Below, one piece after another: positions 1 through 64,000 of a stretch of 64,000 bases of DNA. Position 1 is the first letter of the stretch, and every line of letters starts with the position of its first letter. The position numbers and the translations under genes were made by a program. The notes beneath the pieces were generated by a model, which saw nothing but the letters and a program-made list of their open reading frames with translations, was not told the origin of the DNA and searched no databases. Source of the DNA: Desulfuromonas sp. (lineage in GTDB: Bacteria > Desulfobacterota > Desulfuromonadia > Desulfuromonadales > UBA2294); NCBI GenBank assembly GCA_002869615.1, contig PKUH01000108.1, positions 62,001-126,000 of the forward strand, in the 5' to 3' direction.

Positions 1-294
1 ATATCCACGTTCGTCGACCCGTTTGGTTATTTTGTTGATCTCTTCCCGATTGAGTAGCAGTTTGCGTGAGCGGGTCGGATCATGATTAAAACGATTCCCC
101 TGCTCGTAGGGACTGATATTCATATTATCGATAAAAATTTCGCCACCACGAATCTTGCAGAAAGATTCCTTGAGGCTGACCTTCCCGGCCCGGATCGACT
201 TGATTTCGGTCCCGGTCAGAACCAGTCCCGCTTCATAGGTGTCCTCGATAAAATAGTCATGATACGCTTTTTTGTTGTTGGCGATGATTTTCAT
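1..294 (-). CDS. smpB: SsrA-binding protein SmpB (3' end beyond window)
   Basis: SmpB binds tmRNA and delivers it to stalled ribosomes in trans-translation. The 98 visible codons start [15 protein letters not shown] and include the hallmark stretches [19 protein letters not shown] and INKITKR, which line the SmpB beta-barrel that contacts the tRNA-like domain. The basic C-terminal tail that enters the decoding centre lies left of base 1. The ATG is at 294-292. It is 54 bases downstream of the RseC-like gene on the same strand, so the two may be co-transcribed. Family identity is very clear. Confidence 0.93.
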
Positions 295-348
295 AAAGCG
301 CAGGATACAGCAGACGGAAGTGAGAATACAGCAGAAAAAAAACGAATT

Positions 349-801
349 TCAGCCGGAGCTCTGGGCGTCCACGATTTCAACAATAACCGGCATATACTCC
401 TCTTTCGTCAGATATCGGCTGGCAAAGCGGAGGGCTATAAAAGAAGCGGTCATAAAAGTAGTCCCGGATATCGCGGCGAGCAGATCGGGGTCGCTGCCGC
501 TGATTAAATTTTCAGCCAGCAACTGCCCGGCGATCGCGCCAACAACCAGACAGACCAGGGGAACGATATATAAAAGGAAAGAAGACTGGAGAAAAGATCT
601 GGTCGTGGTCGCAATTCTGACCCGGTCACCAATTCCGGCATTGAGCCGATTATGAACTTCAACCGCTTTACTGCTATTGTCTTCACCGACATGACAAACA
701 CCTTCTGCGGCACAGTTTTCACAAAAGCTGCTCTTCTGGCAGAGAACGACTGCGACAGCCTTATCCTTGAGTTCAATAACATGCCCCACTTCTTCAATCA
801 T
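349..801 (-). CDS. SoxR-reducing system RseC family membrane protein
   Basis: A 150-residue protein of the RseC/MucC family. The N-terminus has four cysteines at positions 21, 27, 30 and 36 in a C-x5-C-x2-C-x5-C pattern, probably holding a metal or Fe-S centre. Two hydrophobic segments follow, at about 75-97 and 105-125. Relatives act with Rnf-type complexes in reducing SoxR or as envelope-stress modulators. No rnf or sox gene is visible here, so the partner is unknown. The gene lies between the broken amidohydrolase and smpB on the minus strand. Confidence 0.82.
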   Translation of the reverse strand: MIEEVGHVIELKDKAVAVVLCQKSSFCENCAAEGVCHVGEDNSSKAVEVHNRLNAGIGDRVRIATTTRSFLQSSFLLYIVPLVCLVVGAIAGQLLAENLISGSDPDLLAAISGTTFMTASFIALRFASRYLTKEEYMPVIVEIVDAQSSG

Positions 802-932
802 AAAGAAACTATAACACAGTCGATTTACCGAAGATAAACCTGATCAGGATTTTTTTTGCCGGTTTATTATCAAGTAGATTCAGACTTTGATCCTGCCTTC
901 TCTCGTCTCTCCGTAAAAGGTTAAAGCAGCAT

Positions 933-2228
933 TTATAGATTTCCTTCGCCGAGAACATCGATATTGTCGAGATAGAGACGGGTCACCTCGCCGCCCCGCT
1001 CGCCGCGACAGAGAAAATCTGGCAATTGCTCTATCGGCGGCAATTCAGCCGGCTGTAAAACCAGAAAACTTGCCTCCTTGCCTTCGGTCAGCGTCCCGAT
1101 CCGATCATCAATCCGCAGGGCGCGTGCGCCGTTGACCGTCGCCATTATCAACAGCTGAAGCGGATCGATAGCCGGACCATAAACATCGCGCGCATATTCC
1201 ATCTCGTCCCAGAGCGAAAGACTTGCATTACTTGCCATACTGTCGGTACCTAGAGCCAGGTTGACACCCTGGCAAAGATACGATTCAACCGGCGCCCGCC
1301 CGACCCCGAGCCGCGCGTTGGAACGGGGGCAAAGAACAACCGAAGCCCCGGCCCGGGCAAGAGCCCTGATGGCAGCATCATCAAACTGGACTCCGTGAAC
1401 GAGTAGTGCCGGCGGCGATAGCACTTCACTTTTCTCGAGATACTCAAGACTGCCGCGTTGATACGGCGGCATCGGCTTATGCCAGCCAACCGCCGGATAG
1501 AGATGCGCGGCGATCGGACCGGCGGATTCAAGAAGAAAAGTCGCTTCATCTTCCGATTCGGCAACATGGATCGTTGTTAAACGGTTGTGCTTGCGAGCCA
1601 GTTCGGAAACCTTGCCCAGAGTTTGAGGTCCGACCGTATACGGTGAATGCGGCGACAAACCGCGCTGCAGACGATGCAAATCGCCACCCTGCAACCAGTC
1701 ATTGGCCATCATCGGCAGAACGGCGCCCATCCCCTCATCGAGACCGATCAGCTCAAAACAGAGCCATCCATAAAGTGGCGTTTCCCGGAAAGTTGCATCG
1801 AGCAGATGGACTGACAGGATATCGCATACCGCTCCGGTCCCTGACTGCAGCAATGTCTTTATTCCGTGTTGAATCGAAGCCTGCAAATCGTCCGGTTCGA
1901 GACTATGCTTGATCCGGATTAATTCGAGAATCCAGTCGACGAACCCATCTCTCCCCTGATCTTAATCGCATGTTGAGGCCCCCGAGTTACGATGCTGGAA
2001 CCACTCCGGGAAATCGGTTAGTTCGAGGTGGGTATGGGCATTAACCAGCGGCGGCATGATGATCGCTGCGCCGAAATCGATGACTTCGGCGTCCGGGGCG
2101 ACATCGCACAATTGTCCAGCCGAACCGATGGCTACGATACGACCATCCCTGACGAGCATCGCCCCGCCCTCAATCGGCGCGGCGGTCATCGGCAGGATAT
2201 ATTGACTGCAATAAATTTGTTCGGACAT
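933..2228 (-). pseudogene. MtaD/SAH-deaminase-type amidohydrolase interrupted by an in-frame TAA
   Basis: Two pieces in the same reading frame together make one amidohydrolase of about 430 codons. The N-terminal piece (2228-1965) ends just after the metal-binding HTHLEL motif. Then a TAA (1964-1962) intervenes. The rest resumes in frame with GFVDWILELI and carries HVAESEDE, LVHGVQFDD and the GTDSMASNASLSLWDE block typical of 5-methylthioadenosine/S-adenosylhomocysteine deaminases and related chlorohydrolase-like enzymes. No frameshift is needed; one substitution would explain the stop, which falls in a variable loop. It could be a nonsense mutation, a sequencing error or, less likely, readthrough. 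It sits 12 bases after panP, at the distal end of the pan operon. Exact substrate unknown. Confidence 0.78.
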
Positions 2229-2240
2229 CGGTCTGCCGAC

Positions 2241-3926
2241 TCAGCGAGTCATGTCTGACAACACTGAAGTTGTCGGAATGCCTTCGATTTCCATACGGAT
2301 ATTCTCGATCTCTGCCATCATCGCCTGGGTCTCCGGGTGCATCACAATTCGGGTCTGCTCCTCGAGCACGGCCGCCAGTATTTCATCGGTTGTGAGCGGA
2401 TTGGCCAGGACTACCCGCATCACTGTCACGAGTTTCCGGTTGGTCGCCGGCAATTGCAAACGCGTTCTCGAAACAAAGGTTTTACCGGCCTCGCGTTGAG
2501 CTTTCTGAATCAGACGGTTGACCTGGTCGAGAAGACCGTTAATACGGCAGCGCTGCGCAACAGTCGCCTTCAACAATGCATCCTGGACCGGTAGCGGACA
2601 ATATAGGTAGGTCAGAATATTGAGCTCAGGCTCACTGGTTAACTGGAATTCGTCATGCATCTTGATCATTTCAGCGAACCGACGGGCCTTTTCTATGCCG
2701 GTATCGATCAGCAGTTCGTATCCCTTGCGGCCGATAATGGAAAGTCCGGCATGGACCAGCATTGATTTACCGGGGCGAGAGCCTTCCAGGGTGTGACTGC
2801 CCAGATCTTTCGAACCTTCACGCAGGATATAGGCGGCGTGATGTTCGATCGCGGTAAGTGTTGTCGGATCCCTGAAAACAACCATTCCGACTCCCATCGG
2901 AACGTAAAGTTGCTTGTGTGCATCGAGAGTGACCGAGTCGGCCCGTTCGATACCTTTCATGATGTGACGGTACTTGTCGGAAAAGAGCGTTGGCCCGCCC
3001 CAGGCGGCATCGACATGAAAATGGCAGCCAACCTTTGCGGCGAAATCAGCCATCTCGGAGAGCGGGTCAACATTACCGGTTTCGGTCGTCCCGGCGATAC
3101 CGACAAGGGCCAGCGGACGTATTCCTTCATTTTTCAGCCGCGCGGTCTCCTGGCGTAGATGTTCCATGTCGAGTTTGTTGTCAGCGTCCGTCTCGATCAG
3201 AACCAGGTTGTCTCGACCGAGTCCGAGCAAGTCAACTGCTTTGCCAAGAGAATAATGACCGCGCCGTGAAACCAGTACGGCCAGATCGCGGCATCCGAGA
3301 AATTCAAGTGAGCGGGCCAGTCCTTCCCGGGCAATTCCGCGAAAATCTCCATAGGGAGCGAACAGGCGATTCCGGGCGGCCCAGAGCGCCGTCACATTGG
3401 CAATAGTACCGCCTGAGCAAAAGGCGCCAAGAGCATTATCGCTGTTATGAATCCATTGGCGGTAAAAAGAGTCATTGGCACTAAAAACAAGTCGGTGCAA
3501 CATTGCCAGAACCTGACGCTCCATCGGCGTAAAAGCTTTTGAGGTCTCAACTTTGACCAGGTTCTGATTCAGGGCAGTCATGATGCGCGACAACGGCAGC
3601 ATGAAATATGGCAGCGCCGAAGTCATGTGACCGACAAAACCGGGAGCGGCGGTATGGACTGATTGGGCAACCAGCTTTTCCTTGACGAAACCGGTGTACT
3701 CTGACACATAAGTCGGTTCTTCCGGAATCACGGTGTTTGAAAAATCGACCTCGATCTCTTCCAGACTCCGTTCAAGGGCAACGATATGGGTCTGCAGAAA
3801 ATCCGCGACGTTTTCGGTGATCGCCTGATCAACAGCGCCGAGAGTTGTATCAGGGGCCTCCGGGACAGTAAATATCCGGTACAGGTTTTCCAGATTGGCG
3901 CGGGCCGCATCCCTGTTCTTTGGCAT
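2241..3926 (-). CDS. panP: PLP-dependent aspartate 1-decarboxylase PanP
   Basis: A 561-residue fold-type I PLP decarboxylase with the group II signature around the Schiff-base lysine (SVTLDAHKQLYVPMGVG) and the upstream cofactor residues HVDAAWGG. PanP-type enzymes convert aspartate to beta-alanine, replacing the pyruvoyl enzyme PanD. Its position directly after panC and panB (4-base gap to panC) gives all steps that join pantoate to beta-alanine in one operon. Glutamate or another amino acid as substrate cannot be excluded from sequence alone, but the context argues strongly for aspartate. Confidence 0.87.
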   Translation of the reverse strand: MPKNRDAARANLENLYRIFTVPEAPDTTLGAVDQAITENVADFLQTHIVALERSLEEIEVDFSNTVIPEEPTYVSEYTGFVKEKLVAQSVHTAAPGFVGHMTSALPYFMLPLSRIMTALNQNLVKVETSKAFTPMERQVLAMLHRLVFSANDSFYRQWIHNSDNALGAFCSGGTIANVTALWAARNRLFAPYGDFRGIAREGLARSLEFLGCRDLAVLVSRRGHYSLGKAVDLLGLGRDNLVLIETDADNKLDMEHLRQETARLKNEGIRPLALVGIAGTTETGNVDPLSEMADFAAKVGCHFHVDAAWGGPTLFSDKYRHIMKGIERADSVTLDAHKQLYVPMGVGMVVFRDPTTLTAIEHHAAYILREGSKDLGSHTLEGSRPGKSMLVHAGLSIIGRKGYELLIDTGIEKARRFAEMIKMHDEFQLTSEPELNILTYLYCPLPVQDALLKATVAQRCRINGLLDQVNRLIQKAQREAGKTFVSRTRLQLPATNRKLVTVMRVVLANPLTTDEILAAVLEEQTRIVMHPETQAMMAEIENIRMEIEGIPTTSVLSDMTR

Positions 3927-3930
3927 ATTT

Positions 3931-4806
3931 TTATCCCTGGAGAATGAAACTGTTGTCGATCAGACGGGTATTACCAATAAAAACCGCAAGGAGCAGGACA
4001 GAATCGGCATCAACATTCTGCTGTTCCCGAAGTGAGTCCCGGTGGCAGATTTTAAGGTAATCGATGCGGGCCTCGGGCTCTCTTTCGATCATTTCTGAAA
4101 TTTCTTTCAAAATAACTGAACCATTCAATTCACCGCCAGCTGCCAGAGTACGAGCCCGATTCAGGGCGCGTGAAAGGACTAGCGCCTGTTGTCGCTGTTC
4201 CGGCGACAGGTAAACATTGCGTGAACTCATCGCCAGACCATCGGCTTCACGTACGATCGGCAATCCGATGACTTCGACCGGCATATTGAGATCGAGAACC
4301 ATTCTACGGATAACGGCCAGTTGCTGAAAATCTTTCTCACCGAAATAAGCTGAATCAGGCTGGACAATATTAAACAATTTATTGACAACCGTAGTGACGC
4401 CGCGAAAATGGTCGGGCCGGCTTGCTCCGCAGAGAGTTTCAGTCAAACCCTCAACATTGACGTACGTCGCATAGCCACCCGGATAGACATCCTGTGGCAG
4501 CGGGGCAAAAACAAGGTCGGTTTCGCAGGAAGCAGCAAGTTCAAGATCGCGATCGAGATCGCGCGGATAGGAATCAAGGTCTTCGTTGGCACCGAACTGA
4601 GTCGGATTAATGAAAATTGAAAGGATCAGGATTTCACTACGGCGACGAGCCTCACGGAGCAGTGAAAGATGCCCTTCATGCAGGTAGCCCATAGTCGGAA
4701 CAAAACCGATCTTTTTCCCGGCTTGACGCATTTTCAGACAATAATGCTGCATCCGACCGATATCGTGGATCACTTGCGGAGCGGAATTACTTGAAGCTGT
4801 GCTCAT
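3931..4806 (-). CDS. panC: Pantothenate synthetase
   Basis: PanC condenses pantoate and beta-alanine with ATP to give pantothenate. The 291-residue protein has the nucleotidyltransferase motif [13 protein letters not shown] near the N-terminus, [18 protein letters not shown] for pantoate binding, and the KMSKS-like [12 protein letters not shown]. The ATG at 4806 overlaps the end of panB by 20 bases, implying translational coupling. An in-frame GTG at 4821 is an alternative start, but neither has a strong ribosome-binding site. The length is normal for the family. Confidence 0.95.
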
Positions 4807-5590
4807 CTGTCGGGAACTCACCCTGCTTGACCTCTTTAATATAGTCGCTGATACCTTGCCGGATCACAGGCGCGACATCGGCGTATTTTTTAACGAATTT
4901 TGGTGAATATTTTTCGCAAAGACCAAGGATATCATGGATCACCAGGACCTGCCCGTCGCAGGCTATTCCGGCACCGATACCGATCGTCGGGATTGTGAGT
5001 GACCCGGTAATCTCGCGCGCCAGTGTTGCCGGAATCCCTTCAAGGACAACAGCAAAAGCACCGGCATCCTGTACCGCTCTGGCATCGGCCAGAAGTTGAC
5101 AGGCTTGCGCTTCCTCCCGCCCCTGGACCTTGTATCCGCCCATACGATGAATCGACTGCGGCGTCAGGCCGATATGGGCCATGACCGGAATATCCATGTC
5201 GACAATCGCCCGGATGGTTGTTGCGACATTCTCACCGCCTTCGAGCTTGACGGCATTGGCCCCGGCCTCCTTGACCAAACGTCCGGCATTCAGACGGGCG
5301 TCGCGTCGAGAGGTCTGGTAAGAGAGAAAGGGCAGATCGGCAACAATCAGAGCCTGCTCGCTACCACGCACCACCGCCTTGGTATGGTAGATCATTTCGT
5401 CCATGGTCACCGGCAAGGTCGTATCGTAGCCGGCAACCACCGATCCGGCCGAATCGCCGATCAGGATAATGTCTATCCCTTCGCCATCCATCAGTCGGGC
5501 AAAAGGGTAATCGTAGGCGGTAAGAACGGCAATTTTATCTCCGGTCTCTTTCATACCCCGGATATCATGAACAGATTTTCTTTGACTCAT
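4787..5590 (-). CDS. panB: 3-methyl-2-oxobutanoate hydroxymethyltransferase
   Basis: PanB transfers a hydroxymethyl group from methylene-tetrahydrofolate to ketoisovalerate, making ketopantoate. The 267-residue TIM-barrel protein shows the family blocks [19 protein letters not shown] with the Mg-binding Asp, AHIGLTPQ and [18 protein letters not shown]. The ATG follows GAGGAAAGT. It is the first gene of panB-panC-panP and starts only about 20 bases after a strong intrinsic terminator, so it depends either on readthrough of the upstream small RNA or on another promoter. No panE or ilvC is seen nearby. Confidence 0.96.
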
Positions 5591-5612
5591 ACTTTCCTCA
5601 ATATCTTGAGAA

Positions 5613-5648
5613 TAAAAAACGCCTTCCAGGACAGGACCCGAAAGGCGT
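5613..5648 (-). terminator. Intrinsic terminator at the 3' end of the candidate 6S RNA, ahead of panB
   Basis: On the minus strand ACGCCTT pairs with AAGGCGT around a GC-rich loop and is followed by six T. It ends the structured transcript upstream of panB. It could also act as an attenuator controlling panB. Confidence 0.72.
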
Positions 5649-5797
5649 GATAAACAGACGACGGCACAAAAGTGCTGTCCGGTTTTGCTATCGCCTTCCG
5701 TCCCGGTCCGAGGATCCAGGCGGTATGCATTTTGGTCTGGTCGTATATTGGCTCCGCTACGGGTTACGGGCCATGACCCTGACCTTGAAAAACGAGG
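5613..5797 (-). ncRNA. ssrS: Candidate 6S RNA (ssrS) upstream of panB
   Basis: A non-coding transcript of about 185 nt is bounded by a good promoter and an intrinsic terminator. It contains GGAGCCAATAT about 80 nt before AAAACCGGACAG, matching in order and spacing the E. coli 6S landmarks GAGCCGATAT and AAAACTG. By hand it folds as an irregular rod: GTCATGGCC with GGCGATAGC, then CCCG with CGGG, CCAG with CTGG near the tip, and a GCAC-TTTT-GTGC hairpin on the 3' side of an open bubble. 6S RNA mimics an open promoter and sequesters the housekeeping RNA polymerase. The alternative is a cis-acting leader of the pan operon. No covariance search was possible. Confidence 0.55.
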
Positions 5798-5801
5798 TAA
5801 T

Positions 5802-5830
5802 TCTATAGCACAGGGTCCGGAGGGTGTCCA
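5802..5830 (-). promoter_or_regulatory. Sigma-70-type promoter for the 6S-like RNA/panB
   Basis: Minus-strand TGGACA (5830-5825), a 17-base spacer, then TATAGA (5807-5802). Start of transcription is expected near 5797. It lies just past the end of the flavin reductase gene. Confidence 0.68.
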
Positions 5831-5841
5831 GACAAAACTGG

Positions 5842-6417
5842 CTATTTCTCTAACGATAATCCATCTTTATAGGCATCTGCCTGCTTCTCGCCAAGCGACC
5901 AGTATTCTCTGATGCCACCGAGATAAACCAACGGGTCGAACATTGAAACATCGGGAGCATCGTCGCCGGAGAGCGCTCCGGCAACGGCATGAATTTCAAC
6001 AATTTCTCCAATTACAAGGCGATAATCACCGAGCGGCAGTTCGAGTTGAAATTTACATTCGACCGACAGCGGTGATTCGGCAATCAGTGGGGACTTGACG
6101 ATGGCAGCCGGCTCGGTTGTCAGTCCGGTCATATTCAGCTTATCCTGTTCACGACCGCTCCGGATGCCACAAAAATCAGCGGCGAGCGCAAGTGAAACCG
6201 GAGTCATATTGACGACAAAGTCGCCACCGGACTTGATGTTTTCATAGGTTTTGCGCCCATAGTGCAATGATACGGCCATGGTCGGCGGCGTCTTGCTGAC
6301 TATGCCGGCCCACGACGCAGTCATAACGTTAACCGTGCCGTCGGCAGCAACTGTTGAAATCATCGTTGTCGGCTGTGGGAAAAAAGTTACGCACGGGCCG
6401 AGTCTCTCTTTTTTCAT
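5842..6417 (-). CDS. Flavin reductase family protein (FMN-binding split barrel)
   Basis: A 191-residue protein of the flavin reductase-like/split-barrel family. The N-terminus has the typical [22 protein letters not shown] strand pair, followed by [18 protein letters not shown] and [11 protein letters not shown], which contact FMN in relatives. Members reduce free flavins with NAD(P)H or serve as FMN-binding redox proteins; the particular partner is not evident. It follows the NAD-GDH gene by 21 bases and probably shares its transcript. The ATG is preceded by GGAGCAGGT. Confidence 0.85.
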
Positions 6418-6438
6418 ACCTGCTCCGATAGATTGATA

Positions 6439-9400
6439 TTAAGTCGTCATTGACTCCAGTAATTCAACCAGAACATTAAAAGGGTTCAGATTGACCGGTG
6501 GCGACGCCTGCAGTTCATGACAGAGCGTTTGCCATTTACGCGCAGTAGAACGGTGCCGGGATAAAAATGTATTGCAATTGCAATCGTTGCCAACACAGAT
6601 TTCCTGTGCCAACCGAAAGAATATCGACTCGAACTGACGTTCCAGTGCATGCCGGGCCTGCTTGTCCCAACGGCCCGGCAGGTGAATCCCGGACAGGAGA
6701 TTGAACAACCGGTCGAATTCAAGGGATGCCCTGAGATCACGGTAGGTCGTAAAAACCGAAAACAGGTCTTTCCCGGTCAGCTCAACGAGCTTCATAACCG
6801 GCAGAAAATCTTTCAGGACGTCCAGCTTGACAAAGCGACGGGCCATAGCCTCTTCCATACCAAGCCCGACAAGCTGCCCGACCTCTTCATCCATGGCCTC
6901 GCAGGTCCCGGAGTCGAGCACGGAAGATAACGTTGCGGTAAATTGATCTAAATCGCTACGCACCCCCCGGATCACTTCAGTTTTCAATTCCGGAATGACT
7001 GTGGCAGAGAGGGACCCTTCGGTCAAAAAGTCGAGAGTATTTTCGAGCCGCAGCAGCAATTGATGCTGTTTCCCGGCCGACATCCGGTTATCGAGTGCAA
7101 AGACAGCCGACCTCATTTCGGAGCTCTCGATTGCCAAATCGAGCAGTAAGTAGACTGCCGCAACCACTTCGGGAGTGCGGCCGGTCCGTTCACTCTGGCT
7201 CATAACAAAACAGCACCCGGCCTGATCAACGATGTAATTGGTCAAAACCGTAGCGACTATTTCCGGTGCCAGGGGATGGTGCAACAGGTCTTCCCTGAAA
7301 TCTTGCTGGATGGCATTCGGAAAATAATCGAGCAGAAATCCCTGTACGACATCGGCTGAAGCCAGTTCACCTTCAAGCAAAGACTGGTAAAGATGCATCT
7401 TGCTGTAGGCGAGAAGGATAGCGAGCTCAGGTTTTACCAAACGGGAATCAGTACGGGTATTGATCTCTCTGGCCGACGGCAGATATTCGCTGCGGCGATC
7501 AAGGATACCAGCCCGACTCAGGCGATCGAGAAGGGTAATGAAAGGCTCAATATCATCTTCGGAGCGAACCAGGTCGAGCGACAGGGCCAGGGACTGGCTA
7601 TAGTTGTTGGCAAGGACATCATCGCAAACCTCATCGGTAACGGACAACAGGATTTTATCCCGTTCCTGACGAGATTCGACTTTCCCATTTTTGGCAAGTT
7701 GCCCCATCAATATCTTGAGATTAACTTCATGGTCGGAACAATCGACACCGCCGGAATTGTCGATCGCATCGGTATTGATCCGGCCACCGGCCAGTGCGTA
7801 TTCAATCCGTGCGAGTTGGGTCATTCCGAGATTCCCCCCTTCCCCGACTACCTTTACCCTGAGTTGTGAGGAATCAATGCGAACCGGATCGTTAGCCCGA
7901 TCACCGGCGTTTTCATTGTTTTCGGTTGAAGATTTCACGTAGGTGCCGATGCCGCCATTCCAGAGGAGGTCGGCTTTGGCCGCCAGGATGTAGCGGATCA
8001 GGGTCTGACCATCGAGGGAAGCATGGCGGATGCCGAGCCACTCCCGGATTTGATCGGACAAAGGAATATCCTTGGCGGCCCGCTCAAAGACGCCGCCGCC
8101 GGCCGATATCAACGACTGATCATAATCGGCCCAGGAAGAACGCGGCAAGTCAAACAGCCTCTTTCTTTCATGCCATGTTTTTTCAGGGTCCGGATCGGGA
8201 TCGATAAAGATATGCATGTGATTAAAGGCAGCGATCAGCTTGATGCTTCTCGACTGCAGCATGCCGTTGCCAAAGACATCCCCACCCATATCACCGATTC
8301 CGATAACCGTCACCGGGTCGGTCTGTACATTGATCCCGATTTCGCGAAAATGACGCTGCACCGAAACCCAGGCGCCGCGAGCCGTAATAGCGAGTTTCTT
8401 GTGATCGTATCCGGCCGAACCGCCGCTGGCAAAAGCATCATCCAGCAAGAAGTCATATTCAGCGGAGACACTGTTTGCGGTGTCAGGCAGATGCGCCGTC
8501 CCTTTGTCAGCGGCCACGACGAGGTATGGATCAACATCATCATAGGCAACCAGTTGGTCCGGCGTGACTATTTCATCATGAATCCGATTATCGGTTAAAT
8601 CAAGGAGGCCGCGCATCAGGGTTTTATAGGCTTCTTTCGATAACTCGGCCCCCTCTTCGCGTGTTGTAAATGGCGTTTTGACAACAAAACCGCCTTTTGA
8701 ACCGACCGGGACAATCAGGGTGTTCTTGGTCATTTGCGTTTTCATCAAACCAAGTACTTCAGTTCGGAAGTCATCAGGCCGGTCCGACCAGCGGATACCG
8801 CCCCGGGCGACCTTGCCACCGCGCAGATGGATACCTTCCATAAGTGCCGAGTGTACATAGACTTCATACATCGGTCGCGGTGCCGGCATTTCGATAATGC
8901 CGATTGCGCTGATTTTAAATGAAAAAAAGTATTCGGCGGAATCCCGACGAATAAAAAAATTGGTTCGAATCGTTGAGTCGATAAGATTAAAAAAAGCTCG
9001 CAGAATCTGGTCTTCATTGATATCCGAAACAGCTTCCAGCGCCGCGGACAGAGCCATGCGTATGGGCATCAATCCCTGCTCTTCACGTTCCGACATCGAG
9101 GCCCATTCCGGCCGCGGTTCAAAACGGGCCGCAAAGTAACGGTAAAGCTGGGCAGTAACCTCGGGGTTATTGATAAAGGCAAAAGCGACCCTTTTTTTGG
9201 TGAAGGGTGACACGAGCTGGAAATAGTAGTTTCGATAACCGCGGAACACGTCGACCTGACGCCAGTCAAGACCTGTCAGTACCAACAGATGGTGCAGGTA
9301 ATCATTTTCGACCTGGCCCGTTCGAAGGGCCATCAATGTCTCGAGCATGTTTTCCCGGACTTCAGAGAGCGGCAGGGCATGGTCGACCCGGTTGCGGATC

Positions 9401-11205
9401 GAAAAAGACTTGATATAGACGGTGGTCGCGTCGATCTGTACCGTAAAATCAGTTTCATCAATGACTGTCAGATAAAGGTTTTCCAGAAATGGCATCAGCT
9501 CATTGAGGTAAGTTTCCCGGCAGCTGTAGAACTGAAGACGATAGTACTGCTCCTTGCCGCTGAATGGCCCCCAGAGATCAATGACATCATTTTCGCCCCC
9601 TAACAGTCGTTCAATGTTTTTAATATCCCGCACGGCGAACCGCGGATGAATGAGGGCTCTGTAATCAATCGCAAACGAATGACGATATTTTTCCCAGAGT
9701 TGGCTGCCTTCGGAATCACCGAGTGTTTTCTCCAGTAATTGATGAAGCTTCTGGCTCCACGGCTGGGTGATATGAGTCAATCCCCGCTCAATCTTGTCAA
9801 TGTCGACAACAACTTCATCGCGATCAGGCTGGAGGTTAACGTGCAGTGACATGTAATCAGGTGAAAGATGTATGATTCGGGTAAAAACCTGTTCAACCCG
9901 GAAGTGGCGGCACAGGAAACTCTCAATCCGCGCGAGATTGTCGTCGCTGTAAAAATCTTTCGGCATGATCAGCAACAGCGTAACCCCGCGGATCGCCAGG
10001 CCCTTGGTCGGAATAACCCGGACCATCCCATGCCGGTAGAGCAGAGCAAAGGTTCTTACGGTTTCAACGATTTCCGCCTGATCCATGAAGAAGAGCTCGA
10101 TCTTCGGATAGGTATTGAGGATTTCGATTATTTTGCGGTAGTCATGCGAACCTTTCGGTACCCCGAGACTGTTCAGGGCGGCCTCGATCTTCTGTCGCAG
10201 AACCGGAACGCTGAGGGTCTGGTCACTGAGCGCACTCTCCGACGGAAGTCCGATGAAACCATGTTCAAGCCAGGTTCCGTCTTCAAGTTCCTGGCGGGCG
10301 CCGAGATAAACCAGTTGTTCGGCTCGCAAAATCGGGCTGACCCGTTCAAGCACTTCGATGCCAATCTGCTCCCGACGCAGCAACAGTTGTTGAAAACGGG
10401 GATTGAACTCGGAAATCGGGCGAACCTTGCTTTTATAATTGAGAAACAGCTTTTCATAAAGGCCGAGGGAGAGACCCTCTTCCGGTACGACCAGCCGATC
10501 ACCATCCTTTTCCGGACTGATCCGTAAACATCGATACGCGAACAGAGCCGAGTTATCTTCACCGAACCATTTGAAAAAATCGGCGAAACTGGAACACTGA
10601 TCACATTCGGCCAGCATCTTCAGTCGTTCGACAATTGCTGCACTGTCGTCTCTGATGCCCAGTACATCCCGCATGACCTGAGCAATCTCATCCTCAAGGC
10701 CGGCCATGTTCTCGGCAGGAGACTTGTCGAGTTCGATGACGATCATCGATTCTGTCTTACCGGGTCCACTGGTCGAGTGAATTGCTGTTACCCCCTCCTG
10801 TTCACGCTCGACATTGAAAATGGGATGAGTCACAACCCTGAAATGAATGTGGCGCCGATTCAGGCACATCTGGATCGTATGAACCAGATAAGGAGCGTCG
10901 GCACAATTGGTCACGAGAAGTGAACCATCACGACCTCCCAGGGGAAGCAGAGCAACCGCAACATCCTCATTGCGGCCGTTCAGGAAATCGAACAGCGCAG
11001 AGACCCAGTCGGCCTGCTCGGAAGCCTCTGGCCTGGCCAGGTAGTAAATCGGAGTCTGGGACGCAAGCATATCGGCAAGCGTCCGGACAATCGGCCGTTT
11101 ATCAGCCGGATATTTTTCATCGAGAAGAGCCAGGGTTGCCGCCCTTTTTTTCGACAGATCCTCCTGAGCTGACCGGCGATCACTCGATGTCACGATCAAT
11201 TTCAT
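6439..11205 (-). CDS. NAD-specific glutamate dehydrogenase, large (180 kDa) type
   Basis: At 1588 residues this matches the large NAD-GDH class (Pseudomonas/Streptomyces type) that deaminates glutamate to 2-oxoglutarate, usually for catabolism. A long N-terminal regulatory region precedes the catalytic core around residues 800-1150. The core shows RGGKVARGGIRWSDR, the lysine-bearing VPVGSKGGFVVK, and the NAD-fold stretch TVIGIGDMGGDVFGNGML, then NLGMTQLARIEYA. A long C-terminal helical domain follows. The ATG has an ideal AGGAGG site (about 11210-11215). With glnA and glnB in the same window it outlines the glutamate/glutamine node. No frameshift is visible along 4.8 kb. Confidence 0.95.
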   Translation of the reverse strand: MKLIVTSSDRRSAQEDLSKKRAATLALLDEKYPADKRPIVRTLADMLASQTPIYYLARPEASEQADWVSALFDFLNGRNEDVAVALLPLGGRDGSLLVTNCADAPYLVHTIQMCLNRRHIHFRVVTHPIFNVEREQEGVTAIHSTSGPGKTESMIVIELDKSPAENMAGLEDEIAQVMRDVLGIRDDSAAIVERLKMLAECDQCSSFADFFKWFGEDNSALFAYRCLRISPEKDGDRLVVPEEGLSLGLYEKLFLNYKSKVRPISEFNPRFQQLLLRREQIGIEVLERVSPILRAEQLVYLGARQELEDGTWLEHGFIGLPSESALSDQTLSVPVLRQKIEAALNSLGVPKGSHDYRKIIEILNTYPKIELFFMDQAEIVETVRTFALLYRHGMVRVIPTKGLAIRGVTLLLIMPKDFYSDDNLARIESFLCRHFRVEQVFTRIIHLSPDYMSLHVNLQPDRDEVVVDIDKIERGLTHITQPWSQKLHQLLEKTLGDSEGSQLWEKYRHSFAIDYRALIHPRFAVRDIKNIERLLGGENDVIDLWGPFSGKEQYYRLQFYSCRETYLNELMPFLENLYLTVIDETDFTVQIDATTVYIKSFSIRNRVDHALPLSEVRENMLETLMALRTGQVENDYLHHLLVLTGLDWRQVDVFRGYRNYYFQLVSPFTKKRVAFAFINNPEVTAQLYRYFAARFEPRPEWASMSEREEQGLMPIRMALSAALEAVSDINEDQILRAFFNLIDSTIRTNFFIRRDSAEYFFSFKISAIGIIEMPAPRPMYEVYVHSALMEGIHLRGGKVARGGIRWSDRPDDFRTEVLGLMKTQMTKNTLIVPVGSKGGFVVKTPFTTREEGAELSKEAYKTLMRGLLDLTDNRIHDEIVTPDQLVAYDDVDPYLVVAADKGTAHLPDTANSVSAEYDFLLDDAFASGGSAGYDHKKLAITARGAWVSVQRHFREIGINVQTDPVTVIGIGDMGGDVFGNGMLQSRSIKLIAAFNHMHIFIDPDPDPEKTWHERKRLFDLPRSSWADYDQSLISAGGGVFERAAKDIPLSDQIREWLGIRHASLDGQTLIRYILAAKADLLWNGGIGTYVKSSTENNENAGDRANDPVRIDSSQLRVKVVGEGGNLGMTQLARIEYALAGGRINTDAIDNSGGVDCSDHEVNLKILMGQLAKNGKVESRQERDKILLSVTDEVCDDVLANNYSQSLALSLDLVRSEDDIEPFITLLDRLSRAGILDRRSEYLPSAREINTRTDSRLVKPELAILLAYSKMHLYQSLLEGELASADVVQGFLLDYFPNAIQQDFREDLLHHPLAPEIVATVLTNYIVDQAGCCFVMSQSERTGRTPEVVAAVYLLLDLAIESSEMRSAVFALDNRMSAGKQHQLLLRLENTLDFLTEGSLSATVIPELKTEVIRGVRSDLDQFTATLSSVLDSGTCEAMDEEVGQLVGLGMEEAMARRFVKLDVLKDFLPVMKLVELTGKDLFSVFTTYRDLRASLEFDRLFNLLSGIHLPGRWDKQARHALERQFESIFFRLAQEICVGNDCNCNTFLSRHRSTARKWQTLCHELQASPPVNLNPFNVLVELLESMTT

Positions 11206-11300
11206 TGCAGCCTCCTGAATAGATCATCTTGAATAGCAAATACTAACTGTTCTCAAACAGGTTAAGGCATGAGCTCTGATACCGCAACCAGGTGTTGCTG

Positions 11301-12179
11301 CTAATTGTCAAAAAACTCAATGTTTGCCAGGTTTTTTAGTTCGGCGACCCAGTTCTGAAGCATTTTGGCGGACGACTCATCCTTGATAAATTTGATAATC
11401 TGCGGGCGTGCTTCATCGATAGTGAGTGGTACGTCTTCCTCGCGCGCATCCAGTCGAATCAGATGAAAGCCGAACTGGGTGGCAACAATATTGCTGACTT
11501 CACCAACCTTGAGCGAAAACGCGACATCTTCGAACTGTTTCACCATATCACCCTTGCGGGACCAGCCGAGATCGCCACCGGCTGTCGAACTGGGACAATC
11601 GGAATGTGCGCGCGCAATTTCTGAAAAATTCTCCGGGGTCACCTCTTTTTCTATTTTCCGGATTTTCTCCAAAGCTTTCTGTTCATTCCCATCGATCAGT
11701 TTGGCGAGTATATGGCAAGTCCGGATGCGGCCGCGTCGGATCATTTTGTCCGGGTGTTGTCGATAGATTTCATCGATTTTTTCTTCCGGAGGATCAGGCA
11801 GATCGCCGATTTTCTTATCAGTCAGCAGGTTGACCGATATATCCTGGCGCAACATCCGGTGATAAGTCATCGCATCAATTCCGGCCTTTTCAAGGGTCGC
11901 ATAAAACTCGTCTTCACTCGGAAAATTCGCGATGATTTTGTACTTTTCCTCGTCGATCATCTCCTCTGTAGCAACAATTCCATAAAGCAAAGCTTCCTGG
12001 TAGATCAGTTCGCGGGCCAGTAATTTCTCCATTGCCAGCTCACGCAACTCTTTCAGCTCCTGGTCGGACAGTTGATCGACCGTTTTATGCAACTGTTCAA
12101 TGGCATATCCCTGGACGGCATTCTCAAGATCACTCCGTTTGATTTCAGTTCCATTAACTCTGGCAACGAGGTCAGGCAT
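11301..12179 (-). CDS. Parvulin-type peptidylprolyl isomerase (SurA/PpiC-like)
   Basis: A 292-residue protein with an N-terminal SurA-like helical region (VARVNGTEIKRSDLENAV, then EKLLARELIYQEAL) and a C-terminal rotamase domain: RTCHILAKL, CPSSTAGGDLGWSRKGDMV, and TQFGFHLIRLD. These are classic PpiC motifs for cis-trans prolyl isomerisation. No signal peptide is evident, so action in the cytoplasm or export by another route is open. I chose the ATG at 12179, preceded by AGGGAGATTGT; it overlaps rsmA by 8 bases. An upstream in-frame extension to 12242 lies inside rsmA and looks unlikely. Confidence 0.88.
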   Translation of the reverse strand: MPDLVARVNGTEIKRSDLENAVQGYAIEQLHKTVDQLSDQELKELRELAMEKLLARELIYQEALLYGIVATEEMIDEEKYKIIANFPSEDEFYATLEKAGIDAMTYHRMLRQDISVNLLTDKKIGDLPDPPEEKIDEIYRQHPDKMIRRGRIRTCHILAKLIDGNEQKALEKIRKIEKEVTPENFSEIARAHSDCPSSTAGGDLGWSRKGDMVKQFEDVAFSLKVGEVSNIVATQFGFHLIRLDAREEDVPLTIDEARPQIIKFIKDESSAKMLQNWVAELKNLANIEFFDN

Positions 12180-12993
12180 TACAATCTCCCTTATCGCTTG
12201 TAAGTATATCAAGGTCATTGGCCAACCCGGCAAATTCGGCAAGAGACAGCGTCTCGCCCCGACGGGACGGATCGATATGATTGCTCAGACAGGCGGCTTC
12301 GATCTGCTCACGACTGAATCCGGTCACTTTCATGGTATTTCTCAGGGTTTTCCGGCGTTGGGCAAAGGCAGCTTTGACAATCCGGCGAAAAAACAGTTCA
12401 TCCGCAATCGGATAACAGGGTTTATCGCGACGCTTGAAAAAAACAACAATTGAGTCGACCTTTGGCGGCGGCCGAAATGCGCCGGCGGGAATAACGACAA
12501 CCGGTTTCACTGAATAGTACATCTGACAAAGAACCGAAAGGATTCCATAATCACGCGTCCCCGGGTCGGCACAGATCCGGGCTCCGACCTCTTTCTGAAA
12601 CATCAGAACGGCGCGATCAATGAACTCGCGGTGGTCGAGAAGTTTAAAAAGGATCTGGCTCGAGATATTGTAAGGCAGGTTCGCAACGAAAACATACGGC
12701 GGGGCCTTGAGAACTGCTTTCCAGTCAAAAGCCAGAGCATCTCCGGCATGAATAATCAGGTTTTCATCCCGGCGTAATTCGAGACGTTCGATCAGGTCAC
12801 GATCGAGTTCCATGACCTCCACGCGGTCGGCCCCGGCAAGAAGATGATCGGTCAGTGCACCAAGCCCGGGACCGACTTCCAGCACCGATTCTTCTTTTTT
12901 GATATCAGCAGCATTCAGGATATCGTCGATATATTTCCTTTCGTGCAGGAAATGCTGACCGAATTTCTTTTTGGTCCGGTAAAACGTATCCAT
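12172..12993 (-). CDS. rsmA: 16S rRNA dimethyladenosine transferase KsgA/RsmA
   Basis: RsmA dimethylates two adjacent adenines near the 3' end of 16S rRNA late in 30S assembly. The 273-residue protein starts with KKFGQHFL and has the SAM-binding motif EVGPGLGALTDHLL, followed by ELDRDLIERL and the catalytic NLPYNISSQILFKLL. The length is standard. It lies 6 bases downstream of the DUF2062 gene and overlaps the isomerase gene, giving an operon tsaD-DUF2062-rsmA-ppi. Confidence 0.97.
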   Translation of the reverse strand: MDTFYRTKKKFGQHFLHERKYIDDILNAADIKKEESVLEVGPGLGALTDHLLAGADRVEVMELDRDLIERLELRRDENLIIHAGDALAFDWKAVLKAPPYVFVANLPYNISSQILFKLLDHREFIDRAVLMFQKEVGARICADPGTRDYGILSVLCQMYYSVKPVVVIPAGAFRPPPKVDSIVVFFKRRDKPCYPIADELFFRRIVKAAFAQRRKTLRNTMKVTGFSREQIEAACLSNHIDPSRRGETLSLAEFAGLANDLDILTSDKGDCNA

Positions 12994-12999
12994 TGTATT

Positions 13000-13485
13000 T
13001 TATTGACCCGCCTTTTTTTTACGCGGCCAACGGGAAATTCTGATCGTTTTGATGTAGGGAATAAAACGGATGGTCAGGGCATAGGAGATCGAACCGAAAA
13101 GAATCGCAAACAGAATACTGCCGACCAGCAGAGGCAGCAAAATATCCCAACTAACCTGACTGAGTGTATCGAAACTGTATTCCGTCGGCAGAGTCAGGCG
13201 CTCCATTCCGAGCAACAGTCGTCCGAATTCGTATTCGGCGGCATAGATGAATGGAGCGGTCAAAGGGTTTGTGATCCAGACACCGAGAACGGCGGCCAGT
13301 TTATTTTCGCGAAAAAGCCAGGCACAGAAGAAACCGATCGGCATCTGCACGCCAAAGGTTGGGGTCATGCCGATAAAAATCCCGAGAGCAAAGCCCTTGG
13401 CGATCTCCTCAGGGGTACCGTGGAGCCGGATAAAGCGGAGCAGATTCAATTTTGTCTGTCGCACCAGCGACCAGCGACGCCACAT
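13000..13485 (-). CDS. DUF2062 domain membrane protein
   Basis: A 161-residue protein with the DUF2062 pattern: an N-terminal amphipathic helix, then GTPEEIAKGFALGIFIGMTP, GVQMPIGFF and WITNPLTAPFIYAAEY, with about three hydrophobic segments. Family members are small inner-membrane proteins of unknown role, often near cell-envelope or ribosome genes. The ATG follows GGAGGTCGTTTATCG. It lies between tsaD and rsmA with short gaps. Confidence 0.82.
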   Translation of the reverse strand: MWRRWSLVRQTKLNLLRFIRLHGTPEEIAKGFALGIFIGMTPTFGVQMPIGFFCAWLFRENKLAAVLGVWITNPLTAPFIYAAEYEFGRLLLGMERLTLPTEYSFDTLSQVSWDILLPLLVGSILFAILFGSISYALTIRFIPYIKTIRISRWPRKKKAGQ

Positions 13486-13502
13486 CGATAAACGACCTCC
13501 GT

Positions 13503-14510
13503 TTACTGACCAGCCTGATCAAGCGGCCAATTGGCAACGGCATTCATGCCTAAATCACCGATGGCTCCGTTTTCCAGATAATGATCGGCAGCAACTCCTA
13601 GCATTGCAGCGTTATCGGCACAAAGAGCCGGTGACGGGAAATAGACTAAACAAGAACTTTGCTCTGCAGTTGCCTGCATCCGATGACGTAAGCCGCGGTT
13701 GCAGGCAACGCCGCCGCAGACGACAATCCGTTCAAGCTGATGCTCCTTGGCCGCCCGGAAGGTCTTGGCGACCAGGACATCAATAACCGCAGTCTGGAAC
13801 GATGCGGCGAGATCCTGAAGCTGTTGCTCATTCTTCACCGGTTGCGAAACGACAAAATTTCTGACTGCTGTTTTGATGCCGCTGAAGCTGAAATCAAGCC
13901 CCTTGTGCAGCATCGGTCGCGGGAAGTTGATTGCCTCAGGGTTCCCCCCGGCAGACAATTCATCTATCCTGGCACCACCCGGGTAACCGAGCCCAAGGAG
14001 CTTGGCAACCTTGTCAAACGCTTCGCCAGCCGCATCATCTCTGGTCCGGGCAAGGGTGCGATACTGACCTATCCCGTCAACCCGGTAGAGGTGAGTATGA
14101 CCACCGGAGACTGCAAGAGCAAGAAAGGGAAACACGATTTCATGTTCCAGCAATGCGGCCAGAATGTGCCCTTCCATATGATGCAAACCGACAAAAGGGA
14201 GCTTTTTCGCTAAAGCTATCGCCTTGCCAGCCGAAAGGCCAACGAGCAGGGCGCCAATTAGCCCCGGACCACGGGTCATGCCGATACCTTCAATATCATT
14301 GATCGTCAATCCCGCCTTTTCAAGCGCTTGGTCAATGACCAGGGTAATTGATTCGACATGGCACCGAGAGGCCAGTTCGGGGACTACCCCGCCGAAGCGG
14401 GAATGAATGTCGATCTGGGAGGAGACAATATTCGAAAGGACCCGTCGACCGTCCTTTACGACAGCCGCAGCCGTTTCATCACATGAAGATTCAATCGTCA
14501 ATACAAGCAT
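13503..14510 (-). CDS. tsaD: tRNA threonylcarbamoyladenosine transferase TsaD
   Basis: TsaD transfers the threonylcarbamoyl group to A37 of ANN-decoding tRNAs. The 335-residue ASKHA-fold protein opens with LTIESSCDETAAAVV and carries the metal-binding HHMEGHILAAL, AVSGGHTHL, and the C-terminal GVACNRGLRHRM and FPSPALCADNAAML. Length and motifs are complete. It is first in a minus-strand group followed by DUF2062, rsmA and the isomerase. It works together with TsaB, TsaC and TsaE, none of which are in the window; mtaB at 47.5 kb acts on the same base afterwards. Confidence 0.97.
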   Translation of the reverse strand: MLVLTIESSCDETAAAVVKDGRRVLSNIVSSQIDIHSRFGGVVPELASRCHVESITLVIDQALEKAGLTINDIEGIGMTRGPGLIGALLVGLSAGKAIALAKKLPFVGLHHMEGHILAALLEHEIVFPFLALAVSGGHTHLYRVDGIGQYRTLARTRDDAAGEAFDKVAKLLGLGYPGGARIDELSAGGNPEAINFPRPMLHKGLDFSFSGIKTAVRNFVVSQPVKNEQQLQDLAASFQTAVIDVLVAKTFRAAKEHQLERIVVCGGVACNRGLRHRMQATAEQSSCLVYFPSPALCADNAAMLGVAADHYLENGAIGDLGMNAVANWPLDQAGQ

Positions 14511-14554
14511 AAAAGCTGATGTAATTTCACGACCTGGGTCGCAACTCCATTAAA

Positions 14555-15871
14555 TCAAAGGAGATTCGCCGCAAGTTCTGCAAGGCAGGAGCGTTCTCCT
14601 TTGCTCAAAATAACATGCCCGGCGATGTCCTGTTCTTTGAATTTTTCAACAACATAAGTCAGGCCGTTGCTCGATGAGTCAACATAAGGGTTGTCAATCT
14701 GGTAAGGATCACCGGTCAGAACAATCTTCGTCCCTTCACCGGCCCGGGTGATAATGGTCTTGATTTCATGTGGCGTCAGGTTCTGAGCTTCATCAACAAT
14801 CAGATACTGCATCGGAATCGAGCGCCCGCGAATATAGGTCAATGCTTCAATTTCGAGGAGACCAAGCTCGACCAGTTCCCGGTAGCCCCGTTTTCTTTTA
14901 CCTTGCTCATCAACCGAACCGAGCAGTAATTCGACATTATCGAAAATCGGCTGCATCCACGGCGCAAGTTTCTCTTCAACATCTCCGGGAAGGAAACCGA
15001 GGTCCTTGCCGAGAGGAAAAACGGGGCGCGAAACCAGGAGCCGGTTGTATTGGCCATCGTCCGCCGACTTGAGCAGTCCGGCAGCAATCGCCAAAAGAGT
15101 TTTCCCGGTCCCGGCCTTGCCGACCAGAGTTACCAGCTGAATATCCTCATTCAACAGCATGTCCATGGCGAACTGTTGTTCTCGATTACGCGGGTGGATT
15201 CCCCAGACGCCCTCTTTCGGCACCTTGATCAGGGCCACAACGCGCCGCATCGTGGCATCAAAACGCCCGAGAGCCGTGTGTGACGGATTGGCCGCATCGG
15301 CCAGGGTCAGACACTGGTTGGGCAGATAGTCACCATCCAGATCAATAAAACCGTCATTGTAAAAACGGTCGATCGCATCTTTATCGACGAGAACATCTTT
15401 CGTGCCGGAATATAGTTCATCGATCGAAACCTTGTCCGATTCGTAATCCTCGGCGATCAGGCCAAGAGCATCTGCCTTGATCCTGAGGTTTGTATCCTTG
15501 GTAACAAAGACAATACCCTTGCCACCTTCAGCCTTGAGGTCGAGCGCGACCGCCAGAATCCGATTGTCACCGCGATCATCCTGCAATTCCGGCGGAAGGC
15601 GCTTCAGCGAATTTTCAGTAAAAAGAAGTACCCGCAGAATACCACCCGATTCGATCCTGACCCCTTCAAAAAGACGTGATTTCTTCCGTAAACCATCGAG
15701 GAAACGGGAGACATGCCGGGCATTGCGTCCGGTCTCACTCTGATCCTTTTTGAAACGGTCGATTTCCTCGATCACGGTGATCGGAATAACGACATCATTA
15801 TCCTCAAACTTGAACAGAGCCTGCGGATCATGCAACAACACGTTTGTATCGAGCACATAAATTTTTTTCAT
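14555..15871 (-). CDS. PIN-PhoH fusion ATPase (YlaK/PhoH2-like)
   Basis: A 438-residue fusion. Residues about 1-140 form a PIN nuclease domain (KKIYVLDTNVLLHD, VIPITVIEEIDRFK, FVTKDTNLRIKADALG with acidic active-site residues). Residues about 210-438 form a PhoH P-loop ATPase with LVGKAGTGKTLLAIAAGL (Walker A), YLIVDEAQNLTPHEIKTI (Walker B) and VLTGDPYQID. PhoH2 proteins are reported RNA helicase/RNases, so a role in RNA turnover is likely. It follows the small lipoprotein gene by 17 bases. Downstream tsaD is 44 bases away. Confidence 0.9.
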   Translation of the reverse strand: MKKIYVLDTNVLLHDPQALFKFEDNDVVIPITVIEEIDRFKKDQSETGRNARHVSRFLDGLRKKSRLFEGVRIESGGILRVLLFTENSLKRLPPELQDDRGDNRILAVALDLKAEGGKGIVFVTKDTNLRIKADALGLIAEDYESDKVSIDELYSGTKDVLVDKDAIDRFYNDGFIDLDGDYLPNQCLTLADAANPSHTALGRFDATMRRVVALIKVPKEGVWGIHPRNREQQFAMDMLLNEDIQLVTLVGKAGTGKTLLAIAAGLLKSADDGQYNRLLVSRPVFPLGKDLGFLPGDVEEKLAPWMQPIFDNVELLLGSVDEQGKRKRGYRELVELGLLEIEALTYIRGRSIPMQYLIVDEAQNLTPHEIKTIITRAGEGTKIVLTGDPYQIDNPYVDSSSNGLTYVVEKFKEQDIAGHVILSKGERSCLAELAANLL

Positions 15872-15888
15872 ATCAAAAAGGCACCCGT

Positions 15889-16167
15889 CTATCGATCATA
15901 ATCGAGGAGCTCAATCCCCTCAGCGGTCGCCAGCATTTTAATATTAACCGGATAATCTTTGCCCGGAACATTCCGTTTACCTTGAAGAATAGCTTCGCCA
16001 TAAGTATTCAGCATGTCAACAATCTGTTCCGGTGACTCTTCGATAATAAATTTCTGGTAAATACCGGTGCGCATCAGATCTTCGCGCGTCACTGCCTTTT
16101 CCGGCGGCAAGGCACATGCGGCTAAAGCAAAAACAAGCACCAGAACTGATAAAACGAATTTCTTCAT
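15889..16167 (-). CDS. Small lipoprotein of unknown function
   Basis: A 92-residue protein starting MKKFVLSVLVLVFALAAC with a clear type II signal peptide and lipobox LAAC. The mature part is short, polar and without a domain I recognise (RTGIYQKFIIEESPEQIVDMLN). A GGAGGAG site precedes two consecutive ATGs (16170, 16167). It lies 28 bases after the cysteine desulfurase-like gene, so it could be the last member of the 12.7-kb sigma-54 operon, or the first gene before the PIN-PhoH gene. Function unknown. Confidence 0.7.
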   Translation of the reverse strand: MKKFVLSVLVLVFALAACALPPEKAVTREDLMRTGIYQKFIIEESPEQIVDMLNTYGEAILQGKRNVPGKDYPVNIKMLATAEGIELLDYDR

Positions 16168-16195
16168 CATCTCCTCCATGATCAGGATGACATTT

Positions 16196-17335
16196 CTATC
16201 GCGTAATTTGCCCAAGGGCATCAACAAGTTTTTCAATATCGTCCGTACTGTTGTAATAGCCGGGGCTGACCCTGACCGTACCACGCGGAAACGACCCGAT
16301 TGTACGGTGCGCATCCGGAGCACAATGCAGACCAACCCTGACCATAATATCGTATTCATTATCAAGACGGAAACCAATTTCAGCAGGATCGAAATTTTTA
16401 CAATTAAACGAGACGGCACCACCATGATTGGCAACATCACTCGAACCGTAAATAGCGACATCATCCAGCGAACCCAGACCATCAAGCAGCAGCTGCAAAA
16501 GAGATTGTTCATGTTCCCGGACGGATGCCAGTCCGATCTCATTAAGATACTGAACACCAGCCAGTAAACCAGCGATCCCGGGCGTATTCAACGTCCCACT
16601 TTCAAACCGCTCCGGCATTTCTGCAGGCTGCGCCCCTGACTGCGACAGCGTACCGGTACCACCGTAGATCAGCGGCTCAAGCTGAAGCCCCGGTTTTACG
16701 TACAAAACGCCAACCCCGGGTGGACCCATCAATCCCTTGTGGCCGGCGGTTGCGAGGAGGTCTATCCCCGATTCCCTTAGCGAAATCGGCAACAGACCGG
16801 CACTCTGCGCCGCATCGACCAGAAGAAGAATATCATTGTCACGACAGTATGCGGCGACCTGCTCAACCGGCTGAACCGAACCGGTCACATTGGAGCAATG
16901 GGTCATCACAACAAGCCGGGTCGGTTTCCGGCAGGCGGCGATAATATCGGCGGCAGCTATAGTCCCGGACGGGTCTGCCGATACTTTCTCGACTACGACA
17001 CCCCGGTCCTGCAATGCATGCAGCGGTCTGAGCACTGAATTATGTTCCATCGTCGTCGTGACGACCCGGTCACCGCTGCCAAGTAACCCGAACAACGCAA
17101 GATTGATCGATTCGGTCGCCCCCGAGGTCAAGATGATCCGGGCGGAATCATCAACTGCAAAAAAATCTGCCAGTGCTTCCCGGGCGTCGAATACCATTCT
17201 GGCCGATTCAACCGACATGCGATGACCACCGCGACCAGGATTGGCACCATAATTACGAAAAGCATGATCCACGGCGCGGTATACCGCCTCCGGCTTTGGA
17301 AATGAGGTTGCAGAATTATCAAGATAGATTGACAT
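16196..17335 (-). CDS. Class V aminotransferase, cysteine desulfurase family
   Basis: A 379-residue PLP enzyme of the NifS/SufS-like superfamily. Seen: YLDNSATSFPKPEAV at the start, GATESINLAL, TTTMEHNSVLRPL, VDAAQSAGL, the PLP lysine in TAGHKGLMGPPGVG, and a C-terminal VGLHCAPDAHRTIG containing the candidate sulfur-accepting cysteine. Enzymes of this branch are known or proposed to mobilise sulfur or selenium from (seleno)cysteine. It is the last enzyme of the peptide-maturation operon (3-base gap from the SPASM protein). With the YedE-type permease this suggests S or Se supply for the system; that link is inference. Confidence 0.85.
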   Translation of the reverse strand: MSIYLDNSATSFPKPEAVYRAVDHAFRNYGANPGRGGHRMSVESARMVFDAREALADFFAVDDSARIILTSGATESINLALFGLLGSGDRVVTTTMEHNSVLRPLHALQDRGVVVEKVSADPSGTIAAADIIAACRKPTRLVVMTHCSNVTGSVQPVEQVAAYCRDNDILLLVDAAQSAGLLPISLRESGIDLLATAGHKGLMGPPGVGVLYVKPGLQLEPLIYGGTGTLSQSGAQPAEMPERFESGTLNTPGIAGLLAGVQYLNEIGLASVREHEQSLLQLLLDGLGSLDDVAIYGSSDVANHGGAVSFNCKNFDPAEIGFRLDNEYDIMVRVGLHCAPDAHRTIGSFPRGTVRVSPGYYNSTDDIEKLVDALGQITR

Positions 17336-17338
17336 AAA

Positions 17339-18277
17339 TTATCGAGGACCCTTACACATCGGATCGATCCCGCCGGCAATATCGAGAACTTGAGACAGAC
17401 CACGGCAACCACCAAAACATATCCCGTAATCCTGGCAGCCGGAGCATCCTGCCGGTTCCGCGGCCACCGCTCGACGAATCCCGGCACGCTTGGCGGATGC
17501 CCAGATCGTTGCGAAAGATGAGTCGAGCAGCGAACCGAGACGACTTGGCCAGGTTATACAGGGCCAGACAGCGCCGTCGAAACGGATATGGGCGAGGCTG
17601 TTGCCGGCCTGGCAGCCACCATATTCGCTGCGGCTCTCCGAACGTTCCGGGGCCAGCAACTCCCAGAGAAAAAGATCGTGAATTTCAAGCTGACAAGCAC
17701 CCTTTTCATGTCCTTTTGCGGAGATTTCTTGTCTGAAGTTTTCAAGATCATCCGGTCGCAGCGCCCGGTCGGAAAGGGCCTGGAAATTATTATCAATTCT
17801 GACATTAGGCAATTTAAACCGGGGAAGTTCCAGGTTGCAACATAGCTCGTAAAGCGACAACAGAAATTCAATATTATTACGACCCGGAACCAGGGACAGC
17901 CCTGGATTGAACCCGGCGTCACGCACTTCCCGGATGACGTTTTCAATAGCCTGCTCATCAGGTTGGCCGTCGGTACAGAAAGGTTCGGCCCGAAGCAACA
18001 ACTCAGCACCATGCAAGGAATGGTCGGAAAGAACGAAGATTTCATCCGGAGTGCCATCAAGCATTAATGTCAACCCGCAGCCATGGGCACTGAGTTGAGC
18101 GGCAATCTTGAATATCTGCGGATGCAGCAACGGCTGTTCTTCGAGCAGAACAAAAAAAGGTCGGGCCTCGATCAAACGCTGCAAAACGGTCGTGACAGTT
18201 TCATCCGCAGCGGCGTAGCCGGAACCGAACAGATCCCAGGTTACCCTGATCGGGTTTTCAAGACTTCCTAATGTCAT
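17339..18277 (-). CDS. GeoRSP-type SPASM domain protein with degenerate radical SAM domain
   Basis: A 312-residue protein whose N-terminal half resembles a radical SAM barrel, but the region where CX3CX2C should lie (about residues 10-25) has no cysteine. The C-terminus is a full SPASM-like cluster region: CQAGNSLAHIRFDGAVWPC, then CSGCQDYGICFGGC and a final MC near the end. It may bind auxiliary Fe-S clusters and present the peptide or assist the active radical SAM enzyme encoded just upstream. I chose the ATG at 18277. It has no real ribosome site because a T-rich hairpin tail lies directly before it, so translation may be weak or coupled. Confidence 0.8.
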   Translation of the reverse strand: MTLGSLENPIRVTWDLFGSGYAAADETVTTVLQRLIEARPFFVLLEEQPLLHPQIFKIAAQLSAHGCGLTLMLDGTPDEIFVLSDHSLHGAELLLRAEPFCTDGQPDEQAIENVIREVRDAGFNPGLSLVPGRNNIEFLLSLYELCCNLELPRFKLPNVRIDNNFQALSDRALRPDDLENFRQEISAKGHEKGACQLEIHDLFLWELLAPERSESRSEYGGCQAGNSLAHIRFDGAVWPCITWPSRLGSLLDSSFATIWASAKRAGIRRAVAAEPAGCSGCQDYGICFGGCRGLSQVLDIAGGIDPMCKGPR

Positions 18278-18280
18278 GGC

Positions 18281-18318
18281 CAAAACAAAACAAGGGGCAG
18301 CAAGTCGCTACCCCCTGT
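18281..18318 (-). terminator. Strong hairpin plus T-tract after the 18-residue peptide (terminator, attenuator or SECIS-like)
   Basis: On the minus strand ACAGGGGGTAGC pairs over 12 positions (one G-U and one U-G included) with GCTGCCCCTTGT around loop GACTT. TTTTGTTTT follows. It lies 4 bases after the UGA of the peptide gene. As an intrinsic terminator it would raise peptide dosage over the distal genes. Loop position (about 16 nt after UGA) also falls in the range for bacterial selenocysteine insertion elements. Confidence 0.7.
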
Positions 18319-18322
18319 AAAA

Positions 18323-18379
18323 TCAGCAGGGATGGACGTTCGATGAACCAACTACTCGCGGTTTCTGATATTTCCTCAT
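18323..18379 (-). CDS. 18-residue GeoRSP-associated peptide ending HPC
   Basis: A very short gene with an ideal ribosome site (AAGGAGG, 6-base spacing to ATG). The product is MRKYQKPRVVGSSNVHPC followed by UGA. It lies between the radical SAM/SPASM gene and its SPASM-only partner, the place where a substrate peptide is expected. It has a basic N-terminal half and a GSSNVHPC tail. No signal sequence. If UGA were read as selenocysteine the product would continue Sec-Phe-Tyr-Arg-Gly and stop at the TAG at 18308-18310. Substrate role and any modification are inferred from position, size and translation signals, not shown. Confidence 0.75.
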   Translation of the reverse strand: MRKYQKPRVVGSSNVHPC

Positions 18380-18412
18380 CTTATGCCTCCTTTTTAACGG
18401 TTAACGAATGGT

Positions 18413-19417
18413 TTATTTCCAGCAGTGCGGGTCGGGTTCGCTGAAATCACCGGTCGTTGCAAAAGCCCTGGCTGTGCAGCCGCCCATACAGGATTCAAAT
18501 GAACCGCAATCGCCACATTTCCCTTTAGCTTCCTTGTTGCGCATCTTGTTGAGGATCGGTGAATGATACCAAAGCTCATCAAAATCGTCCGTCAGGATAT
18601 TCCCGACCACGAGCGGAATAAAGCCACAAGGCGTGATATCGCCATTCGGTCTCAGATGAAGTGAAAGCTTACCACAGCTGCTCCCCTTGACCAACGGGTT
18701 TTCACTGTATTCCGGCAGTGACGCGATGACCGGATCGTCAAATGAGATATCAAGGTCATCGGTTTCGGCCTTAACCTGCAGCGCCTCGACATAAAAAGCC
18801 TTCCACTCTTCCGGTGACAGATCAAGATCTTCCCGGTTTTTGAAGCCGCGCCCCGAACACTTGAAATTGTGCAGATAGACCTGGTCGACACCATGTTCCC
18901 GTGCCAGATCAAGCAGTCCTCTAAAATCCCGGTAGTTGATGCGGGAGATGACCGAGCTCATCGTCGTTCGGACACCGGCCCGACGCAGCGCGTCAAGAGC
19001 ACCCGTCGCCCGGTCGAAAGAACCGGCCATACAGCGGAAGTCGTCGTGCAATGCCGCGTCAACGCTGTCGACACTGATGCCGACACTCTTGAACCCCGAA
19101 TCCTTTATCCGGGCGGCGGCCGTATCATCGAGAAGCCATCCGTTGGAATTCATCGAGACGTTGAGACCTTTTGACGAGGCATAGGTAGTTAATTCGAAGA
19201 GATCTTCCCGGATCAACGGTTCGCCGCCGCCAAAATTAATGAACGGAACCTGTTTTTCGGCAAGAATTTCAACGATTCTTTTATTCTCGGCCGTCGTGAC
19301 CTCCGGGACCGATTCATCGCGGCTGTAACAGTGGATACAACTGAAATTACAGCGAAATGAGAGCGTCCAGTTAAAGGTCAGCGGCGCCGAAAAGAGTTCG
19401 GTAATATCAGTCGACAT
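18413..19417 (-). CDS. GeoRSP-type radical SAM/SPASM peptide maturase
   Basis: A 334-residue radical SAM enzyme. The 4Fe-4S motif is RCNFSCIHC (Cys23, Cys27, Cys30). FGGGEPLIREDLF gives the SAM-binding GGE motif, and SVGISVDSVD lies later in the barrel. The C-terminal SPASM region begins at about residue 237 (GSSCGKLSLHLRPNGDITPCGF) and ends with CGDCGSFESCMGGC and HCWK, typical of enzymes that modify ribosomal peptides (PqqE, anSME relatives). It overlaps the PqqD-like gene by 11 bases and precedes the peptide by 33 bases. The likely substrate is the 18-residue peptide; the chemistry (crosslink, thioether, other) is unknown. Confidence 0.9.
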   Translation of the reverse strand: MSTDITELFSAPLTFNWTLSFRCNFSCIHCYSRDESVPEVTTAENKRIVEILAEKQVPFINFGGGEPLIREDLFELTTYASSKGLNVSMNSNGWLLDDTAAARIKDSGFKSVGISVDSVDAALHDDFRCMAGSFDRATGALDALRRAGVRTTMSSVISRINYRDFRGLLDLAREHGVDQVYLHNFKCSGRGFKNREDLDLSPEEWKAFYVEALQVKAETDDLDISFDDPVIASLPEYSENPLVKGSSCGKLSLHLRPNGDITPCGFIPLVVGNILTDDFDELWYHSPILNKMRNKEAKGKCGDCGSFESCMGGCTARAFATTGDFSEPDPHCWK

Positions 19418-19730
19418 AATTCAGCCATCCCCTTTCAACGAGATCTTTGATAAACGCATCGACATCAGCAACAAGCTCATTGCGATCCACACTAAATTCT
19501 GCGGCCAGGGTATCGGCAATCGCATCACGATTACGCGTCCCGTCACACATCTGCCAGATTGAGCCACCAACATAATTGAGCTGATGCATCGTTCCGGCAA
19601 CGACCAGAATCACCGTCCCCTGCTCGTCTACATCTTCACCCGCTTCAAGAGCGGCTATAACCTCAGCCTCCCGTTTGGCTTCGGTCCGCCAGACAATTTT
19701 GGGATCCCGTACAATATTTTTCAATGTCAT
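19407..19730 (-). CDS. PqqD-like peptide chaperone (GeoRSP system)
   Basis: A 107-residue protein with a PqqD/RRE-like fold: GTVILVVAGTMHQLNYVGGSIWQMCDGTRNRDAIADTLAAEFSV resembles the PqqD strand-helix-helix core, where the 'hLN..g..iW...dG' pattern is diagnostic. PqqD proteins bind the leader peptide and hand it to the radical SAM partner encoded next. ATG at 19730 is chosen (GAAAGGC upstream). An alternative TTG at 19757 would overlap the stop of the upstream permease gene as TTGA, implying coupling. Confidence 0.8.
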   Translation of the reverse strand: MTLKNIVRDPKIVWRTEAKREAEVIAALEAGEDVDEQGTVILVVAGTMHQLNYVGGSIWQMCDGTRNRDAIADTLAAEFSVDRNELVADVDAFIKDLVERGWLNYVD

Positions 19731-19753
19731 GCCTTTCGATTCAACCGGGTCCG

Positions 19754-20821
19754 TCAAAGCGGAACCCGTTCACGGTATACAAGTGTGTTCAGCAGAATAA
19801 AGGCCAGACCGGCAAGAACAGCAATTTTGCCATAAATTCCGACACCGGCAGCAGTCGCTGCTATTCCCCAGGCCTGAACAAGGCCGCCACCAACAAGCAT
19901 GCCGACAACGACCATCCCGGCGTCACTGTCGCCCTCACCCGCCTTTATCATCTGCCGGAACGGACAACCGCCAATAACAACCGACAACCAGCCGACAAGA
20001 AGCATCCCCAGAAAGCCCCATACAAATTCCTGGTGAGCTCCCGGTTGACCGTAATACCCCAAATTGAAACCGCCGGAAAGAACGCTTGTTGAAACCGCGA
20101 CAACAAAGAATGCCAGCAGACCCCACGCGAGAGGCGCGCGTGGCCCCATCAGAAACAGATCACGGATGCTCGCCGTGATACAGAAACGGCTCCGCTGAGC
20201 GAGAAAACCGAGCAGAAGACCGGCCCCGAGGGAAATAAGCAGTGGCGCATGCAAGGAACCACTCCCGGTGACTGAATTCCGGATAAAACCGGGCTGAAAT
20301 ATGGAAAAAAAGAACAGAAGCAGAAACAGGCCGGGAATCCATAAGCCGCTACCTCCGCGCTGCTCCCGGGCGCGGCCGAGATGAACGCCGGCAGTCAGGG
20401 CCCTGATTCCGAGCCAGACGCCGGCTGCCAGGCCGGCGAGTCCGGAAAAAGCGGTCAGGTCGCCGGCGGTCAGGCGGAGAAAAAGCTTGATCGGGCAGCC
20501 GATAAAAACCGCACAGCCGACAATCAAAAAGACTCCGGAAACGAATCGGGGCAATGCCGCGCTGCCACCCCTGGAACGGAATTCACCGAGCAGCCGCGAA
20601 CTGATAACAGCGCCAAAAATAAAACCGGTCAATTCGGGCCGGAGGTACTGCATCCTCACATTGTCATGCAGACCGATCGCCCCGGCGCTGTTTTCAACAA
20701 AACAGGAGACACAGACCCCGGAATTGTCAGGATTCCCCCAGACCGCGAGCATGACCCCGAGCAGTCCAAGCAAACCGCCCGACAATGTTATCATCCAGAA
20801 ATGGCGATCAAATACCGGCAT
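19754..20821 (-). CDS. YeeE/YedE membrane protein, selenium-type YedE/FdhT
   Basis: A polytopic membrane protein (about 355 residues, 9-10 hydrophobic segments) with internal duplication. Repeated conserved cysteines lie in GVCVSCFVENSAGAIGLH, FIGCPIKLFLRL, RSRFCITASIRDLFL and GGCPFRQMIKAGEGDSD. The second half matches the YeeE/YedE fold that imports thiosulfate or related chalcogen species. The N-terminal 'GNPxN-GxCVxCF' pattern resembles the subgroup called selenium metabolism membrane protein YedE/FdhT. Here it lies in a peptide-modification operon rather than beside selD. ATG 20821 or GTG 20830 (closer to GGAGGG) are both possible starts. Confidence 0.82.
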   Translation of the reverse strand: MPVFDRHFWMITLSGGLLGLLGVMLAVWGNPDNSGVCVSCFVENSAGAIGLHDNVRMQYLRPELTGFIFGAVISSRLLGEFRSRGGSAALPRFVSGVFLIVGCAVFIGCPIKLFLRLTAGDLTAFSGLAGLAAGVWLGIRALTAGVHLGRAREQRGGSGLWIPGLFLLLFFFSIFQPGFIRNSVTGSGSLHAPLLISLGAGLLLGFLAQRSRFCITASIRDLFLMGPRAPLAWGLLAFFVVAVSTSVLSGGFNLGYYGQPGAHQEFVWGFLGMLLVGWLSVVIGGCPFRQMIKAGEGDSDAGMVVVGMLVGGGLVQAWGIAATAAGVGIYGKIAVLAGLAFILLNTLVYRERVPL

Positions 20822-20822
20822 A

Positions 20823-21362
20823 TTATTCACACCCTCCGGCCAGGCGGCTTTGCAGGTAATAGGTTTCCTTCAATGCTTTTTCAAGACCCGATGTCCGGTT
20901 GTTCTGCATTGATGATTTAATGGCCGGGATCGCCGACTCGACCAGCCGCCCAATCTGTTCACGGCGGTTCAGACTGCTGTTGGCATCGACATAGTCGCCG
21001 TTCATCTTGACAGCTTTTGCATACTGGGCGATACCTTCGTTCAGGACGCCCTGACTGACCAGAATTGATCCACGCAGAATGAAGATATGCGGCTCCCCGG
21101 GAAATTCCTTTTCCAAATCCTGCAATTTCAAAAGCGCTTCCGGATAGCGTCCGGCCTGCATCAAGCTCTCCACCGGCTGAAAAGAGTCGATCAGGAAAGC
21201 CGACCGCGCCCGTTCCTGCATCGCCCGCTCAACAGCCAGATTCTGTTTCGGCAGTGACATGGAGTCATCGGAACCGATAAAACCTCCGAGCAGCAGCCCG
21301 ATACCGACCAGGCAGGCGGCAAGTCCGAGCAGTATCAATTTATCAAACAGATCTTTAAACAA
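20823..21362 (-). CDS. Membrane-anchored TPR-like protein
   Basis: A 179-residue protein with one N-terminal membrane segment (LILLGLAACLVGIGLLLGGF) and a periplasmic helical region. The stretch AGRYPEALLKLQDLEKEFP and VLNEGIAQYAKAVKMNGDY look like two TPR units, suggesting a scaffold. The start is a TTG with AGGAG six bases upstream, directly after the stop of the PhnD-like gene. The end overlaps the permease gene. No enzymatic motif is seen; family not recognised. Confidence 0.7.
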   Translation of the reverse strand: MFKDLFDKLILLGLAACLVGIGLLLGGFIGSDDSMSLPKQNLAVERAMQERARSAFLIDSFQPVESLMQAGRYPEALLKLQDLEKEFPGEPHIFILRGSILVSQGVLNEGIAQYAKAVKMNGDYVDANSSLNRREQIGRLVESAIPAIKSSMQNNRTSGLEKALKETYYLQSRLAGGCE

Positions 21363-22271
21363 TCAGAACTCCTGATATGGCGGCATGTTGGCGTTTCTGG
21401 CCATACGCCGGATCGGGTCATAATCACTGTCACTCAGCTGTTCAAAACCACTGATCCAGGCTGAATCGAGCACCTTGAGCGTCTCACCATTATACTTAAC
21501 AGTTGTTTCCGGGGTGATGGCAAGCAGAGCTTTGCGGAAACGGCTGACCATTTCCTCCGGAATCGAACTGGCAGCGCCAAATGTGCAATAAGGGATGACC
21601 TCACTCTGGGCAACGATATTGAAATCATCCGGCGAAATCCGACCATCCCGGGCCATCAGTTCAAGATCAAGGGCCGGTGCTGCGGCAACGTCATATTCAC
21701 CGAAATAAACGCCGTAGACGACCTTTTCATGTTTGAACGAACCATGCGGAATCGCGTAATACTCAAGATCAATTTCGGGATCGAAACCGGCATTCAGCAT
21801 CAGATCATACTGGGCTAGATACCCTGACGGCGCCAGCTGCGGGCCGAACACCATCCGCTTCCCTTTAAGGTCTTCGATCCTTTTGATGCCGCTCCCTTTT
21901 CTTGAGATGATTGTTCCGGCTGTCCGGGCACCGTACTGGCCACGCTTCTCGGTGGCGATTAATTGCATCTGCCGGTTTTCCTTGAGCATGATGTACAGCA
22001 ACGAATTGCTGTGGCCGAACTCGAATTCCCCGGCCGCGAACCGTTCGGAGAAATCCTGGGTATCGACCGGTACAACCTTGAAATCGATATCGAGCTGTTC
22101 CGACAGGTAAGCGGTCAACGGTGAGAAACGTGCAACCGTCTCGACCTCACTGTTGCAGTTCATATAACCGATGCGCATCACCGGGCGTTCCTTCACCTGG
22201 TCGCATCCCACCGAGACGAACAGAAACAGGGCCGGAACCAGCCAGCTGGCTCTCCGTAATATTCCGCACAT
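21363..22271 (-). CDS. PhnD-like periplasmic binding lipoprotein
   Basis: A 302-residue lipoprotein (lipobox SVGC, Cys23) of the phosphate/phosphite/phosphonate binding-protein family. Typical features are RIGYMNCNSEVETVARFSPLTAYLSEQL, EFEFGHSNSLLY, and GKRMVFGPQLAPSGYLAQYDLM with the SxSG-like loop replaced by APSG. No ABC permease or ATPase gene is nearby, so it may work as a sensor or carrier for this system rather than for import. Ligand unknown. It lies 11 bases after the first beta-helix gene. Confidence 0.82.
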   Translation of the reverse strand: MCGILRRASWLVPALFLFVSVGCDQVKERPVMRIGYMNCNSEVETVARFSPLTAYLSEQLDIDFKVVPVDTQDFSERFAAGEFEFGHSNSLLYIMLKENRQMQLIATEKRGQYGARTAGTIISRKGSGIKRIEDLKGKRMVFGPQLAPSGYLAQYDLMLNAGFDPEIDLEYYAIPHGSFKHEKVVYGVYFGEYDVAAAPALDLELMARDGRISPDDFNIVAQSEVIPYCTFGAASSIPEEMVSRFRKALLAITPETTVKYNGETLKVLDSAWISGFEQLSDSDYDPIRRMARNANMPPYQEF

Positions 22272-22282
22272 ACATTAACCTT

Positions 22283-23359
22283 TCATTGGGCAAGCGGTTC
22301 TTCGAGCAGGCCATTGATCATGACCCGGCCGAGCCCTTGACGATCATCACCGTCCCGTATCATGGCCGAAAGAACATCCTTGTCAGAAGTCCCCCACCAG
22401 TTGGCCTCAACCGTAAAATCGCGGTCGCCATCATTGATCAATCCGTATTCGCCGTTATCAATAATCTCGTTATCAGCAACAATCGCCTGCGAATTAATAA
22501 CGCGCAGCCCGGCCCTGCCGTTGGCAACGATCCTGTTCAGCTTAATGGAAACAGGTGATTCCTCGAGATAGAGCCCGTGTTCCCGATTGTTCTCTACAAG
22601 ATTGTGCATGAAACTTCCCCGGGTCCGCTGCAGGTAAACGCCCCGTCGATTATCACGCACCACATTGTCGGTTAAGGTAATCTCTGAATCACGGAAGTTG
22701 GCACCATTGACCAGATTGTTTTCAATAATCGAATGACTCATCTGCAATGTGCTGTAAACGCAACGCAGACCCCAGTATCCACCCCGGATCTCGATCGTAT
22801 CGAGTTCTACAGAAGAATCGCGGAACTGGATGCCGTTGAAATTGTCTTCGAACCGACAATTGACAAGAGAAACCGTCGACTCCTGGAACTGAGCGCCGCG
22901 CTGATTGTAACGGAACTGCGAATGTGCCAATCGGGCTCTGGCGAAATGAGCATGGAAACCGCGATAACCATATTCGAAAAGACAATGTTCAAAACGGTTT
23001 TCATCGTTCGAAGCCATCATGTTGATTGCACCCCAGTCACCCGGAACCGGATCTGCTTCAGCCGACGTGAAGATTATTGGCCGTTCAGCAGTGCCGAGCG
23101 CCAGGAATCGGCCCTGAACAAAAAGCTCATGCGTACCGATTCCATCGTTATTGCTGTCCCTGCGGGTAAATCGGACAATCGTACCGGGCCGGACCTGCAA
23201 CGTCACGTCGGGTGCCACCGTTACAATACCATCAATCAGGATGTCACCTTCCCAGATCGTGTCCTGCCAGAGTGTCTGCTCGCCCGTGTAAAGGGTTTGA
23301 GCGTTAGGTGTCAGCGGCAATAGAATAACCAGAGATAACACAAGCATTAATATTCTCAT
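22283..23359 (-). CDS. Secreted NosD-like right-handed beta-helix protein
   Basis: A 358-residue protein with a Sec signal peptide (MRILMLVLSLVILLPLTPNAQT) and many beta-helix rungs with the pattern 'NxhxxNxxGhxh', such as VENNREHGLYLEESPVSIKLNRIVANGRAGLRV and NEIIDNGEYGL. It ends with the WWGT segment seen in similar periplasmic proteins. NosD of nitrous-oxide reductase clusters has the same fold and helps metal-centre maturation, and a NapH/NosR-like gene is in this operon; the parallel is suggestive only. It starts at an ATG overlapping the previous stop (ATGA). Confidence 0.82.
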   Translation of the reverse strand: MRILMLVLSLVILLPLTPNAQTLYTGEQTLWQDTIWEGDILIDGIVTVAPDVTLQVRPGTIVRFTRRDSNNDGIGTHELFVQGRFLALGTAERPIIFTSAEADPVPGDWGAINMMASNDENRFEHCLFEYGYRGFHAHFARARLAHSQFRYNQRGAQFQESTVSLVNCRFEDNFNGIQFRDSSVELDTIEIRGGYWGLRCVYSTLQMSHSIIENNLVNGANFRDSEITLTDNVVRDNRRGVYLQRTRGSFMHNLVENNREHGLYLEESPVSIKLNRIVANGRAGLRVINSQAIVADNEIIDNGEYGLINDGDRDFTVEANWWGTSDKDVLSAMIRDGDDRQGLGRVMINGLLEEPLAQ

Positions 23360-24147
23360 CGCCGCTCTCCACCAGGATTCTTGAGCAGAAGCACGTCGCG
23401 ATGATTACCTTTGATCACGGTCGGGTCATACGGGATCGCTGCAGGCACAACAAGACCGATATCATTACCACTCACGATGTTACGATCGATATAGGGGCGA
23501 CTGCTGGAATCAACTACAATGCCTTCCTCATCATTGTCGACGATCGTATTGCTTTTCAGGTACGCACGACAATCATTCCAGCAAAAGACACCCCCTTCGC
23601 CGTGCATAATTTCATTATCGAGGATTTTGGCTGCCCCACCCTGCGAAATGATGCCGTAGCGGCTTCCACTGATTTTATTGCCAATGATCTCAGGTGATGA
23701 ATCGATAATGTAAACACCGGTCTCAGCGGCAAGAATCTCCGAATTGTGCACAATCGAACCTGTTGTGCGATCGAGAATAATTCCGGCCCAGCCTGGCTCG
23801 CGCACATCAAAAGCCCTCTCCGGGATAAATCTGACCGGTGACTGCGGCTCGCCGTTGACGATCAACGTCCCCCGAACGATGATTTCAGTCAGTGGCGAGA
23901 GGCATTCCGGGTCGATCTTTGTACTCTGTGAATCACGGACTAGCACAGTGGTTCCGGGTTCGAAAGTCAATGTACTCCCTTTCGGGACCAGCAAGTCGGA
24001 TGAAACAAGAAGATAACCGCGGAAGTTGTTGTGGCCGGCTAAAACGCCAGCAATTTCGAGCGGCGCATCGGCACTGCCGCCGCGCACCAGATGTCCGCAG
24101 CCGGCAAGGACAAAGACACAGATCAAGGCTGTTGCCAAGCGCTTCAT
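23356..24147 (-). CDS. Beta-helix lipoprotein, paralogue of the next gene product
   Basis: A 263-residue lipoprotein (LAGC, Cys17) with the same parallel beta-helix type: LTFEPGTTVLVRDS, then rungs IVHNSEILAAETGVYIIDSSPEIIGNKISGSRYGI and NTIVDNDEEGIVVDSS. Both proteins share the 'VxPGTTVxF / PIxFT' entry region, so they look like a tandem pair. ATG 24147 follows GAGGTGGAT; an in-frame GTG at 24153 is less likely. It overlaps the upstream short PhnD-like gene by 4 bases. Function unknown. Confidence 0.78.
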   Translation of the reverse strand: MKRLATALICVFVLAGCGHLVRGGSADAPLEIAGVLAGHNNFRGYLLVSSDLLVPKGSTLTFEPGTTVLVRDSQSTKIDPECLSPLTEIIVRGTLIVNGEPQSPVRFIPERAFDVREPGWAGIILDRTTGSIVHNSEILAAETGVYIIDSSPEIIGNKISGSRYGIISQGGAAKILDNEIMHGEGGVFCWNDCRAYLKSNTIVDNDEEGIVVDSSSRPYIDRNIVSGNDIGLVVPAAIPYDPTVIKGNHRDVLLLKNPGGERR

Positions 24148-24626
24148 ATCCACCTCTGCTGCATCATGAAACGCCGGGCGACGACCATTGGCGGTTCACC
24201 TGCTTCGACCTTGCGACGCATGTTTTGAACGATATCCGGTGTTAACAGACGCTGCAATTTTGTCAGCGCCGGAGCAACCGTCGTAAATTGGATATTATCG
24301 AGGATGCGGGGTCCGGAAACAAGATAAGGCAAACCCGTTACCTCCATAACGACGTTGATGTCCGGTTCTGATCGCTCGGCAAATCCGTAATCGAGTCGTT
24401 CAGCGCTTATTTCCGCGATGAGATCCTTGCCGGCAAGGTCGACCCGCTCGGTCTCGACCCCGGTTTTCTCCTTGATATAAATTGAAACGATTGATGTCAG
24501 AACCCGCCCGTTCGCATCTTCCGGGACCCCCAGGAAAAGCTTTGGCCCGAAGCAGGCACTGACCGTTCCGGCTGCCAGACAAAAGACAAGAAGAATAAGA
24601 AATATTTTCAGCGTACGAACAGCCAT
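24144..24626 (-). CDS. Short PhnD-like periplasmic lipoprotein
   Basis: A 160-residue lipoprotein (signal peptide to VSAC, Cys25) resembling one lobe of a periplasmic binding protein: LFLGVPEDANGRVLTSIVSIYIKEKTGVETERVDLAGKDLIAEI and LPYLVSGPRILDNIQFTTVAPALTKLQRLLTP. It is about half the normal length of a binding protein, with no sign of a frameshift in the flanks. It overlaps the ferredoxin gene upstream by 19 bases. It may be a partner or a derived sensor domain; ligand unknown. Confidence 0.68.
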   Translation of the reverse strand: MAVRTLKIFLILLVFCLAAGTVSACFGPKLFLGVPEDANGRVLTSIVSIYIKEKTGVETERVDLAGKDLIAEISAERLDYGFAERSEPDINVVMEVTGLPYLVSGPRILDNIQFTTVAPALTKLQRLLTPDIVQNMRRKVEAGEPPMVVARRFMMQQRWI

Positions 24627-26101
24627 TCGAATACCGTTGCCAGATAAATTGAAAAGAGTAGAGATACACCGACGAGTGAGGCTGTAAAATAAGCGTTGTC
24701 GGTTGTTCCGTCAGACCGCTGCGATGACTTGAAACTGACCACGCCGGAGACAAGGAGTCCAACCAGCAGCACCAGCAGGATGATCCACTTGAGAACATCA
24801 AGCGGCAACAAGACGCCCGGAGCCGAAACCGTCTGGGTGACATTTATTGCCAGAAACGATTTTATACCACTCGGGTCACTTAAGGCCAATCCAAGATAAC
24901 CGGCCTTGGCGTTAATCTTGACCAATGCCAGGACCGCATGAGCCGCCAGAATCAACGGGATGTATGACAAAGCAAGGCGACCAAGATTCTTCCAGAAACG
25001 TTCCTCAACCGGTGCCGGGAGGCCTGGCTGCGGCTCCACGCCGGTCTGAAATGTCGATCGGATCTGACCAAAACGGTAAACGAGATAACCGGGCAGCATC
25101 AGCAGCAACGGCATGATCAGGGCAATCCAGATAACCGCCAGAACATAAAATCCACTCTCCTGCCAACCGAGCATCCGGGCGGTCTGTTCCGGCAACCAGT
25201 AAACGAGATCGCGCAATTCAACGTAGACCTTGCTGAAATTGGCAGTCAACAGGCCGAGCAGAGCGACAAAGAAGAAGGTTTCACCCGGACGCAGCCCCGT
25301 CGAATAGAGATCGGAAAGCCAGGGCCGGAAACCGACTTTGACATTATCCTTGTCGCAATTCTGCAGGCAGGTGAGGCAGAGAGTACAGTCGGCACTGTCA
25401 GCGATTTCGGAAGGAACGAGATTGACCGGACAGCCATCGAGCCGCCGGTGACGATAGACAACCGTCGAGCCGAGTCGATGCTGCTGCCATTCGGTCGGTT
25501 CGGAAATACACCGCTGCGAAGCACAGCCGCCACAGACGTCGCGATTGACGACTCTCAGTTGAAACGGTGCGATCCGGGCGTAGAGGCCGAAAACAGCGCC
25601 GGCCGGACACAACAGAGTGCAAAATGCCCGTTCCCGGAAAAACAGGCCGATGCCGGCGGCCAGAACAATACATAACGCAAGCAGAGTAGCCGTATAATCG
25701 GGATAACGATGTATCGCCAGGAAATAAATCATCAACTGCAAAACAATCAGTACAAGTGTTACCGGGATAAAGTTCCGCAACCATCCGGGCAACGCCAGGC
25801 GGAAACCGAGACGGGAGGTTAATCCGTTCAGCCAGCCGAGCGGACAGACAGCACACCAGCCACGGCCAAACAGCATCGCGATAAAGACCACGCCCATAAT
25901 CCACCAGACCCAGAAAAGATGATTGGTCAGGTTGGTGTACATCAACGGATCACGAACCTCGAGTCCGGCAATCCGGTGCTGATGCCAGCCCCAGGCGGCC
26001 ATTGCGACAAGCAGGACAAGACAGGTCGATCGGAGCAGACGCCATGTCCACACCGACTTTAAAACCGGGCCAATGTATTTTATGCGTAAAAGATTATCCA
26101 T
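24608..26101 (-). CDS. NapH/NosR-like polytopic membrane ferredoxin
   Basis: A 497-residue membrane protein with about 8-10 hydrophobic segments and several cysteine sets: GRGWCAVCPLGWL and ERAFCTLLCPAGAVFG (the CxxCP and CxxxCP motifs of NapH/NosR/CcoG relatives), then CGGCASQRC and a ferredoxin-like CTLCLTCLQNC near residue 245. Such proteins move electrons from the quinone pool across the membrane to periplasmic reductases or maturation factors. It is the only obvious electron-transfer member of the operon, besides the heme-type protein at its start. The redox partner is unknown. Confidence 0.85.
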   Translation of the reverse strand: MDNLLRIKYIGPVLKSVWTWRLLRSTCLVLLVAMAAWGWHQHRIAGLEVRDPLMYTNLTNHLFWVWWIMGVVFIAMLFGRGWCAVCPLGWLNGLTSRLGFRLALPGWLRNFIPVTLVLIVLQLMIYFLAIHRYPDYTATLLALCIVLAAGIGLFFRERAFCTLLCPAGAVFGLYARIAPFQLRVVNRDVCGGCASQRCISEPTEWQQHRLGSTVVYRHRRLDGCPVNLVPSEIADSADCTLCLTCLQNCDKDNVKVGFRPWLSDLYSTGLRPGETFFFVALLGLLTANFSKVYVELRDLVYWLPEQTARMLGWQESGFYVLAVIWIALIMPLLLMLPGYLVYRFGQIRSTFQTGVEPQPGLPAPVEERFWKNLGRLALSYIPLILAAHAVLALVKINAKAGYLGLALSDPSGIKSFLAINVTQTVSAPGVLLPLDVLKWIILLVLLVGLLVSGVVSFKSSQRSDGTTDNAYFTASLVGVSLLFSIYLATVFEWLFVR

Positions 26102-26113
26102 CTCGATCCTGTT

Positions 26114-27019
26114 TTAATGATACACGCTGTATGGTTCGACCATTTCTCCGTGGGCATCACGGTAGAAAACTGTTGTTCCCTGGATAACCGACAGTGAACG
26201 GGCCGACCATTCGCGAACAACCATAATTTCATCATTCAGTGCCTTCTCGAGCACGGCGACCGAACGCTGAGTCCCGATCGGACCAAGTGCCATGGCGGCA
26301 TTCATGCGAACCTCCCAATCTTCGTCGTTCAACCCGTCTATCAACGCCTTTTCAGCCCGGGCATCGCGCAGCTTGCCGAGAGCGAGAATAGCATCCTTTC
26401 GGTTCGGACCCTCGACCTGATTGAGCAGGACATCGAGTGACCGTTTATCACCAATATCGCCAAGAGCCCGGATCGCCGCCCCAGCCGCCACATGGCCTGC
26501 CGCGGGAATAAAAGCGATCAGTGGCTCAACCGCAGACCGGTTGAACTTGATCAGGGCCCCGGTCGCATAATGGCGGACCACAGCTTCCGGATCTCCGAGG
26601 GCGTGCAGCAGGTGTTCGATGGCGTCCTCTTGCCGAATTTCACCAAGCGCCCAGGCCGCAACATATCGTCTTTTCAGCTCCTTATTGCGCAATACTGCGG
26701 AAATCGGTTGAACCGCTTTTTCAACGCGCAGTGTCCCAAGGGCCGCAATGATACGTTCACGCTGGGCCCGATTGTCGGTCTGTACCGAAGTCAGCAGAGC
26801 ATCAATCATCGGCTTTCCGATATCGACGATCATCGGATAAACCTTCTCTCCAAGGCGGTTTTTATCGACACCGAGCATTTCAACCAGCTGTCGAGAGGCT
26901 TCGGCATCTCCCATTCGGGCCTTTTCAACATACGCATCCAGATCGATTGGCCCCTGCTGCTGACAGGCGACCAGGATAAGCATCAAGAGAAAACAGATAA
27001 TTATCTGAAACAATCGCAT
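26114..27019 (-). CDS. HEAT-repeat lipoprotein
   Basis: A 301-residue lipoprotein (lipobox LVAC, Cys19) made of about seven HEAT/PBS-lyase-like repeats: ERIIAALGTLRVEKAVQPISAVL, RYVAAWALGEIRQEDAIEHLLHAL, AAIRALGDIGDKRSLDVLL, AILALGKLRDARAEKALI and MNAAMALGPIGTQRSVAVLEKAL. It is a periplasmic scaffold by architecture. The start codon overlaps the previous stop (TAATG). No catalytic motif. Similar HEAT proteins occur in cytochrome and metal-cofactor clusters. Confidence 0.82.
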   Translation of the reverse strand: MRLFQIIICFLLMLILVACQQQGPIDLDAYVEKARMGDAEASRQLVEMLGVDKNRLGEKVYPMIVDIGKPMIDALLTSVQTDNRAQRERIIAALGTLRVEKAVQPISAVLRNKELKRRYVAAWALGEIRQEDAIEHLLHALGDPEAVVRHYATGALIKFNRSAVEPLIAFIPAAGHVAAGAAIRALGDIGDKRSLDVLLNQVEGPNRKDAILALGKLRDARAEKALIDGLNDEDWEVRMNAAMALGPIGTQRSVAVLEKALNDEIMVVREWSARSLSVIQGTTVFYRDAHGEMVEPYSVYH

Positions 27020-27771
27020 TACCAGACCTTGGTTACCGTAATATTGACATCCTGCAGGATTTCGCCTTCCTTGACAATGACCGCTGAAGGTTCAATTGTC
27101 CCCTGATCGTAGCGGCCATAGAGATCACCCAGTTTCGGTGGCCCCCCGAATTTGTCGCGAGCCGCTAGATAGTAGGTCCCGCCTTTCGGCAGGTAAATAA
27201 GATACTTGCCGTCGGGTGTTGTCTTTTCGGACACGTATTTCGGACGCTCGGACATCTGGACATGGTCATAGACATGAACCCGGGTCCCCTCAAGCGGGTT
27301 GCCGTCGCTATCAAAAATCGTTCCGGAGATACCGGTCTTGCCCGCCTCCAGCTGTTCACTCAATCGCCGCGAATCTCCGACCTTGACCGGTGCGACAATC
27401 GTCAGGGACGACAGGTTATCCTCGACCTTCAGATTGATAAATTCACTCCGGTTATCACCTGACACAACCGGTCCGTTCGCCTGGCCCTCCTGCCGTTTCC
27501 TGGCAACAACGACATACTCACCGGGAGGCAGCGACAGATCGAAGTGGCCGTCCGGACCGGTTGCCGGTGACACGGCAAAAGCAGGACCGTACAGATCCAT
27601 CCCTTTTTCATAAATGTACAGATAAGTTCCTTCGAGCGGAGCCAAGATCTGCCCCTGAACCTTTTTCAATCCGGTGTTGTCAGTGACGCCTGAACTGCCG
27701 GAATCGCTACAAGAGACAAGGGTAATAGCAACAAGAATTAATACCGGAACAAACAGCCTGTTCATTTTCAT
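27019..27771 (-). CDS. Carboxypeptidase regulatory-like lipoprotein
   Basis: A 250-residue lipoprotein (LVSC, Cys21) with two beta-sandwich segments of the carboxypeptidase regulatory-like type: VQGQILAPLEGTYLYIYEKG and ISGTIFDSDGNPLEGTRVHVYDH, each followed by PDGxF/Y-L-LPxGxY-hVxAR turns. These domains usually mediate binding or structural roles at the cell surface. Two in-frame ATGs (27771 and 27765) are possible; the first overlaps the stop of the upstream gene (ATGA). Function in the system is unknown. Confidence 0.8.
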   Translation of the reverse strand: MKMNRLFVPVLILVAITLVSCSDSGSSGVTDNTGLKKVQGQILAPLEGTYLYIYEKGMDLYGPAFAVSPATGPDGHFDLSLPPGEYVVVARKRQEGQANGPVVSGDNRSEFINLKVEDNLSSLTIVAPVKVGDSRRLSEQLEAGKTGISGTIFDSDGNPLEGTRVHVYDHVQMSERPKYVSEKTTPDGKYLIYLPKGGTYYLAARDKFGGPPKLGDLYGRYDQGTIEPSAVIVKEGEILQDVNITVTKVW

Positions 27772-28853
27772 TTAACATCCCCCCTGGGAAGTTGTGTTTT
27801 TGCCATCAGTACAAGTTTTTCTTCGGTTGAAGAAGCATAATGCTGATCAAGTGTATTATCCATAATCGACAACCCGTAGGAGACACCTTGCTCATCTCCG
27901 GGGACAAATACAACATCACGCCGGTCGCCGGTATCGAGAGCCCGTCTCAGCACGACAGTCCAGCCGCCGTCACGATATTCTGATGTTGCCCGGATATCGG
28001 CGCGACCGGCAACCGGAGGATCAACGAGATATCCCGGAGCAACCGATCCGGAAAGGCGGAAAGCGGATGCAATCGGCTGCTCATCATAATCGTAAAGAGG
28101 TGCATCTCCTTGGACAAAAGGTTCCCTGCCTGATTGCGCATACACCGAGTTCGGATGGAATATATCACCCGGAACATCCGGCTCCATTGATTTCATGGTG
28201 AGATAGCGATCATCGACAAAACCGGCCCGGCCAGTCCGGTCTGCTTTCCAGTTCCAGAGATCAACAAGACTGTTCTCACGGGCCAGCCGCATCCGATTGC
28301 GGGCGTGGAAATTGGCACCGGAGACGCCAAAATCCTCAATATGGCAGGCGTAGGAGCAGGAAAACTGCGGGAACGAACCCTGGGCATCCCACATCATCCC
28401 AAAACCATCCTCAAATCCAGGTCGGGCTGACCAGTCTTTACCATCGTACTGCCACTGGCGTAGATGATCATCACGTGTCGGATCACTCCACGACAATCGA
28501 ATATAAAGATCTCGAGCGGTATAAAAAGCCCGCAAGTCAACGACAACCGGATCGGGGAGCGCTGCCCCGTGATGACAGGATGCGGTCGAGGTGTGAACCG
28601 TATCTTCATCAATAGCGCCAAGCCGCGACGGCATATTGCGAAAACCGCCGCGTACCGCAACCTGGCGCGGCAACGCTGTCATCCAGTCATTTTCGGTCGG
28701 CGCATGGTCAAGTTGCAGAGCGTATAGCCGATCAACCGGCACTTCACGGCAACCGGTCGAACCGATCAGCAGAAAACCGACGCCGGCCAAAAGAGCAAGG
28801 AACAAACCCGACAGAATCTTTCGACCTGTATCATTTCTACGCAAAAGTCTCAT
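27768..28853 (-). CDS. Ethylbenzene-dehydrogenase-like heme-binding lipoprotein
   Basis: A 361-residue exported protein (lipobox STGC, Cys35) resembling the gamma-subunit/EB_dh heme-binding fold: DLYIRLSWSDPTRDDHL, DGFGMMWD, and GGWTVVLRRALDTGD. It also has ASCHHG and CSYACHIEDFG, a CX3CH arrangement that could attach heme c in a non-standard way. It is the first gene of the operon. The sigma-54 promoter predicts a 5' leader of only about 8 bases before the ATG at 28853 and I see no Shine-Dalgarno site, so the true start may be a few codons later or translation may be leaderless-like. Confidence 0.8.
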   Translation of the reverse strand: MRLLRRNDTGRKILSGLFLALLAGVGFLLIGSTGCREVPVDRLYALQLDHAPTENDWMTALPRQVAVRGGFRNMPSRLGAIDEDTVHTSTASCHHGAALPDPVVVDLRAFYTARDLYIRLSWSDPTRDDHLRQWQYDGKDWSARPGFEDGFGMMWDAQGSFPQFSCSYACHIEDFGVSGANFHARNRMRLARENSLVDLWNWKADRTGRAGFVDDRYLTMKSMEPDVPGDIFHPNSVYAQSGREPFVQGDAPLYDYDEQPIASAFRLSGSVAPGYLVDPPVAGRADIRATSEYRDGGWTVVLRRALDTGDRRDVVFVPGDEQGVSYGLSIMDNTLDQHYASSTEEKLVLMAKTQLPRGDVK

Positions 28854-28871
28854 ATCAAGACAAGATCAAAG

Positions 28872-28887
28872 AGCAAATTGCGTACCA
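28872..28887 (-). promoter_or_regulatory. Sigma-54 promoter of the GeoRSP operon
   Basis: Minus-strand TGGTACGCAATTTGCT matches the sigma-54 consensus TGGYACR-N4-TTGCW, with GG and GC exactly ten bases apart. The gene directly upstream encodes an NtrC-type activator. Transcription should begin near 28861. Confidence 0.82.
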
Positions 28888-28894
28888 GTGTCAA

Positions 28895-28929
28895 AAATAA
28901 AAAAAACCGCAAAATACGACACTTGCGGT
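28895..28929 (-). terminator. Intrinsic terminator of the sigma-54 regulator gene
   Basis: Minus-strand ACCGCAA...TTGCGGT hairpin followed by eight T. It separates the regulator transcript from the sigma-54 promoter just downstream. Confidence 0.82.
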
Positions 28930-28970
28930 GACCTGCATGTAAATTTAGACAAGTTTTTGTCAATCCGGTC

Positions 28971-30332
28971 TTAAACGAGACCGTATTTTTCCATTTTATA
29001 CCGTAGAGTAGTCCGCTTGATACCGAGAGCATCTGCGGCCCTCGTCTGCGAATTTTCATGACGCCTTAACGTCTGCAGAATGAGCTGCCGCTCAAGATCC
29101 TCAAGCAGTTCGGTCAGGTTTCCATCACGATCAGGAATATCGACACAAATCTTTTCATCCCCCTGCAGGGATTGCGGAAAGTCGTGTGGCGTCAGGGTTT
29201 CCCCTTTTGCCAGAACAACCGCCCGTTCAATCACGTTCTGCAGCTCGCGGACGTTTCCCGGCCAGTCATAGGCGAGCAGACAACTGATGGCCCGGGGCGA
29301 AAGATCATTGATCTTTTTTCCGGTATCAGCCGAGTAGACATCAAGAAAATGCCGGGCCAGACCTTCGATATCCTCACGCCGATTGCGTAGCGGCGGCATG
29401 TGAATATTAACAACATTCAGCCGGTAGTAGAGGTCGTCCCGGAAATTCCCTTCCTTGACTTCCCGCTCGAGATCCTTGTTGGTTGCGGCGACAATCCGGA
29501 CATCACAACGAATTGTTCGGGAACCGCCGACCCGCTCAAATTCCTGTTCCTGAATCACCCTGAGCAGCTTGACCTGGGACGATGGAGTCATCTCGCCGAC
29601 CTCATCGATAAACAGGGTGCCGCCATCCGCCAGTTCAAAGCGACCCTTTTTCGCATTCATCGCACCGGTAAAAGCCCCTTTTTCATGACCGAACAGTTCA
29701 CTTTCGATCAGATTCTCGGGCAGGGCTGCGCAATTCAGTACGATAAACGGATTGTCCTTGCGCGCCGAATTATAATGAACGGAACGGGCAATCAGTTCCT
29801 TGCCGGTACCACTTTCGCCGGTAATCATCACATTGGCATTCGAAACAGCGACCGAAGATGCCATATCGAAAACAGCCTGCATCCGTTCCGACTGACCAAC
29901 GATCCCGGAAAACCTGTACCGACCTTCAAGCTCCTGGTGCAGGTATCGATTCTCGGCAAGCAGCCGCTCTCTTTCGAATGCCTTGGCAACGGTCAGTCGA
30001 ATCTCGTCGTTCTCGAACGGTTTGGTGATATAATCGTAGGCACCGGCGCGCAAGGCCTGAACCGCGCTCTCAACAGTTCCGTAGGCAGTGATCACAATGA
30101 TCGGCAGATCCGGATTGAACTCCTTGAGTGCCTGCAACAGCTGGAGGCCGTCCATTTCCGGCATTTTAATGTCGGTAATAACCAGGTCGAACTGCTCGGA
30201 CTCGGCAAAGCGCAAAGCCTCGACTCCGCTGGCGGCCGCTACCGGATCATAACCGTACTTGGTCAACACCCGGCCCAGGAGCTTACGCATCCCGGCCTCA
30301 TCATCGACTATAAGAATTTTCTCGCCGGCCAT
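28971..30332 (-). CDS. Sigma-54-dependent response regulator (NtrC family)
   Basis: A 453-residue three-domain activator. The receiver domain (1-120) has DDE at the start, phospho-acceptor Asp in [14 protein letters not shown], and the TAYGT and KPF signatures. The AAA+ domain (about 140-380) has [16 protein letters not shown] (Walker A), [15 protein letters not shown] (the sigma-54-contacting GAFTGA loop) and [12 protein letters not shown]. The C-terminal Fis-type helix-turn-helix is [25 protein letters not shown]. No cognate histidine kinase is adjacent. Its position next to a strong sigma-54 promoter suggests it controls the peptide operon. It lies 3 bases after the diguanylate cyclase gene. 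Confidence 0.95.
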
Positions 30333-30335
30333 AAT

Positions 30336-31394
30336 TCAGCAGCCCTGAACGTAGCATACGCGATTTTTACCCAACGCTTTGGCCTTGTACAACATATCAT
30401 CAACGACTTTGAGAAGATCCGTTTCGTTTTCGCCATCGCGAGGAAAGGAGGCGGCACCGGCACTGATGGTGATTCCATGGTCACAAATAGCGCTGAGCGC
30501 ACGCTGTGAATCTGAATTAACCGCATCAAGAATCCGTCTGGCGGCTTTCAAAGTCTGGGTAATCCCGACTTCAGGAAGTAAAACGATAAATTCTTCACCA
30601 CCATAGCGAAATGAGATATCACTATCGCGCAATGTTTCTTTAAGAATCTTACTGATGACCGTCAACACCTGGTCGCCGTTCGGATGGCCATAAGTGTCGT
30701 TAAAATGTTTGAAGTTGTCGATATCGAACATGACGACTCCAAGTTTTTTATTATAACGGCGGGCTCTCGCTATCTCCTCCTTGAACAGAATTTTGAACTG
30801 GCGATGATTGTACAGGCCGGTCAAGCCATCGGTACAGGCGAGTTCCTGGGTCTGTTCGTGCAGGCGCGCATTATCGATGCTCATAGAAGCAAAAGAACCG
30901 AGGATATTGAGTATTCTGAGACGGCTTTCGGGGTATTCACGCGGCACAAAATCATCAACATACAGTACGCCGACAATTTTATCCTGGATCTTCAGGGGAA
31001 CGGCAATCAGTGACCGGATTCCCTCATTTAAAGCCAGTGGATTGTTGAAAAAATCAGCTTCATTCGTATCCTCTATAACAAAAAGTTCTCCCCGCTCAAG
31101 GATTTCATGGGTCAGGCCGCCCGCCTTGACCAGCCAGCGTTGCTTGTTGGTAAACGCCTCACTCAAGCCGGCATGGGCATGTAATTCGAGCCGGGATGTC
31201 TCTTCATCAAAGAGCGCTATACTGCCGGCCGGAATCTCCATAATCGCCATGGCACTGATCAGGATATTCTGCAGGACCTCATCGAGATCGAGTGACGAGA
31301 CGACAACCTGGGCAACCGTCAGAATATCCTTCAGTTCCCTGAGTTCTTCGACTATTTCCGTGTTTTCAAATTGATTTGACTGATTCTCAGCCAT
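30336..31394 (-). CDS. GAF-GGDEF diguanylate cyclase
   Basis: A 352-residue cytoplasmic signalling protein. Residues about 20-175 form a GAF sensor domain (IPAGSIALFDEETSRLELHA, RSLIAVPLKIQDKIVGVLYVDDF). Residues about 190-350 form an active-looking GGDEF domain with RYGGEEFIVLLPE and an upstream RDSD that fits the inhibitory I-site. It should make c-di-GMP in response to an unknown ligand or redox cue. ATG 31394 (AGGTGAATCAG upstream) is preferred over a GTG at 31403. It is co-transcribed with the sigma-54 regulator. An MshEN c-di-GMP-binding protein is encoded at 56 kb. Confidence 0.92.
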   Translation of the reverse strand: MAENQSNQFENTEIVEELRELKDILTVAQVVVSSLDLDEVLQNILISAMAIMEIPAGSIALFDEETSRLELHAHAGLSEAFTNKQRWLVKAGGLTHEILERGELFVIEDTNEADFFNNPLALNEGIRSLIAVPLKIQDKIVGVLYVDDFVPREYPESRLRILNILGSFASMSIDNARLHEQTQELACTDGLTGLYNHRQFKILFKEEIARARRYNKKLGVVMFDIDNFKHFNDTYGHPNGDQVLTVISKILKETLRDSDISFRYGGEEFIVLLPEVGITQTLKAARRILDAVNSDSQRALSAICDHGITISAGAASFPRDGENETDLLKVVDDMLYKAKALGKNRVCYVQGC

Positions 31395-31580
31395 CTGATT
31401 CACCTGTCTGCCTACAGATTATACGAGGATCAATTTATTTAGCATTTCTGAGACCTTCTGTAAACTTGTTTCCCCATCTATTTTCAGGAGTTGTATATAC
31501 ACATTTCAAGATGTTCAATCCTGCCCGTACCCATAAGCATCCGAAAATACACAGCAATAAAATTACCCTGAGAGAAATGC

Positions 31581-31637
31581 TTGACACATACGATATGTTG
31601 TGGTTTATTTTTCTCTCACGCACAATATAGAGTACAC
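31581..31637 (+). promoter_or_regulatory. nrdJ promoter with two candidate NrdR boxes
   Basis: TTGACA (31581-31586), 17-base spacer, TTTATT (31604-31609). Imperfect matches to the NrdR consensus ACACWATATATWGTGT lie at 31586-31601, inside the spacer, and at 31620-31635 (GCACAATATAGAGTAC, the better match). Their centres are about 34 bases apart, slightly more than the usual three helical turns. The rest of 31404-31723 shows no gene, and I saw no cobalamin riboswitch. Confidence 0.45.
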
Positions 31638-31723
31638 CACGCAAATAGATCATCAACACTCGGAACTGCGTATGTGACTCATCCTATTCATGACCAATTA
31701 AATCATCTATCAGAGGCATCGAC

Positions 31724-33967
31724 ATGGCGACAAGTGCAGCGAAGAAGAAGGAAATCCAAACCAAATCAACCCTCCCACTATCAGAGAATGCCCTGACAGT
31801 GCTTGAAAGGCGTTACCTTAAACGTAACAACGAGGGCAAGGTACTCGAAACGGCCGAAGATATGTTCAAAAGGGTGGCAGATACCATCGCATCGGCCGAA
31901 GACAAACTCGGTACCGGCGTTGACAGCAAAGCACTGTCTGACGATTTCTACCGGATGATGACCGAACTCGACTTCATGCCGAACTCCCCCACCCTGATGA
32001 ACGCCGGACGGGAACTCGGACAGCTTTCGGCCTGCTTTGTCCTGCCGGTCGGCGACTCAATGGAAGAGATCTTCGAGTCAATTAAAAATACCGCCCTTAT
32101 TCACAAAAGTGGCGGCGGTACCGGCTTCTCCTTCTCACGAATCCGCCCGGCCAACGATGTCGTCCTCTCCACCAAGGGCGTATCATCCGGTCCCCTCTCC
32201 TTCATGTCGGTCTTCGATGCCGCGACCGAGACGATCAAGCAGGGCGGTACCCGGCGCGGTGCCAACATGGGCATTTTGCGGGTCGATCATCCCGACATTA
32301 TGGACTTCATTATGTGCAAACAGGACCAGACGGTTCTGACCAACTTCAATATTTCGGTCGGGCTGACCGAGACGTTCATGGAAGCGGTAGAGAAGGACGA
32401 GGAGTACGACATTCTCAATCCACGCGACGGCAAAGTCCAGGGACAATTACCGGCCCGCAAGGTTTTCAACCACGTCGTTGAAATGGCCTGGACCAACGGT
32501 GAGCCGGGCATTATCTTCCTCGACCGCCTTAATCGCGACAACCCGACCCCGGAGGTCGGCGAGATTGAATCGACCAACCCCTGTGGCGAGCAGCCACTGC
32601 TGCCTTATGAATCCTGCAATCTCGGCTCAATCAACCTGGTTAATTTCGTCGATGGCAACAAGGTCGACTGGGACCAACTGCGTGATGTGATCCGCAACGC
32701 GACCCGCTTCCTCGACAATGTCATTGAAGTGAACAACTATCCAATCCCGGAAATAGATGAAATGACCCGTGCCAACCGCAAAATTGGTCTCGGCGTTATG
32801 GGCTGGGCCGACATGTTGATTCTACTCGGCATTCCATACAATTCCGAACGGGCCTGCGAACTCGGTGAGAAGATTATGCAATTTATCACCGACGAATCAC
32901 GCCAGATGTCGATAGAACTGGCCGAGGAGAGGGGTGCATTCCCCAATTTCAAAGGTTCTATTTTCGACAAGCCGAACGCCAAACCGGTCCGCAACGCAAC
33001 CTGTTCGACCATCGCTCCGACCGGCACCATATCAATCATTGCCAATACTTCGAGTGGCGTTGAACCCCTCTTTGCCGTCTCGTACGTTCGCCAGGTTATG
33101 GATAATGACGTCCTCGTCGAAGTCCACCCGCTCTTTGAACAGATTGCCAAAGAAATGGGCTTCTACTCGGATGAATTGATGAAAAAGATCGCCGAACACG
33201 GCACCATTCAGGATATGGATGAAATCCCGGAAGAAATTCGATCGGTTTTTTTGACTTCGCACGATATCACCCCGGAAGATCATGTCCGGATGCAGGCTGC
33301 CTTTCAGAAATACACCGACAATGCCGTCTCCAAAACCGTCAATTTCTGCCACGACGCAAGTCGTGACGATGTTGAAACGGTTTACCGTCTCGCCTACAAA
33401 CTTGGCTGCAAGGGCGTCACCATCTATCGGGATGGTTCCCGCGACATGCAGGTCCTCTCGGTCAAGAAAGAAGAACAGCCGGAAAAGGTTGTGCCGATGG
33501 AATCGGGCAAGTCGGGCCGTAAACGTGAACGGCCACGGGCGCTGCGTGGCTCGACGTACCAGATGGAAACCGGATGCGGACCACTCTATGTCACCATCAA
33601 CGAGGACAACCATGGCGCCTTTGAACTCTTCACGACCATGGGCAAGGCTGGTGGCTGTGCCGCGTCCCAATGCGAAGCGATCGGTCGTCTCGTCTCCCTC
33701 GCCTGGCGTTCCGGCGTACAGGCACGGCAGGCGGTCAAGCAACTGATCGGCATCACCTGTCACAAACCGGCCGGTTTCGGCGAGAACCGGATTACCTCCT
33801 GTTCTGATGCCGTGGCCAAGGCAATCCAGCAACATATGCTTGCCCAGGGTGAAGATGTGAATGCCCACGTTGAAACCGGCGGTGCCTGCCCCGATTGCGG
33901 TGGTCCGGTTGAGCATGAGGGTGGTTGCTGTGTCTGTCGAGCCTGCGGCTTCTCCGAGTGCGCCTGA
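31724..33967 (+). CDS. nrdJ: Adenosylcobalamin-dependent class II ribonucleotide reductase
   Basis: A 747-residue class II reductase that makes deoxyribonucleotides with vitamin B12 and without oxygen. Seen: SACFVLPVGDS early, HKSGGGTGFSFSRIRP, the catalytic loop STNPCGEQPLLPYESCNLGSINL, and NATCSTIAPTGTISIIANTSSG. The last 30 residues have CPDCGGPVEHEGGCCVCRACGFSEC, a zinc-ribbon/redox tail. No nrdB-like or nrdD gene is near, in line with B12-dependent synthesis. ATG at 31724 lies 9 bases after GAGG. An antisense open frame across the 3' half is a codon-bias shadow. Confidence 0.96.
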   Translation: MATSAAKKKEIQTKSTLPLSENALTVLERRYLKRNNEGKVLETAEDMFKRVADTIASAEDKLGTGVDSKALSDDFYRMMTELDFMPNSPTLMNAGRELGQLSACFVLPVGDSMEEIFESIKNTALIHKSGGGTGFSFSRIRPANDVVLSTKGVSSGPLSFMSVFDAATETIKQGGTRRGANMGILRVDHPDIMDFIMCKQDQTVLTNFNISVGLTETFMEAVEKDEEYDILNPRDGKVQGQLPARKVFNHVVEMAWTNGEPGIIFLDRLNRDNPTPEVGEIESTNPCGEQPLLPYESCNLGSINLVNFVDGNKVDWDQLRDVIRNATRFLDNVIEVNNYPIPEIDEMTRANRKIGLGVMGWADMLILLGIPYNSERACELGEKIMQFITDESRQMSIELAEERGAFPNFKGSIFDKPNAKPVRNATCSTIAPTGTISIIANTSSGVEPLFAVSYVRQVMDNDVLVEVHPLFEQIAKEMGFYSDELMKKIAEHGTIQDMDEIPEEIRSVFLTSHDITPEDHVRMQAAFQKYTDNAVSKTVNFCHDASRDDVETVYRLAYKLGCKGVTIYRDGSRDMQVLSVKKEEQPEKVVPMESGKSGRKRERPRALRGSTYQMETGCGPLYVTINEDNHGAFELFTTMGKAGGCAASQCEAIGRLVSLAWRSGVQARQAVKQLIGITCHKPAGFGENRITSCSDAVAKAIQQHMLAQGEDVNAHVETGGACPDCGGPVEHEGGCCVCRACGFSECA

Positions 33968-33987
33968 TTGCTCACCGCTTCTTGCCA

Positions 33988-34028
33988 CGAAAACAGGGAC
34001 ATGCTGATATCAGTTGTCCCTGTTTTCG
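33988..34028 (+). terminator. Intrinsic terminator after nrdJ
   Basis: CGAAAACAGGGACA pairs perfectly over 14 bases with TGTCCCTGTTTTCG, loop about 13 bases, followed by TTTG only. Likely the nrdJ terminator, possibly leaky to the next gene. Confidence 0.7.
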
Positions 34029-34046
34029 TTTGAAAGGATCTGGTCA

Positions 34047-34394
34047 ATGACCCTTTTGCTGCCGATTGTTGTGCTTGTACCGATCATTTTCAATCTACCA
34101 GGCTGGCTGATTGCCCGCAAACGCTACGAAGCGACACCCTGGTCACTGAGCTATGCGGTACCGGCTTTGATCATCTGGGTAATACTGGCAATGAGCGGTA
34201 TCGGGCCGCAAAGTCTCGGAAATATCGTTGAACTCCTTTATCTCTCTTTTGGTGCTGTTCCGATTTACTATCTCAAAGTTCTTTTCGTTGACAAGATCAG
34301 ACCGAACACCGGCAAGAACACCATCATCGCAACAATCATTCTGTGCATTGCAGCAGTTCTTTTACGATTGATCATGCCGGTTTTACCAGAATAA
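34047..34394 (+). CDS. Small polytopic membrane protein, unknown
   Basis: A 115-residue protein with four hydrophobic segments (LLLPIVVLVPIIFNLPGWLIA, LSYAVPALIIWVILAMSG, GNIVELLYLSFGAVPIYYLKVLF, NTIIATIILCIAAVLLRLI). No family is recognised. ATG at 34047 has AAAGGATCTGGTCA upstream; a longer frame from 34014 would start inside the nrdJ terminator and is rejected. Confidence 0.65.
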   Translation: MTLLLPIVVLVPIIFNLPGWLIARKRYEATPWSLSYAVPALIIWVILAMSGIGPQSLGNIVELLYLSFGAVPIYYLKVLFVDKIRPNTGKNTIIATIILCIAAVLLRLIMPVLPE

Positions 34395-35047
34395 CGAATC
34401 CGGGAGAGTACACTGCCGGCTCTGCTGGCTATCCATTCTGGAAACGCTGGCATCGATATTATTTCACATGATTTTGCCACCGGCATCTCTTTTACAACCT
34501 ACGGACGCCCCCCAGTCTCTCTCACTGATTTTTTGTCTTCTATTTCATTTATTGTATAATTCTTATGTAAATCAGGTGTTGATCTATGATTCTTTGCTCC
34601 CGATACCGTGAGTCAATATCCGGTATCAAGTCTGAAAAGTTCTTTTTAACAATACACTGAACCTCCTGCCTAACATTTCTGCAATCATAACCTGCCCCAA
34701 ATTAAGTTGCATTGCGTTGCACCCTCAGATCTCGCAACACTAAATGCAACATCGACCCGACATTCAGTAAACATCTACCCGGCAAACCAACTGTTTTTAT
34801 TGAACTATTACGATTTAAGTCGTTTTATAAAAAATAAATAATTAGTTTTATAAAATTAATTCAAGCTAATCGATGTTACATTTGCAACATTGAATTACTG
34901 ATTTGAATTTATGAAATTGCAGATATTTTTCTTGATTAAGCAACTGTAATTGTTGCATTTTCAGGAAATTGGTGAAATTTAATAAAGTTGGCATGAAGAT
35001 TGGATTAAAAAAGACTAAACAAACAAAAACATGAAAGGGGACCAATC
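34395..35047 (+). promoter_or_regulatory. AT-rich control region before the three mini-proteins, with repeated TTGCATT dyads and a sigma-54-like site
   Basis: No gene is visible in 650 bases. GTTGCATT or its complement AATGCAAC recurs at 34706-34713, 34743-34750 and 34952-34959, with ATGTTACATTTGCAACAT (34873-34890) forming a dyad. TTGGCATGAAGATTGGA (34988-35004) has GG-N10-GG, one base off the sigma-54 GG-N10-GC rule. Activator binding upstream of a sigma-54 promoter is a possible reading, unproven. Confidence 0.35.
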
Positions 35048-35215
35048 ATGAACACAAACATTATAAAAACTGAAAACACCTCAACTACCACAAGCGTCCT
35101 GACCAATATTTGGTTGATCGTTCTCGCCCTGATCGTTGGCCTGACCGTTATCGTCACTTCAGTATTGGTTGGCTGGCCGATCATTTCGCACCTTGCAGCT
35201 AAATTCACTGGATAA
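35048..35215 (+). CDS. Mini membrane protein 1 (55 aa) of a tandem trio
   Basis: A 55-residue protein with a polar Ser/Thr-rich N-terminus (MNTNIIKTENTSTTTSV) and one long hydrophobic helix from about 21 to 47, ending in LVGWPIISHLAAKFTG. AAAGGGG at -7 supports the ATG. The two genes downstream encode homologues with the same length, helix position and GWPI-x2-HL-x2-KF tail. I do not recognise the family. A single-pass inner-membrane peptide or a subunit/regulator of a membrane complex is possible. Confidence 0.8.
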   Translation: MNTNIIKTENTSTTTSVLTNIWLIVLALIVGLTVIVTSVLVGWPIISHLAAKFTG

Positions 35216-35261
35216 AAAAGTAATGGCTACCACAAACTCATAAGCATAAAAGGAGAAACAA

Positions 35262-35429
35262 ATGAACACCAAAGCAATCGTTTCACCAAGTGAAGCCGGA
35301 CAATCAAAAGCAATCACAAACTTCTGGCTGTTGACATTGTCACTTATCGTCGGCATGACAATCCTCTGCACAGCAGTTATGGTCGGCTGGCCGATCATTG
35401 CTCACCTGGCATCAAAGTTTATGGCGTAA
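35262..35429 (+). CDS. Mini membrane protein 2 (55 aa) of a tandem trio
   Basis: A 55-residue homologue of the preceding product, with a divergent polar N-terminus and conserved NFWLLTLSLIVGMTI helix and MVGWPIIAHLASKFMA tail. About half of the residues are identical to product 1 from position 20 on. AAAAGGAG lies 6 bases before the ATG. It begins 46 bases after the first gene stops. One cysteine sits inside the helix (position 36). Function unknown. Confidence 0.8.
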   Translation: MNTKAIVSPSEAGQSKAITNFWLLTLSLIVGMTILCTAVMVGWPIIAHLASKFMA

Positions 35430-35435
35430 CATTAT

Positions 35436-35467
35436 CCCGTAGCAGACTTCATTAAGTCTGCTACGGG
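35436..35467 (+). terminator. Perfect 14-bp hairpin between mini-proteins 2 and 3
   Basis: CCCGTAGCAGACTT and AAGTCTGCTACGGG are exact complements with loop CATT. No T-run follows, so it may protect or process the mRNA rather than terminate it; partial rho-independent termination cannot be excluded. Confidence 0.6.
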
Positions 35468-35486
35468 CGACTGAAGGGAGTTCATC

Positions 35487-35648
35487 ATGGCCTACAAAAC
35501 CGGACAACAGGTTGATACTCATAAAAAATTCTTTTTAAACGCCTGGATCGTACTCATCTCCAGCCTCATTGGTCTGGCAGTAATCATCGGCGCAATTCTG
35601 ATTGGCTGGCCAATCTTTTTGCACCTTGTTGAAAAATTTATATCCTGA
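35487..35648 (+). CDS. Mini membrane protein 3 (53 aa) of a tandem trio
   Basis: A 53-residue protein with a Gln/His/Lys-rich N-terminus, hydrophobic helix NAWIVLISSLIGLAVIIGAI and tail LIGWPIFLHLVEKFIS, clearly a third, more diverged copy. GAAGGGAG precedes the ATG by 7 bases. It is set apart from copies 1-2 by the 14-bp hairpin. The 173 bases that follow to htpG hold no gene. Same unknown role as its siblings. Confidence 0.78.
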   Translation: MAYKTGQQVDTHKKFFLNAWIVLISSLIGLAVIIGAILIGWPIFLHLVEKFIS

Positions 35649-35821
35649 CAGATCACGACTTATCTCCATCACCTTCCCTTCCAGGAATCTATTCCCAAGG
35701 TCCGCAAACTTGCGGCCATTTCCTTGACATCCAGAACTGACTTCTTGACAATTCCATATTTGCTGACTAGTTTCACCACGTAAGCACAATATTATCAACT
35801 CGGTCACAGAAGGAATGAGAA

Positions 35822-37678
35822 ATGGCAAAAAAGAACAAGGGCGTCGAAAAAGGCTCGATATCCATCCACACTGAAAACATATTTCCGATTATCAAAAAGT
35901 GGCTTTACAGCGACAAGGAGATTTTCCTGCGGGAACTGGTCAGCAATGCCGTTGATGCAATTCACAAGTTCCAGCACGTTAACCTGGTCGAGGGCCTTAA
36001 AATCTCGGACTCGTATGCGGTCGACATTTCAATCGACAAAGAGGCCGGCACACTGACCATCGCCGACAACGGTATCGGCATGACCGACGAAGAAGTCCGT
36101 AGCTACATCAACCAGATCGCCTTTTCCTCAGCCGAAGAGTTCCTGGAAAAGTACAAAAAAGATGATGATGAACAACAGATCATCGGTCACTTCGGGCTCG
36201 GGTTCTATTCAGCGTTCATGGTCGCTGACACGGTTGAAATCCGCACCTTCTCGTGGCAGAAGGACGCCAGGGGAGTACACTGGAAGTGCTCCGGCAGCAC
36301 CGAATATGAACTTGAGGGAATCGACCTGGAGAAGCGCGGCACTGAAATCATCCTGCACCTCTCCGAAGATGAAAAAGAGTTTCTCGAGGCCGACCGCCTG
36401 CGCGAGGTCCTGGTCCGTTACTGCAATTTCCTGCCGGTTGCAATCAGACTGGAAGGCGACGTTGTCAACGACAGCAAGCCGCTCTGGACCCGCTCACCGG
36501 GTGAAGTCACGGATGACGAATACAAAGAGTTCTACAAGAAACTCTACCCGTTCTCCCCTGAACCGCTGTTCTGGATTCATCTCAATATTGACTACCCCTT
36601 CAATCTCAAGGGAATCGTCTATTTTCCGAAACTGACGACCGAATTCGATGTCACCAAGAGCCATATCAAGCTCTTCTGCAACCAGGTTTTTGTTTCCGAC
36701 AATTGCCCGGAACTGATCCCTGAATTCCTGACCCCGCTGCAGGGTTGCCTCGATGCACCAGACCTGCCGCTTAACGTCTCAAGATCCTATCTGCAGAACG
36801 AGCCACAGGTCCGTAAAATCAATGAGGTCCTCTCCGGGCGGGTCGCCGGCAAGGTTGTTGACCTGGCAAAAAAGGACAAAGAAACTTTCACCCCGATCTG
36901 GGATGACATTCATACCTTCGTCAAGTACGGCTGCATGCGCGATGACAAGTTTTACGACAAGGTCAAGGACCAGATACTTTATCGAACAACCGAAGAATCG
37001 GGCCATACGACCCTTGACGCCTACCTCGAAAGAGCTAAGGAGAAACACGAGAACACAATATACTATGCCAACGACGAATCGCTGCAGGCCACCTATCTGA
37101 AACTGTTCAAAAGCCAGGGGAATGAAGTCATCATTCTTGACCAGGTGATCGACAGTCACTTCATCTCATTTCTCGAAATGAAAAACAATGACCTCAAGTT
37201 CCAGCGGGTCGATGCGGACCTGACGCAAAACCTGGTTGAAGACGACAAAAGCAGTCAAATCGTCGAGGGCAAGGATGAGAAAAGCCGCGAGGAACGGGTT
37301 CGTAATCTCTTCGAGAAATGTACCGGCAAAAAGGATCTGACCATTCGGGTCGAAAACCTCAAGGACACGTCGGTTCCGGGGATGATCCTGCTGTCCGAAC
37401 AGTCCCGACGTTTTCAGGAAATGGCCCGGAGCATGGGCCAGGAAAAGATTGATCTGCCGAGCGAGCATACCATGCTGGTTAATCTTTCGAATCCGGTGAT
37501 CAAGAGCCTGCTCGAGATGCAGAGTCAGGGACGGGACGAAGACGCTGCAGTTATCGCCGAGCAGGTATATGACCTGGCGATGCTTTCACACCGGGGTTTC
37601 GACCGTAAACAGATGGAAGCATTCCTCGACCGGAGCAACCGGATTCTGGAGATGCTTGGCCGGGAACAGGGCCAGTAG
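35822..37678 (+). CDS. htpG: Molecular chaperone HtpG (Hsp90)
   Basis: A 618-residue Hsp90 family chaperone. The N-terminal GHKL ATPase domain has FLRELVSNAVDAI, IADNGIGMT and IGHFGLGFYSAFMVAD. The middle domain contains WTRSPGEVTDDEYKEFY and the catalytic-arginine block LNVSRSYLQNEPQVRKI. The C-terminal dimerisation region is shortened relative to eukaryotes and has no MEEVD. Plain bacterial type. The ATG follows GAATGAGAA. It is directly followed, after 3 bases, by the SrkA-like kinase gene. Confidence 0.95.
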   Translation: MAKKNKGVEKGSISIHTENIFPIIKKWLYSDKEIFLRELVSNAVDAIHKFQHVNLVEGLKISDSYAVDISIDKEAGTLTIADNGIGMTDEEVRSYINQIAFSSAEEFLEKYKKDDDEQQIIGHFGLGFYSAFMVADTVEIRTFSWQKDARGVHWKCSGSTEYELEGIDLEKRGTEIILHLSEDEKEFLEADRLREVLVRYCNFLPVAIRLEGDVVNDSKPLWTRSPGEVTDDEYKEFYKKLYPFSPEPLFWIHLNIDYPFNLKGIVYFPKLTTEFDVTKSHIKLFCNQVFVSDNCPELIPEFLTPLQGCLDAPDLPLNVSRSYLQNEPQVRKINEVLSGRVAGKVVDLAKKDKETFTPIWDDIHTFVKYGCMRDDKFYDKVKDQILYRTTEESGHTTLDAYLERAKEKHENTIYYANDESLQATYLKLFKSQGNEVIILDQVIDSHFISFLEMKNNDLKFQRVDADLTQNLVEDDKSSQIVEGKDEKSREERVRNLFEKCTGKKDLTIRVENLKDTSVPGMILLSEQSRRFQEMARSMGQEKIDLPSEHTMLVNLSNPVIKSLLEMQSQGRDEDAAVIAEQVYDLAMLSHRGFDRKQMEAFLDRSNRILEMLGREQGQ

Positions 37679-37681
37679 CCG

Positions 37682-38665
37682 ATGGAAAATTCCCGCCATC
37701 CTTTTGAGCGGCTGACCCCCGATTTCATCATGGATGCGGTTGAAAGTGTCGGCTACAGGTGCGATTGCCGGACCCTCGCCCTCAACAGTTATGAAAACCG
37801 GGTCTACCAAATCGGTATCGAGGAGGGCGAACCGCTCATTGCCAAGTTTTACCGTCCGGACCGATGGACCGTAGAGCAGATTATCGAGGAGCACCAGTTT
37901 TGCTATGAGCTGATCGAACAGGAACTGCCGGTCGTAGCCCCACTCACCGGCGGAGACAACCGATCGGTCTTTGCATACCGGGGTTTCCAGTTTGCCCTGT
38001 TTCCGAGAAAGGGCGGTCATGCCCCAGAGTTCGACAATGACGACAACCTGTTGATTATCGGCCGCCTGCTCGGGCGGATGCATCAAATCGGCCGCCAGCG
38101 AACCTTCATTCATCGACCGGCAATCAGTATTGAGCAGTACGGTCATGAATCGGTCAGCCTGATCCGTGAAAGCTTCATTCCGGCTGAATATCTTGAAAGT
38201 TATGAGGTGCTGACAACGCAACTGCTGCAGACCATAGGCCGTATCTTCTCCGAAGCAGCCGAGCTCAGGAATATCCGGATCCATGGTGATTGCCACTCCG
38301 GAAACATGCTCTGGCGGGACGACAATCCGCATTTTGTCGACTTTGACGATTCGCGGATGGGCCCGGCCGTTCAGGACCTCTGGATGCTGCTTTCCGGTAA
38401 TCGGGCACGCCAGACCCGACAACTCGACATCATCCTCGAAGGATACGAACAGTTTTGCGAATTCAACATTAGCGAATTGAAGCTGATCGAATCGCTCCGG
38501 ACCCTGCGGATGCTCTATTTTTCGGCTTGGCTTGCCAAACGTTGGGATGACCCGGCCTTCCCGGTTGCCTTCCCCTGGTTCAATACCGTTCAGTACTGGG
38601 GTGAGCAGATTCTCCAGCTCCGCGAACAGCTTGGGGCTTTGCAAGAACCTCCGCTGGCGCTATAA
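37682..38665 (+). CDS. srkA: Stress response kinase A (SrkA/RdoA-like)
   Basis: A 327-residue aminoglycoside-phosphotransferase/CotH-fold Ser/Thr kinase. Seen: FIMDAVESVGYRCDCRTLALNSYENRVYQI, LIAKFYRPDRWT, the catalytic-loop IHGDCHSGNMLWR with HGD and N, and VDFDDSRMGPAVQDLWML for the metal-binding DFD. SrkA in E. coli counters stress-induced death and MazEF. The 3-base spacing to htpG suggests joint expression as a stress module. Confidence 0.9.
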   Translation: MENSRHPFERLTPDFIMDAVESVGYRCDCRTLALNSYENRVYQIGIEEGEPLIAKFYRPDRWTVEQIIEEHQFCYELIEQELPVVAPLTGGDNRSVFAYRGFQFALFPRKGGHAPEFDNDDNLLIIGRLLGRMHQIGRQRTFIHRPAISIEQYGHESVSLIRESFIPAEYLESYEVLTTQLLQTIGRIFSEAAELRNIRIHGDCHSGNMLWRDDNPHFVDFDDSRMGPAVQDLWMLLSGNRARQTRQLDIILEGYEQFCEFNISELKLIESLRTLRMLYFSAWLAKRWDDPAFPVAFPWFNTVQYWGEQILQLREQLGALQEPPLAL

Positions 38666-38715
38666 TGCCTTACACCGTGATTGTACAATAAAATCCAAAC
38701 TGAACAGGAACAGCC

Positions 38716-38925
38716 ATGGACGAACAGGAAATTATCGACGGACTGAAAACAATCTGCATCTGCAAAGGGATCAAAAAGAAAGTTTTCAAGGAGCTGATCG
38801 CCGACGGAAAAAAAACCATCGAGGAGTTGCGTAAAGCAACCGGCGCCGGCTCCGGTCCTTGCGGCGGCCGTCGCTGCACACCTCGGCTCAACGAAATGCT
38901 GGCCGACGCAGTCGGTAGACATTAA
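38716..38925 (+). CDS. BFD-like [2Fe-2S]-binding small protein
   Basis: A 69-residue protein with cysteines in CICKG (14, 16) and GPCGGRRC (49, 54 region), spaced as in BFD-like [2Fe-2S] domains (bacterioferritin-associated ferredoxin, NirB middle domain). It likely carries a cluster and interacts with a larger redox partner. No bacterioferritin gene is adjacent. ATG after an AACAGGAACAGCC leader. Confidence 0.78.
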   Translation: MDEQEIIDGLKTICICKGIKKKVFKELIADGKKTIEELRKATGAGSGPCGGRRCTPRLNEMLADAVGRH

Positions 38926-39059
38926 TAATTGACCAATCATTGAAAATGACAATGAGCTGCCATTTAATCTGATATGATCACATGAATGGACATCGACAAT
39001 GATATCTTTCAGCCTGTCGAAATTACAATTTAAACAATTCAAATGACTTTGGGGGAATA

Positions 39060-39974
39060 ATGAGTGATCTGCTCAAAAATGCAATGGACGAAAAATGTAC
39101 GCACAACCCCTGTAAGGCAATCGAGATGATCATCGAACCACACGAGAAGGACCTCGGAGGTTTCACCGTTCGCCGTTGCCTTCCGGCGCCGGAACGAAAG
39201 ATGATCGGCCCTTTTATTTTTTTCGATCATGCCGGACCGGCGACTTTTGCATCCGGCGAGGGGATTGACGTCAGGCCGCACCCTCATATCAACCTGGCAA
39301 CGATCACCTACCTGTTTTCAGGAGAAATCCTGCATCGGGACAATCTCGGTATGGTTCAATCGATCCGGCCGGGTGAAATCAACCTGATGATTGCCGGTAA
39401 AGGGATCGTCCATTCCGAGCGAACGCCCCCGCAAATCCGCTCGGGAGGACACACTCTGCATGCCCTTCAACTCTGGATAGCCCTGCCTGAAAAAGATGAA
39501 GAGACGGACCCCTCCTTTCACCATTACGAAAGCGACGAGTTGCCGACACTGGAAGAAGATGGCGTTTCACTGCGACTCATGATCGGCGCAGCATACGGCC
39601 TTAAATCACCGGTCCGGACATTTTCTCCAACCCTGTATATCGAAGCGACCATGGCAGAAAATGCCCGCCTGCAATTGCCGAACGATACCAATGAACGCGG
39701 GCTTTATATCATCTCCGGGCAGGTCAGAACCGGAAAACATCTTCTGCAGCCCGAGCAGATGTATGTATTCGATCAATCGGCAGAAATTGAACTCGAGGCA
39801 GTTGAAACAACCCGACTGGTCATCATCGGCGGAGAGCCTCTCGGCGTGCGCAAGATCTACTGGAATTTTGTCTCGAGTCGTCCGGAACGGATCGAACAGG
39901 CCAAACAGGACTGGCAGGACAACAAATTTCCCGGCGTACCGGGTGAAACCGAATTCATCCCGCTGCCTGATTAA
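39060..39974 (+). CDS. Pirin family protein
   Basis: A 304-residue bicupin. The N-terminal cupin has the pirin block GPFIFFDHAGPATF, VRPHPHINLATITYLFSGEILHRDN and GEINLMIAGKGIVHSERTP, with the His-His-Glu-type metal ligands. The C-terminal cupin ends with the pirin KIYWNFVSSRPERIEQAKQDW motif. Bacterial pirins bind Fe or other metals, some act as quercetinases, others regulate metabolism; the substrate here is not determined. GGGGGAATA precedes the ATG. A long N-terminal extension (about 25 residues) is atypical. Confidence 0.92.
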   Translation: MSDLLKNAMDEKCTHNPCKAIEMIIEPHEKDLGGFTVRRCLPAPERKMIGPFIFFDHAGPATFASGEGIDVRPHPHINLATITYLFSGEILHRDNLGMVQSIRPGEINLMIAGKGIVHSERTPPQIRSGGHTLHALQLWIALPEKDEETDPSFHHYESDELPTLEEDGVSLRLMIGAAYGLKSPVRTFSPTLYIEATMAENARLQLPNDTNERGLYIISGQVRTGKHLLQPEQMYVFDQSAEIELEAVETTRLVIIGGEPLGVRKIYWNFVSSRPERIEQAKQDWQDNKFPGVPGETEFIPLPD

Positions 39975-39986
39975 TCCGGTTGCTCA

Positions 39987-40409
39987 ATGTTGCAGATCAC
40001 TCGTCATATTTCGATCCCACTGAGCGAAATCGAACTTTCGTATGTCACGGCCCAGGGCGCCGGAGGCCAGAATGTGAACAAGGTTGCCACTGCAGCGCAC
40101 CTCCGTTTTGACATCAAGAATTCATCATTACCCGAACCGTTGAAAGAACGTCTGCTCGCCCTCGCCGATCAACGGATCAACGCCGAAGGCGTCCTTGTTA
40201 TCAAGGCGCAATCGACGCGTTCGCAGGAACAGAACCGGTCGGCTGCTCTCGAACGGTTGAAGCAACTGGTCAAGAGTGTCGCGACACCACGCAAGAAACG
40301 GAGGCCGACCAGGCCAACCACCGCCTCAAAAGAGCGTCGACTTGATAAAAAATCGCGGCGCGGCAGGACCAAGTCTCTACGTGGCAAAGTCAGGGATCAA
40401 CAATCGTGA
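39987..40409 (+). CDS. arfB: Ribosome-rescue peptidyl-tRNA hydrolase ArfB
   Basis: A 140-residue release-factor-like protein. It has TAQGAGGQNVNKVATAAHLRF, containing the catalytic GGQ, and a basic C-terminal tail (ATPRKKRRPTRPTTASKERRLDKKSRRGRTKS) that enters the mRNA channel in ArfB. It releases nascent chains from stalled ribosomes without a stop codon and complements tmRNA/SmpB, whose smpB partner lies at the left end of the window. The start is an ATG 13 bases after the pirin stop. Confidence 0.93.
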   Translation: MLQITRHISIPLSEIELSYVTAQGAGGQNVNKVATAAHLRFDIKNSSLPEPLKERLLALADQRINAEGVLVIKAQSTRSQEQNRSAALERLKQLVKSVATPRKKRRPTRPTTASKERRLDKKSRRGRTKSLRGKVRDQQS

Positions 40410-40771
40410 TGGAATGGACGGAAATCATCATTTACCTCGGCATCCTGGCAGCTATCCTGCTGTTTGGGGACAATATTTCTCGCCATTTCAAGCTTTACCG
40501 CGGCTGCGGTATCGGGCTCAAAATTTTCATCATCTACATCGAGATCATCAAGGCAGTCGGCGGCACATTTCTCACCCTCCTCTGGATAGCGTCCTGCCTT
40601 TTTCTTCATGAAGGGATTATCGATTTCTTTGGCGGTCGAGGCATCCTGGTATCGGTTGTCATGCTCCTGCCAATCTGCGTGGTTTTTTACATGCTGCTGC
40701 TCGGATTTACGCGGTTGATGGATGCCTTCCCCGAGATGATGCACCAGAACAATTCGGATCACGATGAGTAG
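40409..40771 (+). CDS. Small membrane protein, unknown
   Basis: A 120-residue protein with three to four hydrophobic segments (IIIYLGILAAILLFG, IIKAVGGTFLTLLWIASCLFL, ILVSVVMLLPICVVFYMLLLGF) and an acidic tail. ATG 40409 overlaps the arfB stop (TGATG). No recognised family. Likely in the same transcript as arfB and the methyltransferase. Confidence 0.65.
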   Translation: MEWTEIIIYLGILAAILLFGDNISRHFKLYRGCGIGLKIFIIYIEIIKAVGGTFLTLLWIASCLFLHEGIIDFFGGRGILVSVVMLLPICVVFYMLLLGFTRLMDAFPEMMHQNNSDHDE

Positions 40772-40777
40772 CCGACA

Positions 40778-41455
40778 ATGAAGCGATCTTCTCGTAATCG
40801 ACTGAACAGACGACATCTCGAGCTTTTCCCGCAACAAAATCTGTTCAGCCGCCTTGCCCGCACCGTCTGCGAAGCCGAGTGCCTGCCGCGCAAGGAATTT
40901 TTCGAATCCTGGGAGGTCGCCCGGCGTATTCATCGTCGGATAAAAGGTCGGAATATCGTTGAACTCGCCTGTGGTCACGCCCTCCTTTCCCATATCCTCC
41001 TGCTGCTCGACAGTTCAATTCCGGCCGCTACGGCCATCGACCGAACGATTCCTCCTTCGGCGGCCAGACTATCGTCAGTACTGACCGTGAAGTGGCCGGC
41101 ACTGGCTGGCAGAGTCAGTTTCCAGGAGACAAATATGGACAAGGCGACCGTTTCCAGTGAAGACCTGTTGGTTTCAGTCCATGCCTGCGGGGCGTTAACC
41201 GACCAGGTGATTGATCTGGCTGTTGATAATAACGCAGCACTTGCCCTGCTCCCCTGCTGCCACGACCTGAAGCAATCGGCAACCGGTCAACTCGAAGGAT
41301 GGATGGAGCCGACCCTGGCTGTCGATGTAATGCGTGTTGCCAGGCTGCAGACGGCCGGCTACAATGTCTGGACCGGAATCATTCCGGCCGATATTACTCC
41401 GAAAAACCGACTATTGATCGCTACCTGGAATGGGCAGAAAAAAAATGGTCAATAA
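40778..41455 (+). CDS. SAM-dependent methyltransferase
   Basis: A 225-residue class I methyltransferase. NIVELACGHALLSHILLLL is a motif I variant, AIDRTIP follows in motif II position, and LLVSVHACGALTDQVIDLAV and ALLPCCHDL resemble the Methyltransf_32 group (VHACG, PCC). Substrate unknown. The 6-base gap places it with the previous gene. Confidence 0.75.
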   Translation: MKRSSRNRLNRRHLELFPQQNLFSRLARTVCEAECLPRKEFFESWEVARRIHRRIKGRNIVELACGHALLSHILLLLDSSIPAATAIDRTIPPSAARLSSVLTVKWPALAGRVSFQETNMDKATVSSEDLLVSVHACGALTDQVIDLAVDNNAALALLPCCHDLKQSATGQLEGWMEPTLAVDVMRVARLQTAGYNVWTGIIPADITPKNRLLIATWNGQKKNGQ

Positions 41456-41852
41456 AACCGTAATAAGACCTGCGTCCATACTGCTTTTTCTCGTCTTCAT
41501 TATTGTATCTGCCGGTCATGCCTATCGCTCCAATACATTCGAGATATCAGTGAATGGAGGTTCGGACAGTCAGGCCGAATTTGTCGGGTGGTGTGATATC
41601 AATATCGGCAACAGTTCGTTGCTGCGCGTCGAACTCTACAGCGCCGACGGCAGAATGAATCCGGTAAGTATCCAGGGACACAATATCGACAGCTGTGAAG
41701 TCAAATCAACATCCGGCAATGGTCCACTGACACTCAGCATCAACAAAAACGGGCAGGGTTTTATAAGCACAACATCGCAGCCAGAGGAAACAACTATTTC
41801 CTACATCAATCCGGCAAAGCGCCTGAGTAACCGGCCAGTACAAAAAAAGTAA
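41445..41852 (+). CDS. Secreted hypothetical protein
   Basis: A 135-residue protein with signal peptide (VIRPASILLFLVFIIVSAGHA) and a beta-rich mature region with two cysteines (WCDI, DSCEV), possibly one disulfide. Ends with lysines. ATG 41445 overlaps the methyltransferase end; ATG 41430 is an alternative. No family recognised. Confidence 0.6.
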   Translation: MVNKTVIRPASILLFLVFIIVSAGHAYRSNTFEISVNGGSDSQAEFVGWCDINIGNSSLLRVELYSADGRMNPVSIQGHNIDSCEVKSTSGNGPLTLSINKNGQGFISTTSQPEETTISYINPAKRLSNRPVQKK

Positions 41853-42211
41853 TACGCACTGGTGGAGACTTTATCACTCAACATGAGCAGGAGCCCACAA
41901 CCCGCCTTAATGAGCTGGAAGATCGAGTTTTGAATTTGGCGAGCAGCAACAACTGAGGGTACGAAGAAGGTGATTTTGTTTTCATTGATGAAGTCGAACC
42001 TTCGCCGCCAGATGTTCGGCAGTTAACGTTGGCGTAATACCGCGGGATCCGCTATCAGCTGCACCGGCCCGCAAGATCCTTCTTTCTTTTCTCGGCGGCA
42101 CTCGTCTGACCAGATCAGTTTCATGTTAATTCTCGGGATCAGTTTACATATTGGCGGCTGATTTTATTGGAAAGTCGATGGCTGACATTCTACCTTGACA
42201 AGGAGGAGTAA
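41853..42211 (+). other. Gene-free stretch with a possible coding remnant
   Basis: No complete gene is seen. About 41863-41957 translates to a short coiled-coil-like run (RLNELEDRVLNLASS) ending in TGA, which may be the relic of a small gene. The last 12 bases carry the GGAGGAG site of the tautomerase gene. Confidence 0.3.
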
Positions 42212-42400
42212 ATGCCTGTTATTACGATTGAAGGGCCACCTGTGGAAGATATTAAACAGAGACGCGATATGGTTGAGGCGATCACCACTGCTGCTGCCCG
42301 AACCTACGGCATGGCAAAGGAAAAAATCATCATTCTGATACGGGAAAACAGCCCGGACCAGGTTGCCGTCGGAGGAGAACTCATCTCCGATCGTAATTGA
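42212..42400 (+). CDS. 4-oxalocrotonate tautomerase family protein
   Basis: A 62-residue tautomerase with the catalytic Pro right after Met (MPVITIEGPP) and the 'KRxMVEAITxAAARTYG-xxKEKIIILIRE' fold pattern. Typical full length for the family. Substrate unknown; such genes are often catabolic or stray. Excellent ribosome site AGGAGGAG. Confidence 0.85.
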   Translation: MPVITIEGPPVEDIKQRRDMVEAITTAAARTYGMAKEKIIILIRENSPDQVAVGGELISDRN

Positions 42401-42465
42401 TTTACTTTTTGCGTTCATCATTCATTCTGTTACATTTAATGAAAACACAATGAGGAGAAAATACT

Positions 42466-42855
42466 ATGAAGTATATTATCGCAATCCTCCTGGCCCTCAC
42501 CATTATGGCCTCACCGACGTTGCTGATTGCTGCCAATCCGGCACAAATCTCCAGAGCGACATTCTGCACCGGAATCAGTGACCACGAACCGATCAACAGT
42601 CCTGAAAAAATCAGTGTTGGCGAGCAGACGGTCTATTTCTTTACCGAAGTCCGTAACGGTAAAGATCAGTTACTGACACACAAGTGGTTTTACAATAATG
42701 TTCCGATTGCCGAGGTCCCGCTGAGAATCGGAGATGACCGCTGGCGGACCTGGTCTACCAAGCAGGTATGGCATTTGACTCCAGGCATGCTGAAAGTTCA
42801 GGTTATCGATAACAATGGTATCGTCCTGACCGAACAGGAGATTCCCCTTCAATAA
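42466..42855 (+). CDS. DUF2914 domain secreted protein
   Basis: A 129-residue protein with signal peptide (MKYIIAILLALTIMASPTLLIA) and the DUF2914 pattern: RATFCTGISDHEP, VYFFTEVRNGKDQLLTHKWFYNNVPIAEVPLRIGDDRWRTWSTK, GMLKVQVIDNNGIVL. Function of the domain is unknown; it is periplasmic. ATG after GAGGAGAAAATACT. Confidence 0.8.
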   Translation: MKYIIAILLALTIMASPTLLIAANPAQISRATFCTGISDHEPINSPEKISVGEQTVYFFTEVRNGKDQLLTHKWFYNNVPIAEVPLRIGDDRWRTWSTKQVWHLTPGMLKVQVIDNNGIVLTEQEIPLQ

Positions 42856-43036
42856 TTAGACACAGAGAGTCTCAACAGTACCGGCACCGGCAGTCACCTC
42901 CCCACCTTGCGGCATCGGGTCATCTGTACGCCAGTCGTTACGGGGATCCACCGGGTGTGCAACCGTTAGTTTAAGCCCGATTTCACATCGGATCTTTTAC
43001 CGAAATCCTTATCTCGAAAGGACAAGAAACAGAACA

Positions 43037-43471
43037 ATGACAGACCGGAGTCATTACACAAAACTCGAAAACATGTTTCGGACCGCTGCAATCAACACAT
43101 TTTTCAATCCGGAAATAACCGTTTCCGAAAACTGTGCCGAAATAACAATCGAGGTCAACCCGAAGTTCTTCCATTCCTGACGAACCGTACACTGTTCAGT
43201 CTATTTCAAGATGCTTGATGATGCCTGCTATTTTGCCTGTCAATCCATTGAAAAGGAGTGTTTTCTGGTCACCTCGAATTTCAACATCCAGTTCATTGCA
43301 CCAGTCACCTCTGGTATTATGCTGGTCAGGGCACAGGTCAATGCGACCACTCGAAATGTCCGTTTCGCTTCAGGTGAAATTTTCGATCAAAAGAACCGCC
43401 TCGTTGCAACCGGCAACGGCAGTTTCATGCCGAGCCGACTCAAGCTGAGCGAGGAAGTTGGCTATCGTTAA
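43037..43471 (+). pseudogene. PaaI-type hotdog thioesterase with in-frame TGA
   Basis: Codons from 43037 to 43471 form one frame of 145 codons broken by TGA at 43178-43180. The pieces join as NPKFFHS-(stop)-RTVHCSVYFKMLDDACYFACQS, where relatives have a continuous HAAGAVHGSVYFK-type active-site helix. The rest (FNIQFIAPVTSGIMLVRAQV, FASGEIFDQKNRLVATGNGSFM) is a normal thioesterase end. The Gly and Ala residues of the active-site loop are also changed, which favours decay over a single sequencing error. The stop could be read through in principle. Confidence 0.72.
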
Positions 43472-43533
43472 TCAATGATTACGCTACCTGAGTATAAAAC
43501 CATCAAAACGGTCTATTCGCCGGAGTGTTGAGC

Positions 43534-43812
43534 ATGGATGATCAACTGTGGGATAGCATCTGTCGCCGTTGCGGCTAGTGTTGTTTCAATAAAATCATTG
43601 AAGATGATGGAACGGTATATGCGACACCGATTCCGTGCCGGTACTTCGACATGGCGGATCGCTCATGCAAGGTTTACCACAAACGGTTTGAAACCGGTGA
43701 AGAGTGCATCAAATTGACGCCGGATGTCGTTAAAAATGCTATCTGGCTGCCGGAAGACTGTGCTTATGTTGAACATATCCGACAACGCCCCGGAAGGGAC
43801 CCCGACAATTGA
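43534..43812 (+). pseudogene. YkgJ/YcgN-like cysteine-cluster protein with in-frame TAG
   Basis: One frame of 92 codons with cysteine pattern ICRRCG-(stop)-CCFNKII ... IPCRYFD ... SCKVYHKRF ... ECIKL ... DCAYV, the layout of the small zinc/iron-chelating YkgJ/YcgN family. TAG at 43576-43578 stands where relatives have Lys in CGKCC; AAG to TAG is one substitution. The frame is otherwise intact to the TGA overlapping the next start. Probably a recent pseudogene or base error; amber decoding is an unlikely alternative. Confidence 0.75.
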
Positions 43813-45110
43813 ACCAAACCGGGACAAACGCAAACCTCAGAAAAGCCTGGCGGGGCTGGTGTCTTTATGACTGGGCCAACTCGGCCTTCGCTACGGTGAT
43901 TCTCGCCGCCGTTCTCACGGTCTATTTTGCCTCACTGGTTCCTGCGGATGGAGCGGAACTCACATTCTTCGGCATGAAGCACCGGATGCCGGCAACGGCC
44001 CTCTGGGGTTATGTCATCTCATTGTCGATGCTTGCCGTTGCCCTGCTCGCACCTTACATCGGAGCCCGGGCCGATGCTCACCGCGCGCGCCGCCGCTCTC
44101 TTATTCTCTGCTGCCTTATTGGAGCCACCGCGACGGCCATGCTCAGCGTTACCGGACCGGGGCAATACCTTTTGGCGGCCGGGCTCTTTATCATTGGCAA
44201 TATCGGGTTCGCCACCGGCAATATTTTTTACAATTCCTTCTTACCGGCCCTGGCCGAAGCTTCCGACCTCGATCGGCTCTCAGCACGTGGATTTGCCGCA
44301 GGTTATCTCGGCGGCGGACTCGCCCTGCTCGCTGTTTTCATACTGATTCAGCAATATCAGTTGTTTGGCCTGGCCGACCGGGCAACGGCAACCCGGATCG
44401 GCTTTCTGCTAACCGGTCTCTGGTGGGCCGGTTTCGCCATACCGGCATTTCGCCATATCCGCGAAGAGGTTTTTATTCATGACCCCGAACCGCTGCTGTA
44501 TGGCCTGAAAGGCTACTTTAAAACCTTCAGCCGGATCAGACACTATCCGCACCTGCTCCGTTTCCTGGTCGCTTTTCTGTTTTACAATGATGGCATTCAA
44601 ACAGTTATAGCGGTCTCGGCAATATTCGCAAGTGTCGAACTCGGCATGTCGCAGGCCTCAATCCTCGGTTGTTTTTTGATGATACAGTTCATTGCAATGC
44701 CCGGCGCTCTGATCTTTGCCGCCCTCGCCGCCCGGATCGGAGCAAAAAAAACTGTCATGCTCAGCCTGCTTCTTTTTGTCGGGGTGACTGTTTATGCTTT
44801 CATTATTGATTCTGCTGCTGAATTCTGGTTTCTCGGTTTTGTTGTCGCCCTGATTCTGGGTGGCAGCCAGGCGATCAGCCGTTCGCTCTTTGCCACGATG
44901 GTCCCGAAATCAAGAAGCGCCGAGTTTTTCGGCTTCTATGCCGTCAGCGGCAAGTTTGCTTCTATATTCGGGCCATTGGTCTTTGCTATCATCTCCGACG
45001 TGACCGGATCAGCCAGACTTTCCATCCTTGCTTTAAGTGGATTTTTTATTATCGGCACGTTTATTCTGGCAAAGGTCGATATCGAACAGGGTCGGCAACA
45101 GGCGGCATAA
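43809..45110 (+). CDS. MFS transporter, Atg22/UMF1-like
   Basis: A 433-residue 12-TM transporter of the UMF1/Atg22-type branch: WCLYDWANSAFATVILAAVL at the first helix, YIGARADAHRARRRSLI between helices 2 and 3, GNIFYNSFLPALAEASDLDRLSARGFAAGYLGGG, and LILGGSQAISRSLFATMVPKSRSAEFFGFY. Substrate unknown. The start is a TTG overlapping the YkgJ-like stop as TTGA; the next ATG would remove the first conserved helix, so TTG is favoured. Confidence 0.88.
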   Translation: MNQTGTNANLRKAWRGWCLYDWANSAFATVILAAVLTVYFASLVPADGAELTFFGMKHRMPATALWGYVISLSMLAVALLAPYIGARADAHRARRRSLILCCLIGATATAMLSVTGPGQYLLAAGLFIIGNIGFATGNIFYNSFLPALAEASDLDRLSARGFAAGYLGGGLALLAVFILIQQYQLFGLADRATATRIGFLLTGLWWAGFAIPAFRHIREEVFIHDPEPLLYGLKGYFKTFSRIRHYPHLLRFLVAFLFYNDGIQTVIAVSAIFASVELGMSQASILGCFLMIQFIAMPGALIFAALAARIGAKKTVMLSLLLFVGVTVYAFIIDSAAEFWFLGFVVALILGGSQAISRSLFATMVPKSRSAEFFGFYAVSGKFASIFGPLVFAIISDVTGSARLSILALSGFFIIGTFILAKVDIEQGRQQAA

Positions 45111-45131
45111 AACCTGGGAAGCCGATTGACT

Positions 45132-47402
45132 TCAATCGGCGCTTCTCGCCTCATCTGCAGAATCATCGTCCACATCTTCAACCTTTTCATCATCCGCAAG
45201 TTCAGGCGTCACCAGGTCACCAATAAACAAGCTCCCGTTGTTGACGAAAAAACAATTCGGCAAACATTCAGCCATTTCGATCATTCGTTCGACATAGGGC
45301 CCCTCTTCGCCTTCTTCCGGCAATGCCAGGCCTAGCAGGACGATATCGGCATCTTTACTCTCTTCGCACATCACCTCGAAGACTGTTTTGTCCTTCGGTT
45401 TCAGACTGACAATAATATCGGCATCGATGCGAATTTCGCTGATCAACTGTTCGAGAAACTGACTGGTACTCCTGTGCATCAATTCATTCGAAGCGAGGCT
45501 GAGGATTCTGATCCGGGCATTATGCCATTCCGGGTTTTGCGACAACAGGTAGGCAAGCAACAACATCAGGTCGCCATTTCTTTTCAATCCTCCCCACCAG
45601 ACATCGATAGAACGTGTATGCCCTTCATGCGACAGCTTGATAAAACCGGGGTTGCCGATCACCAGACTACGTTCAAATTGAACCAGATGGCGTCCCAGTC
45701 GCAAAAAAGATGCAAGCCTTTCCGGATCATCCGGCCACCCGAGCAGAATCGTATTACTCTCAAGGCCAGCCAGGCCGTTGGCCTGGGAAACCGCCAGGAT
45801 TCCCCGTTCTACGTTCCAGACCACGTTGACTTCTGCGAAAGCACAAATCCCTTCTTCCTGTAAAACCGATTCAAGCTTACGTTGCCGCGCGGCTGTATCG
45901 ATCTCCATCTTCATAATATCGCCTTCGACCAGTTCGCAGGCGGTTACCACGCCTCGATTCTCGCTGAACCAGATGCCGTACTGCACCAGGTCGAGACGTT
46001 TTTCAAGGTTACTGGTGAAAATCAGAATATGCGGCCGCCAGTTGCGGGCTGTCATCGGCCTTTTGGAAAGGCGGATCAGGGCCCAGCGAATCATCGCTTC
46101 ATAAAGATCGCGACGGACGTCACCCCAACTCTCTTTGCGAATTCTCTGTTTAAAAAAGAGCCAGAGAAAAAACTCTACAGATAATGCGATAATAGTTGCC
46201 GGCCAATGGATCAGAAGCATGACACCGAAACAGGCAAATGCCGCCGGCAGACTTATATACCATGGCGTATGCAGCGTCGGCCGCCAGAATGGATTACCGG
46301 CAATTCTTTCAATTGCGGCAACCAGGTTAACCAGGCCGTACACACTGAGAAAAAACATTGTGACCACAGTCGCGACGGTATTCAGATCGCCCAGAAGAGC
46401 AGCCGCTAACGCCAAAAACAGAGTGACGGCATAACCGGCCAGCGACTCCTTGCCGTGAGCTGAAGCTTTCGGCTTCAGGAATTTTGCAACGAGTTTGTCT
46501 GATGCCAATGCTGACAACGTCCGTGGAGCGCCAAGCATTGAACCGACGGCGGAAGAAAAGATAGCACCCCACAAGCCGGGAAGAATGAGCCATGGCCCGA
46601 AAACCGATATTCTTGTCCAGACAAGAGAATCGGTGCGCAAAGTCTGAGAATCAGCACCGACGGTTAAAAATACCGGGACCACCAGATAAACGACAAAACC
46701 GCATAAAACTGCAGCCAGCGTTCCGCGGGGGAGAGATTTGCGCGGATCGGCTAAATCACCGGACAAACTCAAACCGGCCATAATGCCGGTCACTGCCGGA
46801 AAAAATACAGCAAATACATGCCAGAAAGACACCGGCGTAAAGTCGGTTATTTTTTCAACGGTTAAGGCCGGAGCCGACGTCAATGCTCCGGCACCCAGAG
46901 CAAAAATGGAAAGTCCGATCAGAATCATGATCGGAATCTGAGCTTTCAGGGCAAAAGACGCACCACGGTAAGATATCAGGGCGACAGCAACGATAACGGT
47001 CAAGCTGACTGGCAGTAAAGGGAGTTTCGGCCACAAGATACGGAGTGACTCGGCCAGACCATAGGCATAGAGAGTTACAGAAAATGCCTGTGACAGGAAC
47101 AGGGGCAAACCGATAGCGCCACCGATCTCGAGTCCGAGGCTGCGGGAAATCATGAAATAGGCACCACCACCGCCTACCCGTGTATTGGTCGCAATCGAAG
47201 AGAGGCTTAAAGAGGTTGCCAGAGTAATAAGATTAGCAATAGCGACAATAACAAGGGTTTTCAAGAGTCCGACCTGGCCGACAACCCAGCCAAAACGGAG
47301 GTACATGATAACGCCGAGAATTGTCAGAATCGTCGGAGTGAACACACCGACAAAAGCACCCAACCCCTTTTTCGACGAGCTTTTAAAGGCAGATGAATTC
47401 AA
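45132..47402 (-). CDS. Bacterial SLC12-type cation-chloride cotransporter/amino acid permease
   Basis: A 756-residue protein with 12 membrane segments in the first 440 residues (GVFTPTILTILGVIMYLRFGWVVGQVG, VGGGGAYFMISRSLG, AVFFPAVTGIMAGLSLSGDL) in the SLC12/APC pattern, and a cytosolic C-terminal domain (HILIFTSNLEKRLDLVQYG, TILLGWPDDPERLASF, ADIVLLGLALP) like the C-terminal domain of Na-K-Cl cotransporters. Ion specificity unknown. The start is a TTG with GGAGGG at nine bases. Convergent with the MFS gene. Confidence 0.85.
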   Translation of the reverse strand: MNSSAFKSSSKKGLGAFVGVFTPTILTILGVIMYLRFGWVVGQVGLLKTLVIVAIANLITLATSLSLSSIATNTRVGGGGAYFMISRSLGLEIGGAIGLPLFLSQAFSVTLYAYGLAESLRILWPKLPLLPVSLTVIVAVALISYRGASFALKAQIPIMILIGLSIFALGAGALTSAPALTVEKITDFTPVSFWHVFAVFFPAVTGIMAGLSLSGDLADPRKSLPRGTLAAVLCGFVVYLVVPVFLTVGADSQTLRTDSLVWTRISVFGPWLILPGLWGAIFSSAVGSMLGAPRTLSALASDKLVAKFLKPKASAHGKESLAGYAVTLFLALAAALLGDLNTVATVVTMFFLSVYGLVNLVAAIERIAGNPFWRPTLHTPWYISLPAAFACFGVMLLIHWPATIIALSVEFFLWLFFKQRIRKESWGDVRRDLYEAMIRWALIRLSKRPMTARNWRPHILIFTSNLEKRLDLVQYGIWFSENRGVVTACELVEGDIMKMEIDTAARQRKLESVLQEEGICAFAEVNVVWNVERGILAVSQANGLAGLESNTILLGWPDDPERLASFLRLGRHLVQFERSLVIGNPGFIKLSHEGHTRSIDVWWGGLKRNGDLMLLLAYLLSQNPEWHNARIRILSLASNELMHRSTSQFLEQLISEIRIDADIIVSLKPKDKTVFEVMCEESKDADIVLLGLALPEEGEEGPYVERMIEMAECLPNCFFVNNGSLFIGDLVTPELADDEKVEDVDDDSADEARSAD

Positions 47403-47452
47403 GGAATCGGACCCTCCAGAAGGAGCAGGAAAACCTTTGAGAAACAGCCGGA

Positions 47453-48769
47453 CTAAAAATTTGACGATTTACCGACGTAAGAACCAACGAGTTGTCCGGC
47501 TTGCCATCCGGTTATTTCAATATCGGCCAGAGATCCAGCAAGTTCAGCAGTGCCTTTGAAGCTTACCGGAAGATAATGGCGGGTCAATCCTTTCCAGACA
47601 TTATCTTCCCGGGAGACCGATTCAACAACCACGTCAAGTTGTTGGCCGATAAAGCGCCGAGCAAACTGACTATTTTTTTCATCAGCAATAATTCTCAGTG
47701 TTGCCGCTCTCTCTTTGGCAATATTCCCGGGTACCTGCCCAGAAAGATCGGCCGCCGGTGTTCCCGGACGCCGACTATAGGGAAAGACATGCAGATAAGA
47801 GACCGGCAGCGCCTCAACAAGACGACGAGTATTGTTGAATTCTTCCTCTGTCTCGACGGGGAAACCGGTTATCACATCAAAGCCGAAAGCGATATCGGGC
47901 AAACGTGCGTGAATTTTTTCGATGAGTCGATAAAAGTCGTTGGCACTGTAATGACGATTCATCCGTTGCAGGACCTGATCGTCTCCTGATTGCAACGGAA
48001 TATGCAGATGCGGACAGATAATGGCGGATTGATCAATGGCGTCAATCAGTTCATCGGTAATTTCATTCGGTTCAATCGATCCGAGACGCAAACGCCTTAC
48101 CTCCGTTTCCTTTTCGATTCGCTGCAATAATTCGACAAGCGAGCCCACGGGGTCAAGATCTGAGCCATATGCGCCGATATGAATACCGGTCAATACAAGT
48201 TCAGGATAACCTTTTCCAACCAGTCTCCGTACCTGTTCGACAACCTGCGCAGGTTGTGCCGATCTGCTGCTGCCACGCGCATAAGGGATAATGCAGTAGG
48301 AACAGAATGCGTTACAACCATTCTGGATCTGAACAAAGGCCCGGCTCCGTTCGGAAAAGCTGTTTATTTCATGCGGTACGGCCCCGGCAACACCACGGAT
48401 ATCCGATACGGCCACAACCGGATCGCCGGAGCCCGCTCCCAGATAGCGGATCAGATCCTTTTTATCATCGTTGCCAAGCACGACCGTGACGCCAGGGATG
48501 GTGCGAATCGCTTCCGGGTCGACCTGGGCATAGCAGCCGGTAACAATGATTCGACAATCGAGATTCTGCCGTCGGGCGCGGCGGATCAGGTTGCGCGACT
48601 GTGAATCAGTTGCCGCGGTGACGGTACAGGTGTTAACGATCACCAGATCAGCGCCTTCCTCAAATGGCACAGGACGATAACCGGCGGCCGCAAGCTTCTC
48701 TTCCATCGAAACCGATTCGAACTGATTGGTCTTGCAGCCCAACGTAACAACTGAAAAAGTGGATTTCAT
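47453..48769 (-). CDS. mtaB: tRNA t6A37 methylthiotransferase MtaB
   Basis: A 438-residue radical SAM methylthiotransferase. The UPF0004 domain has TLGCKTNQFES, VIVNTCTVTAATDSQ and VTGCYAQ (three cluster cysteines); the radical SAM motif is CNAFCSYCIIPYARG; a TRAM domain closes the protein (RFIGQQLDVVVE). It converts t6A37 to ms2t6A37 in tRNAs decoding ANN, acting after TsaD. MtaB rather than MiaB/RimO is indicated by TLGCKTNQFES and PYARGSSRS. Confidence 0.93.
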   Translation of the reverse strand: MKSTFSVVTLGCKTNQFESVSMEEKLAAAGYRPVPFEEGADLVIVNTCTVTAATDSQSRNLIRRARRQNLDCRIIVTGCYAQVDPEAIRTIPGVTVVLGNDDKKDLIRYLGAGSGDPVVAVSDIRGVAGAVPHEINSFSERSRAFVQIQNGCNAFCSYCIIPYARGSSRSAQPAQVVEQVRRLVGKGYPELVLTGIHIGAYGSDLDPVGSLVELLQRIEKETEVRRLRLGSIEPNEITDELIDAIDQSAIICPHLHIPLQSGDDQVLQRMNRHYSANDFYRLIEKIHARLPDIAFGFDVITGFPVETEEEFNNTRRLVEALPVSYLHVFPYSRRPGTPAADLSGQVPGNIAKERAATLRIIADEKNSQFARRFIGQQLDVVVESVSREDNVWKGLTRHYLPVSFKGTAELAGSLADIEITGWQAGQLVGSYVGKSSNF

Positions 48770-48980
48770 CTCAGACAGAATATTTATTCCTTACGGCCGG
48801 CATGTCCCGGACAGGAAAATCTCCCTTGCAAAGCGTTTAACCAGCGAAAAAGCAGAGACATATATATCACAGGATCAGCACGAGTAAAATTCCATATTCG
48901 ATCCGGGGTAAATAGACTTTTCTTCCCTTCCCCTGCAATAATGTTCCTGATATGATATGCCGGTTTCAAGGAGAACTATT

Positions 48981-50369
48981 ATGAAATATATCAGTACCCG
49001 TGGCGGGGTTAAAAATATTGCGTTCAAGGACGCGGTGATGATGGGCCTTGCCGATGACGGCGGCCTCATAATTCCGGAAGATATTCCGGTGTTGACGGAA
49101 GGCGATCTCGATGCTTTAGGGCACCTTGAATATCCGGAACTCGCATTCCAGATCATCTCCAGCTATGCGACCGACATACCTTCATCCGATCTCAAGGATT
49201 TAATTGACCGATCGTACGCGACCTTTACCCACGATGAGGTCACTCCGGTTGTCCACAAGGATGGTGTTTATATCCTTGAGCTTTTCCACGGACCGACTCT
49301 CGCCTTCAAGGACGTCGCCCTGCAGTTTCTCGGCAACCTGTTCGAATACCTGCTGGCCGAGCGTGGCGAAAAAATGAATATACTTGGCGCCACCAGTGGA
49401 GATACCGGATCGGCAGCGATCTACGGAGTGCGCGGCAAGAAGAACATCAACATCTTCATTCTGCACCCGCACAAAAAGGTCTCGCCAATTCAGGAACTGC
49501 AGATGACGACGGTGACCGATCCGAATGTTTTCAATATCGCCATCGAGGGGACCTTTGATGACGGTCAACAGATTGTCAAGGACGCCTTCGGCGACCTGGC
49601 ATTCAAGAGCCGCTACGCTCTCGGCGCAGTCAATTCAATCAACTGGGCACGCGTACTGGCGCAGATTGTTTACTACTTTTATGCATGGGCCCGAATCCGA
49701 AAGGAAACAGGTTGCAAAGAGGTCTATTTTTCGGTTCCGACTGGAAATTTCGGAGATATTTTTGCCGGCTATATCGCCATGCGAATGGGTTTACCGGTCA
49801 AAAAACTGATACTGGCCACTAATGAAAATAATATCCTGACACGCTTTATTCAGGCGGGTGATTACTCAATCGGAGACGTTCATCCTTCGCTTTCACCGTC
49901 AATGGACATTCAAAAAGCGAGTAACTTCGAGCGTTATCTGTTCTATCTTTACCATGAAGATTGTCACAAAGTTGCAGCCGCCATGCAAAGATTCGCCGAC
50001 GGCGATAAATTGTTATTTTCTCCTGAAGAAATCAAACGGGTTTCAGAAGACTTCCTGTCACTATCGGTCGACGATGATCAAACGATCAGCACAATCTCCA
50101 GTTTCTACAAGGAATCTGGCTATATCCTCGACCCACATACAGCCGTCGGTGTCCATGCAGGAAAAGAGTTAACAGACGGATCTATTCCGGTCATCTGCCT
50201 GGCCACTGCCCACCCGGCAAAATTTGACAGTGCGGTCGAAAAGGCCATCGGCGAAAAACCACCCAGACCAGACTCCCTTAAAGACATTGAATCCCGACCA
50301 AGTCACTGCGAAGTGCTGAATGCCGACATTCATAGCATCAAGGATTATCTGGCTCGGAACAGTATCTAG
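48981..50369 (+). CDS. thrC: Threonine synthase
   Basis: A 462-residue PLP enzyme that makes threonine from O-phosphohomoserine. KYISTRGGVKNIAFKDAVMMGLADDGGL is the classic N-terminus; the PLP lysine is in HGPTLAFKDVALQFLG; GATSGDTGSAAIYGVRG and PTGNFGDIFAGY follow. Length is that of the longer, fungal/E. coli-like class. ATG 48981 follows AAGGAGAACTATT. It is divergent from mtaB across 211 bases with no other gene. Confidence 0.95.
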   Translation: MKYISTRGGVKNIAFKDAVMMGLADDGGLIIPEDIPVLTEGDLDALGHLEYPELAFQIISSYATDIPSSDLKDLIDRSYATFTHDEVTPVVHKDGVYILELFHGPTLAFKDVALQFLGNLFEYLLAERGEKMNILGATSGDTGSAAIYGVRGKKNINIFILHPHKKVSPIQELQMTTVTDPNVFNIAIEGTFDDGQQIVKDAFGDLAFKSRYALGAVNSINWARVLAQIVYYFYAWARIRKETGCKEVYFSVPTGNFGDIFAGYIAMRMGLPVKKLILATNENNILTRFIQAGDYSIGDVHPSLSPSMDIQKASNFERYLFYLYHEDCHKVAAAMQRFADGDKLLFSPEEIKRVSEDFLSLSVDDDQTISTISSFYKESGYILDPHTAVGVHAGKELTDGSIPVICLATAHPAKFDSAVEKAIGEKPPRPDSLKDIESRPSHCEVLNADIHSIKDYLARNSI

Positions 50370-50427
50370 GTGCGAACTCACAGACCGGGCCAACGACTTT
50401 CGAGCAGTTTGACCCTCATCACAAAAA

Positions 50428-50457
50428 AAACCCCGGCCGATTGGCCGGGGCTTTTGC
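50428..50457 (-). terminator. Intrinsic terminator between thrC and glnA
   Basis: CCCCGGCC-GATT-GGCCGGGG hairpin. Minus-strand side is followed by eight T (end of glnA); plus-strand side by TTTT (end of thrC). Likely bidirectional. Confidence 0.85.
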
Positions 50458-50476
50458 ATGTAACATTCTGAACGAA

Positions 50477-51886
50477 TTAGCAATCGAAATAGAGAGCAAA
50501 TTCGGTCGGGGTCGGACGCATGCGAACCGGATCAACTTCGTTTTCCATCTTGTAGTCAATCCACATTTCGATAACGTCTTCGGTGAAGACATCGCCCTTA
50601 AGCAGGAATGCGTGGTCTTCCTTGAGAGCTTTAAGAGCATCTTCAAGAGAACCGGCAACAGTCGGAACGTCTTTGAGTTCTTCCGGCGACAGACCATAGA
50701 TATCCTTGTCGAGCGGCTGACCTGGATCGATCTTGTTTTCGATCCCGTCAAGGCCGGCCATCAACATAGCGGCAAAGGCAAGATAGCCGTTGCAGCTCGG
50801 GTCCGGAGTCCGGTATTCAACACGCTTCGATTTCGGATTGTCAGTCGACGGAATCCGCAGTGAAGCCGAACGATTACGGTTCGAATAAGCAAGGTTAACC
50901 GGAGCTTCAAAACCGGGAACCAGACGCTTGTAGGAAATGGTGCTCGGGTTGGTGAAGGCGCAGAGGGCCTCGGCATGCTTGATAATACCGCCGATGTAAT
51001 ACATGGCCATCTTGGAAAGGCCGCCGTAGCCGTCGCCGGCGAAGAGATTTTCGCCATTTTTCCAGATCGACTGGTGACAGTGCATACCGGAACCGTTGTC
51101 GTCAAAAATCGGCTTCGGCATAAAAGTAACGGTCTTGCCGTTACGGACAGCGACGTTCTTGATGATGTACTTGAACCACTGCAGGGTATCACCCATATTG
51201 AGCAGCGAATCGAAACGCATATCGATTTCAGCCTGGCCACCGGTTGCAACCTCGTGGTGAACAGCTTCAATACGCATCCCAACGCTCTGCAGAACCTGAA
51301 CCATCTCGTTACGCAGATCAATCATTGAATCGGTCGGTGCACAGGGGAAATAACCTTCCTTGTTGCGCGGTTTGTAACCGAGGTTCGGAAACTCGTCACG
51401 ACCGGTGTTCCAGATGCCCTCATCTGAATCGATGCTGTAGAACGACTCGTTCTGAGACAGTACGTAACGGACATCATCAAGGATAAAGAATTCCGGCTCC
51501 GGGCCGAAGAAAGCGGTATCGCCGATACCCGAAGACTTAAGATAGGCTTCAGCCTTCTGGGCGATGAAGCGCGGGTCGCGCGAATAGCCTTCGCGGGTCA
51601 GCGGGTCGATAATGTTACAGATCAGGCTGAGGGTCGGTACTTCCGGGAAAGGATCGACCTTGGCAGTCGACGGATCCGGCATGATCAGCATGTCGGAATT
51701 ATGAATCGGTTGCCACCCACGGATCGAGGAACCGTCAAAACCGATACCTTCTTCAAAAGTCTCTTCACTGAATTCGCTCATCGGGGTTGAAAAGTGTTGC
51801 CAGATCCCGACAAAGTCGAGGAACTTGAAATCTACCATCTGGCAGTTGTTTTCCTGGGCAAAAGCCAATACTTCTTTCGGTGTCAT
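50477..51886 (-). CDS. glnA: Glutamine synthetase type I
   Basis: A 469-residue GSI enzyme. Seen: [69 protein letters not shown] and the adenylylation-loop [11 protein letters not shown] with its Tyr. So activity is probably controlled by adenylylation. ATG 51886 follows AAGGAGATTGTAC. It lies 91 bases after glnB, with which it shares a sigma-54 promoter. Confidence 0.97.
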
Positions 51887-51977
51887 GTACAATCTCCTTT
51901 TGTCATTTCGTCCACCCTGTAAAGGGCAAGACTTTTCTTATTAACTACGGTTATTGTCGAAATACAAACTGATTAAA

Positions 51978-52400
<423 letters not shown>

Positions 52401-52421
52401 TTAATATTCGTACTTCTACAA

Positions 52422-52438
52422 AGCAAGGACCCTGCCTA
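52422..52438 (-). promoter_or_regulatory. Sigma-54 promoter of glnB-glnA
   Basis: Minus-strand TAGGCAGGGTCCTTGCT keeps GG-N10-GC and the TTGCT element; start near 52411, about 95 bases before glnB. Fits nitrogen control. Confidence 0.6.
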
Positions 52439-52531
52439 ATTTGGGTACTGCCTGAACAGAAGCTGTAACCTCTTGATTTAAAGTCTTTTTTTATCAAAAA
52501 AAATCTTTGCAAAATGAACTGCAAAAAACAG

Positions 52532-52571
52532 CCTGTAGACAATTGCATAAAGACTATGCACAGCCTACAGG
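52532..52571 (-). promoter_or_regulatory. Nested dyad: possible NtrC site and/or gcvT terminator
   Basis: Inner TGCATAAAGACTATGCA (52544-52560) resembles the NtrC half-site pair TGCA-N9-TGCA about 110-140 bases upstream of the sigma-54 promoter. The outer CCTGTAG/CTACAGG arms and six T on the minus strand also look like the terminator of gcvT read leftwards. Confidence 0.45.
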
Positions 52572-52663
52572 GGATGGCTAAGAATTAATCAGTCACCGGT
52601 AGCCAGTATAATCAATAAATTTGAAGTTTTCAGTCTTTAGTATTCTGCCGACTGCCATTTTTT

Positions 52664-53749
52664 TCAAACAAATGGCGGCTTGACGACTTCGGCACTAACT
52701 TTTTTGGCGCGAATGCCGATCTCCAGTTCGGTTCCGACCGCTGAGTGCTCGGGGTGAACCAGGGCCAGGGCAATTCCGACCTTGAGTGACGGCGACATGG
52801 TTCCGCTGGTCACCACACCGACCTCCGACTCACCGGCAAAGACCGGGTAATTTTCTCGCGGAATGCCGGGGACCTTCATTTTTATCGCGACCAGTTTACG
52901 CGGAACCCCCTTCTCTTTTGTGGCGAGCAAGGCATCCCGGCCGACAAAGTCATCCTTATCAAGTTTGGTAATCCAGCCTAGACCGGCTTCCAGCGGAGTG
53001 ATATCCGGAGAAAGCTCATGCCCATATAGCGCATATTTCTTCTCCAGTCTGAGGGTGTCGCGCGCTCCCAGGCCAACCGGAACGAGACCATGTTGCTTGC
53101 CGGCCTCCATCAATCGGTTCCAGAGTTTCGCTGTTTCGGTTGACGGACAATAAAGTTCGAAACCATCTTCTCCGGTGTACCCAGTCCGGGAGATAATACA
53201 AGCTATTCCATCGACCTTGTCTTCGGCAAAATGATAAAATTTAATTGACCCGAGTTCATAATCGGTCAACCCGGCGAGAATAACCTCGGAATTCGGTCCC
53301 TGCAGGGCAATCTGACCAATTGAGTCACTGACATTGGTCAGCTCAACATCAGGAAAAACCCCCTTTTGCAAAACATCCTGCATCCAGGCGAAATCCTTGT
53401 CGACATTGGCGGCATTGACGCAGAACATAAAATGATCGGCGGAAAAACGATACAGGGTCACATCATCAACGACACCGCCATGGTCATAACAGAACGCCGA
53501 ATATTGAACCTGCCCGTCGATTAGCTTGGATGCATCGTTGACGGTTAATTTCTTAATATAGGACAAGGCTTCGGCACACCTCACCTCGATTTCACCCATA
53601 TGCGACACATCGAACAGACCGGCAGCGCTCCTTACTGCGAGATGTTCTTCGATAACCCCGCTATACTGGACCGGCATATCCCAGCCCCCAAAATCGACCA
53701 TTCGGGCACCGAGATCACGATGCACCTGGTTCAAAGGTGTTTTTTTCAA
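52664..53749 (-). CDS. gcvT: Glycine cleavage system T protein (aminomethyltransferase)
   Basis: A 361-residue aminomethyltransferase that releases ammonia and passes the methylene group to tetrahydrofolate. MVDFGGWDMPVQYSG, GLFDVSHMGEIEV, ALQGPNSE, SRTGYTGEDGFELYC and GLGARDTLRLEKKYALYGHEL are family hallmarks. A GGAGGA site seven bases before a TTG (53749) giving TTG-AAA-AAA (MKKTPLNQVHRDLG) marks the real start rather than the ATG at 53764, which overlaps the site. No gcvH/gcvP in the window. Confidence 0.93.
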   Translation of the reverse strand: MKKTPLNQVHRDLGARMVDFGGWDMPVQYSGVIEEHLAVRSAAGLFDVSHMGEIEVRCAEALSYIKKLTVNDASKLIDGQVQYSAFCYDHGGVVDDVTLYRFSADHFMFCVNAANVDKDFAWMQDVLQKGVFPDVELTNVSDSIGQIALQGPNSEVILAGLTDYELGSIKFYHFAEDKVDGIACIISRTGYTGEDGFELYCPSTETAKLWNRLMEAGKQHGLVPVGLGARDTLRLEKKYALYGHELSPDITPLEAGLGWITKLDKDDFVGRDALLATKEKGVPRKLVAIKMKVPGIPRENYPVFAGESEVGVVTSGTMSPSLKVGIALALVHPEHSAVGTELEIGIRAKKVSAEVVKPPFV

Positions 53750-53776
53750 TTCGCATTCCTCCATAAATTCAATTAC

Positions 53777-54448
53777 TTAAATGTCAACAGATAATTCTTT
53801 CTCGAGCTTGGGTGAATAATTGAACAGTGCACAAAAATGATCGACGAACCTGTCGGCGACCTCATTCATATCGAGTCTGCGACCGATTTCCCTGGTCATC
53901 GAGGTGACCGATTCGGTCGGCTTGCCGCACGGCACGATCATGTCAAAGGTAGACAGATCATTGTTGACATTAAGCGCGATCCCGTGGGATGACACCCATT
54001 TTTTCACGGCGATACCGAAACTGGCGATTTTACTGCCATTGACCCAGAGGCCAGGTTCCCCGTCCCTGAATTCTGCCCTGAGTTCATAATCTGCGAGAGT
54101 TTCGGCCAGTGATTGCAAAAACAGCTGCGAATACCAGCGCAGATCTTTTTTTGGCAGCCGGACAATCGGATAAGCAACCAGCTGTCCCGGCTCATGGGCC
54201 GTTGCATAACCACCGCGGTTGATATGATGAAGAGCAACTCCGCTTTGTCCGATAGCGGCAGCACTGAAGCGGAGATCATCATTACCACCCCGCAGTCCCA
54301 GGGTCACCACCGGCGGATGCTCAACCAGAATCAGAACATCTCCGTGCTCCCCGGCAATCCGCATCGCCTGCAGTTCCTGTTGGCGTTGCAGCGCTTCATT
54401 ATAATCGATCAGGCCCCAGTTTTGAATCTGCAAGTGGGAACGGCTCAA
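53777..54448 (-). CDS. lipB: Octanoyltransferase LipB
   Basis: A 223-residue enzyme transferring octanoyl from ACP to lipoyl domains. WGLIDYNEALQRQQE, ILVEHPPVVTLG, the substrate loop RGGYATAHEPGQLVAYPIVRL, and the catalytic region KIASFGIAVKKWVSSHGIALNVN with CG at VPCGKPTESVTSM are clear. Start TTG overlaps the gabD stop (TTGA); no other start keeps the conserved N-terminus. Lipoylation supports the glycine cleavage system encoded next. Confidence 0.93.
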   Translation of the reverse strand: MSRSHLQIQNWGLIDYNEALQRQQELQAMRIAGEHGDVLILVEHPPVVTLGLRGGNDDLRFSAAAIGQSGVALHHINRGGYATAHEPGQLVAYPIVRLPKKDLRWYSQLFLQSLAETLADYELRAEFRDGEPGLWVNGSKIASFGIAVKKWVSSHGIALNVNNDLSTFDMIVPCGKPTESVTSMTREIGRRLDMNEVADRFVDHFCALFNYSPKLEKELSVDI

Positions 54449-55911
54449 GATTCTACCCCGGCCATGCAGAGGTATTTAATTTCAAGGTAATCATCAACTC
54501 CGTATTTTGATCCCTCACGGCCGTTTCCTGACTCCTTGACGCCACCGAACGGAGCGACAGCATTGGAGACAAGGCCGGTATTGATGCCGACCATCCCGTA
54601 TTCAAGCGCCTCCCCGACCCGCCAGCAGCGGCCGAGATCACGGGTATAAAAATAAGAAGCCAATCCGAATTCGGTCGCATTCGCCATCGCGATTGCCTCT
54701 GCCTCTGATTCGAAACGGAAAAGCGGCGCAACCGGACCGAAGGTCTCTTCACTGGAAACCAGCATATCCGTGGCAGCATCGGCAATGACCGTCGGCTCGT
54801 AAAAGGTACCGCCCAGTTTATGGCGTTTGCCGCCGGTAAGGACCCGGCCGCCCTTGCTAAGCGCATCATCGACATGCTCCTCGACCTTTGCCAGGGCATC
54901 GTGATCAATCATCGGACCCTGATCGGTTTGTCCGGCGAGGCCGTCGCCAACTTTCATCCCGGCAACGGCGGTCGACAATTTTTCGGCAAACTCGTCATAG
55001 ACGCCTGTCTGCACCAGGAACCGGTTGGTGCAGACACAGGTCTGTCCGGTATTCCGGTATTTTGAAATCACTGCGCCCTCGACCGCGGCATCGATATCAG
55101 CATCGTTAAAAACAATAAATGGCGCATTGCCGCCCAACTCCATCGACACCTTCTTCATGGTTCCGGCACACTGCTCCATCAACTGTTTGCCGATCTCGGT
55201 GGAACCGGTAAAGGTCAGCTTGCGAACGCCCGGATTGCTGGTCAGTTCACCACCGATAGCTCCGGATGAACCGGTCACGACACTGAACACCCCTTCCGGA
55301 ATCCCGGCCCGCTCACCGAGTTCAGCCAGTGCCAGAGCCGAATACGGCGTAGCCGTAGCCGGTTTGGCAACCATCGGGCAACCAACGGCCAGAGCAGGCC
55401 CGGCCTTTCGGGTCAGCATTGCCGTCGGGAAATTCCATGGAGTTATGGCAGCACAGACACCGATCGGCTGTTTGATTACAACCAGTCGCTGATCTGACTT
55501 TGTCTGCGGGATAACATCACCATAAACCCTCTTGCCTTCCTCGGCAAACCATTCGATAAATGACGCCGCGTAGGCAATCTCCCCTTCCGCCTCGGATAAT
55601 GGCTTGCCCTGTTCGGCCGTCATGATGATGGCGAGATCTTTCTGGTTCTCCAGCAACAGATCATGCCATTTAAGAAGTATTGATGAGCGCTCTGAGGCCG
55701 ATCTGGCTCGCCATCCGGGCCACGCCGCTTCAGCCGCGGCAATCGCCCTTTTGGTCTCGGCCGCGCCCATCTTCGGAATTGTCCCGATCGTAGCTCCGGT
55801 TGCCGGGTTGGTCACGTCAATCGTTTCTCCACTGTCGGCATCAATCCATTCCCCACCGACAAAACACTGCATTTTCAGAAGGGATTTATCCTTCAGTTTT
55901 CCTTCAAGCAT
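54445..55911 (-). CDS. gabD: Succinate-semialdehyde dehydrogenase (NAD(P)+)
   Basis: A 488-residue aldehyde dehydrogenase. ITPWNFPTAMLTRKAGPALAVGCPMVAKPA, KLTFTGSTEIGKQLM, the catalytic ELGGNAPFIVFNDADI and QTCVCTNRFLV match the GabD-type branch; the C-terminus FGGVKESGNGREGSKYGVDDYLEIKYL is typical. Substrate succinate semialdehyde is likely, but related semialdehydes cannot be excluded. ATG 55911 follows GGAAGGAGGTTCA; the frame extends upstream without support. Confidence 0.9.
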   Translation of the reverse strand: MLEGKLKDKSLLKMQCFVGGEWIDADSGETIDVTNPATGATIGTIPKMGAAETKRAIAAAEAAWPGWRARSASERSSILLKWHDLLLENQKDLAIIMTAEQGKPLSEAEGEIAYAASFIEWFAEEGKRVYGDVIPQTKSDQRLVVIKQPIGVCAAITPWNFPTAMLTRKAGPALAVGCPMVAKPATATPYSALALAELGERAGIPEGVFSVVTGSSGAIGGELTSNPGVRKLTFTGSTEIGKQLMEQCAGTMKKVSMELGGNAPFIVFNDADIDAAVEGAVISKYRNTGQTCVCTNRFLVQTGVYDEFAEKLSTAVAGMKVGDGLAGQTDQGPMIDHDALAKVEEHVDDALSKGGRVLTGGKRHKLGGTFYEPTVIADAATDMLVSSEETFGPVAPLFRFESEAEAIAMANATEFGLASYFYTRDLGRCWRVGEALEYGMVGINTGLVSNAVAPFGGVKESGNGREGSKYGVDDYLEIKYLCMAGVES

Positions 55912-55966
55912 TGAACCTCCTTCCAGTCTCTCATGTCTGACCGCCAATACATAATTGAGTCAGGCA

Positions 55967-55995
55967 TAAAAAAACGGCGATAATCTTATCGCCGT
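55967..55995 (-). terminator. Intrinsic terminator after the MshEN gene
   Basis: Minus-strand ACGGCGATAA-loop-TTATCGCCGT followed by seven T, between 56030 and gabD. Confidence 0.85.
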
Positions 55996-56029
55996 CAAGT
56001 ATATCGAGTTTTTTACGAGAAAACCAGAA

Positions 56030-56641
56030 TCAGAGTTTAAAACGTTCAAGATCTTTGCTGTCGAGAACTTTTTTATCAACAAGAATCTTGATCAGTTCCC
56101 TGAGCTTGTCATCGGTGGACATGCTTGCGGATTTAACCGGAGCACTTTTATCGTTTGCGGCAGATTTGACCGGCGCCGGTTTATCTTTAGCTCCCGGAAC
56201 GTCGATACCGTAATAACGCTTGATTGCACGAATGACCGAATCTTCGGAGGCAACAGCCGGACGGACCTGATAACCGCTGACGAATTTCAATTCGTCGATG
56301 GCAACCAGATTGGTCGGATCGCTCATCGCTACATAAAGTTGCTTGACGCCATTAACTTCCTTGAGCCCGAACGGCACGACACTGTACTCCAGGGCCTTGT
56401 TAACCGGTACAAGCTTGATAATATCTTCGGCAATTGATGCGGCATCGAGATCGACCCGTGACAGATCCATCTGTTCAGCGAGAAAATTCAGCAGTGTATC
56501 TTCATCAAGATAGCCGAGACGGATCAGAGAGGCACCGAGACGACCGCCGAGCTGCCGTTGAAATGAAAGCGCCGAATTCAGCTGAAATTCATGAATAACA
56601 CCGGCTTCCAGTAACATATCGCCAAGCCGAACTTTCTTCAT
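56030..56641 (-). CDS. Stand-alone MshEN (T2SS ATPase N-terminal) c-di-GMP-binding protein
   Basis: A 203-residue protein with two MshEN half-motifs: VRLGDMLLEAGVIHEFQLNSAL...QLGGRLGASLIRLGYLDEDTLLNFLAEQ, known to bind c-di-GMP, then the T2SSE N-terminal fold (VAMSDPTNLVAIDELKFVSGYQVRPAVASE). No ATPase domain follows; instead a linker with two KSA/APVKS repeats and a short helical end. It may sense c-di-GMP. It lies 8 bases after the OmpA-like gene. Confidence 0.85.
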   Translation of the reverse strand: MKKVRLGDMLLEAGVIHEFQLNSALSFQRQLGGRLGASLIRLGYLDEDTLLNFLAEQMDLSRVDLDAASIAEDIIKLVPVNKALEYSVVPFGLKEVNGVKQLYVAMSDPTNLVAIDELKFVSGYQVRPAVASEDSVIRAIKRYYGIDVPGAKDKPAPVKSAANDKSAPVKSASMSTDDKLRELIKILVDKKVLDSKDLERFKL

Positions 56642-56649
56642 AATAACAG

Positions 56650-58071
56650 CTACTCCTGAATAACGGACATCAGGACACGACGATTCCTGGCACGGCCTTC
56701 CTGGGTGGTGTTATCAGCAATCGGCTTCGACTCGCCAAAGCCCTTGGCGATGATACGATCTGCCGGCACGCCATAATCGCGGACCAGAATCCAGCGAACG
56801 GTATCAGCACGTTTCTGTGATAATCGCAGATTTGCACCGGAAGCACCGGTACTGTCGGTGTGACCTTCAACCATGACCCTGACGCCCGGATGAGCAGCAA
56901 TAAAGGCGGCGGCTTTCTTCATATCGGCATCGTGCCGGGGATCAATCACCGAACGATTCGGGGCAAAACGGATCCGCAGGTCAAGACTCTCCTGTTCGGC
57001 GAGTGCGGCCAGATCGTCGCCTTCGGGGTGCTCCGAACTGAAAGCGGCGGCCTTGGAAGAATCATCCTCGTAGCGCATCTTGATGTTGACCTCATCCGGG
57101 CCGCAGCCATCCGGGCCGGCAGCCGTTCCGGCCGGCGTATTCGGACAATCATCATCGATATCAAAGATCGTATCTCCATCGCTGTCGAGCGGGCAGCCGT
57201 AACTATTGACAGGGATCTCGAGCGGCGTATTCGGGCACTTGTCGTCAATGTCGGCAATGCCGTCGCCATCAGTATCTTCAATAACCGTCTCCACGGCAAC
57301 TATCGGACAACCATTGGCATCGACCTCAAGTCCGGCATCCGTGGCTGCACAGAGATCTTCGGCGTCAACCACACCGTCGCCATCGCTATCGACCGGACAA
57401 CCGTTCTGATCGACCGGATAGCCCGGCGGCGTATCGAGACAGCGATCACGATTGTCGACAATCCCGTCTTCATCGCCATCGATCAGCATCGGCGATGAAA
57501 TATCGGCGCCGCCGATTTGATAGGCAATCCCACCGGAGACCAGCAGATTGTTCCAGTAATCGTCATAAAAATGACCTGCAGAAGAATCAAAACGCATCAG
57601 GTGTCTCAAATCAAGACGTAACGCCAGGTCTTTGGTTGTAAAAATTTTCAGACCGAAGCCGTAATTGAAAGTGTAATCCTCACTATCGTGCCCGCTGGGG
57701 TCAGTATCAATACTGACTCCACCTAAACCGACAGCAAAATAAGGAATGATCTTTTCTTTCGGCTGAAAATGATACAGGGCGTCGAGCCGGCCAGCGATGA
57801 CATCCGCCTCGACCGCAGTGCCGGAGGTATCTTTCATTTCATACATAGAGCCGGTCAATTCGGCGGCCCAGTGATCGGTGAAATTGTAACTGATCCCCAA
57901 TCCATACTCGGGTGAGTTTTTCACATTTTCATTACCACTGAAAATATGACCGGCAATAAATGGCGTTAGCGTTAGCGCCCCCTCACGTATAGCGGCCACG
58001 GCATTGCCGGCCGAAAAGAACGTGACAAATACAATCGAGAACAATAAAATTCTGGTCACTCGCGACAACAC
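56650..58071 (-). CDS. Outer-membrane OmpA-family protein with thrombospondin type 3 repeats
   Basis: A 473-residue protein with signal peptide, an 8-strand-like beta-barrel (about 25-195, YGLGISYNFTDHWAAELTGSMYE), about five calcium-binding TSP3 repeats (DGDEDGIVDNRDRCLDTPPGYPVDQNGCP, DSDGDGVVDAEDLC, DTDGDGIADIDDKCPNTP, DSDGDTIFDIDDDCPNTP), and a peptidoglycan-binding OmpA domain (MVEGHTDSTGASGANLRLSQKRADTVR). A GTG at 58071 follows GGAGG at six bases; a longer frame to 58119 has no ribosome site. Confidence 0.88.
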   Translation of the reverse strand: MLSRVTRILLFSIVFVTFFSAGNAVAAIREGALTLTPFIAGHIFSGNENVKNSPEYGLGISYNFTDHWAAELTGSMYEMKDTSGTAVEADVIAGRLDALYHFQPKEKIIPYFAVGLGGVSIDTDPSGHDSEDYTFNYGFGLKIFTTKDLALRLDLRHLMRFDSSAGHFYDDYWNNLLVSGGIAYQIGGADISSPMLIDGDEDGIVDNRDRCLDTPPGYPVDQNGCPVDSDGDGVVDAEDLCAATDAGLEVDANGCPIVAVETVIEDTDGDGIADIDDKCPNTPLEIPVNSYGCPLDSDGDTIFDIDDDCPNTPAGTAAGPDGCGPDEVNIKMRYEDDSSKAAAFSSEHPEGDDLAALAEQESLDLRIRFAPNRSVIDPRHDADMKKAAAFIAAHPGVRVMVEGHTDSTGASGANLRLSQKRADTVRWILVRDYGVPADRIIAKGFGESKPIADNTTQEGRARNRRVLMSVIQE

Positions 58072-58177
58072 AACACACCTCCATGCTTCAGAATTGATAG
58101 TATTCACATAAAACCACATAATTAAACTTTAATTCTGCATAATTTGCAACAATTTAATATTTGCAGGTCGCTATAAC

Positions 58178-59521
58178 CTATTGAAGTAACGACAGGATTT
58201 CTCCTGTCTTAGCCTTCATCAGTTCAATATCCCCCCGCGACTCAACATTCAACCTGACCAGCGGCTCGGTATTCGATTTCCGCAGGTTAAATCGCCACTC
58301 CGGATACTCGAAGCTGTAGCCGTCGGTCGTATCAACATGCAATGCCGACCCGGCATATTGATTATAGATCAGATCCATGGCCTGATCGGCATCGGACAGT
58401 TTGCGGTTGATTTCGCCACTGGCCGGATATTTTTCGATACACTCATCCACCAGCTCCGACAACGTCTTGCCGGTCTCCGACATCAACTGCAAGACGAGCA
58501 GCCACGGAATCATGCCGCTGTCACAATAGGAAAACTCCCGGAAGTAGTGATGAGCGCTCATCTCACCACCGTAAACGGCATCTTCCCGGCGCATCATCTC
58601 CTTGATAAAGGCGTGTCCCGACTTGCACTGTACCGCAACTCCTCCGGCTGCCTTGACAATATCGATGGTATTCCAGGTCAGTCGCGGGTCATGCACAATC
58701 TTGCCACCCGGATTTTTCTTGAGCAACACCTCGGCCAGCATTCCGACCACGTAATAACCTTCTATAAAGCGGGCCTTCTCATCGAAGAAGAAACAGCGAT
58801 CAAAGTCGCCGTCCCAGGCAATCCCGACATCGGCCTTTTCGCCGAGAACGGCTTCGGCTGTCGCCTGGCGGTTCTCCTCCAACAAAGGGTTTGGAATCCC
58901 ATTCGGAAAGGTCCCATCCGGCTCATGAAACTGCCGGACAAACTCAAATGGCAGATGTGGCTCCAGAAGATCGATGATCGGACCGGCGCAACCGTTCCCG
59001 GCATTAACCACAACCTTGAGCGGCTTAAGTGCCGTGGCACTGACATAACCGAGAAGATGCCGGATATATTCCGCTTTAACATCAAGCGTTTTAACTTCAC
59101 CGGGCTTTGCGGCATCATCAATTTCGTTCTTTTCCGCGAGTGAGCGGATCTCCTCAAGGCCGGTATCAGCACTGATCGGAATCGACTTCTCGCGAACGAA
59201 CTTCATGCCGTTATAATCGGCCGGATTGTGACTCGCCGTCACCATGATGCCGCCATCCATCTCCTTGAAGAAGGTCGCAAAATAGACCTCTTCGGTACCG
59301 CACAGGCCAATATCGTAGACATTGACACCACCGGCAACCAGCCCCTTGATCAAGGCATCGGTCAGACTGCGGCTCGACAGGCGCATGTCATGGCCGACGA
59401 CAACCTTTTCCGGCTTGATAAATTCGGCATAGGCACGTCCGATCCGCCGGGCAACTTCTTCATTCAGTTCATCCGGCATCCGACCGCGGACATCATACGC
59501 TTTAAAGCAGGATATTTGCAT
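58178..59521 (-). CDS. Phosphomannomutase/phosphoglucomutase
   Basis: A 447-residue alpha-D-phosphohexomutase. FKAYDVRGRMPDELN, the phosphoserine loop TASHNPADYNGMKF, the Mg-binding AWDGDFDRCFF, and the sugar-specific GGEMSAHHYFRE and phosphate-binding RKSNTEPLVRLNVE are all present. ManB/AlgC-type enzymes link glucose and mannose phosphates. ATG 59521 with AAGGA upstream is preferred over 59527. Confidence 0.93.
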   Translation of the reverse strand: MQISCFKAYDVRGRMPDELNEEVARRIGRAYAEFIKPEKVVVGHDMRLSSRSLTDALIKGLVAGGVNVYDIGLCGTEEVYFATFFKEMDGGIMVTASHNPADYNGMKFVREKSIPISADTGLEEIRSLAEKNEIDDAAKPGEVKTLDVKAEYIRHLLGYVSATALKPLKVVVNAGNGCAGPIIDLLEPHLPFEFVRQFHEPDGTFPNGIPNPLLEENRQATAEAVLGEKADVGIAWDGDFDRCFFFDEKARFIEGYYVVGMLAEVLLKKNPGGKIVHDPRLTWNTIDIVKAAGGVAVQCKSGHAFIKEMMRREDAVYGGEMSAHHYFREFSYCDSGMIPWLLVLQLMSETGKTLSELVDECIEKYPASGEINRKLSDADQAMDLIYNQYAGSALHVDTTDGYSFEYPEWRFNLRKSNTEPLVRLNVESRGDIELMKAKTGEILSLLQ

Positions 59522-59552
59522 CTTCATTCCTTTGTCTATAAGTGGAAAATAT

Positions 59553-59655
59553 TAACGGAGAGGCGGAGAGCAAAGCACTAACTACGAATTCGACTTTAAC
59601 CCGAAAACCTTTAATTTTACCTTGTCTCTCTCTGCGCCTCTGCATCTCTCCATTA
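59553..59655. repeat. Inverted CTCTGCGCCTCTG-type intergenic repeat element 1
   Basis: Left end TAACGGAGAGGCGGAGAG and right end CTCTGCGCCTCTGCATCTCTCCATTA are imperfect inverted copies, about 100 bases apart. No gene inside. Similar ends recur in the next two gaps. Confidence 0.6.
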
Positions 59656-59669
59656 GACCAGCAATTGAC

Positions 59670-60870
<1,201 letters not shown>

Positions 60871-60909
60871 GACCTGGATTTTATCAGCTTACAACTCATA
60901 ACTCATAGC

Positions 60910-61917
60910 TTACAACTCATAATATCCCCGATACCACTCAACGAACCGCCGCACTCCCTCTTCGATCGGTGTGTCAGGTTTAAAACCAACATCATTCACC
61001 AGATCGTCAACATCAGCCCAGGTCGCCGGAACATCGCCCGGCTGGATCGGCATGAAGTTCTTTTCAGCTTTTTTGCCGAGTGCATCTTCGAGCACCTCTA
61101 TCAGCTTCATCAGCTCGACCGGGTTGTTGTTGCCGATATTATAGATTTTATAAGGTGCCGCACTGGTCCCGGGGTCCGGGTCAGCCCCCGTCCAGTCAGG
61201 ATTGGCTTGAGCCGTGTTGTCAAGAACTCGAACAATACCCTCAACGATATCGTCGACATAGGTAAAGTCGCGCCGCATCTTTCCATGATTGAAAACATCG
61301 ATCGGCTTGCCGTCAAGGATTGCCCTGGTAAAAAGGAACATAGCCATATCGGGACGGCCCCAGGGACCGTAGACGGTAAAGAACCTCAATCCGGTACAGG
61401 GCAAGGCATAAAGATGCGCGTAGGTGTGCGCCATCAACTCATTCGCCTTCTTGCTGGCAGCATAGAGTGAAACCGGGTGGTCAACATTATGATGAACTGA
61501 AAACGGCATGGTTGTATTGGCACCATAGACTGAAGAAGACGAGGCGAAAACCAGATGGTTAACCTTGTTGTGCCGGCACCCTTCAAGGATATTCATTGTA
61601 CCGGTAATATTGGCATCAATGTAGGCATGCGGATTGACCAGGGAATAGCGGACACCGGCCTGGGCACCGAGATGAACGACCTTGTCGAAACCTTCATCGA
61701 CAAACAGCGTCTCGATGGCTTTACGATCCGCCAGGTCGATTTTCAAAAAGCGGAAATGATCCCTGGGCAAGAGCTGATCAAGCCGCGCCTGTTTTAAACT
61801 GACATCATAGTAGTCATTGAGGTTGTCGATGCCGACAACCTGATCGCCACGATTAAGAAGATACTGACTGACATGGAACCCGATAAAACCAGCGGCGCCG
61901 GTGATCAGAATTTTCAA
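60910..61917 (-). CDS. NAD-dependent epimerase, UDP-glucuronate 4-epimerase-like
   Basis: A 335-residue [82 protein letters not shown], catalytic [11 protein letters not shown], and [20 protein letters not shown] fit the CapI/UDP-GlcA 4-epimerase branch. Start TTG after AGGAGG at five bases. Makes UDP-galacturonate for cell-surface glycans. Confidence 0.9.
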
Positions 61918-61947
61918 ATAAACCTCCTGAATAAAGCAAAGTATGTC

Positions 61948-62197
61948 TTAACGGTGAGACGGAGAACGAGAGTAGATAACACGCCTTTTACGTTTGCCTC
62001 TTGCTTCGTTTTTCTTTGCGCCCCAGCGTATTCTGTACGGGATTATTAAAAGCGTATCTCACCCGTTCGCTAGTGCTCACTCGAGTACACAGAGGTCTCA
62101 GAGGAAAATCGACTTCGGGAGTTCTTGGGTTTAAAACAAAAACATCCTTAGCCCCTGCTCTTTTCTGCGATCTCTGCGCCTCAGCGTCTCTCCGTTA
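61948..62197. repeat. Inverted CTCTGCGCCTCAG-type intergenic repeat element 3
   Basis: Left TTAACGGTGAGACGGAGAACGAGAG and right GATCTCTGCGCCTCAGCGTCTCTCCGTTAA are inverted, enclosing about 190 bases with another CTTCGTTTTTCTTTGCGCC copy. No gene inside. Confidence 0.6.
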
Positions 62198-62313
62198 AAA
62201 CCGCATTTGCACTTCCTTGTGTTCTTGGTGTTGCACAGCATTATACATTCTGTGCCAGAAACGGCCAGAGCAAAGAGTCTGCGATATCAAGGCACCGAAT
62301 CGCATAATGAATA

Positions 62314-62343
62314 TAAAAAAACCCCGCGAAACCTGGCGGGGTT
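62314..62343 (-). terminator. Intrinsic terminator after the zinc-ribbon gene
   Basis: Minus-strand ACCCCGC/GCGGGGT hairpin followed by seven T. Confidence 0.8.
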
Positions 62344-62364
62344 GTTCTTGTACGATATTCTTAA

Positions 62365-62553
62365 TCAGCCGTTATCGAAGGTCGCCCCACGGTGTGGGCG
62401 CTGCTTTAGTCCCTTGATTGTCAAACCGAAATCATAAGACTGGCCGCACTCCGGACAGATCAATGCCAGACGGTGCTCATCCTTGAACGGTTTAAAATAG
62501 ATATGGAAGCCACGGCTATAACCACAACTGGTACAGGTTCTGAATTCACTCAT
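62365..62553 (-). CDS. Small zinc-ribbon protein
   Basis: A 62-residue protein with CTSCG and CPECG pairs 26 residues apart, probably one zinc ribbon, and FKPFKDEHRLALI between. No known family assigned. It follows the thioesterase gene by 15 bases and is followed by a terminator, so the two form a small operon. Confidence 0.7.
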   Translation of the reverse strand: MSEFRTCTSCGYSRGFHIYFKPFKDEHRLALICPECGQSYDFGLTIKGLKQRPHRGATFDNG

Positions 62554-62568
62554 TACAATACTCCGGGG

Positions 62569-62991
62569 TTACAAAACCCAATCCGGGCGTTCCTCAAAAT
62601 CGGCCGTCCGTCGACGAAACTGCGCCGGAATCCTTGACGTTTTCCTCTTATCGTAATCGAAAGCGACTATGTTTGTCGACCCCTCAACACAAATTTCTTC
62701 ATCGCGACAGATCTGGTACAGCATTAAAAATGAAGACTTGCGCATACTGTCGATGCGTACGCCGATTTGCAGGCGATCACCAAGGAACATCTCCTTGTGG
62801 TAACGAACATGCGCCTCCGGCATGATGACACCGACGCCGCCAATATCCATTTCACTGCACTCGAAGTGATCAAGATATGCAATACGTGCATCATGAAAGA
62901 AATTCATAACTGCAGCATTTGAGACATGACCGCCGTAGTTGATATCTGCGATCCGAACCGAATAAGGAATAGAAAATTTAAAATCGGGCAT
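62569..62991 (-). CDS. Acyl-CoA thioesterase, 4HBT/YbgC type
   Basis: A 140-residue hotdog thioesterase: FSIPYSVRIADINYGGHVSNAAVMNFFHDARIAYLDHF contains the D-x2-YGGHV active-site region, and VRYHKEMFLGDRLQIGVRI the second helix-strand. Substrate unknown. Confidence 0.85.
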   Translation of the reverse strand: MPDFKFSIPYSVRIADINYGGHVSNAAVMNFFHDARIAYLDHFECSEMDIGGVGVIMPEAHVRYHKEMFLGDRLQIGVRIDSMRKSSFLMLYQICRDEEICVEGSTNIVAFDYDKRKTSRIPAQFRRRTADFEERPDWVL

Positions 62992-63469
62992 GGTGAATCA
63001 GTCCTCGGCAATTGAGTTAAGAGTAAGCAATCAATATACAGTATAGAGTTACCGGCAACCTGCAAACTCTCTTCTTTGTTTAATGAGCGACAGACAACCA
63101 ATAGCAGTTCACACAAACTCTAATTTAAAACCAGCTACATTTACAACAGGTTATATAAGAGTAGTTGTCTTTTCAAAGAGAAGACATGCTGCACCTCTAT
63201 GCGTTGAAATGTTTTGCTGCCTCGCAGGATTCCCTGCAATTTCTCTGCACATCTCTGTTTATCTCTTTCAAAATAAATCAGAACAGATCCCGTCAGATTT
63301 AAGGATCGGTGTCTTGAGTATTCACGTCGGCGAACAGTTGCAGTACATTAATGAGTTAAAAGTAATTGATTTTTCGTTGTTTTTCCATGCGAAGGTGCAA
63401 TATATTCATAACTGTATATGCAACTGCCACGTATACAAGACAAAATGTTTCAAGTGGAGGAATTATCCC
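62992..63469. other. Gene-free intergenic region before the barrel gene
   Basis: No gene seen. An imperfect dyad GTGCAATATAT...ATATGCAAC at 63395-63424 may be an operator. A degenerate CTCTGCACATCTCTG copy lies near 63241-63260. Confidence 0.3.
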
Positions 63470-64000
63470 ATGCTTAAAAAAATTGGATTGGCACTTGTGG
63501 TTGTGCCACTTGTATCCTTGTGCCTGTCATTATCTCTTTCCAGCCAGGTTCTTGCTGAAAACATCTCCCTTCGTTCAGAATCGATGATCAGACTCCTGGA
63601 GCGAGATACGGCAAGTGAGAAAGATGCCCTGATTATTCCGGTTTACGAATATATGCAACTCGATTTCGGAAAGCCAGATGAAACCATGCTGACCTTTCAT
63701 GCCAATGGCTGGGGCCGGGCCGACCTGACTGACAATGATTACTTCAGCGACCAAACGGAGGGAGAACTTCTTTATGGCTACCTGGAATATCGTTCTGGCA
63801 AAAATGGCTTCATGACACGATTAGGTCGTCAGGCTGTTTTCGCCGGGGTCGCCAGTGAATCTATTGATGGAATTTATCTTGATACAGCCCTTCCCTCTTC
63901 TCTGAAGTTGTCGTTATACGCCGGACAACCGGTATCTCTTGTCGATACAAATGGCAGAGATGGCGACTCCATTTATGGTGGTCGCTTGAGCATAAGACGG
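63470..64000 (+). CDS. Outer-membrane beta-barrel protein (3' end beyond window)
   Basis: The first 177 residues are visible. Signal peptide LALVVVPLVSLCLSLSLSSQVLA; then strands with alternating hydrophobic residues such as MLTFHANGWGRADLTDN, ELLYGYLEYRSG and FMTRLGRQAVFAGVASESIDGIYLDTAL, typical of porin-like barrels. GGAGG lies before the ATG at 63470. Substrate or partner unknown. Confidence 0.7.
   Translation, partial: MLKKIGLALVVVPLVSLCLSLSLSSQVLAENISLRSESMIRLLERDTASEKDALIIPVYEYMQLDFGKPDETMLTFHANGWGRADLTDNDYFSDQTEGELLYGYLEYRSGKNGFMTRLGRQAVFAGVASESIDGIYLDTALPSSLKLSLYAGQPVSLVDTNGRDGDSIYGGRLSIRR

Follow-up and report, generated by a model that had tools for sequence, protein, structure and literature searches.

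Among described systems, those nearest to the locus analyzed here are GeoRSP (TIGR04302, TIGR04303, and TIGR04304), whose model names cover only a triad of proteins and on whose function our literature search found no paper, PQQ biosynthesis (PqqA, PqqD, and PqqE), and mycofactocin (MftA, MftB, and MftC). PQQ is made from Glu and Tyr. In the mycofactocin system, the precursor gene lies in the cluster and the dependent enzymes are dispersed; MftC decarboxylates the terminal Tyr of MftA (PMC9012708). The window, a 64,000-nt stretch of a Desulfuromonas sp. contig, contains an operon in which a GeoRSP-type maturation set had been recognized in the original prediction, and family models bear this out: the radical SAM protein exceeds the TIGR04303 equivalog cut-off, and the PqqD-family protein and the SPASM partner are matched best by GeoRSP models. 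The PqqD-family protein, which neighbors the maturase and keeps its synteny, scores just below its cut-off, and the SPASM partner scores far under that of TIGR04304. Alignment revealed that the CX3CX2C motif and the SPASM cysteines are conserved in the maturase and that the SPASM partner has no CX3CX2C motif. After GeoRSP itself, the closest profile matches of the maturase are AhbD, MftC, and NirJ, and its nearest solved structure is PqqE; it remains below the cut-offs of both the mycofactocin model TIGR03962 (191 bits, cut-off 265) and the PqqE model (121.6 bits, cut-off 381). With PQQ biosynthesis, the locus shares a short precursor, a PqqD-type chaperone, and a SPASM maturase; however, the peptide has no Glu, there are multiple precursor copies, and PqqB/C/F were not noticed. 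The likeness to mycofactocin is one of cofactor-like conservation, whereas in the present system it is the precursor gene that is dispersed, the peptide ends in VHPC rather than VY, and MftD/E/F-like genes were not noticed in the loci. Beyond the triad named by the GeoRSP models, we find a peptide family, dispersed copies behind multiheme cytochromes, strict YedE co-occurrence, PhnD linkage, and lineages lacking the SPASM partner, features of which our literature search found no description. The membrane ferredoxin and beta-helix proteins in one operon recall the NosR/NosD/NosL accessory genes of nitrous oxide reductase, but scores are far under the family cut-offs (NosD model, 23.6 and 16 bits against 300; NapH-type model, table 1) and nosZ is absent from the operon. 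Similarly, the YedE protein passes TIGR04112 as in YedE/SelD-type selenium metabolism, but selD and yedF are absent from the operon and the distribution of SelD does not track the system.

On the minus strand, from position 28853 to 16196, the ORF map of the window places 14 protein genes and the gene for an 18-aa peptide, with neighbors mostly overlapping or at most about 15 nt apart, and every gene named in the original prediction is present in this tightly packed array (table 1). Upstream of the first gene, TGGTACGCAATTTGCT deviates from the sigma-54 consensus at a single position, and among about 33 other loci, 17 have a TGGTAY-N5-TTGCT site ahead of their first operon gene, whether this is cytLP or the binding-lobe gene. 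We regard the operon as real and as driven by a conserved sigma-54 promoter, as had been proposed; the NtrC-type activator encoded directly upstream is its likely regulator. What had been called a heme-type lipoprotein carries an EB_dh heme domain. One of two supposed PhnD-like proteins matches PF12974, its nearest solved structures being PtxB, HtxB, and ArrX, and the operon contains no ABC transporter genes to accompany it; the other has no family match in profile searches, and its predicted structure weakly suggests a half-size OpuAC/OpuBC-like binding lobe. YedE, which strictly accompanies the system and was missing from the earlier gene list, has no related solved structure by sequence. 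The small lipoprotein encoded after the desulfurase gene did not match any Pfam model.

Table 1. Positions of the operon genes, the peptide gene, and associated elements in the window
Feature	Position	Strand	Basis or remark
NtrC-type sigma-54 activator (response regulator)	28971..30332	-	Directly upstream of operon; synteny
Sigma-54 (-24/-12) promoter TGGTACGCAATTTGCT	28872..28887	-	1 mismatch vs consensus
Lipoprotein with ethylbenzene-dehydrogenase-type heme domain (EB_dh)	27768..28853	-	PF09459 102 bits
Carboxypeptidase-regulatory-like lipoprotein	27019..27771	-	PF13620
HEAT-repeat lipoprotein	26114..27019	-	PF13646 109 bits
NosR/NapH-like membrane ferredoxin	24608..26101	-	Fer4_5; TIGR02163 30.9 bits, below cut-off 213
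Small lipoprotein resembling one lobe of OpuAC/OpuBC-type binding protein	24144..24626	-	AlphaFold pLDDT 91; Foldseek best E 1.1e-3
Beta-helix (NosD-like repeat) lipoprotein	23356..24153	-	PF13229/PF05048
Beta-helix (NosD-like repeat) protein	22283..23359	-	PF13229/PF05048
PhnD/PtxB-like substrate-binding lipoprotein, conserved core gene	21363..22271	-	PF12974 177 bits; synteny
TPR protein with N-terminal hydrophobic segment	20823..21362	-	Profile searches
YedE family (sulfur/selenium-type) transporter, conserved core gene	19754..20830	-	TIGR04112 387.8 bits, cut-off 200
GeoRSP PqqD-family peptide chaperone	19407..19757	-	TIGR04302 93.7 bits (cut-off 100); PF05402
GeoRSP radical SAM/SPASM maturase	18413..19417	-	TIGR04303 433.6 bits, cut-off 400
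Precursor peptide MRKYQKPRVVGSSNVHPC-stop, 18 aa	18323..18379	-	Member of 120-copy family
Terminator-like hairpin	18290..18318	-	After peptide gene
SPASM-only partner, radical-SAM cluster motif lost	17339..18283	-	TIGR04304 best match 100 bits, cut-off 300
Cysteine desulfurase/selenocysteine-lyase-like enzyme	16196..17335	-	TIGR01977 466 bits; SclA NF040779 345 bits, below cut-off
Small lipoprotein	15889..16170	-	Kept after desulfurase gene, before phoH; outside the originally predicted operon

Comparison of genomes revealed that the gene order of the operon is kept across the Desulfuromonadales and that a core of PhnD-like, YedE-like, beta-helix, PqqD, radical SAM, and peptide genes recurs in distant families of the phylum; the original prediction, which hinged on the combination being conserved in related genomes, withstands this comparison. 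The cytLP-CpRLP-HEAT-NosR module is missing from the operon in several genomes, the cysteine desulfurase-like gene was seen only in Desulfuromonadales loci, and the SPASM partner is present in only part of the lineages, with no match in the f28, f51, f91, and f100 loci and several lineages passing TIGR04303 without it. The PhnD-like gene nearly always adjoins the system, and YedE strictly co-occurs with it: a full-length homolog is encoded in all 16 system-bearing genomes and in none of 6 relatives without the system, a comparison covering 22 genomes. Among 395 genomes, 18 contain peptide genes, and 17 of these belong to the 27 with a maturase (P ~5e-22); in the remaining one, G247, YedE lies 237 nt from a contig end on the same contig as the peptide. 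No peptide gene was detected, relaxed search included, in f33 and G413 (four genomes of one lineage), where the maturase and core genes are present.

The 120 peptide copies, nearly identical and 18–20 aa in length, share the motif Y-x-K-P-[RK]-[VI]-x-G-x-x-x-[VI]-H-P-C-stop, in which the K-P positions are partly set by the search pattern (the Val/Ile codon being specified as RTN, so that GTG valine is included). Neither Tyr-15, present in all 120 copies, nor Gly-8, present in 118, was set by the pattern, and the relaxed search found Thr, Pro, or Ala at K-13 in some Geobacter relatives. A Shine–Dalgarno-like site precedes 119 of the 120 copies and a hairpin follows the stop codon in 114; the hairpin behind the window peptide has 13 pairs, and folding of a 56-nt stretch gave -25 kcal/mol (z = -4.5). 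The family has a pN/pS of 0.29 overall and of 0.45 at codons outside the pattern-fixed positions. On these sequence properties, we consider the 18-residue peptide genuine and a real translated product. The premise of the original prediction that the peptide gene is conserved and translated is supported by its retention in orthologous loci, its ribosome sites, and its membership in a family of 120; a short precursor is conserved beside the maturase, as in a RiPP with a radical SAM maturase.

The peptide belongs to a dispersed multicopy family, with five copies in this genome and one to six in others, and most of the scattered genes lie directly behind a gene for a giant multiheme cytochrome or another large exported protein. 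The additional copies start a median of 67 nt past the stop codon of an upstream partner gene and have their own ribosome site; a C-terminal domain of the upstream protein is therefore unsupported. Partners with at least five CXXCH motifs precede 41 of 79 dispersed copies compared with 4 of 497 background genes (Fisher 5e-36), a statistic in which the partner genes are phylogenetically nonindependent. Roughly half of the partners are non-heme proteins, with FG-GAP/ASPIC proteins, Ig-like proteins (with a lipoyl-type end), and beta-propeller proteins, likewise large and exported, among them; the median length of partners is 846 aa versus 309 aa in the background. Peptide sequences group by lineage and not by partner class, which leads us to reject partner-specific peptides and makes the peptides look interchangeable. 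The operon's sigma-54 promoter does not appear to be shared by the dispersed copies, as none of the six genomic TGGTAY-N5-TTGCT sites is on a contig that carries one of the other four copies.

Comparative genome data demonstrate the existence of a system and the linkage of its genes, a single radical SAM/SPASM–PqqD pair going with the whole peptide family. Tentatively, and at somewhat less than an even chance, the operon would be the maturation and handling center of a dispersed ribosomal-peptide system, one maturase modifying interchangeable peptides with a terminal Cys, which would be ligands or cofactors of electron-transfer proteins outside the cell and of other surface proteins. The chemistry and role of the peptide we infer as follows. 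The PqqD protein would present the peptide to the radical SAM/SPASM maturase, which may act on the invariant HPC at the C-terminus, through oxidative decarboxylation or cross-linking of the MftC kind there or by forming a Cys thioether. After export, the modified peptide would bind the extracellular protein encoded just upstream and serve it as a redox or metal ligand, so that a peptide gene behind a client gene would supply each surface cytochrome or beta-propeller protein stoichiometrically. YedE, PhnD, and the envelope lipoproteins could help loading and move the product, or its sulfur-type substrate, through the envelope; we recognized neither a conserved peptidase nor a dedicated peptide exporter for the system. 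Gene order in the operon alone gives no link to the dispersed partners. Peptide copies outside the operon stand behind genes of giant multiheme cytochromes and further surface proteins. The lipoproteins encoded by the operon itself are not the sole clients, and they are probably not the principal ones either. The earlier idea that the peptide becomes a cofactor or ligand for a periplasmic redox enzyme, with the ferredoxin as putative electron supply, gains support in its general form, a peptide-derived ligand or cofactor on the envelope electron-transfer side, but is unsupported in its operon-centered form, given also the genomes lacking the cytLP-CpRLP-HEAT-NosR module.

On a narrower proposal, multiheme cytochromes outside the cell and surface proteins related to them would have the modified peptide as a redox or metal cofactor of ribosomal origin, supplied gene by gene beside each client and amounting to a new kind of extracellular electron transfer component. 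This proposal is possible but doubtful, and a purely heme-related role leaves the non-heme half of the partners uncovered. These partners could instead be served if the modified peptide, rather than being a redox group, helped large surface proteins in general to be assembled, secreted, or anchored, and was made with each client for its correct export or attachment, with the beta-helix, HEAT, and carboxypeptidase-regulatory-like lipoproteins as the machinery. We likewise regard this as a real if doubtful possibility: the partners are alike in being large and exported, not in having a cofactor, CXXCH is absent from the FG-GAP and Ig-like partners, and relatives of the carboxypeptidase-regulatory-like and beta-helix proteins adjoin many dispersed copies; however, the conserved core contains no secretion machinery, no role as assembly factors is known for the families of YedE and PhnD, and no sorting motif is common to all partners, a W-N-x-[VK]-T-P-W-like end occurring only in about two-thirds of the cytochromes.

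It seems unlikely that a small S- or Se-containing compound is built on the peptide as scaffold, with sulfur or selenium supplied by YedE, PhnD, and the cysteine desulfurase. The Cys at the peptide end, the sulfur/selenium transport type of YedE, the oxyanion binders PtxB and ArrX among the PhnD relatives, and the resemblance of the desulfurase to the selenocysteine lyase SclA and the EF2568 family are all consistent with this scheme, but the desulfurase is limited to Desulfuromonadales loci and the position of peptide genes behind surface-protein genes is left unexplained; SelD, encoded in 30 of 32 genomes with or without the system, is too nearly universal to be informative on a selenium link. 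Slightly less probable still is a regulatory or mechanical placement, in which the peptide gene and hairpins stabilize long cytochrome transcripts or bring them to an end, and the mature peptide serves a single cellular purpose that has nothing to do with its neighbor. A strong hairpin does follow nearly every copy, and the gaps between partner and peptide also fold (median -11.5 kcal/mol), yet the amino-acid sequence is kept while codons vary, with a pN/pS as for a protein product. Finally, the window peptide ends in UGA with a hairpin immediately 3', as if HPC were followed by a selenocysteine codon and a SECIS element; the stop codon is TGA in 72 copies, TAA in 41, and TAG in 7 (n = 120), and this free choice leads us to reject the reading, to which we assign practically no probability.

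To our knowledge, extracellular electron transfer has been studied almost wholly in terms of heme proteins and pili, and our literature search found no paper linking radical SAM peptides with multiheme cytochromes or describing a dispersed peptide system. If the proposed role is true, this process has in these metal-reducing-type bacteria a component that has gone unrecognized: a conserved and probably modified peptide, encoded behind many of the largest cytochromes, with one maturase serving it and a YedE transporter as its strict companion. The GeoRSP family models would then acquire both a substrate and candidate clients. Cultured isolates that bear the maturase include Geothermobacter hydrogeniphilus HR-1, Pelotalea chapellei, Geomobilimonas luticola, and Geobacter sp. 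AOG1.

The radical SAM maturase, its peptide and their companion genes form a system whose parts strictly co-occur and whose peptide genes are placed beside genes for large surface proteins. In the window, the operon genes overlap or lie a few bases apart in the order EB_dh heme-domain lipoprotein, carboxypeptidase-regulatory-like lipoprotein, HEAT lipoprotein, NosR/NapH-like membrane ferredoxin, small lipoprotein without a family match, two beta-helix proteins, PhnD-like lipoprotein, TPR protein, YedE family transporter (overlooked in the gene inventory of the original prediction), PqqD protein, radical SAM/SPASM protein, peptide, SPASM-only protein, and cysteine desulfurase. The radical SAM protein scores above the GeoRSP model cut-off, PqqD just under its cut-off, and the SPASM partner, which retains the SPASM cysteines and has lost the CX3CX2C motif, far under its own. 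The nearest, though weak, structural resemblance of the small lipoprotein, modelled with high confidence (pLDDT 91), is to a single lobe of OpuAC/OpuBC-type binding proteins. A 93-aa lipoprotein without a match in Pfam is conserved behind the desulfurase gene in Desulfuromonadales loci.

Coordinates of the operon, associated features and dispersed peptide copies in the window genome
Feature	Location	Strand	Remark
Operon	window 28853-16196	minus	
Peptide gene of operon	window 18379-18323	minus	MRKYQKPRVVGSSNVHPC
Sigma-54 site	window 28887-28872		TGGTACGCAATTTGCT; between NtrC-type activator gene and operon
93-aa lipoprotein gene	window 15889-16170		between desulfurase and phoH
Dispersed copy L158	C15:51709		
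Dispersed copy L159	C81:18655		
Dispersed copy L160	C81:29699		
Dispersed copy L161	C87:39093		

The NtrC-type activator gene lies immediately upstream of the operon. The pattern TGGTAY-N5-TTGCT occurs six times in the window genome, once at the operon (three times for the reversed control). Of about 33 other loci, 17 have such a site before the first operon gene, whichever gene that is, and almost all of these 17 are from Desulfuromonadales. Behind the peptide gene stands a strong terminator-like hairpin, and the peptide is therefore probably produced at higher levels than the proteins of the two genes that come after it.

In a phylum-wide sample of 395 genomes, the maturase is present in 27 and peptide genes in 18, 17 of which are among those 27 (hypergeometric, 5e-22). 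In the remaining peptide-bearing genome (G247), YedE is located on the same contig as the peptide, 237 nt short of the contig end, so the maturase genes probably fall in an assembly gap. Full-length YedE above the cut-off was found in 16 of 16 system-bearing genomes versus none of six relatives without the system (P = 1.3e-5); in family f29 it is encoded at a separate site. The FG-GAP partner is present in 11 of the 16, the other five being Geobacter relatives, and in none of the six. SelD is nearly universal and uninformative. The analysis included 58 loci from named genomes. Close relatives preserve the whole arrangement that begins with the NtrC gene, includes the desulfurase and ends with phoH and tsaD, several of them missing the first four genes. 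The distant families f51, f28, f91, and f100 in most cases retain a core of PhnD, YedE, beta-helix, PqqD, radical SAM, and peptide genes, with the SPASM partner and desulfurase absent; f51 also retains the first four genes. Geobacteraceae have the same genes in rearranged order, and where their clusters contain the peptide it stands at the head, directly behind a 34-heme cytochrome.

The window genome encodes five peptides, one in the operon and four elsewhere, and other peptide-bearing genomes encode one to six. The consensus of 120 distinct copies (17-21 aa) is Y-x-K-P-[RK]-[VI]-x-G-x-x-x-[VI]-H-P-C-stop. Our search pattern required the K, P, [VI], H, P, and C positions and overlooks variants; in a relaxed search, some Geobacter relatives proved to carry T, P, or A rather than K at position -13. 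Tyr-15 (120/120) and Gly-8 (118/120) were not required, a Shine-Dalgarno-like site accompanies 119 of the 120 copies, and pN/pS is 0.29, or 0.45 over codons that the pattern left free. From this we infer conservation more like that of a cofactor precursor, by analogy with mycofactocin (PMC3023750), than of a bacteriocin. Selenocysteine at the stop was excluded because the stops are TGA, TAA, or TAG. The stretches that separate partner gene from peptide (15-120 nt; L158-L257) also fold well (median -11.5 kcal/mol), and hairpins may therefore flank the peptide gene on both sides.

An upstream neighbor with at least five CXXCH motifs (maximum 87) was found for 41 of the 79 dispersed copies whose upstream gene was in view, compared with 4 of 497 background genes (Fisher, 5e-36). 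The background was sampled within the GeoRSP loci, not across whole genomes; copies from related genomes are not independent of one another; and genes are simple ORF calls, partly from draft genomes, with those partner genes that lie at contig ends truncated. The cytochromes among the upstream neighbors form several sequence groups; other upstream partners are FG-GAP/ASPIC proteins (10), Ig-like proteins with a lipoyl-type end (8), and beta-propellers (2). The four partners in the window genome are two FG-GAP/ASPIC proteins and two multiheme cytochromes, one of 1663 aa with fn3 domains and 19 CXXCH motifs, the other of 759 aa with 11 CXXCH motifs. The median gap between partner and peptide is 67 nt, and relatives of the carboxypeptidase-regulatory-like or beta-helix lipoproteins adjoin many copies; in G267, the module of NosR, HEAT, carboxypeptidase-regulatory-like, and heme-domain lipoprotein genes adjoins a dispersed peptide rather than standing in the operon. 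Peptide sequence tracks lineage rather than partner class.

We file the system under radical SAM/PqqD peptide maturation, from whose known examples it differs in that the precursors are dispersed and tied to surface electron-transfer proteins. The GeoRSP triad is already modelled in NCBIfam; in the open-access literature we found no paper on its function, although the peptide may be mentioned elsewhere (e.g., in model curators' notes), and none in which multiheme cytochromes are connected with a radical SAM peptide. After GeoRSP itself, the maturase profile is nearest to AhbD, MftC, and NirJ, and MftC strips the carboxylate from a C-terminal Tyr and cross-links that Tyr (PMC9012708). The maturase would modify the invariant C-terminal HPC of the peptide. 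A Cys thioether is another frequent product of SPASM enzymes.

The copies look interchangeable yet each is made beside a large surface protein, and we therefore favor a peptide product that would serve these neighbors as a stoichiometric ligand or cofactor. The strongest rival is that the peptide acts as a general assembly or export factor, given that heme is absent from about half of the partners. YedE and PhnD may transport the product or a sulfur-type substrate, which is the least supported step.

Several further features were observed. About two-thirds of the cytochromes next to a peptide gene have a C-terminal tail resembling W-N-x-[VK]-[TS]-P-W (e.g., L208, L217, L224, L234, and L241), and partners in f28, f91, and f100 (L200, L201, L203, and L205) are Ig-like proteins of ~1060-1190 aa with a biotinyl/lipoyl-like domain at the end. 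One copy (L226, near 6900 of G430:C295) lies behind a periplasmic rhodanese-like protein, not a large surface protein. In four loci of family f33 and kin (L054, L097, L098, and L104) no HPC peptide was found though maturase, PqqD, SPASM, YedE, and PhnD are all present; each of the four contains a conserved small ORF, M[KR][VI]SL[ST]NTKILLFRGK[KR]ML, which could represent a different peptide or the beginning of a gene.
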